Part shown: positions 1 through 39,195 of the stretch, piece after piece | Layout: each line of letters begins with the position of its first letter | Position numbering within the stretch: position 1 is the stretch's first letter | Assembly (NCBI GenBank): GCA_017858255.1 | Contig: JAFMBV010000026.1 | Coordinates: forward strand, 1-39,195 | Direction of reading: 5' to 3' | DNA from: Bacteriovoracaceae bacterium | Lineage (GTDB): Bacteria; Bdellovibrionota; Bacteriovoracia; Bacteriovoracales; Bacteriovoracaceae | Length of the DNA stretch: 39,195 bases | Translations under genes and position numbers: made by a program | The notes under the pieces: generated by a model | What the model saw: only the letters and a program-made list of their open reading frames with translations | What the model was told of the DNA's origin: nothing | Databases searched by the model: none

Positions 1-348
1 TGATCGTATAGATCAATGCTTTGGAGAATCTTCCACCATCAAGTTTCAAGACCCACTATAACCTAACCTCCATTATAGGGGGGATCATGAGAATCTTTAG
101 TTAATTTTTTTAGGAATTAGGCTTAATTTGTGAAATGGGTGAGAATTGGTTTATTAAGCCAAAAGGTACCAAACTCAACCTGGCACCTCGTGGTTCGTCA
201 AAATTACAAGGCATCTTCCGAGGATATCAATAAGGCATAAATGCTCTAAATCAGGTAAAACTAAGTAATTATCACCATATACCTGAGTTCTACCTTATCC
301 TTTTACTAAGTAATACTGTGCTGAGTTCGATAAGTTGTTGAGGTTGTG
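1..348. other. Upstream intergenic region
   Basis: No convincing coding region is visible here. It holds one REP-like repeat copy (165-187). Closer to the protease gene, the 10-mer ACTAAGTAAT occurs twice (260-269 and 305-314), each followed by CTGAGTTC (283-290 and 321-328). The spacing differs by 7 nt between the two copies. These could be promoter or operator elements for the downstream gene, but no clear -35/-10 pair stands out. Confidence 0.5.
165..187 (-). repeat. REP-like repeat, copy 1
   Basis: This 23-nt sequence contains CCAAACTCAACCTGGCACC and is the exact reverse complement of 2479-2501. It matches 2527-2549 in the same orientation apart from the first two bases. A short, intergenic, inverted and dispersed element of this kind is typical of REP sequences, which RAYT (Y1 family) transposases mobilise in other bacteria. 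No transposase is present in this window. Confidence 0.7.
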
Positions 349-1749
349 ATGAGACTTACTTATATTTTATCCTTATGTATTTTTGTGAGTGTAAGCTCGT
401 ATCCTCTTGGCGTCACAAAAAGAGGCGACAAGCCCTCTCCTGCAAACTCCGCCGATTGTAATCAGACTTTTACAAGACGAATTTTTAAATCAGGGAATAC
501 TGATTATCGTCTAAACGATGTCCTCAGTAGCTTTGATCAATTAAGTGATGATTGCAGAAATAGTATCTTCGAGGATATCGCGTTTAGTAACTTTATCTCA
601 ATTGAGAGAGAAAGTCTTATGCACTCTCTTGAAGAGCAGGACCTCCTTAACCCTCAAGAAGTTCAACGTTTTTATCGTGAATTACTTAGAGAGGCTCCCC
701 CTCAAGATCTTGTTGAAAGAATCAATCAAAGCAACGAGCAAGTCAGGTCAGCCTGTACTGGTGTTGATCATCGTTCAGAATTGCCCCCCGTTAGATCTCA
801 ATATGAAGTTGGCTGGTGCTATGCTTATGCTGCCGCTGATTTAGTAAGCCACCGTTTGGGAAGAGCTGTTTCGGCCGTTGATATCGCATTAGGATATAAT
901 TACCAAAACAATATGGGTGCCATAAGAAAAGGCATTGCAAGTGCGATTAACTTTAACCAACGGGGTATTCCTAGTTTGGATACCAATCGGCTTCTTGAAA
1001 CAATTCGAGGCCTTAATGATCTGACGATTCTAGTAGATTGCGAAGAAGGTCAAACTTGTTTCAATGACGGAGGCTGGCCGGCAAGGGCCATAGAGTCTAG
1101 GCAAAACGCTGGTTTCTGCCTTGAAGAGGACCTTCCCTCAGATGGTTACGAGGGCACCACCTTAGGCGAGATCATTACCACCGCAGATGAACTCGATAAT
1201 TGGGCCGGTCAATTCGACTCTGAGGATCCGATAGCATTTGCAAGAGACATTTGTGCTTCTGGCATTGGACTCATCATTACCCAAGGTTTCCCCAATGCCC
1301 TTTTAAGTGATATCTCGGATATCCTCCACAGTTACGTCACCACCAACTCCTATGCCTACTTGGCGGAGCAAAGCTGCCAAGGTAGCAGAGTACAGCTTGA
1401 AGCGAGTCCTATTCATCAAAGAAGAAGTGAGTTCGAAGGAAAATACGGTGCCCTCAATCAAGTTGATGAACTTCTCACGCGTGGTGATATCGTAGGTTTC
1501 TCTTACCCGACCACTCTTTTAGGAGTCCTTTCTGAAAATAGCGAACTCCATGCCTCAACACTCGTTGGACGCAGATGGAATCAGGAAACTAACAGCTGTC
1601 AGTACTTAATTAGAAACTCCTGGGGAATGAACTGTCACCCCGCTTATCGCAATGCTGGGCTAGAGTGTGACCAAGGAAATATCTGGGTAGAACGACGAGA
1701 CCTCGCCGAAAACATGGGTACGATTCAATACTTTGAAAGTTCTCCCTAG
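349..1749 (+). CDS. Secreted papain-like (C1 family) cysteine protease
   Basis: This is a probable extracytoplasmic cysteine protease of the papain superfamily. A signal peptide (about residues 1-18, hydrophobic core TYILSLCIFVSVSS) precedes a pro-like region of about 120 residues. The catalytic core follows: an oxyanion-hole Gln151 and nucleophile Cys157 in SQYEVGWCYAYA, keeping the 6-residue Gln-to-Cys spacing of papain; His401 in SELHASTLVG; and Asn423 in YLIRNSWG. A segment near 239-248 (NDGGWPARAI) resembles the papain CNGG loop. At least ten further cysteines suggest disulfides and an oxidising compartment. GTG at 346 and ATG at 349 are adjacent; ATG 349 is chosen because GAGG at 340-343 sits 5 nt upstream. 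The gene stands alone, flanked at a distance by REP-like copies. The family call is firm; the substrate is unknown. Confidence 0.85.
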   Translation: MRLTYILSLCIFVSVSSYPLGVTKRGDKPSPANSADCNQTFTRRIFKSGNTDYRLNDVLSSFDQLSDDCRNSIFEDIAFSNFISIERESLMHSLEEQDLLNPQEVQRFYRELLREAPPQDLVERINQSNEQVRSACTGVDHRSELPPVRSQYEVGWCYAYAAADLVSHRLGRAVSAVDIALGYNYQNNMGAIRKGIASAINFNQRGIPSLDTNRLLETIRGLNDLTILVDCEEGQTCFNDGGWPARAIESRQNAGFCLEEDLPSDGYEGTTLGEIITTADELDNWAGQFDSEDPIAFARDICASGIGLIITQGFPNALLSDISDILHSYVTTNSYAYLAEQSCQGSRVQLEASPIHQRRSEFEGKYGALNQVDELLTRGDIVGFSYPTTLLGVLSENSELHASTLVGRRWNQETNSCQYLIRNSWGMNCHPAYRNAGLECDQGNIWVERRDLAENMGTIQYFESSP

Positions 1750-2054
1750 AGAAGCCATTACCGAAAAAGAGTGCTTACTTAAGGATAAGACAAATAAACA
1801 CCCCTTTATTAATAATAAACCCTTCACCTTCCCGGGCAGCCTTAATCTCCATTATGCGCCGTAATGGGAGTTTGATAAAGATTGATTAAGGTTTTAGAGG
1901 TGGTTAATCTGATAGAATGGAAGTTGACTAATAAAGCTGCAGCACTATTTGTGAGCAACCAAATATATTTTTCGATAACATGACTATTAATTTTGAAATC
2001 CACCTCCTTTCGCATTAAAATTTTATGATCTTATACAACTAAAGAGAAAAAGAT
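1750..2054. other. Intergenic region with a two-tier hairpin
   Basis: No gene is visible in these 305 bases. The notable element is an imperfect hairpin at 1840-1891, listed separately. The remainder is AT-rich, without clear promoter boxes. Confidence 0.5.
1840..1891 (+). terminator. Two-tier hairpin, possible terminator of the protease gene
   Basis: CCTTAATC (1840-1847) pairs perfectly with GATTAAGG (1884-1891). Inside it, CTCCATTA (1847-1854) pairs with TAATGGGAG (1862-1870) with one bulged G. A run of four T follows at 1892. The gene stop is about 90 nt upstream. The U-tract is short for a factor-independent terminator, so this could equally be another structured RNA element. Confidence 0.35.
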
Positions 2055-2429
2055 ATGCTCCAAGTTTCGATTGCAGATGTTTTAATTATGTTGCTAGGGA
2101 CTGTTGTTTTAGGCTTTGGAATGAAAAATATAATACTAAAAACAAACCTTAAGAACATAAAGAAGAAGGTCACCTTGTTAGCTAAAAATAAAAAAGGAGG
2201 ACCCGAAATACCTATATTTATTTACCTATTAATACTTATTTTTTTACCAGTACTACTATTTCTTAATTATTTTATTTTTAAAGATCCAAATAAAATAATT
2301 ATTGACCCATCAGTGGGTTTCTTCCATTTATGGTCGCTAATTCCACTTTTGATTTTCGGAAGCCTAATACTTCTTCACATGCTCCTAGTTGAAATCTTAA
2401 CCTATTACTGGTATTTCAAGGCGAAATAA
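2055..2429 (+). CDS. Small membrane protein, unknown function
   Basis: A 124-aa protein not assigned to a family. It has an N-terminal hydrophobic stretch (about 4-26), a short Lys/Asn-rich loop (about 27-52), a second segment (about 54-75) and a third at about 90-115 (LWSLIPLLIFGSLILLHMLL), so three membrane spans are likely in an inner-membrane protein. The ribosome binding site is weak (GAGAAAAAG before ATG 2055). The gene is notably AT-rich with many ATA/TTA codons compared with its neighbours and sits between REP-like repeats, which could indicate a locally acquired or fast-evolving gene. No catalytic motif is visible. Confidence 0.6.
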   Translation: MLQVSIADVLIMLLGTVVLGFGMKNIILKTNLKNIKKKVTLLAKNKKGGPEIPIFIYLLILIFLPVLLFLNYFIFKDPNKIIIDPSVGFFHLWSLIPLLIFGSLILLHMLLVEILTYYWYFKAK

Positions 2430-2470
2430 GCAAAAAAGCTTCAAGTCTTAAAAAATATAATTTTGACAAA

Positions 2471-2557
2471 ATCCAAATGGTGCCAGGTTGAGTTTGGTAC
2501 CTGCTTTGAAGTAGTCTGTCTTAAGTAATACCAAACTCAACCTGGCACCCTTTGGAT
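2471..2557. repeat. REP-like inverted pair (29-nt arms)
   Basis: The arms at 2471-2499 and 2529-2557 are reverse complements at 28 of 29 positions (the single difference is in the ATTTGGAT/CTTTGGAT part) and enclose a 29-nt loop. The core is the same motif as at 165-187, here present in both orientations, as in a BIME-type paired REP unit. It would form a very stable cruciform or RNA hairpin between the membrane-protein gene and the convergent tRNA gene. Confidence 0.8.
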
Positions 2558-2603
2558 GAGGAGTCGCAGTGCTGACGAAGAAGATGGGGTGAAATTGAGA
2601 AAA

Positions 2604-2680
2604 TGGCGCGGAGTGAGGGATTCGAACCCCCGACCAAGTGGTTCGAAGCCACCTACTCTATCCAGCTGAGCTAACCCCGC
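2604..2680 (-). tRNA. tRNA-Arg (anticodon UCG)
   Basis: Read on the minus strand, the sequence folds as a complete 77-nt cloverleaf with encoded CCA. The acceptor stem is GCGGGGT/ACTCCGC (one G-U pair) with discriminator G. The D stem is GCTC/GAGT with an AGCTGGATA loop. The anticodon stem is GGTGG/CCACT with loop CTTCGAA, giving anticodon TCG and decoding CGA. The T stem is GGGGG/CCCTC around TTCGAAT. It lies about 57 nt downstream of the DUF368 gene stop on the same strand. No integrase or duplicated tRNA end is nearby, so there is no sign that it serves as an attachment site. Confidence 0.95.
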
Positions 2681-2737
2681 GCTGATTTGAAATAAAAATA
2701 TCTTAATCAAGCCCTGCTTCATTGTCCATAAGAGCAT

Positions 2738-3712
2738 TTAAGCAATGGCCTTTTTATTAACCCTAGATTCCATCCAAATAACGAGGAAGAAGCCTACGAT
2801 ACAAAGTGCGATGGCCAATAAAACAGTATTATCAAAACTTTCAGGCAGGATATTCGCCTCTCTCAGTATCCGTGTTTTTCCGCGAATCACTTTTGTTTCA
2901 AGCACTTCTTTCCAGGGCCAGACCTTCTTCATAGAGCCAATGAGTATGCCAGTGAGAAAGGCCATCGTTTGACCATGATAGTGCTTGAGAAACCAATTTA
3001 GGACACGGCTAAAGCCGGCCACACCGGTTAGGCTTCCAGCGACAAAGGTTAGTAGGATAGTAAAGTTACCATCAACGAACGGGCTTTTTACGGCTCCTGT
3101 GATGAACTCGTATTTTCCTAAAATTAAGAGAAGAAAAGATCCACTAAGACCGGGAAGAATCATGGCAGAAATTCCAATGACCCCACACAAGTATATAAAC
3201 CAAGAGTCGGTAGGTGTGTCCACGGGAATAAGGCTCACCATAACCCAAGCAAATACTCCACCTACAAGAAGCGATAGAATATTGTCCCATTTTTTGGGAT
3301 CTTCTAGTTGCTTAAAAATAACAATAATGGAGGCCGCGATAAGGCCAAAGAACATTGCCCAAGTAGGGATCGGGTGGTCAGTAATAAGGTAATGCATCAG
3401 ACGGGCCAACATAAAGATCGCGGAGAGCATTCCAAGAACTAAGGGAATCAAAAACCTTATGTGAACAATACTAATGGCTGTTTTAATGTCACCTTTTAGT
3501 ACAGCACCAATTGATTTTTTATTAACAGATCCAACGGCATCGAGAAGACCTTCATAGATACCCGTAATAAAGGCAATTGTGCCACCGGATACACCAGGAA
3601 TTAGATCGGCAACTCCCATGCAAAAGGCCTTACCAAAGAGAACAGCGTAATCTCTTTTTTCCTGAGGACCTGGGGAGGCCAAAAAGGCTTCCTTTAAAGT
3701 CTTATATTCCAT
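2738..3712 (-). CDS. DUF368 membrane protein (PopT-type undecaprenyl-phosphate translocase)
   Basis: A polytopic inner-membrane protein of the DUF368 family, members of which have been shown to recycle the lipid carrier undecaprenyl phosphate across the cytoplasmic membrane. The family signatures are the paired, Gly/Pro-rich re-entrant motifs ADLIPGVSGGTIAFITGIYE near the N-terminus and MILPGLSGSFLLLILGKYE in the middle, together with about eight hydrophobic segments. The length of 324 aa suits the family. A TTG codon at 3721 is in frame, but ATG 3712 is preferred because AAAGG lies 10 nt upstream of it and would almost touch the TTG. The gene is 57 nt downstream of topA on the same strand. 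The family assignment is firm; substrate is inferred from the family. Confidence 0.85.
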   Translation of the reverse strand: MEYKTLKEAFLASPGPQEKRDYAVLFGKAFCMGVADLIPGVSGGTIAFITGIYEGLLDAVGSVNKKSIGAVLKGDIKTAISIVHIRFLIPLVLGMLSAIFMLARLMHYLITDHPIPTWAMFFGLIAASIIVIFKQLEDPKKWDNILSLLVGGVFAWVMVSLIPVDTPTDSWFIYLCGVIGISAMILPGLSGSFLLLILGKYEFITGAVKSPFVDGNFTILLTFVAGSLTGVAGFSRVLNWFLKHYHGQTMAFLTGILIGSMKKVWPWKEVLETKVIRGKTRILREANILPESFDNTVLLAIALCIVGFFLVIWMESRVNKKAIA

Positions 3713-3769
3713 TTCTAGCAAGCCTTTTGTTATTTTTAAATCTCTCGCTTCTTCTTATTAATCCGCATA

Positions 3770-6358
3770 TTAACCAGCTTCATTGGCAGCTTCTTTAGCT
3801 GCATCTTCGGCAGCAAAAGGAGTGATCGCGTAATCGACCTTATGCTTACACTTTGGACATTGAAGCTGCTTACCTTCTCTCTTTGTCTCTCTGTAAGTCA
3901 TGATACTAGAACCACAGCCTGGACAGTCGTACTCATAAGGCTTTGACCACAGAGCGTTTTCGCAATTCGGGTAGTGACTACAGCCATAAAAGAATTTTCC
4001 ATAGCGAGATTTTTTTTCAGCAAACTTACCGACCTTACATTCTGGACATGTAATTTGCAGAGTATAAGGAAGAGTCGTCTCACAATGAGGATAATCTTCA
4101 CAACGTACAAAACGGCCATACTTACCAGTTTTGACTTCAAGCTTTTTATTACAGGTTGGACATGGGTCGTGAAACCAGTTCTTAGGAAGAATTGTAATTT
4201 CTCCCTCAAGATTCTTTTTAAAATCATGAGTAGAGTTACAGTCTGGATAGTTACTACATGCTAGGAACTGACCATTTCGTCCCCACTTAATCGTATATTC
4301 TCCATCCTCACACTTCTTACAATTAATACCTGTAGGAATAGACTGCTTTTTGAGGTTTTTCATTTCCTCTTTAGCTTTTAGTAACGTTACTTCAAATCCA
4401 GTCCAAAATTCTTTGAGAACTTTTCTCCAACTAATTTCACCTTCTTCAATTTTATCGAGGAGCTCTTCAACTTGAGCCGTGAAATCAACATTCATCACAT
4501 CTGGAAAGGACTCAATCAACATTTTACAAACAACTGAACCTAGTTCAGTTGGAAGGAATCTGTTTTCAATTTTTTCGACATAACCTCTATCTTGAATATT
4601 AGAAATAATCGAGGCGTAAGTAGAAGGACGACCAATCCCCTTTTCCTCTAGGTCTTTCACAAGAGAAGCTTCATTATAGCGTGGGGGGGGTGAGGTCCAA
4701 TGCTCTGTTTCGATAGCATCTTTTAATGCTTTTAACTTTTCGTCTTCTTTTATTTCTGGCAAGAGTCCTGACTTGATATCATTCTCTTCATTATCCTCAT
4801 CATCGCCGCCTTTTTTGGAGCGCTTCTCTGCCATCGCTTCCAGATAAACGGTTCTAAAACCAGGAAACTTAATGATTGAACCATTGGCCTTAAAGAAATG
4901 ACCTTGATTTTCAAAAGTTACACTTGTTTGGTCGATAACAGCTTGGCTCATTTGAGAGCTGATAAATTTATTCCAAATAAGTTCATAAAGCTTTTGCTGT
5001 TCAGGCTCTAGATCACCACGAACTTCATCTGGTGTGTACAAGAGGTTTGTTGGTCTGATGGCCTCGTGGGCATCTTGAACTTTACTGGAACCTTTCTTTT
5101 TATAAGTATTAGGTTCACTTGGAAGATAATCTGGACCGTACTTATCCTTAATAAACTCTCTTAGAGAATCGAGGGCCTCCGGTGCCGTTCTGACAGAGTC
5201 AGTTCTCATATAAGTAATGAGACCTTCCATGCCGTAGTCTCGCAACTGGATACCTTCATAGAGCCTTTGGGCCACCATCATGGTTCTCTTTGCTGTAAAT
5301 CCTAATTTGTTGGCAGCTTCCTGCTGAAGTTTTGAAGTGGTAAAGGGAGGCGTAGGATTTTGCTTTCTCTCGCGCTTCTTAACATCAAGAACTTGATAAG
5401 GTTTGCCTTTAACATCGCTAACGATTTTTTTGACGACATCTTCTTCTGATAGCTCAGTCTTTTTATTGGCCTGCTCTCCATAGTATTTAAATTCAAATTT
5501 AGTATCTTGTTTTTCCATGATACCAGCGATGGAAAACCACTTTTCAGGTACGAAGGCCTTAACCTCATCTTCCCGCTCTACGATAATTCTAAGAGCAACA
5601 GACTGAACCCTACCCGCAGAAATACCTCTTTGTACTTTGTCCCAAAGAATAGGAGAAATTTTATAACCAACAAGACGGTCTAGTACACGACGAGTCTTTT
5701 GAGAGTCGTACATGTATTTATTTAACTTCGCAGGATTTGCAATCGCCTCCTGAACTGCTGACTTTGTAACGGCGTTGAAAACCACCCGATGAATCTTCGA
5801 AGGCTTACCAATTTCCTCCGCAAGGTGATGCGCAATAGCTTCTCCTTCGCGGTCCATATCGGGAGCGAGATAGATTTGATCTGCACCTTTAGCTAGTTGC
5901 TGAATTCTCTCAATCTTATCTTTTTTTCCAGTGATCGGAACGAGATCAATATCAAAGTTACTTTTGACATCGACTCCCAGTTTGGATTTGGGCAGATCCT
6001 TTATGTGACCGTTTGAGGCAACAACCTGATAACCTTTTCCAAGGTACTTTTTAATGGTCTTTGCCTTAGAGGGTGATTCCACAACCACGAGATGATAAGG
6101 TCCCTTAGGGATCTTGGTAACCTTGGCTTTTTTTCCAGAAGATTCTTCTGCAGCAGCCTCGGCTTTTGTAACTTTTTTACTAGTTTTTTTCTTGGCAACT
6201 TTTTTAGCGGTTTTCTTTTTGGCCACTTTCTTTTTGGCTGCTTTCTTGGCAGTTTTTTTCTTAGCTGTTTTCTTGGCAGTTTTTTTAGCTACCTTCTTAC
6301 TAGCTTTTTTCTCGCCGTCCGAGTTTTCACTCGGAGTATTGGCCGTTTCTTCCGTCAC
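3770..6358 (-). CDS. topA: DNA topoisomerase I with Lys/Ala-rich N-terminal tail
   Basis: A type IA topoisomerase that relaxes negatively supercoiled DNA. Residues 1-85 are an unusual tail built from AKK/TAKK/VAKK repeats (about 17-65) that resembles a histone H1 tail. The Toprim domain starts at about 88 (YHLVVVESPSKAKTIKKYLG, catalytic Glu94) with the DxDxE motif at Asp167/Asp169/Glu171. The active-site Tyr383 lies in GLITYMRTDSVR. The C-terminus carries four C4 zinc ribbons (about 675-850), each with a CxxC pair and a CxxYPxC-type pair; the last is more divergent. The start is GTG 6358 with GAAGG 9 nt upstream; an ATG 16 nt further upstream is out of frame and soon stops. A 79-nt acidic insert (DDEDNEENDIKSG, about 555) lies in the core. 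Confidence 0.97.
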   Translation of the reverse strand: MTEETANTPSENSDGEKKASKKVAKKTAKKTAKKKTAKKAAKKKVAKKKTAKKVAKKKTSKKVTKAEAAAEESSGKKAKVTKIPKGPYHLVVVESPSKAKTIKKYLGKGYQVVASNGHIKDLPKSKLGVDVKSNFDIDLVPITGKKDKIERIQQLAKGADQIYLAPDMDREGEAIAHHLAEEIGKPSKIHRVVFNAVTKSAVQEAIANPAKLNKYMYDSQKTRRVLDRLVGYKISPILWDKVQRGISAGRVQSVALRIIVEREDEVKAFVPEKWFSIAGIMEKQDTKFEFKYYGEQANKKTELSEEDVVKKIVSDVKGKPYQVLDVKKRERKQNPTPPFTTSKLQQEAANKLGFTAKRTMMVAQRLYEGIQLRDYGMEGLITYMRTDSVRTAPEALDSLREFIKDKYGPDYLPSEPNTYKKKGSSKVQDAHEAIRPTNLLYTPDEVRGDLEPEQQKLYELIWNKFISSQMSQAVIDQTSVTFENQGHFFKANGSIIKFPGFRTVYLEAMAEKRSKKGGDDEDNEENDIKSGLLPEIKEDEKLKALKDAIETEHWTSPPPRYNEASLVKDLEEKGIGRPSTYASIISNIQDRGYVEKIENRFLPTELGSVVCKMLIESFPDVMNVDFTAQVEELLDKIEEGEISWRKVLKEFWTGFEVTLLKAKEEMKNLKKQSIPTGINCKKCEDGEYTIKWGRNGQFLACSNYPDCNSTHDFKKNLEGEITILPKNWFHDPCPTCNKKLEVKTGKYGRFVRCEDYPHCETTLPYTLQITCPECKVGKFAEKKSRYGKFFYGCSHYPNCENALWSKPYEYDCPGCGSSIMTYRETKREGKQLQCPKCKHKVDYAITPFAAEDAAKEAANEAG

Positions 6359-6447
6359 TTTTTTACACCTTCATTAAGAGGCCTGTTCGTAGAACATTGG
6401 CCTCGGGTTTACATACGATAAAAGGATGGACACAACAAAATGAATGT

Positions 6448-8631
6448 CTACAGTTCGTCAGTATTCAACAACTCGTCGATTTCTTCAAGGTCAAATTCAG
6501 TTAAACCATAAGGATTTTCTTTGGCATTCAAATCTTCATCTAAAAATTTGAGTCCAACTTCACCTTCAATTTCGTTCAAAGACTCGAAAGCATTGGGGTC
6601 GAGACCCTTATTACGCTTCTCGATATTATTGAGATCTTGGGTTTCAAGAAATTTATCTTCATCAACCTTGGCCTCATTGAGTGCCTGCTCAGACTCCAAG
6701 ATTTCATTTTCAAGGCGCTCTAGCTCTTGTAGGTCGCGCTCGTGGTCCTTAATAATGGACTTTTCTCTTTCTTGACGCTCTAGCTCTTCAAGTTCATCTT
6801 CTGTAAGTTGCACCTTGTCAGCCTTCTCGAGCAGATCTTGACTTACGTCGTCTAAACTCAGCTCGATATCAAGCTCGTCTAACGCTTTGCCTTCGAGGTC
6901 TTGAACTCCCTGAAGGACGGCCCTATTTCTATTCATTGCATCAAGTGCAGCTTGTTGTTCTGTTTTGGTGAGAGCAATTGTGCCATAGCCAATGGCCTCT
7001 TTCGAGTTGGTGATCAGCGCCGTAGCAAAATTATCAGTCAAACTTATGACCGTCACTTCACCAATTTTATAAGTAGGATCAGGAGTTAGTCTTTTCTCTG
7101 TGCCTTTATCCATAAAAGAATACAGCTCAAAAACCGTACCCATCTCCACACCATCAGCTCTCCCTCGATCAAGATACGTGACGTCTCCAAATGAGAGTCC
7201 ACCGCCACTAGCGTGATAGGCCCCAATAACAGCAGCTTCAATATTTCTTTTGTTAAAGGTCTTTATGATTTTACCAATTTTCGGAGTGTAGACAGTTATC
7301 CTGTCCCCTCGTTGTACGAGCCCAGAAACTTCAGTAATTTCACACTGCCAACGTTGATTAATTTTTTTGACCGTTTTTAACTGAGCACCGATTGTATATT
7401 TATAACCTGCCCTATCAGAAACAGTGTGAGAGACCTGTCCTCCTGGAACATAGACCGAATAAAGGTCCCCTGGCTTCACCTTAACTGATTTATCAAAGTC
7501 GACATAAATCTTATCAAACTTATTAAGAAAGATATTTTCATCTCCCTTACCAATAATCTCGCCTAAGTCTTGAACAATATTTGATGTAACAAAGGTGTTA
7601 AGAAAAAAGCCTTCTTTCACATCAAAAACAATTCGCGAATTCTTATCAAAACCAGACTCATCATATTGCTCACCAGGCTCCTGAATAACAATATCGGGCA
7701 CAGGTGGTTCATACGTATTGTAATCCGTTTTTAAATTCTCTGATGCTATCGACTTTAAATCATCAAAAGTTTCTTCGGAGGCAAACTGAAAGAAGACACC
7801 CTTTTCAATAAGATTTTTCCTCTCTTCAATCCAATCGGGCTTCACTCCATCACCAAAGTCTCTAAAGTTAATAAAGTCTTTATTGGCCCCAAGCTTCTTG
7901 CGCATTTCAATACTTGTACCATCACCGAAATCACCAAGGTTTACCTCAGGCATTCTTTCCGTGTCACCTGTAGAAAAGACAAGGGTCATACCAGGTTCAA
8001 TTTCATGTGGGTTAGTAATTTGTGGGTTAAGTGACCATACTTTAGAATAATAAAAACCTGATCCAAAAAGCTTTTGCGAAATCTTCCACAACCAATCACC
8101 CTTTTGAATGACGTACTTATCTAATTGAGAAGCTGCCGAAATTTCATCCCATTCTTTCAGCGGAATTTTACCTTCTACGAACTTAGAAAGCTCAAGAAGC
8201 TCTTTCTCCTCAGCGCCTACATCAAAGATTACGGCCTCATTGGGTTTTAGGTTACTGCGCTCACCCTGTGCGGCTTCAGCAACTGATTCAGGTGTATTAA
8301 CAGTACGCCCTTCTGAATCAATTAAAATCTCAACTTCCTCTTCGTCAGAAAAAGCTTTTGGCCTTTCAATTGCCTTCTCTTCTTTTTTCGTCGAAATCTT
8401 ATCTTCTTTAAAAATGATTTCACCAATATCTTCTTTTAGAGAGTCAAGGTCGTCGACTTCTTCAAGGTCAGATATATTGAAATCCTTTGTTCCTTTTTTA
8501 TTATCCTCTTCAATCAGTACATTCACATCAGCAGGGTCTAAAAGATCAAGAGAATCCACGTCTTGCCCGTAACCATTATTGGCCACAAGCAAAAGTAAAA
8601 TTAAAAGAATTCTCTTGTTCTTTGTGTTCAT
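6448..8631 (-). CDS. Secreted LysM-domain envelope protein with long acidic coiled-coil tail
   Basis: A 727-aa exported protein likely bound to peptidoglycan. A signal peptide (about 1-23, RILLILLLLVANNGYG) is followed by an acidic low-complexity region rich in Asp/Glu, and then one LysM domain at about 171-219 (YVIQKGDWLWKISQKLFG ... NPHEIEPGMTLVF). The central part (about 260-560) looks beta-rich and contains no recognised enzyme motif. The last 150 residues are highly charged (Glu/Leu/Asp) and probably a coiled coil. ATG 8631 is preferred over the in-frame ATG 8664 because it begins right at the signal peptide and follows the upstream stop by 7 nt. It is probably co-transcribed with the upstream TPR lipoprotein, suggesting the two form one envelope assembly. 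The precise role is not recognised. Confidence 0.75.
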   Translation of the reverse strand: MNTKNKRILLILLLLVANNGYGQDVDSLDLLDPADVNVLIEEDNKKGTKDFNISDLEEVDDLDSLKEDIGEIIFKEDKISTKKEEKAIERPKAFSDEEEVEILIDSEGRTVNTPESVAEAAQGERSNLKPNEAVIFDVGAEEKELLELSKFVEGKIPLKEWDEISAASQLDKYVIQKGDWLWKISQKLFGSGFYYSKVWSLNPQITNPHEIEPGMTLVFSTGDTERMPEVNLGDFGDGTSIEMRKKLGANKDFINFRDFGDGVKPDWIEERKNLIEKGVFFQFASEETFDDLKSIASENLKTDYNTYEPPVPDIVIQEPGEQYDESGFDKNSRIVFDVKEGFFLNTFVTSNIVQDLGEIIGKGDENIFLNKFDKIYVDFDKSVKVKPGDLYSVYVPGGQVSHTVSDRAGYKYTIGAQLKTVKKINQRWQCEITEVSGLVQRGDRITVYTPKIGKIIKTFNKRNIEAAVIGAYHASGGGLSFGDVTYLDRGRADGVEMGTVFELYSFMDKGTEKRLTPDPTYKIGEVTVISLTDNFATALITNSKEAIGYGTIALTKTEQQAALDAMNRNRAVLQGVQDLEGKALDELDIELSLDDVSQDLLEKADKVQLTEDELEELERQEREKSIIKDHERDLQELERLENEILESEQALNEAKVDEDKFLETQDLNNIEKRNKGLDPNAFESLNEIEGEVGLKFLDEDLNAKENPYGLTEFDLEEIDELLNTDEL

Positions 8632-8638
8632 CTGGCTT

Positions 8639-9418
8639 TTAAGCTCCTTCCTCAAAGAAATCATGAAGAATGGAATAATACTTCTCCTGCTTACCTGCGA
8701 GTTTTAGTTTATCGCTGCAAACAATCAGTCGTCCTAGTGTCTTTATAACGAGTCCTGAAAATGCATAATTCCCTAGGATTTCTTCAAAAACTTGAAGGGC
8801 CAGGTCATATTCTCCCTGATTAAAAAGGATCTCTCCCATTAAATATTTTGCACGAACCACAACTTGTCTTACAGGAGACTTTTCAAGTTCTTTAATCAAA
8901 TTGATCGAAGCATCGTATTTATTTTGAGCGACTAGTTTTTCCGCTTTTCTGACTTTAGAAATATGATCTTCAATAAGAGCACTATCAATATCGCCTGTAC
9001 TCATAGGTGTAATAGGAAGCCCTGAACGAGGGCCCTTTGAATTTTTTGTCTGTTGAAAAACATCTACAGTTTCTGCCAGTTCTCCAGCATTTTTAACTTT
9101 ACTCAGTTGATCAACAACACCAGAAGGATCATTCCCTTCCATTTGATTCATCATTTTATTAGCATCATTCCCTTCAACATTATCCATACGACGCTCTTTT
9201 AAAAGCGACTCATACTTTTTTGTCAAAGCTTCAAACTGACTTTTAGGAACCGTGGCAACGCCGGCCTTATCCTCTTTCCCGTCGCCACCAAAGAGACTCC
9301 GCCTGGATGTTACCCAAGAGCAAGAAGTCATAGAAAGAAGACTTAAAAAGATAATTCCGTTTTTTGTGGTAAAAAAAGATGCAAAAAACTTCCTGTCGAT
9401 GACGTGAGTACTTTTCAC
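8639..9418 (-). CDS. TPR-containing lipoprotein
   Basis: A 259-aa probable lipoprotein. The hydrophobic segment NGIIFLSLLSMTSC ends in a lipobox with acylated Cys33. Residues 35-140 are polar and probably disordered. The C-terminal 110 residues contain two to three TPR-like helical repeats (AEKLVAQNKYDASINLIKEL; AKYLMGEILFNQGEYDLALQ), a scaffold for protein-protein contacts. The start is GTG 9418 with GGAGG 7 nt upstream. The gene directly precedes the LysM protein (7 nt between stop and next start), so translation is likely coupled and the products may interact. The outer-membrane versus inner-membrane location cannot be decided from the residue after Cys alone. Confidence 0.75.
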   Translation of the reverse strand: MKSTHVIDRKFFASFFTTKNGIIFLSLLSMTSCSWVTSRRSLFGGDGKEDKAGVATVPKSQFEALTKKYESLLKERRMDNVEGNDANKMMNQMEGNDPSGVVDQLSKVKNAGELAETVDVFQQTKNSKGPRSGLPITPMSTGDIDSALIEDHISKVRKAEKLVAQNKYDASINLIKELEKSPVRQVVVRAKYLMGEILFNQGEYDLALQVFEEILGNYAFSGLVIKTLGRLIVCSDKLKLAGKQEKYYSILHDFFEEGA

Positions 9419-9543
9419 AATATGTCCTCCATGACATAGTAGCGAACAACGGTAGAAGACCCAAATAGTCAGCTATCAAATCAACACAGCTCCGCTTATG
9501 TTAATTGTAAGTTATTGCTGAATGAAGTCAATCACTTAACTAT

Positions 9544-9885
9544 ATGAAAAAAAAGACAGATCTAAACTTGCCATCAAAAGAAAAACAAGAGCTGAGACAT
9601 CTCATCGTCAGGGCCCCTAAAGATCAGGCGTTCTTTCTTTACTTTCAACTGGAGGCCAATGAAGGTCTCGCCTTTTACAGCACCCGAGATCAAAGCCTTA
9701 GAGAAGCTTTCAGAGACATTGAAATATTCTCCCCCATTTGTCTGACTAAAGAGCTAGACCATTTTATGGGGTATATCCAAAGTGAAGTTCCATTATTATT
9801 TTTAGTAGATGAGACTATTAATGACAGTTTGGTAGAAGTTGAAAGCTTTAGTAAATTAGGCAAGAAATCATTGGATAACGTCTAA
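9544..9885 (+). CDS. DUF4911-like small protein
   Basis: A 113-aa cytoplasmic protein with no signal peptide. The segment RAPKDQAFFLYFQLEANEGL followed by AFYSTRDQSL and a C-terminal hydrophobic strand (PLLFLVDET) resembles the DUF4911 family, whose function is unknown. The ATG at 9544 has no visible Shine-Dalgarno, and the sequence just upstream (CACTTAACTATATG) could place a promoter very close, so a leaderless transcript is possible. It is 15 nt upstream of the radical SAM gene on the same strand and probably shares its transcript, hinting at a link to that enzyme. The family match is by memory of the pattern and moderate. Confidence 0.6.
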   Translation: MKKKTDLNLPSKEKQELRHLIVRAPKDQAFFLYFQLEANEGLAFYSTRDQSLREAFRDIEIFSPICLTKELDHFMGYIQSEVPLLFLVDETINDSLVEVESFSKLGKKSLDNV

Positions 9886-9900
9886 ATCCCAAGGAATCCT

Positions 9901-10716
9901 ATGAGAGACAAGGAAAAAGAGCAGGAAATTTTCAATAATGTCAGCACTGTTTATGGACCAGTTAAGAGCTGGCGTTTTGGCATGTCTCTAGGAATTGATC
10001 CCATATACCTAACAAGTACTTGTTCTTTTAATTGTTTTTATTGTCAGCTAGGTCAAATCCAAGAGATCACCGATCTAATAAAGGTCTACGTTCCCACAGA
10101 AAAAGTCTTAGAAGACTTTAAGAAAATCAAAGATTCCGGAAAAGCCATTGATGTCATCACCTACTCTGGGAGTGGGGAGCCAACCTTGGCCGCCAATATT
10201 GGTGAAATGATTTCCGGGATAAGAAAAATAAGCCCCAATATTCCTCAATATATTTTAACAAACGCAACAGAACTGTTTCGTCCTGAAGTCAGGGAAAGAC
10301 TAATGGAGCTGGATTGCATAACCGTCAAGCTCGATGCTGCTGATGAGGAAACCTTTCAGAGAATCAATCGACCTGCCCCAGGAGTGACCCTAGAGAGAGT
10401 CATCACAGGCATTAAAGCGTTAAAAAAGGAATATAAAGGCAAACTTGAAATTCAAAGTATGTTTATGCCTTTAAATAAGAAAAACCTGGATGACTACGCC
10501 CAGATTCTTAAAGAGATTCGTCCAGATATGGTTCAACTGAATACTCCTAAGAGACCCTACCCTAGTGAGTGGCACAGAGAAAATAGAGGTAATCACCATA
10601 AAATTTTTGACTACAAAGTTACTGATCTAAAAACCCTCACTGAAGGCGAGGCAATGGATCTTGAAGCACTCCTGAAAGAAAAAACAGGTCTCTCCTTTTT
10701 ATCTATTTATCGTTAA
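9901..10716 (+). CDS. TYW1-like radical SAM protein (COG0731 type)
   Basis: A 271-aa radical SAM enzyme. The [4Fe-4S] cluster motif is C41xxxC45xxC48 (CSFNCFYC). It is preceded by YGPVKSWRFGMSLGIDPI, a signature of the COG0731 group related to the wyosine-forming TYW1 proteins. The SAM-binding GGEP-type motif appears as SGSGEPTLA (about 86-94). The protein lacks the flavodoxin domain of eukaryotic TYW1. Its actual substrate is unknown in bacteria. AAGGA sits 5 nt upstream of ATG 9901. The 3' end overlaps the convergent nuclease gene by 14 nt. Confidence 0.85.
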   Translation: MRDKEKEQEIFNNVSTVYGPVKSWRFGMSLGIDPIYLTSTCSFNCFYCQLGQIQEITDLIKVYVPTEKVLEDFKKIKDSGKAIDVITYSGSGEPTLAANIGEMISGIRKISPNIPQYILTNATELFRPEVRERLMELDCITVKLDAADEETFQRINRPAPGVTLERVITGIKALKKEYKGKLEIQSMFMPLNKKNLDDYAQILKEIRPDMVQLNTPKRPYPSEWHRENRGNHHKIFDYKVTDLKTLTEGEAMDLEALLKEKTGLSFLSIYR

Positions 10717-11710
10717 CAGTAACTTTTAGATCAAAATCAGCATACACAGGAAAGTGATCTGAATACCCAGGTTTACTTTTTTTCTTGTGATCAAACCCCT
10801 TAGGTATTCCGGTAATTCGCGAGCCCCAAAAAGGTCCCTTTTTCGTATACTCCGTAACTGTTTGAGTAAACGCTGGCCTATACACCTCAAACTTTTTTAA
10901 CAAAAGATTGGAAGAATAAAAGATTCTATCTAAAAGATTCCAGCTCATTGCTGGTTTATAAAAATAACTCCCCCCTTCTTTAGAACCTACTGAGCTGTCT
11001 TTAAGATCTTCTTTGATACCATCAAAAGGATGGGGAAATTCATTATCTAGGGTATTAAAATCTCCTAAGGAGACAATCATAGTTTGTGGTTTTTTCTTTA
11101 AGATCTCTTTCATTCTTTTTTTGAGGAGATTTGCAGCTTCTAACCTTTTTGGTGTTTTTGATCTTTGAGAAGGCCAGTGATTCACAAAAACGACAAAAGG
11201 TTTTTTATCCTTTGTCTCCAAATGCACTTCAAGTAAATTTCTTGTTTTAAATGAAAGACTCCATTCTTTGTGATCAACAAATTTAAATAGATCTTTATCA
11301 AAAAGAAGGGCCGTATTAATGCCCCTTTTGTCACTGCCTGTTGTGATTACATATCCTTTTAAAGGCAAGTTTTTGGCAAATGCTTTGACCAAAGTTTCAT
11401 TTTCAATTTCAATTAGGCTTAGTAGATGAAGTTTCTTTGGAAAGGAAGATAGAACTTTCAGGTGTTGCTTTAATTTCAGATCCACTTTCTCCTGGGTCCA
11501 GTCTAGTTTCTCACAATATTTTCGATAGTAACTCTTTCTTATTTTTTTACATTCTTTCTTATAAGGACTTTTCAGAGGCAGGTAAGTGCTGTCATCTGCT
11601 TTTTCTGATTTAGCGGCATCAAAAAAGTTTTCGACATTGTAGGACATAACTCCAAGGCCCCAAACCATCGGAGAAAAAATCCACACTAATAAAATTAAGA
11701 TCTTACCCAT
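10703..11710 (-). CDS. Secreted endonuclease/exonuclease/phosphatase-family protein
   Basis: A metal-dependent hydrolase of the EEP superfamily (DNase I-like fold), probably exported. A signal peptide (GKILILLVWIFSPMVWG) is followed by GVMSYNVENFFD, the first EEP strand with the metal-binding Asn. Further motifs are LIEIENE (catalytic Glu), VNHWPSQR, SLGDFNTLDNEF (Asp/Asn pair) and SDHFPVYADF (final Asp-His). The ATG at 11710 has GGAGGG 7 nt upstream; an in-frame ATG at 11725 would start within the terminator hairpin and is less likely. The RBS is embedded in the terminator that follows bcp. Substrate could be DNA, RNA or a phosphoester. Export would suit nutrient scavenging or prey-DNA digestion, which is inference. 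Confidence 0.82.
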   Translation of the reverse strand: MGKILILLVWIFSPMVWGLGVMSYNVENFFDAAKSEKADDSTYLPLKSPYKKECKKIRKSYYRKYCEKLDWTQEKVDLKLKQHLKVLSSFPKKLHLLSLIEIENETLVKAFAKNLPLKGYVITTGSDKRGINTALLFDKDLFKFVDHKEWSLSFKTRNLLEVHLETKDKKPFVVFVNHWPSQRSKTPKRLEAANLLKKRMKEILKKKPQTMIVSLGDFNTLDNEFPHPFDGIKEDLKDSSVGSKEGGSYFYKPAMSWNLLDRIFYSSNLLLKKFEVYRPAFTQTVTEYTKKGPFWGSRITGIPKGFDHKKKSKPGYSDHFPVYADFDLKVTVNDK

Positions 11711-11735
11711 AAAAAAACCCTCCATTAGGAGGGTT
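11711..11735 (-). terminator. Intrinsic terminator overlapping the next gene's Shine-Dalgarno
   Basis: On the minus strand the sequence reads AACCCTCC-TAAT-GGAGGGTT followed by further T, an 8-bp perfect stem with a tetraloop and a seven-T tract that ends exactly at the nuclease ATG (11710). It lies about 30 nt after the bcp stop. The 3' stem arm GGAGGG is at the same time the only Shine-Dalgarno for the nuclease, with the T-tract as the spacer. Folding would therefore both terminate transcription and hide the ribosome site. Confidence 0.85.
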
Positions 11736-11763
11736 CTATTATAAGAGTCTTTGAACTGTCACC

Positions 11764-12237
11764 CTAAAGGTTCTCTTTTATCCAATTTAAAACATCATCA
11801 TGGTGAGATTTCGTTTTGACCTTATCCATAACATGCTTAAGCTTGCCATCTTTACCAATAATAAAAGTCTGTCTCAATATTCCATCATACTCTTTACCCA
11901 TAAACTTCTTAGGTCCCCAAGAGCCATACTTATCGGCAATCTTGTGTTCAGGGTCACTTAAGAGATCAAAGTTAAGACCTTCTTTTTCAATAAATTTAAC
12001 CAAGCGCTCAGGGGCATCGGGACTAACACCTAAGACGACTGTTTTTGAGCTTGAGAACTTCTTCTTAGTATCTCTAATCGCGCAAGCTTGCACAGTACAA
12101 CCTGGAGTCATTGCCTTTGGATAGAAATAAAGAACTACATTTTTTTCACCCTTAAAATCTTTCAGTGAAACTTTTTCACCTTTTTGATTAACAAGAGTGA
12201 AGGCCGGAGCCATACTACCTACTTTTGGTAATGCCAT
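11764..12237 (-). CDS. bcp: Bcp-type thiol peroxidase (peroxiredoxin)
   Basis: A 157-aa peroxiredoxin of the BCP/PrxQ subfamily that reduces hydrogen peroxide and organic hydroperoxides using thioredoxin. The peroxidatic Cys47 and resolving Cys52 are in TPGCTVQACAIRD, with the 5-residue spacing of the atypical 2-Cys BCP class. The thioredoxin fold is evident from VVLYFYPKAM and the C-terminal TFIIGKDGKLKHV. Length is typical and there is no signal peptide, so it is cytoplasmic. AAAGGAG lies 7 nt upstream of ATG 12237. It is 16 nt downstream of the gloB-like gene, so the two likely form a detoxification operon. Confidence 0.95.
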   Translation of the reverse strand: MALPKVGSMAPAFTLVNQKGEKVSLKDFKGEKNVVLYFYPKAMTPGCTVQACAIRDTKKKFSSSKTVVLGVSPDAPERLVKFIEKEGLNFDLLSDPEHKIADKYGSWGPKKFMGKEYDGILRQTFIIGKDGKLKHVMDKVKTKSHHDDVLNWIKENL

Positions 12238-12253
12238 TTTCTTTCTCCTTTAA

Positions 12254-13033
12254 TTACCAGCTATTTCTTAATTCTCTTAAAGTTAAAAATACATCCTTTC
12301 GACTTTGAGGATTTCCAGGCAGATTCTTTTTGATCTCTGGTGAATCCAAGCGAAAGAAACAATTGATCTCTTTTTCTTCTTTTAATGTTGTAGTGACAGG
12401 TGCTTTTACCCAATCAATGCTCTTATATTTCTCTAGCCACTCTTTTGCATGAGTATTTTCAGGCTCATTTTTCAAAGTAAAACCTAGGTTATTTCCTAGA
12501 TACTCATGACCGGGATAAACTACAATGTCATCGGCGAGAGTGAGAAATTTATTTTCAATGGTTTCAAACAATACCTCCGGGTCTCCTCCATTATGACAAT
12601 TACCAACTCCAGCATTAAATAAGGTATCTCCTGTAAATACAGCTTGTGGTTTACCACGATGGACTAACAACAGACACAAGTGAGCAAAGGTATGCCCTGG
12701 CGTATCAAGAGCTTCAAGATAGGTCTCATCATCAACCTGAATCTTTTCTCCTTCACTTAAAAAGACATTTGCCTCTTTAATTTTCCCCTCACCATTAGGA
12801 TGGGCATAAACGACACAGCTGGTCTTTTTGACGATTTCTTCATTACCTCTGGTGTGATCCCAATGCTCATGGGTATTGATAACCCCCTTGATGAGACCAC
12901 CAAGGTCACGGGCCTTATCCATACTTTCAGCACCGTCCCAAGGATCAATAATAAAGAGATGGCCCTGAGCCCCTTCAACGATATAACTGAAATTACGCAA
13001 TTGAGAACCTGTATAGTATTGATGTACTCTCAT
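12254..13033 (-). CDS. gloB: Glyoxalase II-like metallo-beta-lactamase-fold hydrolase
   Basis: A 259-aa hydrolase resembling hydroxyacylglutathione hydrolase, which converts S-lactoylglutathione to D-lactate. The metal-binding THEHWDH motif gives His55, His57, Asp59 and His60. Further ligands appear in DTPGHTFAHLC (His), FTGDTLFNAG (Asp) and YPGHEY (His). The C-terminal helical glyoxalase II part is recognisable in NEPENTHAKEWLEKYK and the late FFRLDSPEIKKNL. The start ATG 13033 has AGAGGTGAG just upstream. It heads the bcp operon and is divergent from the Ste24 gene. Glyoxalase II itself is the best call; use of another thiol ester cannot be excluded. Confidence 0.85.
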   Translation of the reverse strand: MRVHQYYTGSQLRNFSYIVEGAQGHLFIIDPWDGAESMDKARDLGGLIKGVINTHEHWDHTRGNEEIVKKTSCVVYAHPNGEGKIKEANVFLSEGEKIQVDDETYLEALDTPGHTFAHLCLLLVHRGKPQAVFTGDTLFNAGVGNCHNGGDPEVLFETIENKFLTLADDIVVYPGHEYLGNNLGFTLKNEPENTHAKEWLEKYKSIDWVKAPVTTTLKEEKEINCFFRLDSPEIKKNLPGNPQSRKDVFLTLRELRNSW

Positions 13034-13115
13034 CTCACCTCTTTAAATTAAGTTCAAACAAGGCTATTCTTTGTTTTCAATGTTTTCAACTGTTGTATAG
13101 GTAAGGTTAAAGATA

Positions 13116-14375
13116 ATGAATATTGACGCACAAGCTATATCAAAATTGTTTCTCCTCTTCTTGTTTTCAAAGTCCGTTATTGAGTCTTGGCTTGAAGCTA
13201 AGAATAAAGGCCATATTATTGCTAACCGCAACGAAGTTCCCGAAAAGTTTAAAGAGGCCATTACTCTTGAAGAGCATCAAAAAGCAGCTGATTATTCTGT
13301 TACCAAAATAAAGGCAGGAAAAATATTTCATTTTATTGACCTCCTCCTTCTTCTCGGTTGGACCCTTGGTGGCGGCTTGAGCTTGCTCCAAAACTATGTG
13401 GCCGGTTTCTCCCTTTCTCCTATTTGGGAAGGCGTTACTTACCTTGCTCTCTTTGGTTTTATTTCCACTCTTATCTCCTTACCACAAACCCTCTATACAA
13501 CTTTTGTCATCGAGGAAAAATTTGGTTTTAACAAGATGACTCCGGCACTTTTTGTAAAAGATATGTTTAAAGGATTAGTCTTAGGTGCGGCCCTTGGACT
13601 TCCACTTTTTGCAGGACTACTTTGGGTCATGCAGTCACTAGGTGAAAACTGGTGGGTCTATGGTTGGGCACTTCTAACTGCTTTTCAGTTCATTTTACTT
13701 TGGGGCTACCCACGCTTTATAGCGCCACTTTTTAATAAATTTAGCCCTATGGATGAAGGCCCCCATAAAGAGCGAGTCCTTGATCTTCTTAAACGTACTG
13801 GCTTTACTAGTAATGGTCTCTTTGTCATGGATGCTTCAATTAGAAGTGCCCATGGAAATGCCTACTTTACTGGTTTTGGTAAAAACAAAAGAATTGTTTT
13901 CTTCGATACCCTTTTAAAGACTTTAGAACCTGGCGAAGTTGAAGCAGTCTTGGCCCATGAATTAGGGCATTTTAAAAGAAAGCACATCGTTAAGCAGCTC
14001 GTTCGCTCTGTAATTATGAGCTTTGTGGCCTTCTTTATTTTGGGTCAACTTATTCAATCGATGACTTTCTTTCTAGGTCATGGTGTGGCCTCAAATGATC
14101 TCCACTTAGCTCTTCTTCTTTTTGCCATGGTTAGTGGTGTTTATACATTTTGGGTGACACCTGTAACTGCATGGATCAGTCGTAAATATGAGTTTGAAGC
14201 AGATTCTTTTGCTGCAGAATTTGCAGAGCCCAAAGAGCTTATTTCAGCGCTTGTTAAACTTTACAAAGACAACGCCAGCACTCTAACTCCTGACCCTACA
14301 TTTTCGGCCTATTACCATTCTCATCCGCCAGCACTTATCAGGGTGCAGCATTTAGAGGGGCTTTCTAAGCAATAA
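13116..14375 (+). CDS. Ste24/CAAX-protease-like M48 membrane metalloprotease
   Basis: A 419-aa integral membrane zinc protease of the M48A (Ste24) family. The N-terminal M48_N-like region has several membrane spans. The catalytic zinc motif HELGH gives His281, Glu282 and His285, and the third ligand lies in YEFEADSFAA. The C-terminal YYHSHPPALIRVQHL is the usual family end. Bacteria lack protein prenylation, so the role is likely membrane-protein quality control. AAGG is 9 nt upstream of ATG 13116. It stands alone between the divergent gloB gene and the small secreted peptide gene. The length matches the family. Confidence 0.93.
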   Translation: MNIDAQAISKLFLLFLFSKSVIESWLEAKNKGHIIANRNEVPEKFKEAITLEEHQKAADYSVTKIKAGKIFHFIDLLLLLGWTLGGGLSLLQNYVAGFSLSPIWEGVTYLALFGFISTLISLPQTLYTTFVIEEKFGFNKMTPALFVKDMFKGLVLGAALGLPLFAGLLWVMQSLGENWWVYGWALLTAFQFILLWGYPRFIAPLFNKFSPMDEGPHKERVLDLLKRTGFTSNGLFVMDASIRSAHGNAYFTGFGKNKRIVFFDTLLKTLEPGEVEAVLAHELGHFKRKHIVKQLVRSVIMSFVAFFILGQLIQSMTFFLGHGVASNDLHLALLLFAMVSGVYTFWVTPVTAWISRKYEFEADSFAAEFAEPKELISALVKLYKDNASTLTPDPTFSAYYHSHPPALIRVQHLEGLSKQ

Positions 14376-14378
14376 AGT

Positions 14379-14399
14379 CAGGGTAATAATGGCACCCTG
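14379..14399 (+). terminator. Weak hairpin after the Ste24 gene
   Basis: CAGGGT (14379-14384) and ACCCTG (14394-14399) form a 6-bp stem with a 9-nt loop directly after the stop codon and are followed by CATTTTTAAA. It may act as a weak terminator. Its TGGCACC segment also resembles the end of the REP-like core, so it may be a decayed repeat copy. Confidence 0.4.
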
Positions 14400-14570
14400 C
14401 ATTTTTAAATTGATGTAAGAAGCAAGTTTTTCTTACAATTTATAGTTAAGTAACTGGATTCTCGATCGTCTAAGAAATGTAGGATCTAGGGCCTCTTGTC
14501 ACTTTTAGATTAGGGGAATAAAAATAAGGTATATATAGTTTCAATACCTAATAGGTAGATGGAGTCTCGC

Positions 14571-14744
14571 ATGAAAATTTTTAAAGCTCTTATCTTGGTT
14601 GTTTTACTCTCTGGTGTGGGAGCTCAATCATTTGCGAGTGATTCTTCAGAAACAGTTAAAGAAGACTCAGGTTGGATTTTTGGTGATGTTATCATTAAGA
14701 GACCACCTCCAGGAGACGATGGCCCAGGCAGTGGCGGTCGCTAA
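14571..14744 (+). CDS. Small secreted peptide, unknown function
   Basis: A 57-aa precursor with a clear signal peptide (KIFKALILVVLLSGVGAQSFA, cleavage likely after AQSFA) that leaves a mature peptide of about 35 residues. The mature part is acidic and then ends in a Pro/Gly-rich tail (KRPPPGDDGPGSGGR). It contains no cysteine. ATG 14571 is chosen because GGAG lies 6 nt upstream; an in-frame ATG at 14559 has no RBS. The gene is monocistronic and followed by a very strong terminator, which supports real expression. It could be an envelope micropeptide or a processed secreted peptide; no family is recognised. Confidence 0.65.
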   Translation: MKIFKALILVVLLSGVGAQSFASDSSETVKEDSGWIFGDVIIKRPPPGDDGPGSGGR

Positions 14745-14773
14745 TCATTTAAACAAACATTTTAAATAATATT

Positions 14774-14804
14774 AAGCCCCTCTCTTAAGAGGGGCTTTTT
14801 TTTT
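14774..14804 (+). terminator. Strong intrinsic terminator
   Basis: AAGCCCCTCT (14774-14783) pairs perfectly with AGAGGGGCTT (14788-14797) across a CTTA tetraloop, a 10-bp GC-rich stem, followed by nine T ending at 14804. It ends the small secreted peptide transcript about 30 nt after its stop. Confidence 0.92.
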
Positions 14805-14923
14805 GAAAAAATTTACGGGGAATTATTAATTTCTTCTAGTGCCTGTTTAGCACGCGGGACCTTTACGATTTCTCAGATCCTTAGATATCCTTAAATCACA
14901 CACAAAAACATAGGGAGCCTTTA

Positions 14924-15304
14924 GTGAATTCAAAAAATTATATTCAAGATGCTATTCGTACTGAGTCCACTGATTTTCAAAGTATGGATCAACGTTTAGG
15001 TGATAATGGTACCAAAAGACTTCTTCATGCTGGGATTGGTCTAGCTACGGAGGCGGGAGAATTTCTTGATGCTCTTAAGAAGCATATCTTCTATGGAAAA
15101 GAGCTAGATCGCGTCAACCTCAAAGAAGAGATGGGTGATCTCTTTTGGTATATGGCCATTGCCTGCGACGAACTCGGAGTGGAGTTTGAGCCTTTAATGG
15201 AGCGTAATATTGAGAAGCTTAAGGCCCGTTATGGGGAAAAGTTCACTGAGAATAAAGCTGAGAATCGTGATCTAGATAGTGAAAGGCTAATCCTAGAACA
15301 ATAA
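14924..15304 (+). CDS. MazG-like nucleotide pyrophosphohydrolase
   Basis: A 126-aa single-domain all-alpha NTP pyrophosphohydrolase. The Mg-binding signature ExxE-ExxD is visible as E43AGE46 and E69MGD72 (ATEAGEFLDA and LKEEMGDLFWY). Such enzymes hydrolyse (d)NTPs or modified nucleotides to the monophosphate and PPi in house-cleaning. The start is GTG 14924 with GGGAG 7 nt upstream. There is no signal peptide. It has its own transcription unit after a strong terminator. Substrate preference cannot be read from the sequence. Confidence 0.85.
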   Translation: MNSKNYIQDAIRTESTDFQSMDQRLGDNGTKRLLHAGIGLATEAGEFLDALKKHIFYGKELDRVNLKEEMGDLFWYMAIACDELGVEFEPLMERNIEKLKARYGEKFTENKAENRDLDSERLILEQ

Positions 15305-15398
15305 GCGACTATCTAAATTTTTGATGGCCCCTTTACTTTTTTACCATTGTGAATTGGAAGAGAACGAAAGGGGTTATGATTGGGTATCGCGATTTAAT

Positions 15399-16055
15399 TT
15401 AAGATGCTTTTTTCTTCACTGGTCTTTGCTGAGACTGTTGCGGTTTCGCCTGAGCACTTGCTGCTTCATCTTCATCTTTCCCAATTGTCGCATGTTCTTT
15501 TAAGAGTTTTTTAATCATCATCAATTCATTTTTTAGCGCTGGGGCTTTTTGATTCATTTGCATTAGTATCTTATTTACTTTGTGCTCTAAAAGTTTTGTA
15601 TCGGCATGATGTTTAGCAATCGTTTCAGTTAACTGTTCTGTAACTTCAATCTTTACTCTGGCCTCTATCTCAATGGTCAGTACTTGATTAGTGGCCATGA
15701 CCTTTTTCAACTCATCGCCAAGTCGGTACTCAGGACCAATATAAACTTGTTGCGCGGGTGCTACTTGTTGAACAGGCGCCACTCGCTGAGGTTGTGCTTG
15801 CTGTTGCTGAGGTTGTGCTTGCTGCTGCTGAGGTTGCGCTTGCTGCTGCACTGGCGCCTTTGACTTCTCTCTTGCCGCACGTCTGGCCTGCCTAGCTTCA
15901 TCTAGGGACGCACCTCCGTCTGAGTCATCACTAGACTCCGCGCCGAATTGTAAATCGACATCTTCAACGACTTCGTTCTTCTTCCGCTCGGCTTCTTCCC
16001 GTGCTTGGATTTCCTCGTCGTCTTCAAACTCAATGTCGAGTTTATTAACCCCCAT
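15399..16055 (-). CDS. Gln-rich coiled-coil protein, unknown function
   Basis: A 218-aa cytoplasmic protein without a recognised family. Residues 1-60 are acidic and then basic (DEARQARRAAREKSK). About 68-100 is a tandem of QQQAQPQ units (three near-identical 8-residue copies). About 105-185 is predicted helical (ELKKVMATNQVLTIEIEARV ... LEHKVNKILMQMNQ) and probably a coiled coil, and the C-terminus is a basic Gln/Lys tail (RPVKKKAS). AAGGGG lies 4 nt upstream of ATG 16055. The DNA repeat (CTGCTGCTGAGGTTG-like units, about 15783-15850) may vary in copy number. The layout suggests a scaffold or cytoskeletal adaptor, but this is speculation. Confidence 0.6.
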   Translation of the reverse strand: MGVNKLDIEFEDDEEIQAREEAERKKNEVVEDVDLQFGAESSDDSDGGASLDEARQARRAAREKSKAPVQQQAQPQQQQAQPQQQQAQPQRVAPVQQVAPAQQVYIGPEYRLGDELKKVMATNQVLTIEIEARVKIEVTEQLTETIAKHHADTKLLEHKVNKILMQMNQKAPALKNELMMIKKLLKEHATIGKDEDEAASAQAKPQQSQQRPVKKKAS

Positions 16056-16183
16056 TGGGCCCCTTATTAAAAAACATTAATAACTGAGATTAAGGCAGTG
16101 TTGGCCTAATCCCACACTCGCTTATCGGGAAAAATAGACGAAAGTTTAAGGACTTAGCCGAGTAAATCATATTGAAAGATAAG

Positions 16184-16660
16184 CTAAGTTACTGAATTTT
16201 CGATTATTCGATGACCTTCTAAAGCTAAAAGTTGTCCTTTTAGGTCCAAACCAGGTGCGAAACCGACCAAACGCCCCGACTTTCCGATAACCCGATGGCA
16301 AGGAATCAACATGGGTAAGGGATTCTTATTTGCAGCTCCACCAACGGCGCGAACAGCTTTTGGGTTTCTTATTCCGATTGCAACATCCAAGTAACTCCTA
16401 AGTTCTCCGAAAGGTATTGAAGCTAGATAGTCCCAAACTTGTTTTTGAAAATTAGTTCCCTCAACTTTATAAGGAAGATCGAATTGAGTTAAATCACCTG
16501 CAAGGAAAGCTAAGATCTGCTTCTTGGCCTCGACGAGTAGAACATCTGAACTCGTTACCTCTTCAAAGTTGCTTCCTAGAAACTCTATTTTAATTAGGTT
16601 ATTCTCTTTGGAGTAAACCTTTATCCCGCCAGCTCTTGAGGAAAAAGTAGAATGAATCAT
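16184..16660 (-). CDS. ogt: Methylated-DNA--protein-cysteine methyltransferase
   Basis: A 158-aa suicide DNA-repair protein that transfers the methyl group from O6-methylguanine to its own cysteine. The active site IPCHRVIG gives Cys121. The DNA-binding helix-turn-helix is recognisable in FQKQVWDYLASIPFGELRSY and the RNPKAVRAVGGA arginine finger. The length fits the Ogt form without the Ada N-terminal domain. The ATG at 16660 lacks a good RBS, and its first 9 nt overlap the start of the divergent glutamine amidotransferase gene. No other plausible start lies near. Confidence 0.93.
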   Translation of the reverse strand: MIHSTFSSRAGGIKVYSKENNLIKIEFLGSNFEEVTSSDVLLVEAKKQILAFLAGDLTQFDLPYKVEGTNFQKQVWDYLASIPFGELRSYLDVAIGIRNPKAVRAVGGAANKNPLPMLIPCHRVIGKSGRLVGFAPGLDLKGQLLALEGHRIIENSVT

Positions 16661-17317
16661 ATCGCTATCTTTGACTGTGCCATTAAAAGACCTTCTTTAA
16701 TGTGTTTCAATAGATTGGTTCAAGGACTTAGTCTGCCTCTTACTTACCATAGACCTCCACTCAATGGGTTGTCATCTGCTGAGCAGGATAGCGAAGCGAT
16801 GGCCTATATCATTTTTGGTAGTGCCAGTAATGTTGAAGACCGCCTAGACTGGCATAAAGAACTTGCCGAGTTTTGCTTTTCAAAATTAAAGGCGGGTAAA
16901 CCTGTTCTCGGTCTTTGCTTCGGTCATCAATTGATGGCCGATTTCTTTGGGATGGAAGTCGCTAAAAATCCAAATGGAGAAAGCTTTTATGGCAGTCGAC
17001 TTATCAATTTTGAAAAAAACTTTGGTTCATTAAATACTGGTAGTCAGTCCCAAGTATTTGTTGCCCACTCATATCAAGTTGTTGGTCCATTAAAAGAACT
17101 AAAGGTCCTGGCCTCAAGTCCAGATTGTCCATACGATGGGCTTTTTCATCCGGAACTGCCCTATTGGGGCCTTCAAGGTCACCCTGAGGCATCAGTAGAT
17201 TTTTATCAACATGAGATTTTAGAAAACTGTAATCCATTAAAAGATCTAGTTCTTCAAAACTCACTTTCTCAGGGACTTGAAATTATTCGACAATTTTCTT
17301 TGGTGGCACAAAAGTAA
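16652..17317 (+). CDS. Class I glutamine amidotransferase-like protein
   Basis: A 221-aa protein of the GATase1 family related to the amidotransferase part of GMP synthase. The triad is Cys89 in VLGLCFGHQLM, with His177 and Glu179 in LQGHPEAS. VFVAHSYQVV matches the conserved HxxxV region. It lacks the synthetase domain, so it probably transfers ammonia to an unknown partner or hydrolyses gamma-glutamyl compounds. GAGG is 10 nt upstream of ATG 16652. It overlaps ogt at the starts and the GAF protein gene at the 3' end by 35 nt, a very compact arrangement. Confidence 0.85.
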   Translation: MNHIAIFDCAIKRPSLMCFNRLVQGLSLPLTYHRPPLNGLSSAEQDSEAMAYIIFGSASNVEDRLDWHKELAEFCFSKLKAGKPVLGLCFGHQLMADFFGMEVAKNPNGESFYGSRLINFEKNFGSLNTGSQSQVFVAHSYQVVGPLKELKVLASSPDCPYDGLFHPELPYWGLQGHPEASVDFYQHEILENCNPLKDLVLQNSLSQGLEIIRQFSLVAQK

Positions 17318-17951
17318 GGGCATACTCTTGAAAGATTTTCTCAATCTCTGGAGTAAAAGCACCAAGCTTATGACAATCAATATCAAGCTCAGCAATCAAC
17401 TCTCCGCTATCATTCTTTAATGGAATAATCAGTTCACTATTTGTTTTTAAGGAGCAAGCAATATGATCAGCATTCTCGTGGACGTTGGCGACATTCACGA
17501 CCCTCTCTTCCCTTAAGGCAAGACCACATAATCCTCGCTCCAAGGGGATCACCATATGTTCGGTAGCTTCCCCGAGGTAGGGGCCGAGATATAAATCAGT
17601 AGTTTTCTTTCCGAGGAAATAATTGGCCTTATAATAAATGCCAATCCAATCAGTAACACTGGGGACGAGATTCTTGGCCCCTAAGACCCAAGTTAAAAGT
17701 TCTGTAACGTAATCCCAAGAACCCCCCTCATTTTCAAAATAAATAAGGGGCGCGAGGAGTTCGGCCATTTCAGCCGCCTCTTCTTTACTCGCATCACAAT
17801 TAAGAATACCTACTTCTAACTCATTAAAGAAAATCGGTGTTTCATATAAAGGACCACTGCCCTTTTGAATAAGAACCTTTTCATGTGATTCTAATAGGAT
17901 TGTCTTAAACTTAAACCTAGAGAAAATACTGAGAAGGCTCATGCTCGTCAT
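17283..17951 (-). CDS. GAF-domain fRMsr-like protein with N-terminal extension
   Basis: A 222-aa protein whose C-terminal half resembles free methionine-R-sulfoxide reductase (YebR/fRMsr): DWIGIYY, LGPYLGEA, GLCG (Cys142), HIAC (Cys166) and SELIIPLKNDSGELIAELDID. The 24-residue Cys142-Cys166 spacing equals that of Cys94-Cys118 in E. coli fRMsr, so the catalytic and one resolving Cys are kept. The position of the third family Cys (Cys84) is not Cys here. About 75 extra N-terminal residues (acidic ELLAPLIYFENEGG part) are unusual for the 160-aa family. Its ATG overlaps the hydrolase stop (ATGA), so translation is coupled. It could be a reductase or a GAF sensor that has lost activity. Confidence 0.7.
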   Translation of the reverse strand: MTSMSLLSIFSRFKFKTILLESHEKVLIQKGSGPLYETPIFFNELEVGILNCDASKEEAAEMAELLAPLIYFENEGGSWDYVTELLTWVLGAKNLVPSVTDWIGIYYKANYFLGKKTTDLYLGPYLGEATEHMVIPLERGLCGLALREERVVNVANVHENADHIACSLKTNSELIIPLKNDSGELIAELDIDCHKLGAFTPEIEKIFQEYALTFVPPKKIVE

Positions 17952-18796
17952 AGATAATCCATGAAGCAGTCTTTTATATGTTCAAAATAGGGTAAACGAT
18001 ACTTTTCAATTTCATTATGGATTTCATGATAGGCACCTTCAAAAACTTTTAATTGAAAGCCTTTTTCAATATTTTCAAAATACTCAATTAACTGTTGAGG
18101 GTTCACAATTTTATCTTCACTTCCCACTGAAACGTAGGCCGGGCATTTTATGTTGATAGGTTTGCAAAAAGTTTCTCCCGAACACTTAACCATTTCAAGC
18201 AAAAGTTTAGTGTGAAGGGTTAAATGATTTTTACTATCGTTTTTGTAATCCTCTCTTATCCGTGGATCGTGGCTAAGATTTCCTAAATCAACAAGTCCAC
18301 CTAATCGAACACTTACGGGATTCTTCGCTAAAAAGGAAAATACAGACTTTGGAGACCAAGTAATTAAAGGACCGGCCGGCCCTCCAAAACCTACGGGTGG
18401 AGCATTCAAGTAAACTTTTTCAGGATAAAAATCAGATTTCACCTGTCCTTGCATAAAGCTTGAGGTGATGAGCGCCCCCATACTGTGGCCAAACAAACAG
18501 TATCTCTCCATACGATAACGTGATTTAAGATAAGCAACTATTTGGTCTAGGTCTTGGATATAGTCTTGAAAATCGTAAACAAAACCATCCTCCCCCATAG
18601 AAAGGCCATGACCTCTCAGATCATAGAAAAGTATATTATAGGCCGAGGAAAACAGTTCCTTAATATAGGAATGTCGACCAAGATGTTCACCAATTCCATG
18701 AGTGACAATTAACCAGCGTGGCTGACCTTTTTCATAAATCTCAGCATGTAGCTCTACCTCATCACGCATTTTGATAAAGTGCTGTTCACCTTGCAT
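17948..18796 (-). CDS. Alpha/beta hydrolase (monoacylglycerol lipase-like)
   Basis: A 282-aa serine hydrolase of the Hydrolase_4 group that includes monoacylglycerol lipases and lysophospholipases. The nucleophile elbow GHSMG puts Ser at about 105. The oxyanion region HGIGEHLGRHS and the DLRGHGLSMG strand-turn are typical. The catalytic Asp lies in SVGSEDKIVNP and His in GAYHEIHNE. An in-frame ATG at 18823 exists, but ATG 18796 has AAAGGA 6 nt upstream and is chosen. There is no signal peptide, so it acts in the cytoplasm or at the inner leaflet. Coupled to the downstream GAF protein. Confidence 0.88.
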   Translation of the reverse strand: MQGEQHFIKMRDEVELHAEIYEKGQPRWLIVTHGIGEHLGRHSYIKELFSSAYNILFYDLRGHGLSMGEDGFVYDFQDYIQDLDQIVAYLKSRYRMERYCLFGHSMGALITSSFMQGQVKSDFYPEKVYLNAPPVGFGGPAGPLITWSPKSVFSFLAKNPVSVRLGGLVDLGNLSHDPRIREDYKNDSKNHLTLHTKLLLEMVKCSGETFCKPINIKCPAYVSVGSEDKIVNPQQLIEYFENIEKGFQLKVFEGAYHEIHNEIEKYRLPYFEHIKDCFMDYL

Positions 18797-18859
18797 AAAC
18801 CTTCCTTTACGCTCTGCTAACATCTAGACAGAATACTTCATCATGGTACACTTTTCAGA

Positions 18860-19234
18860 ATGTATTGTCCCAAATGTTTAAATCAAACGCTATTTATTAA
18901 GCCTAAAGGTGTGGTGGATATCTATATCAATGGAAAGAAGCGAGACAATGGTCGCTTCCTTTATAATATGGATCCTGCTTATGAAGAAGAGGTTCTTTCT
19001 GACTTCACGAACAAGTGTGAAGAGTTTTTTAAATGGTATGGAGATTTTAAAAACAAAGAAACTATTGAATACATAGAACTTCTTACGGTAGATATAAAAT
19101 GTGAAAATAACTGCCGTTTCTCACCGATGGAAAGATTTTCGGCCGTTGATACCATTATTACGAGTGAAGTGATTCTTGATGTACTCACGACATTTGGTAA
19201 GAAGTATAATCTTGAAGTCGAACTAAAGGTTTAA
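18860..19234 (+). CDS. Small CxxC protein, unknown function
   Basis: A 124-aa cytoplasmic protein that begins MYCPKC, a CxxC pair (Cys3, Cys6). A second Cys pair lies at KCENNCRF (about 86-92), so a four-Cys zinc site is likely although the pairs are far apart. No family is recognised. The start ATG 18860 has no clear RBS. It ends 5 nt before the cation exporter gene, so the two are probably co-transcribed, which might link it to metal handling (inference only). Confidence 0.55.
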   Translation: MYCPKCLNQTLFIKPKGVVDIYINGKKRDNGRFLYNMDPAYEEEVLSDFTNKCEEFFKWYGDFKNKETIEYIELLTVDIKCENNCRFSPMERFSAVDTIITSEVILDVLTTFGKKYNLEVELKV

Positions 19235-19239
19235 GAGTT

Positions 19240-20436
19240 TTGGTTAATCCCATTGAAATGACTTCGAAAGAAAAGAAGTATTATGCTCAAAAAGTAACCA
19301 TTTTTGGCTCTATTGCTGATGCCATCCTAGGCTTTTTAAAAATTTTCATCGGCTCTATATTTCATTCTCATGCTCTTATCGTTGATGGTATCCACAGTTT
19401 TACAGATGTTCTGTCGGATATTTTTGTTGTCTTTATTACAAGAGTTTCTCATGAAGGTCCTGATCACAAGCACCCCTATGGTCATGAAAAGTTTGAAACT
19501 ATAGGATCTGCTGCCTTAGGCTCTCTTTTAATTGCCACGGGTGGTGCACTCATTTATGAAACAATTCGCGAACTCATTGGGGGAGAAGTTCAACCCACTC
19601 CCGGCTGGCCGACCTATTTTGCAGCGGGGCTCTCCCTTGTCGTAAAGGAAGGCCTTTATCATTACACTCATCGGGCCGGAGTAAAACTCAATAGCAAACT
19701 CATTATGGCGAATGCTTGGCATTCCCGCTCAGATGCCTTTTCTTCTCTCGTCGTACTTATTGGACTTTTGTTTTCAGGGTTTGGTTATACTTGGGTTGAT
19801 TCTTTAGCTGCCCTTGTTGTTTCTTTTATAATCGCAAAAATAGGCTGGCGCTTTGTAAAAGAATCTCTAGTAGAACTTGCTGAAACAAGTGTGGAAAAAG
19901 AACTTGAGGGCCAGATACAAGCCTGCATTTTGGAAGTCGAGGGTGTCGACAGCTCTCATGCACTAAGAACGCGACGAATGGGACACAAAGTTCTCGTGGA
20001 CGTTAATATTGAAGTAAACTCTCACCTTACAGCTTCAGAAGGACACGAAATCACCTCTTGGGTTATTAAAAATTTAAAAGATAACGTTAAAGAAGTAGAG
20101 GATGTTACTGTTCACCTTGATGTTGAGGATGACAGGGCGGAGAATGAAAGTGATCCTTACGCCCATACTTATGAAGAAGTTCTTCCCTTAAGAAAAGAAG
20201 TATTAAAAGAGCTCGGAAATGTTTGGGATTTTTGCCCTCTTTTGAATGATGCTCGCCACATCAGATTGCACTATATAAAAAGAAAAATTATCCCTGAGAT
20301 AATCCTTCCCTATCATTTAGCGAGCGAACCCGCTTACAAGGATATTAAAGCATTTCAAAGAAGCCTTGATCAAAAGGCCGAGAATATATCCTGGTATGGA
20401 AAGACAACGCTCTTATTTGGTGAGCTCGGTTACTAA
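19240..20436 (+). CDS. Cation diffusion facilitator metal exporter
   Basis: A 398-aa inner-membrane divalent-metal exporter of the CDF family (Zn, Co, Fe or Mn). There are about six membrane spans. The transport site is formed by H52xxxD56 (HSFTD) in TM2 and HSRSD in TM5. The DHKHPYGHEKFE loop and the C-terminal ferredoxin-like cytoplasmic domain (LRTRRMGHKVLVDVNIEV) are typical. About 100 additional residues after this domain (from YAHTYEEVLPL on) are unusual for CDFs and of unknown role. The start is probably TTG 19240 with AAAGG 10 nt upstream; an in-frame ATG at 19258 has no RBS. Metal specificity cannot be read directly. Confidence 0.88.
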   Translation: MVNPIEMTSKEKKYYAQKVTIFGSIADAILGFLKIFIGSIFHSHALIVDGIHSFTDVLSDIFVVFITRVSHEGPDHKHPYGHEKFETIGSAALGSLLIATGGALIYETIRELIGGEVQPTPGWPTYFAAGLSLVVKEGLYHYTHRAGVKLNSKLIMANAWHSRSDAFSSLVVLIGLLFSGFGYTWVDSLAALVVSFIIAKIGWRFVKESLVELAETSVEKELEGQIQACILEVEGVDSSHALRTRRMGHKVLVDVNIEVNSHLTASEGHEITSWVIKNLKDNVKEVEDVTVHLDVEDDRAENESDPYAHTYEEVLPLRKEVLKELGNVWDFCPLLNDARHIRLHYIKRKIIPEIILPYHLASEPAYKDIKAFQRSLDQKAENISWYGKTTLLFGELGY

Positions 20437-21620
20437 TTAAACTCTAAGTCCCACCACATTTGTATTTCAACGCAAGGGCTATTGTCTTTGCTTCCACAAA
20501 GGTTTCCACCAGGATGATTCCTTCCCATGCTGCCGCCAGAGGGCATATTAATCATTTCATTATTCGTCATCGTTCCACCATTGGCCGGACTAGGAGTGAT
20601 CAGACTGCTGAAGTTTTGATCATAACTAAAGGCATGACAAGCACTACAACGATTATCAAGAAGAGGTTTAACAGTACCGTTATAATAATTGAAGCCTTCA
20701 ATCGTTGATGTATAAGCGGTAAATGTATAAGGAGACCCTTGAAGCTGAGTTTCAATACCACCGTCATCTGCATAAACATAAAGAGTATGTGAAACACCCT
20801 CTCGATACAAGATCGGGATATAAAAAGTAAAAGCGTGCGCACCTGCGATACCACCGTTAAAACCTGATAAATTTGCCTGAATCGCAGCATTGTTTAATAA
20901 AATTCCGGCTCCACTTGGTCCATCAAGATAGAAGTTCACTCCAAGAGTCTTGGTTGGAACTGTCGTATCTCCAGCGTAGCCAGTTGCTTTACCTGTTGAA
21001 GAAACAACTGAGATCATTCCCGTCACTCCATTAACATTTACAGGTGGAGGTGTCGGAGCTGGTGTCGGTACAGGAGCAGTCGGGGGGGTAGGGTTCACAG
21101 GAGCTTGCTCTTGCGAGTACCAATCAACGACAACTTGGCACACAGTATCTGTCGTTCCACCTGGACAGCGGTTACCGCCAGCATGACCGAGAATATTTTG
21201 CATTTTTCTAATGAGCTCACTATCTGTTGCGCTTGATCCATTAAGGAGTTTTACTCGCATGTCATTGTAGTTAAAAATTGAAAGTGGTCCCGGCAAAGGA
21301 GGGTTAGTTGAGGGATCAGCATGACAAACCATACAAGCATTTTGAAAGTTTGGAAGAACTGTTTGGTTAAAGAAGTCGAGCCCAGGATTTCCCATTGGAG
21401 AGGTTGGTGTAGGTAAAGGTGTAGGTGTTACCGGAGTTGGAAAATATGGCACATCAGCTGTCGTCGTTTCAACAGAGGAGGTCGCGCGAGAATTCTTATT
21501 AGTCGCCGACTTCGGTGGCTCAATCACACAATGAGTGAAAGCACCTAAGGTCATCGCTAAAAAGATCAAAACGAAAATGATTTTAAAGGGATCATTACCC
21601 CCATTATTGTCCGTACTCAT
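20433..21620 (-). CDS. Membrane-anchored protein with two c-type heme (CxxCH) domains
   Basis: A 395-aa exported protein. A hydrophobic anchor (about 13-29) is followed by a Cys31 that lacks a proper lipobox (FTHC), so it is more likely membrane-anchored than a lipoprotein. Pro/Thr-rich linkers (about 58-76 and 175-195) separate three parts: a first heme-like module with C96xxC99H100 (CMVCH), a beta-rich middle domain (about 200-303, NGVTGMISVVSS ...), and a second module with C325xxC328H329 (CSACH). The two modules share FNxTVxP before and GH(A/P)GGNxC with a C...W end after, so they look duplicated. Possible periplasmic electron-transfer or redox-sensing protein. The 3' end overlaps the CDF gene by 4 nt. 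Confidence 0.7.
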   Translation of the reverse strand: MSTDNNGGNDPFKIIFVLIFLAMTLGAFTHCVIEPPKSATNKNSRATSSVETTTADVPYFPTPVTPTPLPTPTSPMGNPGLDFFNQTVLPNFQNACMVCHADPSTNPPLPGPLSIFNYNDMRVKLLNGSSATDSELIRKMQNILGHAGGNRCPGGTTDTVCQVVVDWYSQEQAPVNPTPPTAPVPTPAPTPPPVNVNGVTGMISVVSSTGKATGYAGDTTVPTKTLGVNFYLDGPSGAGILLNNAAIQANLSGFNGGIAGAHAFTFYIPILYREGVSHTLYVYADDGGIETQLQGSPYTFTAYTSTIEGFNYYNGTVKPLLDNRCSACHAFSYDQNFSSLITPSPANGGTMTNNEMINMPSGGSMGRNHPGGNLCGSKDNSPCVEIQMWWDLEFN

Positions 21621-21701
21621 ATCCTACTCCTCACTATCTTTTCGGAGTAAATTGATCAGAACTTTACGTCAATTTCGATGTAGTTTTAAGTAGTTACGTT
21701 A

Positions 21702-22742
21702 TTATGAATGCTCTTTTAAGAACTTATGAATTTGAACGAGGGCGCTATTTCTTATGGAATTCTTCTCTTGAAGAATCTCATGCTTAGACTCTTTAAGCAT
21801 GATTAGACGGCAGCTATTTACCTCATGAGCAAATTTATCCTGAGCTTTATTAGAAACTAGACCATCATTCTCAGCTTGCATAAGAAGAAGAGGACAATCG
21901 AGTTGCTTTCTTTGCTTCCAAATATAGCGTCCCATAGTCATCGCCTCATTAAGCCAGCCATAGGTTGGCGCGCCCAGTGCAATTTGAGGATGTCGTCCCT
22001 CTATCTCCTTAAAAAAGGAGAATCGTTCTTCACAACTCGTGTTGAGATTAATTGAAAAAGCTTCCTTTTGATCTTTCCCCGCTCTTCGGTTGACGGCATT
22101 TGTTTTCATCCAAGACTTCGTAATAGTCTGCAATGTTAAACGCGCCAAAGGCTCAGGTATCTTTTTGGTAAGTACTTTAATCATTGGTGAAGAAAGAATC
22201 ATGCCTTGGCAAAGATCAGGAGCACCTAGAATTGCCGTTAAACCAATCGCTGCCCCCATTGAGTGACCAAGCACAATTGTTTTGCGATAATTTTTCTTTT
22301 CTTGAAAGTACTTTACGGTATCGACAAAATCATTGGCATAATCACCATAGCTTTCAACATGCCCAAGATTTCCAACACCAAAGTATCGTTCACTAAACCC
22401 TTGTCCTCTGTGATCAAGAACTAAAATATCTAAACCACTTCCCTTAAGTTCAAAGCAAAGCTCTGCGTACTTGAGGCTCGACTCTGCCCTACCTGGAGAA
22501 ATTATCAATAAAGATTTATTACGATCCTCAGTAAAAAAGCGTGAGTGAACTGAGCCTATTCCACTTCGATAAAAAAAGTGGCTATGCCCGTGTTCCCAAT
22601 AATACTGATGGCCCAACTCCAAAGTTTCTTTTAGACCTTTGACTTCTCTTAACACTGAATTATCAGAGCTTGCTGAATCTGAGGAAATATCAAAAGTCAT
22701 TTGGCGGCTATCTAATGGCATAACACTATTGTAATCGGCCAC
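21702..22742 (-). CDS. pldB: PldB-like lysophospholipase (alpha/beta hydrolase)
   Basis: A 346-aa serine hydrolase of the lysophospholipase L2 group. Diagnostic motifs are ISPGRAESSLKYAELCF and LDHRGQGFSERY, with the nucleophile Ser161 in VLGHSMGAA, an Asp in MQAENDGLVSN and His in ESKHEIL. There is no obvious signal peptide. The N-terminal 35 residues are Ser/Asp-rich. The annotated GTG start at 22742 has no RBS; in-frame ATG codons at residues 8 and 15 are alternatives, also without an RBS. It may degrade lysophospholipids, useful for membrane turnover. Confidence 0.8.
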   Translation of the reverse strand: MADYNSVMPLDSRQMTFDISSDSASSDNSVLREVKGLKETLELGHQYYWEHGHSHFFYRSGIGSVHSRFFTEDRNKSLLIISPGRAESSLKYAELCFELKGSGLDILVLDHRGQGFSERYFGVGNLGHVESYGDYANDFVDTVKYFQEKKNYRKTIVLGHSMGAAIGLTAILGAPDLCQGMILSSPMIKVLTKKIPEPLARLTLQTITKSWMKTNAVNRRAGKDQKEAFSINLNTSCEERFSFFKEIEGRHPQIALGAPTYGWLNEAMTMGRYIWKQRKQLDCPLLLMQAENDGLVSNKAQDKFAHEVNSCRLIMLKESKHEILQEKNSIRNSALVQIHKFLKEHS

Positions 22743-22887
22743 GGGTCAGTGAAAAGGAGGGAGAAAAATTAGCCTCTTTTTCCTTATTCTAGTAGAAAAG
22801 CTTGTTTGCGCCGCACAAACGATTGTCAGACGGCCTCCAAACTTCTTAAAATATTAAAAGACTAAAATACTCTGCCATGGGGGCATC

Positions 22888-23547
22888 ATGAAAACACTCA
22901 TAATAGGAATAATCAGCTTCTTTTCTTTTTGGATAAGTGCAGGAAACATAGATCGCGGCGATTACCCTAAAGAGTGGTGGGTTGAAATCCCTAGAGAGCA
23001 AGGTCGAGGCTGGGAGATCCTTCCACAAGAAGCAAAAGCTGGTGAGGTTATTCTTTCAAAGAAAACAGTCATGGGAGTTTTCAGTAACTTTGCAAAAGCC
23101 CCCTTTATTCTTGATGGAGTTCAATACGCTTCAATCGAAGGTCTTTGGCAAGGCCTAAAATATCCGGACCCTAACCTTAAGGGCGACACTCGTTTCTCAG
23201 TTAAAACATGGCCTCACACTAGGGCCGAAGTTTTTGCTATGGATAGCTGGGATGCTAAGAGTGCTGGCAATGCTGCGAATGTTATCATGAGAGATAATCA
23301 AATCGAGTATGTAACTTATTTTGATACATTATTTGATTATGTAGATGGTGCTGATGGATCAGCTTTTCACTTAGAGCTTATCACCAATGCTATCAGGGAA
23401 AAGGTCCTTCAAAATTCTGCGATTAAGGACCTACTTATTCAAACAAAGGGTCTTATTTTAAAACCTGATCACTTTATGAGTAACCGTTACCCAGCGTCTT
23501 TTTATTATCATAAAATTCTTATGAAGATTCGCGATGAAGAACTTTAA
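22888..23547 (+). CDS. Secreted NADAR (YbiA-like) family protein
   Basis: A 219-aa protein with an N-terminal signal peptide (TLIIGIISFFSFWISAG, cleavage about residue 19) followed by a divergent NADAR domain. The NADAR core FSNF (65-68), APFILDGVQYASIEG with Glu84 and LWQGLKYPD mirrors YbiA (FSNFAAWPIKVDGK, SEHYFQAQKF). The final AIKDLLIQTKGLILKPDH matches the family's LRALLL...LVE segment. Cytoplasmic NADAR proteins cleave N-glycosidic bonds in riboflavin precursors or N-glycosidic ADP-ribose adducts. Export is unusual. The characteristic C-terminal DAYWG is replaced by SNRYPASFYY. The stop overlaps the next gene's start by 14 nt, so the two are translationally coupled. Confidence 0.7.
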   Translation: MKTLIIGIISFFSFWISAGNIDRGDYPKEWWVEIPREQGRGWEILPQEAKAGEVILSKKTVMGVFSNFAKAPFILDGVQYASIEGLWQGLKYPDPNLKGDTRFSVKTWPHTRAEVFAMDSWDAKSAGNAANVIMRDNQIEYVTYFDTLFDYVDGADGSAFHLELITNAIREKVLQNSAIKDLLIQTKGLILKPDHFMSNRYPASFYYHKILMKIRDEEL

Positions 23548-24811
23548 TTCCCTCATTCTCTTTCTATTACTAGGTCTTCTTTTCAGTTGTTCTCAACTGG
23601 TCCATGTAGACCCATTGGGTATTCAAGAAAACTCAGCAACGGCCTTAAAGTCCCCTTATGTCATCATGATCTCACTTGATGGCTTTCGTCACGACTACCT
23701 CAAAAATTATGACGTACCTTTTATGAATAGTGCGGCAAAGAAAGGGATTCAGGCAAAGAGACTTATTCCTGTCTTTCCCAGTAAAACATTTCCCAATCAT
23801 TATTCTCTTATTACCGGACTTTATGCTGAAAACCATGGCCTAGTGGCAAACCGTTTCTTTGATCCAAGTTTGAATGAATCTTATCAGCTCGGTGTAGCAA
23901 AAAACACTCGCCAAGGAAAATGGTATGGCGGCAGCCCATTGTGGCTAAGCGTAAGAGATCAAGGCATGCTTAGTGCTAGTTTTTTTTGGGTAGGAAGTGA
24001 CGCCAATATTAACGGCCATTATCCTAACTACTACGTTCCTTATGATGGAAAAGTTGCTAATAGCAAGAGAGTTCAGCAAGTTATTGATTGGCTCAAGCTT
24101 CCAGAGAGCAAACGTCCACACTTTCTTACTCTCTATTTTTCAGATGTAGACAGTGCTGGTCATCGCTATGGCCCTGACTCTCCAGAAGTAGCAAAGGCAA
24201 TTGCTGAAGTTGATCAGCAAATATCTACACTTTTTGAAAATACCAGTAAATTGAACCTACCGGTTAACTTTGTCATCGTATCTGATCACGGAATGAAGGC
24301 CATTGAGAATTCTAAGAAGGTTTATTTAAGTGAGTACATTGACCCAACGAAAGCGCAGTTTAAAGAAAGGGGCCCTTTGACTCTCATTTATTTAAATAAA
24401 ATAGCAGATCTAAAGGGTTACAAAGCGGCCCTCAAGAAAGTCCCCTTTACTAAGGTTTACGAGCGAAGTGAATTGCCAAAGAAGTTTCACTTCTCAAGTA
24501 ATGCACGTGCTGGAGACTTGATTCTCCTTGGTGAACCTGGCGCCTATATTTATCCTAAGAAAATCAGACCAAGTCAGGAGAAACCCAAAGAAGATAAATA
24601 CTCTGGCGGGACTCACGGTTACGACCCTTACGAATCAAAGGAAATGAGTGGAATCTTCCTATCCTTTGGTCCTCAAGTCGCTATCAAAGGTGTCATCGAA
24701 CCCTTTGAAAACGTTCATGTATATCCCTATGTAATGGGACTCCTAGGACTACCGGTCAAAAATAAAATTGATGGAGATTCGAAAGTCCTGATGAAATACA
24801 TCAAAAGATAA
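23534..24811 (+). CDS. Lipoprotein nucleotide pyrophosphatase/phosphodiesterase (NPP)
   Basis: A 425-aa lipoprotein of the ectonucleotide pyrophosphatase/phosphodiesterase group of the alkaline phosphatase superfamily. The lipobox LLFSC puts acylated Cys at 19. Metal ligands and nucleophile: Asp49 (ISLDGFRHDY), Thr85 (SKTFPNHY), DVDSAGHRYGP (Asp, His), VSDHGM (Asp, His) and GTHGYDP (His). NPP enzymes hydrolyse nucleotide pyrophosphates such as NAD, ADP-ribose or NTPs to AMP-type products, or lysophospholipids. It is coupled to the secreted NADAR protein through a 14-nt overlap. The product is likely periplasmic or surface-exposed. Substrate is inferred from family and neighbour. Confidence 0.88.
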   Translation: MKNFNSLILFLLLGLLFSCSQLVHVDPLGIQENSATALKSPYVIMISLDGFRHDYLKNYDVPFMNSAAKKGIQAKRLIPVFPSKTFPNHYSLITGLYAENHGLVANRFFDPSLNESYQLGVAKNTRQGKWYGGSPLWLSVRDQGMLSASFFWVGSDANINGHYPNYYVPYDGKVANSKRVQQVIDWLKLPESKRPHFLTLYFSDVDSAGHRYGPDSPEVAKAIAEVDQQISTLFENTSKLNLPVNFVIVSDHGMKAIENSKKVYLSEYIDPTKAQFKERGPLTLIYLNKIADLKGYKAALKKVPFTKVYERSELPKKFHFSSNARAGDLILLGEPGAYIYPKKIRPSQEKPKEDKYSGGTHGYDPYESKEMSGIFLSFGPQVAIKGVIEPFENVHVYPYVMGLLGLPVKNKIDGDSKVLMKYIKR

Positions 24812-24813
24812 TA

Positions 24814-25767
24814 TCACCAGTAGAACTTGCCGTAGCCCATCAATGGAGCAAGGTAGTAAGCAACAACCAATAAAAAAGAATATAGAATCATGTCACTAAT
24901 GAATTCAGCAAGAAGTGGCCTGACTCTATTTTCTAGCATCTCTAATAGCTTCTTTTTAAAGAAGAAGCTAATGACACAAATAAAACAGAATATAAGAAAA
25001 CCGATGACAACTTTTGAAATTTCTCCGAAATGGCCAGGTTTAGCGGCTTTGTCATTTATCTTTTTTTTTATAGATACTTCTGAAGAGGGTATATCTTCAA
25101 AAGACTTTTCAATTAGCTTTTCAGGAAGCTCTAGTTTTCCAGGCAGAATTTTTCTTTTGTTAGTGTAAAACCGGCTAAAAGCAGGTCTCGCATCAGTCGG
25201 GTTGGCCTCAATAATCACTTCGATATCTACTTTGTCACCAACAACCCAGCCTCCTTGATCCAAGGCCTTATTCCACGTCATATTAAAATCTTTTCTATAA
25301 AGTAAGGTTGATGCTTTGAGGAACAAGCTTTTCTTCTTTTTATCTACTGGGTCCTGATACTCCCCTTTCCAATCAAGGTTGAAACTATAGGGTTTTTCAA
25401 TACCTCGTACAGCTAGAGTGCCTTTGATTTTTGTAGGGACATCATCCTGGTAAATAACTTCTTTTCCAACAAATGTGATTAGGGGATATTTCGAAATATG
25501 AAAGAAGTCTTTTCGTCTTAAGTGATTATCCCTTTTTGGGTCTCGTGTATTAACAGAATTTACTAATATTTCAAACTCAACCTGGGAAAGTTTTTGTCCA
25601 TCCCACTCAAAAGCTCCTTTGAAATGGTCAAAACTTCCTTTAACAAGAGACACTTTCATGTAGTCTAATTCAAAGTTAACAAAGCTATGCTGATCATTCA
25701 CTACATAAGCTTTGGCAAGACCAACTTCACAATTAATTAGCGTGAGAAATATTAACCAAAATTTCAA
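24814..25767 (-). CDS. YceI-domain protein with C-terminal membrane anchor
   Basis: A 317-aa exported protein. After a signal peptide (about 1-17) comes a YceI-like lipocalin-fold domain (about 20-180; AYVVNDQHSFVNFELDY, GAFEWDG, KDFFHISKYPLITF), a fold known to hold polyisoprenoids or other hydrophobic molecules. A polar linker (about 200-240) leads to two C-terminal membrane spans (VIGFLIFCFICVISFFF and MILYSFLLVVAYYL). Standalone YceI proteins are soluble, so the anchor is unusual. The start is TTG 25767 with GGGGGAG about 7 nt upstream, just after the EVE stop. An upstream TTG at 25791 overlaps the EVE gene and has no RBS. Confidence 0.78.
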   Translation of the reverse strand: MKFWLIFLTLINCEVGLAKAYVVNDQHSFVNFELDYMKVSLVKGSFDHFKGAFEWDGQKLSQVEFEILVNSVNTRDPKRDNHLRRKDFFHISKYPLITFVGKEVIYQDDVPTKIKGTLAVRGIEKPYSFNLDWKGEYQDPVDKKKKSLFLKASTLLYRKDFNMTWNKALDQGGWVVGDKVDIEVIIEANPTDARPAFSRFYTNKRKILPGKLELPEKLIEKSFEDIPSSEVSIKKKINDKAAKPGHFGEISKVVIGFLIFCFICVISFFFKKKLLEMLENRVRPLLAEFISDMILYSFLLVVAYYLAPLMGYGKFYW

Positions 25768-25768
25768 A

Positions 25769-26233
25769 CTACTTCTCCCCCATTTTAACAATGTGTCTGA
25801 ACTCAGCAGCAGTAACAGGAGTAATGCTTAAACGAGTTCCTTTTTGAAGGATGGCCATGTTCCCTAATTTCACCTCATTTTTTAATACTTGGAGGGGAAT
25901 ATAAGTAGAGAAGACAGATTGGAACTTAACATCGACCATCATCCAACGAGGTTTTTCCTTGGTGGCCTTTTCATCATAGTATTTGCTGCTCTTTTTAAAT
26001 TGAAGGGGATCAGGGTATGGACGACTTGCAACTGTCATGGTCCCGGCCACTCCTGGTGGCCGTGTGCTTGAATGATAGAAAAGAACCTCATCACCGACAG
26101 ACATCTCATCGCGCATAAAGTTACGAGCTTGATAGTTACGAATACCTGTCCAAGCTTCAACCTTAACTCTTTTCAAATCTAGAATACTAAATTCATCTGG
26201 CTCAGATTTCATTAACCAATATTTTTTAGTCAT
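25769..26233 (-). CDS. EVE-domain protein
   Basis: A 154-aa single EVE-domain protein of the thymocyte nuclear protein 1 type. The signature KYWLMKSEPDEFSI at the N-terminus, WTGIRNYQARNFMRDEM and DEVLFYHSS...PGVAG are typical. EVE domains bind modified bases in nucleic acids and are often found near restriction or modification systems; none is here. It is in the speD-speE operon, 16 nt after speE. Cytoplasmic. Role in this operon is unknown. Confidence 0.93.
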   Translation of the reverse strand: MTKKYWLMKSEPDEFSILDLKRVKVEAWTGIRNYQARNFMRDEMSVGDEVLFYHSSTRPPGVAGTMTVASRPYPDPLQFKKSSKYYDEKATKEKPRWMMVDVKFQSVFSTYIPLQVLKNEVKLGNMAILQKGTRLSITPVTAAEFRHIVKMGEK

Positions 26234-26249
26234 AGATAAAACTTTTTAC

Positions 26250-27116
26250 TTAATCTTTTAACCACTGACCAAGTCGTTTTTTCATGAAATTAGGCAAAGC
26301 AAATGCAGCTTGATGAACCTCTTCATTGTAGTAGTCAAATACCATGCCACTCTCTTTAACTTTTTCTATAGAGAAATCCTTAAGAGGATGAAACTTCTTC
26401 GAACCGAAGGTAAAAGACCAAAGGCCTCCAGGGTATGTCATGTTACTAAAGTTATAAATCGAAACCTTCGGGAAGGTGTCATGAAGAATCTCTACCAATT
26501 TGTTTTGCATTTTTTCTTGATAAAAAGGACTCTCCCCTTGGCTCACTACAATTCCGTCTTCAGATAAGGCCTTATAAATATTTTCATAAAACTCCAGTCC
26601 AAAAAGCGGCTGAGCAGGACCGATGGGATCTGTTGAGTCGACTAAGATCACATCGTACTTATCACCATTTTTAACAGCATCCTCTACGAACTTAACTCCA
26701 TCGCCAATAATCAGGTTAACTCTTGGATCATTCAGCATAGAAGATGTTTGAGGAATAAACTCTTTACAGGCATTAACAACCATTTCATCAATCTCAACCA
26801 TGGTGCACTTCTCTACACTTGGATGACGAATAACTTCTCTAGCGGTACCACCATCACCACCACCAATAACTAAAACATTTTTAGGATTAGGATGAACAAA
26901 GAGCGGAACATGAGTGATCATATCGTGGTAAGAAAACTCATCCCTCTCTGTAACCATGATCAGGCCATCATTGAGTAACATTTTCCCATGTGCTCTTGTC
27001 TCAACAACATCAACTGTCTGAAACTCACTTTTGCCAGAGAATAGGGTTTTGTCGACACGAATTCTTAAGCCTAAGAAATCCTCTAATTTTTCTTCAATCC
27101 AAAGTTCAGAATTCAT
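26250..27116 (-). CDS. speE: Spermidine synthase (putrescine aminopropyltransferase)
   Basis: A 288-aa aminopropyltransferase that makes spermidine from putrescine and decarboxylated AdoMet. The Rossmann fold is marked by VLVIGGGDGGTAREVIRH and a MVEIDEMVV strand (binding the adenosine ribose). The catalytic/putrescine region is DVILVDSTDPIGPAQPLF. WSFTFGSKKFHP is the usual C-terminal motif. Length is typical. AGGAAA precedes ATG 27116. It directly follows the AdoMet decarboxylase gene (8 nt gap), which supplies its cosubstrate. Confidence 0.96.
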   Translation of the reverse strand: MNSELWIEEKLEDFLGLRIRVDKTLFSGKSEFQTVDVVETRAHGKMLLNDGLIMVTERDEFSYHDMITHVPLFVHPNPKNVLVIGGGDGGTAREVIRHPSVEKCTMVEIDEMVVNACKEFIPQTSSMLNDPRVNLIIGDGVKFVEDAVKNGDKYDVILVDSTDPIGPAQPLFGLEFYENIYKALSEDGIVVSQGESPFYQEKMQNKLVEILHDTFPKVSIYNFSNMTYPGGLWSFTFGSKKFHPLKDFSIEKVKESGMVFDYYNEEVHQAAFALPNFMKKRLGQWLKD

Positions 27117-27124
27117 ATAATTTC

Positions 27125-28066
27125 CTAAATTAATTCTTTATAACGGTATACCTTTTCAGGCGCATCTGTTTTTTTATTATAATAGCGAAAGTGAACATCA
27201 TAACCAATATCAAGTTTGTCTTGAACATGAATTGTCTTCATGTAGTTATTCCCAAAATCAAACTCCGTTGAGCAGTTAAAGGTCATTACATCAAAAGAGA
27301 ATGGTCTAAGTATTTCCAGTATCTGATGTAAAAGAACCTGACTCTTTTCACAAATTTTAAGATTTGTCTCAAAGCTGATATAGGGACTGGTTTCTTGAGG
27401 AGTGACGTGTACAGTAAAGTAATCCTCTCCGCGAATTCCATTTAAGGAATAACCATAAGGTTTAAAAACAAAATCATCTAATTCAAACCCTGGTAAGAGC
27501 TCTTCAAATTGAAAGAGTTTGCGAATTTCTTCTTTTGTTAAATCTTCTCTCGTTAAAAAACTAATAACCTCGGGGGCCATATCATACATTAGTAACTCAC
27601 AAGTCCTATCCTCTTGAATGGGCTTGAAAGCTTTTGTTGTATGAAAGAGTTGTGTATGATGAGAGTGCATCTTCCCTAAACGAAGGGCCTCCCCTTCTAT
27701 TTGACCAGCAAGAAACTGAGCGTCTTGTATGAAGTCACTTGTCTGTAAATGAGATCGGTATTCATTCTTTCTCTGAAAAAATAAACAATCAACACTATCC
27801 TTACCCAATGAATCGATAAAGAACTCTGCTGATTTGATAAGCTTAGTCTGACCACAGGTAAGCATCAAAATACGATCATCCCAAACGAATAGGCTTGATT
27901 CACTTAAGAGAAAGGCGATTTGTTTATCGTTGCGAATACTTGAAAGAATTGTAGCTTCACAATTTTCCACAAGCTCTTTCCAAAAAGCCTCTGGCTTTTC
28001 ATATAAGGGCTGATGCTCTTTACTCACAATGATTTCTAATTTTTTTTCTGCACCTTCAAAAAACAC
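27125..28066 (-). CDS. speD: Eukaryotic-type S-adenosylmethionine decarboxylase
   Basis: A 313-aa pyruvoyl-dependent proenzyme that decarboxylates AdoMet for spermidine synthesis. It aligns along its whole length with the human AMD1 type, not with the short bacterial SpeD. Residues numbered from GTG 28066: N-terminal EGAEKKLE (Glu4, Glu7 like human Glu8/Glu11), self-cleavage site LSES with pyruvoyl Ser57, Cys71 in TCG (14 residues on, as Ser68-Cys82), PYGYSLNG (Ser229 equivalent), TVHVTPQ (His243 equivalent) and YISFETN (Glu256 equivalent). An in-frame TTG at 28072 touches the RBS, whereas GTG 28066 has GAGG 7 nt upstream. First gene of an operon with speE, EVE and YceI. Confidence 0.92.
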   Translation of the reverse strand: MFFEGAEKKLEIIVSKEHQPLYEKPEAFWKELVENCEATILSSIRNDKQIAFLLSESSLFVWDDRILMLTCGQTKLIKSAEFFIDSLGKDSVDCLFFQRKNEYRSHLQTSDFIQDAQFLAGQIEGEALRLGKMHSHHTQLFHTTKAFKPIQEDRTCELLMYDMAPEVISFLTREDLTKEEIRKLFQFEELLPGFELDDFVFKPYGYSLNGIRGEDYFTVHVTPQETSPYISFETNLKICEKSQVLLHQILEILRPFSFDVMTFNCSTEFDFGNNYMKTIHVQDKLDIGYDVHFRYYNKKTDAPEKVYRYKELI

Positions 28067-28249
28067 GGGCAATCCTCTCTCGGTTTGAGAACGATAAGAG
28101 CTCTTTTGAAGCTTTGCTTTAATAATGACCTAATGTAGTTAAAAAGCTCTGTAATTTCATGACTTTTTGCAACATAATGCTGTTTTTACAGGGTTCCCCT
28201 CCCTGATATAAGCTCTTAAATAAATTTCAAATAGTGGAGGTAGGACAAT
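28067..28249. other. Divergent intergenic region between speD and the phosphodiesterase gene
   Basis: A short AT-rich stretch between divergent genes. It presumably holds the promoters of both. I see no clear hairpin, operator repeat or riboswitch. Confidence 0.4.
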
Positions 28250-28942
28250 ATGAAAATCATGGGTCACCGTGGAGCACGAAACGAGGCACCAGAGAATACA
28301 TTAGAAGGTTTTGAATTGGCCCGCGAGCTAAACCTCTCCTCTGTTGAGCTAGATATTCACCTAAGCTTAGACGGAAAGCTCATGGTTATTCATGATGAGA
28401 CAGTAGATAGAACCTGTTCTGGTAAAGGTAAAGTTTCAGAGATGACATCAAAGGAACTTAGACTTCTCGATGCAGGAGAAGGAACAACTATCCCCTACTT
28501 AGAAGAAGTTTGTGACCTTTTACTTCCAGCACAAATGGAAATTCAAATTGAAATTAAAGATGGTAAGACTCTCTCCCCATTGAATGCCTACTTAAGAGAA
28601 TTATCCCAAGAACAGAGGCAGCTACTTACTGTCATTAGTTTTAACCATCTTTGGTTAAAAGAGTTTAGAGAGTCAAACCCATCGTTAAAGACAGCAACAC
28701 TCCTTTATGGACGTCCATTAAATACACCAGAAATTGCACGTGCTGCCGAGGCCAACGGAGTCAGTTTCAATATTGCTTTTATTGATGAAGAGCTTCGTGA
28801 GCAAACAAGAAGAGAAGGCCTAACCCTTACTGGATGGAATGCTAATAACGAAGAAGACTTTAAAAAGATGGAGGCCCTAGAACTAGACTATCTTGGAACG
28901 GATACTCCAACTCAGGCTAAAGAGTGGGCAAGTAGGCCCTAA
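28250..28942 (+). CDS. ugpQ: Glycerophosphodiester phosphodiesterase
   Basis: A 230-aa TIM-barrel enzyme that hydrolyses glycerophosphodiesters to glycerol-3-phosphate and an alcohol. The GDPD signature is MGHRGARNEAPENTLEGF (His6, Arg7), followed by VELDIHLSLDG (Glu33, Asp35) and MVIHDETVDRT (His48). There is no signal peptide, so it is the cytoplasmic UgpQ type. The 3' end overlaps the convergent small secreted protein gene by 26 nt. It follows a divergent AdoMetDC gene with 183 nt between. Confidence 0.93.
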   Translation: MKIMGHRGARNEAPENTLEGFELARELNLSSVELDIHLSLDGKLMVIHDETVDRTCSGKGKVSEMTSKELRLLDAGEGTTIPYLEEVCDLLLPAQMEIQIEIKDGKTLSPLNAYLRELSQEQRQLLTVISFNHLWLKEFRESNPSLKTATLLYGRPLNTPEIARAAEANGVSFNIAFIDEELREQTRREGLTLTGWNANNEEDFKKMEALELDYLGTDTPTQAKEWASRP

Positions 28943-29330
28943 GAGGCACTAGTCCGTTGCAAGAATATGTCTTAGACGAGAATATACTTCTTACTTTCTT
29001 TAGCTTTAAACTGTGAAACCTTTTACCTTTAATCGTTCCAGAGACAATACGTTTCTCTTTACCAGCAGATCCAAAACCGTCTTTTTCGAACTCAAAGATA
29101 TCAGGGCTAGATAGACTTTCTAATTTATAAAAAGGAATAAAGTCATAAGCTTGAGGGCCAGATGCCTTGATAATAGAAACTTTTAATTGGTCATCTTTAT
29201 ATAAGGAGACTTTAACTGCACAGTCGCCTTTTCCCAAATATTCTCCTATCAACTCCTCAGGATCAAGTCCCGCATAAGTTGCAGCTGAAAATAAAATCAC
29301 TAGGGAAATGAATAGTTCTCTAAAATACAT
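28917..29330 (-). CDS. Small secreted protein, unknown function
   Basis: A 137-aa exported protein with a signal peptide (ELFISLVILFSAATYAG). The mature part looks beta-rich (CAVKVSLYKDDQLKVSII; KRIVSGTIKGKRFHSLKL) and contains two Cys (about 41 and 127) that could form a disulfide. No family is recognised. ATG 29330 is chosen because GGAGG lies 4 nt upstream; an upstream in-frame TTG at 29348 would put the RBS inside the coding region. It overlaps the ugpQ 3' end. Confidence 0.6.
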   Translation of the reverse strand: MYFRELFISLVILFSAATYAGLDPEELIGEYLGKGDCAVKVSLYKDDQLKVSIIKASGPQAYDFIPFYKLESLSSPDIFEFEKDGFGSAGKEKRIVSGTIKGKRFHSLKLKKVRSIFSSKTYSCNGLVPLRAYLPTL

Positions 29331-29410
29331 AATTCCTCCGAAAGACAACCTTATGGCCTACTTTTTGAGGAAGAACCTACTCATTGTAAAATTTCTAGGT
29401 CTTAAATTAC

Positions 29411-30658
29411 TCAGTCATAAACACATTTCAGGAGCTTAGAAAGGTTACTACCTGTGGAGTTTTGGAGAGGCCCAAAATGATTATATGCCCATCCTGCATA
29501 AAAATGAGGGGTCACGCATCTGCTAGATGAGTTCTTAAAGGAACCACCAGGACGATTATCTGGATGTGTATTCCGACTCTTACTAGAGTTAACTTGAACG
29601 GAGAAAGTTTGGAGAAGTTTATGAACCCCACAATAAGCGTTAAAGTGCTGTAACGATGAACCAACCACACGGATCATATCTGAGCGGTTCCCCCTAGGAA
29701 GGGAGCAAGATGGGTAATCACGGTTCCACTGCTTAAAGCATGGGTTTATATTTCCACTATAATTTGGAGTAAATTGAAAGAGACCAATATTAAGTCGACT
29801 TGCCTCGCTTTGAGCAGGGTCATCATAAAACTTTACTCCAGCAGGCTTTCGATAACCACTTGGAGCATATTTAGACGCTGTTCTTTGCGAAGAGCTTGTC
29901 TCTGAAGTACTTAGACTCTCTTTGTACGCCAAACAGCCAAAGAATTTCCCCCATAAGTTTTGAAGCTCTTCCCTACTTTGATCACTTCCATCAAGGTATT
30001 CCCTACGAAGACGATTGTGATCATCAGCAAACTTTTGGGCCATAGCAATTGTTGTGGAACCGGGAACCTTTTTAATCGTTTGCCCTAAGGAGCTTTTTGT
30101 AACTCGACAAAGAGGGTGACTAATTAAGCTTACGGGATAGTAACTTGAATCACTTGAACTCATTCCATAAAGGGAAGCTATTCCTTGCAGCTGTACTTTT
30201 TGCGCCGATGATAACTCGGTTACAAAGAAAGCAATGGCATCTGCGAAGCGATTGCTCGTACTGAGATCTTCATGACAAGTATCCCCTCGAGAAAAAAGTT
30301 CTTGAGTCCTTTGAACTGAGAGCTTGTCACTGTTGTTAATTCGATCAACAAAATCTGCAATATTATCAGCGATTGCTATCCAACTCTTTAGTGGCTCACT
30401 AGGGTCCGTGGGTGCCTGACTTGGTGGTGGCTCCACGGGTGCAGGATCTTCGCCCACTGTAGGGGGTTCGTTTACGGTAGGAGGAGAATCATCAGGTTCT
30501 CCATCTTCACCATCAGGTTGCCCGTCCTGGCCCGTGTCACTAACATCACACTTTTGGTCAGGATTATCAGAATTTTCAGAGGAGCAATCCTCAGGGTTAC
30601 AACCCGCAATAAAAGGAAGTAGTCCAACAAAGGTCATTAGAATTAGTAGTTTTCTCAT
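29411..30658 (-). CDS. SLT/lysozyme-like lipoprotein
   Basis: A 415-aa lipoprotein (lipobox FIAGC, Cys20). Residues 21-88 are an acidic and Pro-rich linker (DGQPDGEDGEPDDSPP). The C-terminal half has the hallmark pattern of the lysozyme/soluble lytic transglycosylase fold: a Glu-Ser pair at Glu247 (GCLAYKESLS) followed, after a variable segment, by GLFQFTPNY (292-300). Six or more Cys suggest disulfides. It could cleave peptidoglycan, but the fold assignment is remote and no standard family is recognised. The gene is divergent from tldD and monocistronic. Confidence 0.6.
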   Translation of the reverse strand: MRKLLILMTFVGLLPFIAGCNPEDCSSENSDNPDQKCDVSDTGQDGQPDGEDGEPDDSPPTVNEPPTVGEDPAPVEPPPSQAPTDPSEPLKSWIAIADNIADFVDRINNSDKLSVQRTQELFSRGDTCHEDLSTSNRFADAIAFFVTELSSAQKVQLQGIASLYGMSSSDSSYYPVSLISHPLCRVTKSSLGQTIKKVPGSTTIAMAQKFADDHNRLRREYLDGSDQSREELQNLWGKFFGCLAYKESLSTSETSSSQRTASKYAPSGYRKPAGVKFYDDPAQSEASRLNIGLFQFTPNYSGNINPCFKQWNRDYPSCSLPRGNRSDMIRVVGSSLQHFNAYCGVHKLLQTFSVQVNSSKSRNTHPDNRPGGSFKNSSSRCVTPHFYAGWAYNHFGPLQNSTGSNLSKLLKCVYD

Positions 30659-30814
30659 GCCTAATGTATCGTCAATAGCTTGATAGCCTTTACTAATAGG
30701 CTTTCCAGCGTTTAACCAAGGCGACTTTTGCCTAGTGCCAAGCGCCTAGTAATCTTTTCTTAAGCACTCTAGGATGGGGTAATTTGTGCAAAGACCAAAA
30801 CCTAAGGAATTACT

Positions 30815-32194
30815 ATGGATTTAACTTCATTGAAGGAGACTCTTAAAAAGTCTCAGTATTACAGTGAGTTAAGAAGTCAGACCAACCGCGCCCATGTCTT
30901 GGCCCTTCTTAACGGAGACCTAGTTCAAAACCAAGAAAGTATGGATTCGGGACTTTCTTGTCGAACTTTCCACAATGGTGGCTGGGGTTTTGCTAGTTCT
31001 TCTTTGGCCGCCACTCAAACGGCCTCAGATCTATTGGCCAAGGCCGAGAGTAATGCTCTTTTTATGGCGAAGGCCTCAAAAGAAGCTGGAGTTACTAACC
31101 TTCCTGGTGGCATTCATTCCTATCAAAGACCTTATAAAGGAAAAGGAAGACTTGCGACTAAAGAACAAGTCGACTTTCTTCAAGAACTAAATAAAATAAT
31201 TAATGATAAGTATCCAGACTTAAAGTCAGTTCAATTATCTATCGCCTCTCATGAACTCGAAAAGACGATGGCCAACTCTCTTGGCTCTGAGACTTATCAT
31301 GTTCTTCCAAGAACTTCTTTTTACATTCAATTTTCTTATGAATTAGATGGTGAAGTTTCATCCCTTATGGATTTTTATGGTGACTTCGGTAGGACTGCTG
31401 ACATTATCACAAGGCCAGAAGATTTCTTAGAACGTCTTGAAACCCAATATAAACAAGTTCGTGACAAGGCCCATGGAGTTCACGCTCAAGGTGGAGTGAA
31501 AGACGTTATTATCTCTCCCGAGGTAACTGGCGTCCTTGCCCACGAGGCGATAGGCCACCCAGCGGAAGCAGACCTCGTCAAAGCAGGATCTGTTGCAGGT
31601 AATTATATTGGTAAAAAAGTCGCGAGTGATCTCGTCACCATGGTGGACTACGCTCATTCCTATGAAGGAAAAGAACTCCCCGTACCAGTCTATATTGATG
31701 ATGAAGGTGTAGAAGCAGTTGATGCTCCTCTTATTGAAAATGGGATCTTTAAAGGTTTTATGAATAATAGAGAACTAGCCGAACACTATGGTCACACGCC
31801 AACAGGGAATGCTCGTGCCTATGATTATTCTGATGAGCCTCTTATCAGAATGAGAAATACCATCATTCATCCAGGTAAGAGTAAAATTGAAGACATGATT
31901 GGTGCCATTGATGATGGTTACTACTTTATCCAAAGATCAAATGGTCAGGCTGATCTAACATCAGAATTTATGTTTGGTGTGACAATGGGTTATGAAATTA
32001 AGAACGGAAAACTTGGTAAGGCCATTAAAGACACGACTATTTCTGGAGTTGCCTTCGAAATGCTTAAAACAGTCGATATGGTTAGTGACGAGTTTCATGT
32101 AGGAACAACTGGTTTTTGTGGAAAAAAACAGCGCATGATTGTTTCTCATGGCGGTCCATCTTTAAAATGTCGTGTCCACGTAGGAGGTAGATAA
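30815..32194 (+). CDS. tldD: TldD-type metalloprotease subunit
   Basis: A 459-aa protein of the TldD/PmbA family. The zinc motif HEAIGH gives His243, Glu244 and His248 in the HExxxH arrangement of this family, in LAHEAIGHPAEAD. TGFCGKKQ and VSHGGPS are conserved near the C-terminus and supply a further ligand. TldD pairs with TldE to form a heterodimer that degrades unfolded peptides and processes RiPP leaders or CcdA. No RiPP precursor is seen nearby. The stop TAA and the next ATG share one base (TAATG), so translation is coupled. Confidence 0.94.
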   Translation: MDLTSLKETLKKSQYYSELRSQTNRAHVLALLNGDLVQNQESMDSGLSCRTFHNGGWGFASSSLAATQTASDLLAKAESNALFMAKASKEAGVTNLPGGIHSYQRPYKGKGRLATKEQVDFLQELNKIINDKYPDLKSVQLSIASHELEKTMANSLGSETYHVLPRTSFYIQFSYELDGEVSSLMDFYGDFGRTADIITRPEDFLERLETQYKQVRDKAHGVHAQGGVKDVIISPEVTGVLAHEAIGHPAEADLVKAGSVAGNYIGKKVASDLVTMVDYAHSYEGKELPVPVYIDDEGVEAVDAPLIENGIFKGFMNNRELAEHYGHTPTGNARAYDYSDEPLIRMRNTIIHPGKSKIEDMIGAIDDGYYFIQRSNGQADLTSEFMFGVTMGYEIKNGKLGKAIKDTTISGVAFEMLKTVDMVSDEFHVGTTGFCGKKQRMIVSHGGPSLKCRVHVGGR

Positions 32195-33480
32195 TGAATC
32201 TTATAGAAATTTCCCAACAAGGACTAAAAGAGCTCTCTGAAAATGGGGCTCAATCAGCGAGTGTAATTTCAGGTCACACAAGTTTTGATGAACTCGTTTA
32301 TGAAAATGATAAGTTTACTTTACTTCGATCAGTTGATGAATATAGCACCAGCTTAACGGCACTTATTGAAGATAAGAAAGGTGGATATTCCATCAATCAG
32401 CTCTCCCCTAGCGAACTTAAAGTTGCCGGTAAAAAGACGCTTGAAATAGCCAATGCAGGAAAACCAGATCCAGCCTATGCTATAAGTGAAGGTCCAAAGA
32501 AAATGGAATTTGCCCATGGCCCAGAAGTCGCGGACAAAGAGGCCATGCTTAATATGATCCAAAAATTTGTTGCTGATTCAGCAAAAGCATTTCCTCTGAT
32601 TGGGTTACGTTCTGTGACTGCAAAATTTACTCAAGGGAAAACACATTTTCTAAATTCAAATGGCGTCGAGGCGAATGCAAGAAAGGGATATTATACTTTT
32701 AGCGTTCTCTTCAATGCACAAGATGGAGAGAAGTCCTCTTCCATGAATTATGATGGACTTAATTTTCTTGATTTTGATATCGACCTCTTAAGTGATGAGC
32801 GCTTTGGTAGAACTTTTAAAGACACCATCGCCCACCTAGATGCAGAGAAGTTAGGAAAAAGCGTAACAGGTAAAGCAATTTTTATGCCTTCTTGTTGGCA
32901 GGGGTTTATTTCCTATGCTCTCGGCCACTTAGGTACAGGTAGCCTTGTTTCAAAGACTAGTCGTCTACAAGGTCGAATCGGTGAAAAAGTCGCAAGCCCT
33001 CTAATGCACTTAGAATCTCGTCCTCAGGATCCAATGTTTGCGAACCCCAACTTTCTCACAGGAGATGGGATTGAGACGGAAAATCAAACTATTTTTGATC
33101 ATGGTGTTTTAAAAACTTACCTCCTTGATCTTTACGGTAAGAATAAGCTCAATGAAGGGAAAGTCTCAAATTTTGCGACCCGCCTTTATATGCCAAAAGG
33201 AGAATCAACCTTGGATGAAATGATCTCCGGTATTGATGAAGGTATACTCATCGGTCGTTTTTCAGGTGGATATCCTAATACTAATGGCGATTTCTCTGGG
33301 ATTGCTAAAAATAGCTTTCTTATTAAAAATGGTAAGATAGACAAAGCACTTAGTGAAACGATGATCTCAGGTAATTTATTTGAGGTTATGGAAAAAATAT
33401 ATGCCACCAGTAAAGAAGTTTATGAAAATGGAACCTGCCATATTCCCTATGTGGCCTCTGACAATATTTCGATAAGCTAA
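32194..33480 (+). CDS. pmbA: TldE/PmbA-type protease subunit
   Basis: A 428-aa protein of the PmbA/TldE group, partner of TldD. It lacks the HExxxH motif, as expected for the non-catalytic subunit. Typical features are SNGVEAN-type (LNSNGVEANARKGYY), FMPSCWQGFISYALGHLG, SRLQGRIGEKVASPLM and the C-terminal GNLFEVMEKIYATSKE. It starts at the A of the tldD stop. It ends just before a strong terminator. Together they form a two-gene operon. Confidence 0.94.
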   Translation: MNLIEISQQGLKELSENGAQSASVISGHTSFDELVYENDKFTLLRSVDEYSTSLTALIEDKKGGYSINQLSPSELKVAGKKTLEIANAGKPDPAYAISEGPKKMEFAHGPEVADKEAMLNMIQKFVADSAKAFPLIGLRSVTAKFTQGKTHFLNSNGVEANARKGYYTFSVLFNAQDGEKSSSMNYDGLNFLDFDIDLLSDERFGRTFKDTIAHLDAEKLGKSVTGKAIFMPSCWQGFISYALGHLGTGSLVSKTSRLQGRIGEKVASPLMHLESRPQDPMFANPNFLTGDGIETENQTIFDHGVLKTYLLDLYGKNKLNEGKVSNFATRLYMPKGESTLDEMISGIDEGILIGRFSGGYPNTNGDFSGIAKNSFLIKNGKIDKALSETMISGNLFEVMEKIYATSKEVYENGTCHIPYVASDNISIS

Positions 33481-33514
33481 GATCTTTAAACAAGAAAAAA
33501 AATAAAAAGAAATG

Positions 33515-33541
33515 GGGAGGCTTAGAGCCTCCCTTTTTTTA
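33515..33541 (+). terminator. Strong intrinsic terminator of tldD-pmbA
   Basis: GGGAGGCT (33515-33522) pairs with AGCCTCCC (33526-33533), with a 3-nt loop, followed by seven T. The stem is GC-rich and perfect. On the opposite strand the hairpin is followed by a T-rich stretch, so it could also end the convergent kinase transcript. Confidence 0.9.
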
Positions 33542-34078
33542 TTAAGATGTGAGTTCCTTTATCTTCTCTATCCGAAGAAAAGGCATTGAGGGAAACTTCT
33601 CTCGCATCTTTTTTTCAATTAAGAGGCCATGGCTTTTTCGAAATTTCATCGTTAGCCAAAATAGTTGAAGATTTACCCGCTCCTTACAATGAGCAGGTCG
33701 CAAAGGGGCGCTTTTTGGTAATAAGAACCTCTTTAGTTGGCGTAGAAAACACAGCCAGGGTGATGGGTCCAAGAAGATCACCATATCCGCTCGAGACCAA
33801 CGGATATCAAAGGTCATTCCAAAGTTACCCTCCATAATCCATTCATCTTTCTTAACAAGATCTAAGCAAATACGGACAAAAGCTTCATGACTTAGAGGCT
33901 TCCAATCATTTTGCCAGTAATACTGATCCAAACTAATGATGGGTTTCTTTAATTTATTAGATAAATGACACGCTAGAGTTGATTTTCCGGCACCAGGAGC
34001 ACCTAAGATGAGAATTCTTTTAGAGTTCTTTAAAACTTTAGATGCGGATGCCAAATCCAAAGGTGGTTTGATACTCAC
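33542..34078 (-). CDS. P-loop nucleoside/adenylate-kinase-like protein (FlaR-type)
   Basis: A 178-aa P-loop NTPase like the 'topology modulation protein'/adenylate-kinase-like group. The Walker A motif is GAPGAGKST, preceded by the strand ILIL. SLDQYYWQNDWKPLS and WIMEGNFGMTFDIRW with a MVIFLDPSPW strand are characteristic of the family (small-molecule kinase, substrate unknown). GTG 34078 is chosen since AAGGGAG lies 5 nt upstream. It overlaps the end of the beta-barrel gene by 41 nt, an unusually long same-strand overlap. The alternative is an in-frame ATG at 34132 with a 95-nt overlap. Confidence 0.78.
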   Translation of the reverse strand: MSIKPPLDLASASKVLKNSKRILILGAPGAGKSTLACHLSNKLKKPIISLDQYYWQNDWKPLSHEAFVRICLDLVKKDEWIMEGNFGMTFDIRWSRADMVIFLDPSPWLCFLRQLKRFLLPKSAPLRPAHCKERVNLQLFWLTMKFRKSHGLLIEKKMREKFPSMPFLRIEKIKELTS

Positions 34079-34583
34079 GGTCACTCCCTTTAGGTTTTCC
34101 CGTGAAAATAACAGTGACTCCACCATTAGCAAAGAGGTTACCGGCCAAATTTACTGAAAAGCCACTTCCTGCATAAGGAGATATGTTTATTGCCGGTGTT
34201 CTAGTGGTTGTTACTCCATTTTGTGTTGTTGTGTATTCAGATCGCCTTGCCTGCCCACCTGCTCTTAAATACCAGTTTAGGATCGAGAAATTAAAGTTTG
34301 AGCGCACACCAACCTTTGCCGCATATGACTCTTCTTCCTCTGTTAGGTTCTGATCAAAGATAAACTCACTGTCGCTTGATCTTGTGGCCTCGGCTTCTAG
34401 GGAAAGACCAGGAGGTCCAAATAATGCCCTAGCACCAACAATAGTTCTCGTTTTCGTTTTTACTTCCGGAGATAGTTTCTGTACTCGCTCAAGCCCAACG
34501 ATTGGCTGGATCATCAGCCCGCCTCCCTTACTTAGGGTGGTTATTGAGAAGGAAAGCAGAGTTATAAAGATTAGTTTTTTCAT
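34038..34583 (-). CDS. Probable outer-membrane or periplasmic beta-barrel protein
   Basis: A 181-aa exported protein with a signal peptide (KLIFITLLSFSITTLSKG). The mature part shows alternating hydrophobic/polar strands with Gly turns (GLMIQPIVGLERV; TIVGARALFG; AAKVGVRSNFNFSILNWYLRAGG; SPYAGSGFSVNLAGNLFANGGVTVIF; TFGFGIRI), consistent with a small beta-barrel of about 8 strands. It ends in Ile rather than Phe, so insertion by BAM is less certain. No family name is assigned. The gene starts a short operon with the P-loop kinase. Confidence 0.65.
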   Translation of the reverse strand: MKKLIFITLLSFSITTLSKGGGLMIQPIVGLERVQKLSPEVKTKTRTIVGARALFGPPGLSLEAEATRSSDSEFIFDQNLTEEEESYAAKVGVRSNFNFSILNWYLRAGGQARRSEYTTTQNGVTTTRTPAINISPYAGSGFSVNLAGNLFANGGVTVIFTGKPKGSDREYQTTFGFGIRI

Positions 34584-34712
34584 AAGACTATTTTCGCAAA
34601 TCTTAATGCCAGATAAAAGGAGGCTACAATTGCCCTACTGGAGGATCAATCGGTTCAGAAATGTAGATTTTTGAGCTGCAATATGTCTTAAGTGCCTTAA
34701 TAAACACAGTTT

Positions 34713-35291
34713 TCAGGGTTCTTCTTTTGAATTCACATGATATTGAGAAAATAGCCCATAAATTGTTAAACATTCAAGTATGGCGCTCAAGGGGATTAAA
34801 ACATAAGGAAGAGCAATTTCAATTAAGCCAATTGATAGCGCTGGTGCCTCCTTAGCAATACTTAGGCTTAATATATAGAAGAAGAAAACCACAAGACTTA
34901 ACGCTGAACCAAGTATTACGCGCCGTTGGCGCCTTTCAATCATATTAATGGAAAAGTAACGAGGTAAATACCAGCGAACAATAGGAAGTGTTATTAATTT
35001 CGCCAGGGCCCTCACAGCGACCAGTAGGCAGTACCAAGGAACAAAGTCCCCTTTTACCATAAAGAAAATAACGATTATTAACTCAAAACTTTGATCACAG
35101 GCCCTATCAAGATCACGACCAAACTCGCTACGCGTATTCAGTTTTTTTGCGACCCATCCATCTAATATGTCCGTAAAAACCGCTATTACAATTCCAATCA
35201 AAACATTGAGATAGTCTCCCTTTAAGTAAAGGGTTCCCAAAATAATCGCAATAATAGGTCTTAGAATTGATATCCCGTGTGCCAATGTCAT
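34713..35291 (-). CDS. CDP-alcohol phosphatidyltransferase
   Basis: A 192-aa inner-membrane phospholipid synthesis enzyme. The family motif DxxDGxxA(K/R)...GxxxDxxxD is seen as Asp41, Asp44, Gly45, Gly58, Asp62 and Asp66 in DILDGWVAKK and EFGRDLDRACD. About six membrane spans follow. It could make phosphatidylglycerol phosphate (PgsA) or a related lipid; the exact alcohol is undetermined. ATG 35291 is chosen because GGAGAG is just upstream and the first hydrophobic span follows; an upstream in-frame ATG at 35381 would require translating through the terminator hairpin. Confidence 0.85.
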   Translation of the reverse strand: MTLAHGISILRPIIAIILGTLYLKGDYLNVLIGIVIAVFTDILDGWVAKKLNTRSEFGRDLDRACDQSFELIIVIFFMVKGDFVPWYCLLVAVRALAKLITLPIVRWYLPRYFSINMIERRQRRVILGSALSLVVFFFYILSLSIAKEAPALSIGLIEIALPYVLIPLSAILECLTIYGLFSQYHVNSKEEP

Positions 35292-35313
35292 CTCTCCATC
35301 ATACCACTTGCAT

Positions 35314-35346
35314 AAAAAAAGGCCCTCATAAGAGGACCTTTTTTTT
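35314..35346 (-). terminator. Bidirectional terminator-like hairpin before the phosphatidyltransferase
   Basis: AGGCCCTC (35320-35327) and GAGGACCT (35332-35339) pair with one G-T mismatch-pair, with loop ATAA, and T-tracts lie on both sides (seven on the minus strand, eight on the plus). It ends about 22 nt before the ATG of the phosphatidyltransferase. The minus-strand transcript leading to that gene must either start downstream of it or read through. Confidence 0.8.
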
Positions 35347-35386
35347 CGGACAACGAAATAGGACAACACGGACGGAATCACAAATC

Positions 35387-35520
35387 TTAACGCTTTTCAG
35401 TAATTTTCACTTTCACAGCAACTTTCACTTTAACCTCAACTCTAGCTTCAACTTTCACTTCAACATTTTCAACTTCAACTCTAGTTTCACTTTCACTTCA
35501 TCAGCTTCTGCTCTAGCTCC
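35387..35520 (-). repeat. Degenerate (Val-Glu/Lys) codon repeat, possible decayed gene end
   Basis: A purine-biased tract on the minus strand is built from GAAGTTGAA/GTGAAAGTT-like units. One frame reads about 33 residues such as VEVKVEARVEVKVKVAVKVK and ends in TAA at 35387. Upstream the same pattern (ADEVKVKLELKLKM) continues in another frame, suggesting a frameshift. No start codon and RBS are visible. It could be the eroded remnant of a gene or a microsatellite-like expansion. Confidence 0.45.
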
Positions 35521-35828
35521 AACTCAAATCTGCGTCTCGCTCTGTTGAATTCATTATCTCAAACTTTGGTGATAATCCCTAGCAAAGGACCCTAAAAATG
35601 CAAATTTCAAGCTAACCTTTTGAAAACTCGATTTTTACTCATTTAAAACTAGCTTAGAAACTGCCCAGAGTTGTTGTCACTGGGTCGTAGGTACTTGTTA
35701 ATTCATTTTGAGACCAGCAAATGATTATTCAAATACTCAAAGTAATCATAATTAAATTTATTAAAACTAAATAAAAATAGGGATTTAGGCTTCTTTGATT
35801 AGGAGGAGACTCAACTCATTTCAAGACA
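35521..35828. other. Intergenic region without visible features
   Basis: About 300 AT-rich bases between the repeat tract and the ParB-like lipoprotein stop. A weak CCCAG/CTGGG hairpin (about 35660-35685) has no T-tract. A 17-codon ORF at 35719 lacks an RBS. I see nothing else. Confidence 0.5.
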
Positions 35829-36656
35829 TTAGCGCCAATTTAGGTCATCCACGATATTCTCTATATTATCCATGGCCTCTTCAAGATCTGGAGGATCACT
35901 CACTCTTCCCTTCAACCCTGGATAGTTCTCTGGGTGTTTGAGGACATCTTCAAAAACTGTTTCAATATTTTTTATCCGCCATTTTCTTTTTAGATTTGGA
36001 AACCTTTCTCTCAAAGCATTGGCCCATTTAAATTCGGAAAAAGGCTCATTAACTTTTTCTAAAATTTCTGCCTTGATTAAGATGTAGGCCATTCCTCTAA
36101 AGAAATCTTTTTTCATTGAAAGGAAATCACTGGGAAGCTCTCGCCAATCAATCTTTTGCCCTTTGAAGTTCAAATAAATTCGATCACTCTCTTCCAAGAA
36201 AAGACGATATTCTGGCCAGCCCTTTCCTTTAAAGGAAGCTGATCGTTGATAAGTTAGCTTGAGTGATTTCCCGGGAAATCTATCTTCTAAAGTCTCCCTA
36301 CTTTTTACCAGTCCTAGGAATAAGTGATGGCGGTCATGAATAACCCATAGCCCATCCGGACTCTCTACATAAGGAATCGGCCTTGCGTCTAGGTACTCTT
36401 GGATCTCCGAAAAGGACCAGTCTTTAAAACGGCTCCTTAGTAAATCGACTCTAGGACGTCCGTAGCTTTTTTGACCAGGCCTTGTCCTTTTAATGGCACG
36501 GCTAAGTGATAGCTTAGATTGAAGCTGATCTAATACATGCCTTCCCTCAGAAAAACATGCCCCCTGAGCACTAGCAGGAAACCTTTCACTAAGTGAATGA
36601 TGCGAGCATCCAACTAGCAGAAAAAGAATGAATGGCAATAATCTTACAGTTAACAT
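35829..36656 (-). CDS. ParB-like (ParBc_2 type) lipoprotein
   Basis: A 275-aa lipoprotein (lipobox LLVGC, Cys17). Its central part resembles the 'putative ParB-like nuclease' ParBc_2 family: EIQEYLDARPIPYVESPDGL followed by WVIHDRHHLFLGL, with the DRHH quartet at Asp108-His111. The other family members are also mostly exported and of unproven activity. The C-terminus (about 205-275) is charged and helical. There is a charged stretch at 50-75 (AIKRTRPGQKSYGRPRV). The gene is monocistronic. A surface-tethered ParB-fold protein may bind CTP or hydrolyse nucleic acid, but this is inferred from the fold. Confidence 0.7.
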   Translation of the reverse strand: MLTVRLLPFILFLLVGCSHHSLSERFPASAQGACFSEGRHVLDQLQSKLSLSRAIKRTRPGQKSYGRPRVDLLRSRFKDWSFSEIQEYLDARPIPYVESPDGLWVIHDRHHLFLGLVKSRETLEDRFPGKSLKLTYQRSASFKGKGWPEYRLFLEESDRIYLNFKGQKIDWRELPSDFLSMKKDFFRGMAYILIKAEILEKVNEPFSEFKWANALRERFPNLKRKWRIKNIETVFEDVLKHPENYPGLKGRVSDPPDLEEAMDNIENIVDDLNWR

Positions 36657-36752
36657 GACGCAATTCTTATCGGTAAAATGTCAGAAAAGTTGGTGCTTAT
36701 ATTAGTAAATAAAATATATCGCACAAGGTTAAAAATCTCCCAGAAAGCCTGT

Positions 36753-36794
36753 GGTGCCATTTTGCACCGACAAAAATGGATTCAGCCTGACACC
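36753..36794. repeat. REP-like hairpin element (second variant)
   Basis: CCATTTTG (36757-36764) pairs with CAAAAATGG (36771-36779) with one bulge, around a CACCGA loop. The element begins GGTGCC and ends CTGACACC, the reverse complement of GGTGTCAG, an end commonly seen in REP elements. It differs in core sequence from the REP-like repeat at 165 and 2471, so it would be a separate subfamily. Confidence 0.5.
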
Positions 36795-36929
36795 AATTAT
36801 CCGACCTTTACACTCAACTTTCTCACAATAACTTACATTTGATATGATTTTTCGCGTTATTTTTACCATCGCTGAGATTTCTAACAGCTTTAGGGGTATT
36901 TAGAAGACTCATAAGTTGGAGAATTTTGA

Positions 36930-37748
36930 ATGAAATATCTATTACTGATCACCATTCTATATACACCATTTGTTTGGGCACAATCTGCGGCGCAGTTGCA
37001 GGCCCAGCTTGGTAAAAAACAGAAACGTATGTGGGGCGCGACATTAGTAAGCACGACCTCCACCACAGTCCTAGAAGCCGATGATTATCGTGCAAACACA
37101 AACTCAACACTTACTGGGATCTTTCGCTACAGATTTTCAGGATTCAATACAAGAATTTTAGTTTCTGGAAACAAAGACCTAACAGGTGCGCGTGAAGATC
37201 GCTTTACCACCGCCTTTTTTGAAATATCAAAAGTAGTCAAGCCTCTTAGTGGCGACAATATAACGACTATCTTTCAAGGAAGAGTAACTCCTCCAGTAAA
37301 CGACGAGAGACGTTTTAATGAAAGTCATCGTGGTGCTTATTCTGGTGGGCTTCTTTTTATCATCACACCCCCAAATCCAAAGTTTCAAATTATTGGTATA
37401 ACCCGAGCAACTAAGAATGTTCATGAGTTTGAAATCAATAGAAATTTTGGTCAAAACACCTCGGCTTCCATAATGAATTATTGGGGTGCTTCTTACTTTC
37501 CTAGTTCAAAGTGGGAATTAAACGTGAATATGACCAATATCCAAGGTTGGAACTATCAAGGTGACGCTGGAGAGAACTCCACATTCCTAGGCCAAAGTAT
37601 TGGCTATAACTATAGTAGAAACCTTATCCTCACTTTCGGCCATGAGCTCGGTGGTAGAACTTATGGATATGACCAAGACAATTTAGACCTCGCGCTTTTT
37701 GATGAAGACAAGTCGAGTGTTTTTGCAAGTTTATCCATGAACTTTTAA
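36930..37748 (+). CDS. Outer-membrane beta-barrel protein
   Basis: A 272-aa exported protein with a signal peptide (YLLLITILYTPFVWAQS) followed by alternating beta-strands with aromatic girdles (TGIFRYRFSGFNTRILVSG; TTIFQGRVTPPV; SGGLLFIITPP; YSRNLILTFGHELGGRTYGY). It ends in SMNF, whose C-terminal Phe is the classical BAM recognition residue. A 10- to 12-strand barrel is likely. GGAG is present about 8 nt before ATG 36930. The next gene on the same strand, 62 nt downstream, encodes a metalloprotease-like lipoprotein, and the two may be co-expressed. Function (porin, receptor or adhesin) is unknown. Confidence 0.75.
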   Translation: MKYLLLITILYTPFVWAQSAAQLQAQLGKKQKRMWGATLVSTTSTTVLEADDYRANTNSTLTGIFRYRFSGFNTRILVSGNKDLTGAREDRFTTAFFEISKVVKPLSGDNITTIFQGRVTPPVNDERRFNESHRGAYSGGLLFIITPPNPKFQIIGITRATKNVHEFEINRNFGQNTSASIMNYWGASYFPSSKWELNVNMTNIQGWNYQGDAGENSTFLGQSIGYNYSRNLILTFGHELGGRTYGYDQDNLDLALFDEDKSSVFASLSMNF

Positions 37749-37810
37749 AAAAATATTAAGTTTAGAGAGAGATAGAAAAAATGAAGAAGGCGAATAGAAG
37801 AAGGGACATT

Positions 37811-39195
37811 ATGAAAAACACACACTCTTTTAAAATTTTAATCACCCTAACTGCCCTACTGGCGCTAGGTTGTGCTAAAGAAAAGCCGTTCGATGAACAG
37901 TACAAAGAGGTTGAGCTCCTAAATAAGAGTAATTTTGTTACGGAGGAAACGGTTCAGCTCGAAGATGGCAGCTCGGTCACCAGACCTGTTGAATATCTTT
38001 ATGTTCCAATGACTCTTGGCACTCCTATGAATGTCACTCAGGCTGACCCCTTCTACCAAGGTCAAGAAAAGCTAGTGCGCCTGTCATGGTCTGAAGAAGG
38101 TCTTGAGGTTAGAGAAATTGAAAAAGATAGTCGCTTTTCAGATAACGACCTCAATGAATACCCTGTTCTAACAATTCCTGGTGATTACAAGTCTTACCGT
38201 TGTCGTGAAGATGCTTATGAAGAGTGTACAAATGTTGAAGAAGAAAACACTGATCTAGAGTGGTATCAGAAGTCTTCTTTCCTTCCTAAACTTGAAAATA
38301 TTAAAGAGAGAGAAATCAACGAACTAGATATCTTTACTCTAAACAATGGTTCATGCCTTACTGAAGGTGACACAAAAGTTGTTGATTATGAAATCAGCCC
38401 AGGTGTTATCAATATTGAAGTAGAAAAGAGTTATAAAGTTAATAGTGGCAACTGGTCATGTTTCCTTTCTAGCTTTTTTAAAGATCAACTTAACACTAAT
38501 GGCTTTAGTGTCCGTCAATACTACTCACTTGTACGTCTTGATAAAATTATAACTCCTGGTTACAAGGCGCTTGCCTACCCAGAGACTGACCATGATGAGT
38601 TTGGTTTCTTTACAAGAGAAGAGAGAAACTTAACAGATGATTTTGATCGTCAACGTCGTGATAAGACAATCTTTATGGAGCGCTGGAAAGCTGGTACTCC
38701 AGATGACAAAGAAACTGAAGTTTCTGAATACTCACCACGTTTTGTTAAGTACCACTTAACTCCAGAGTACTCTAAGCCAAAGAACTCATACATCCTTGAG
38801 GCCACAAAAGAAGCTGTCAACACCATGAACAGTGAGATGCGAGCGTCCAATGTTCCTGTGCAACTTGAACTTATTGAGCAACCTGATCCTGCAAAGGCCG
38901 TAAGCCCAGGTGACCTTCGTTATACATCACTTGTTCTTATTGAAGATCCACTTGCTAACGGTCTTCTTGGTTATGGACCTGCTGTATCAAACCCTTATAC
39001 AGGTGAGATTGTTAAGGCCCATACAAATATGTATCTAGGTGTTTTAAAATCAATGACTCGTTGGGTTTACCAAGCAGCTGTTGATATTACGGAAGAGAGA
39101 TATATTGAGGCAAATGCTGGTTCACAAGTTGACGTGACTACAGTAAGTGTTTCACCAGAGGCAACTGTATCGTTTGTGCCACTGTCTGCTGCTAG
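37811..39195 (+). CDS. Zinc-metalloprotease-like lipoprotein, truncated at window end
   Basis: At least 461 residues of an exported lipoprotein; the frame is still open at the window edge. A signal peptide (KILITLTALLALGC) gives lipobox LALGC. The region around SPRFVKYHLTPEYSKPKNSY and VSNPYTGEIVKAHTNMY resembles the large zinc-dependent metalloproteases of the DUF5117 type, where a SxxxDPxTGEI motif precedes the HExxH site. The HExxH would lie beyond the window and is not seen. ATG 37811 has AAGGG 5 nt upstream; an in-frame ATG at 37781 is an alternative with a longer basic n-region. Confidence 0.65.
   Translation, partial: MKNTHSFKILITLTALLALGCAKEKPFDEQYKEVELLNKSNFVTEETVQLEDGSSVTRPVEYLYVPMTLGTPMNVTQADPFYQGQEKLVRLSWSEEGLEVREIEKDSRFSDNDLNEYPVLTIPGDYKSYRCREDAYEECTNVEEENTDLEWYQKSSFLPKLENIKEREINELDIFTLNNGSCLTEGDTKVVDYEISPGVINIEVEKSYKVNSGNWSCFLSSFFKDQLNTNGFSVRQYYSLVRLDKIITPGYKALAYPETDHDEFGFFTREERNLTDDFDRQRRDKTIFMERWKAGTPDDKETEVSEYSPRFVKYHLTPEYSKPKNSYILEATKEAVNTMNSEMRASNVPVQLELIEQPDPAKAVSPGDLRYTSLVLIEDPLANGLLGYGPAVSNPYTGEIVKAHTNMYLGVLKSMTRWVYQAAVDITEERYIEANAGSQVDVTTVSVSPEATVSFVPLSAA

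Follow-up and report, generated by a model that had tools for sequence, protein, structure and literature searches.

A class 2 (eukaryotic-type) AdoMet decarboxylase gene beside spermidine synthase in a Bacteriovoracaceae bacterium, and its relatives across Bdellovibrionota

How does a bacterium come to encode an AdoMet decarboxylase (AdoMetDC) of eukaryotic type, and does the enzyme serve spermidine synthesis there? The gene in question, speD, lies in the window, by which we mean the whole 39,195-nucleotide stretch of Bacteriovoracaceae DNA that was analyzed. Its open reading frame begins with a GTG at 28066, preceded by GAGAGAGGA, ends with a stop at 27125-27127, and encodes 313 aa; the start position is common to its relatives (MFFEGSEKK...).

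The product belongs to the class 2 form. PF01536 was its sole Pfam match (E=2e-53; 182 bits, cut-off 22.2), and its top PDB match was human AdoMetDC (E=6e-36). The score against the NCBIfam AdoMetDC equivalog TIGR00535 was 122.1 bits, below the cut-off of 233.15, and the class 2 assignment therefore rests on PF01536, fold and residues. Profile searches for class 1 SpeD (PF02675) gave no match in the product or anywhere in the genome, which carries one PF01536 match. An AlphaFold2 model built with 45 homologues (pLDDT 91, pTM 0.91) aligned end to end with the full human proenzyme (1jl0; TM 0.85/0.86), versus a TM of 0.27, normalized to the window protein, for the one-domain SpeD of T. maritima. 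The modeled chain contains two fused AdoMetDC domains and one LSES cleavage site. The difference between the two TM scores indicates a fused two-domain enzyme rather than a short SpeD, in line with the original prediction.

We then aligned the product, numbered from GTG=1, with human, potato and T. brucei sequences verified against PDB and with 81 bacterial rows. Glu4 and Glu7 correspond to human Glu8 and Glu11; Ser57 of the LSES motif corresponds to Ser68, with predicted self-cleavage between Glu56 and Ser57; Cys71, 14 residues past Ser57, corresponds to Cys82; Asp153 and Glu157 correspond to Asp174 and Glu178; and Ser207, His220 and Glu233 correspond to Ser229, His243 and Glu256. Human Glu8, Glu11, Ser68, Cys82, Ser229 and His243 are all present, and are invariant across the 81 bacterial homologues. 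The alignment thus contains the paired N-terminal Glu, the LSES site and the Cys 14 residues on that had been read from the sequence; the Ser, His and Glu expected in the C-terminal half are likewise there as Ser229, His243 and Glu256, but the AdoMet-binding Glu247 is replaced by Gln (Q224). Four of the five listed AdoMet-binding residues (F7, L65, E67, F223 and E247; PMC3686867) are therefore present. The same Gln occurs in 62 of the 81 bacterial homologues, and Gln and Glu versions are both found in speD-speE pairs; judged from sequence, AdoMet binding may differ in the Gln version. In the putrescine-site set, E15, D174, T176, E178, E256, F111 and F285 are present; Leu stands at K80 and Lys at L13, the latter position being occupied by Arg in potato and T. 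brucei.

The gene heads the order speD-speE-EVE-YceI that had been described for this locus, with all four genes on the minus strand (Table 1). speE begins 8 bases past the speD stop and encodes a stand-alone protein that scores above both equivalog cut-offs, and is of bacterial type by its top PDB matches, 1iy9 and 1inl, which we take to be the B. subtilis and T. maritima entries. In our neighborhood table, speE lies directly downstream of speD at almost every Bdellovibrionota locus. EVE is kept as third gene in most Bacteriovoracia loci and was not seen in that position in the loci of Bdellovibrionales families f11 and f17 or of Gammaproteobacteria, and the YceI gene stays next to speD-speE in the closest relatives only; given these narrow ranges, EVE and YceI are probably neighbors rather than components of the pathway. 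The YceI-domain protein is extended at its C-terminus by about 125 residues, among them hydrophobic stretches resembling membrane spans.

Table 1. Coordinates and supporting evidence for speD and the genes that follow it.
Feature	Coordinates	Strand	Evidence
Class 2 (eukaryotic-type) AdoMet decarboxylase proenzyme, speD	27125..28066	-	PF01536, PDB, AF2 model, catalytic residues
Spermidine synthase, speE, 288 aa	26250..27116	-	TIGR00417 326 bits (cut-off 249.55), PRK00811 360 (cut-off 260)
EVE-domain protein, third gene	25769..26233	-	PF01878 E=4e-52
YceI-domain protein with C-terminal extension	24814..25791	-	PF04264 E=7e-35, residues 29-196 of 325

Elsewhere in the window, a Topoisomerase I (3770-6358, minus strand) has a lysine/alanine-rich repeat tail of KKAAKKK type before its Toprim domain. 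On the plus strand, 30815-33480 holds a TldD/PmbA-type metallopeptidase gene (30815-32194) and, directly adjoining its end, a gene for 428 aa that may be its partner.

We next determined the distribution of the class 2 form. The closest named relatives of the window protein are Bacteriovoracaceae/Bacteriovoracia MAGs at 89% identity. Scanning GTDB contigs revealed 338 encoding loci, with patterns drawn from the window's relatives that may miss other phyla. The best 80 of these 338 came from Bdellovibrionota, marine Gammaproteobacteria (Shewanella, Ferrimonas, Colwellia, Thalassotalea, Kangiella, Marinomonas, Endozoicomonas and Grimontia), one Kordiimonas, and one MAG labeled Myxococcota, whose speD groups among Bacteriovoracia. 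Of 369 Bdellovibrionota genomes covered by our family search, 91 carry PF01536, with 90 scoring above the cut-off; they belong to families f1, f11, f12, f15, f17, f20 and f21, alongside weak partial matches in f19. In evenly drawn samples of 274 gammaproteobacterial and 289 alphaproteobacterial genomes, PF01536 occurred only in the centre genome. No class 2 match was found in phages, plasmids or IMG/VR, and we rejected viral or plasmid carriage on this result, which agrees with the published finding of no class 2 form in viruses (PMC9992855).

Sister genera without the class 2 gene often carry a class 1a-like (E. coli-like) SpeD of 258-273 aa, and PF02675 was not found in five class 2 genomes outside Bdellovibrionota; class 2 and class 1a SpeD appear to replace each other among genomes. 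Among same-family genera without class 2 speD, four loci (L134, L135, L136 and L140) encode the E. coli-like class 1a protein, the L136 copy being divergent from speE. We had considered the SpeD proteins of sister genera, 258-292 aa long, as SpeD-SpeD fusions ancestral to class 2, and discarded the idea, as by eye all four that were read look class 1a.

A tree of the 81 bacterial sequences with human, potato and T. brucei, unrooted and with no outgroup, had only Bdellovibrionota on its deeper bacterial branches, and identity within this phylum falls to 37%. Gamma- and alphaproteobacterial copies fell in two separate places inside the half of the tree that holds Bacteriovoracia. A single transfer into Pseudomonadota was rejected (AU p=0.018 for all gamma and alpha copies as one clade, a grouping chosen after seeing the tree). 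In a quick speE tree (supports 87-90), the adjacent speE of the Colwellia-Thalassotalea-Kangiella-Kordiimonas group lies beside that of the Bacteriovoracaceae locus L039, as does its speD, which suggests that the two genes would have moved as a pair. In the same tree the speE of the Shewanella group is unrelated and gamma-type, so there speD was probably transferred without speE. Gammaproteobacteria and Kordiimonas probably obtained class 2 speD from the Bdellovibrionota group. We conclude that class 2 AdoMetDC has a long history in Bdellovibrionota and is common there, and that the window gene was inherited within the phylum and is no recent gain from a eukaryote. One class 2 sequence, L013 (genome G049), has a very long branch (1.91 changes per column) with its catalytic residues present, and a change of function is possible.

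The phylogeny that the original prediction had called for placed the eukaryotes outside all 81 bacteria (95/99); being unrooted, it accommodates both origins offered there, an interdomain transfer and an ancient bacterial branch that gave rise to the eukaryotic form. An alternative placement of the bacteria among the eukaryotes gave AU p=0.37. Human AdoMetDC is 38% identical to L092 and L112 of Bdellovibrionota and 36.5% identical to the potato enzyme; since the human protein is as near to some Bdellovibrionota as to potato, any interdomain transfer would probably be old. A recent transfer from one eukaryotic lineage was rejected, since the distances to human, potato and T. brucei are about equal and the tree within Bdellovibrionota is deep.

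A single old transfer from a eukaryote into Bdellovibrionota, or near the base of the phylum, is somewhat more likely than not as the source of the bacterial family. This is the published view for bacterial class 2 enzymes: the passage of PMC10407285 that cites Li et al. 2019 reports class 2 AdoMetDC in some bacteria and takes phylogeny to indicate a eukaryotic source, and the same paper sees in class 2 an apparent eukaryotic invention, derived from the fusion of class 1b-type domains. It is consistent with class 2 being general among eukaryotes and of patchy occurrence in bacteria, missing from many Bdellovibrionota and from nearly all sampled gammas, and with an adjoining speE of bacterial type, beside which speD could have been inserted. 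Against it, the bacterial sequences are no nearer to one eukaryote than eukaryotes are to each other, and the 81 bacteria form one side of the tree, although both the distances and the tree would be compatible with a stem eukaryote as donor.

The reverse direction, a bacterial origin of class 2 AdoMetDC (in Bdellovibrionota or an ancestor of the phylum) with later acquisition by eukaryotes, we regard as a minority reading. The deep bacterial diversity, spanning several families, the shorter and plainer bacterial protein, and the eukaryotes forming a single side of the tree all point this way. However, the eukaryotes are represented by three long branches only in an unrooted tree, an alternative position of the bacteria among them was not rejected by the AU test, and rate differences could mimic depth. 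That eukaryotes owe their enzyme to a bacterial class 2 form with living relatives in Bdellovibrionota, and did not invent it and pass it on to bacteria, is rather doubtful.

Whichever the direction, we are confident that speD encodes a working class 2 AdoMetDC that feeds the neighboring spermidine synthase, and that it was inherited within the phylum, with the gammaproteobacterial and Kordiimonas copies probably coming from there. The proenzyme is predicted to fold as two fused AdoMetDC domains. We infer that it would cleave itself before Ser57, with residues 1-56 becoming the beta chain and the pyruvoyl group sitting on the alpha chain, and would decarboxylate AdoMet with Cys71 as putative proton donor. 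Decarboxylated AdoMet would be supplied to SpeE, which would transfer the aminopropyl group to putrescine, itself probably made from arginine through SpeA and agmatinase. SpeA (714 bits, cut-off 624) and agmatinase (218, cut-off 174) are encoded side by side elsewhere in the genome, and the route from arginine through agmatine and putrescine to spermidine is complete on paper, by gene content. The earlier argument from the speE neighbor to real spermidine synthesis thus describes the likely role, with SpeA and agmatinase in the genome and no other SpeD.

It is improbable that the protein is a class 2 homologue serving some other role, with another substrate or as partner of an MFS-SpdSyn fusion. 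Such a role could be read from the change of Glu247 to Gln, from SpeD homologues elsewhere that changed substrate and have arginine or ornithine decarboxylase activity (PMC10407285), and from the SpeD-membrane and membrane-SpdSyn fusions of relatives. But speD adjoins a gene for a stand-alone SpeE that exceeds both equivalog cut-offs, it is the sole SpeD of a genome that already encodes SpeA, and both Gln and Glu versions sit in speD-speE pairs. In the Bacteriovoracia relatives G020, G026 and G033 (loci L137, L138 and L139), a short SpeD domain is fused to a multi-span membrane domain, and the next gene encodes a second membrane protein, which in L138 continues into a spermidine-synthase-like domain, an arrangement resembling AdoMetDC plus MFS-SpdSyn systems; G026 and G033 have class 2 speD as well as the fusion. 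Eukaryotic contamination or assembly error we discount almost entirely, as speD is intron-free, the gene pair is the same in six congeners and in dozens of independent assemblies including isolates, and the other scanned genes of the 39 kb contig are bacterial-type.

Our literature search found no paper linking Bdellovibrio or Shewanella with class 2 AdoMetDC. The abstract of Li et al. 2019 (Biochem J 476:2579) reportedly describes the bacterial class 2 enzymes as functional and phylogenetically limited. Bacterial class 2 AdoMetDC is already published (PMC10407285), and the window gene is an ordinary enzyme in an uncommon but known form. What we add is its breadth in Bdellovibrionota, the location of the deepest bacterial diversity in this phylum, and apparent onward transfer to marine gammas. 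Its occurrence in about a quarter of sampled Bdellovibrionota provides a sequence set for testing, with better eukaryotic sampling, the claim of a eukaryotic invention, and the bacterial enzymes are simple models of a human drug-target enzyme.

Among known systems, human AdoMetDC (AMD1; 1msv, 1jl0) resembles the window protein in its full-length two-domain fold (TM 0.85), 32% identity and LSES site, with E8, E11, C82, F223, S229, H243, E256, D174, E178, F285 and Y318 common to both; the window protein is about 20 aa shorter and has Gln, Leu and Lys for human E247, K80 and L13. The bacterial class 2 enzymes mentioned in the passage of PMC10407285 that cites its ref. 46 (Li et al. 2019) share a eukaryotic-type enzyme in a bacterial host, and the window speD differs in sitting with a stand-alone speE. 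Class 2 speD products of Shewanella, Ferrimonas and Colwellia (L034, L030, L075 and others) are 42-48% identical to the window protein and alike in catalytic residues; the Colwellia-Thalassotalea-Kangiella-Kordiimonas group has the speD-speE pair, like the window, whereas Shewanella has a speE-speA-speD-speB run with the unrelated gamma-type speE. Finally, the class 1b and 1a SpeD proteins (T. maritima 1vr7 and E. coli SpeD) have pyruvoyl chemistry in common with it and match one of its halves in domain fold, but are single-domain proteins (TM 0.27 of the query) without a sequence match, and stand in for class 2 in the sister genera.
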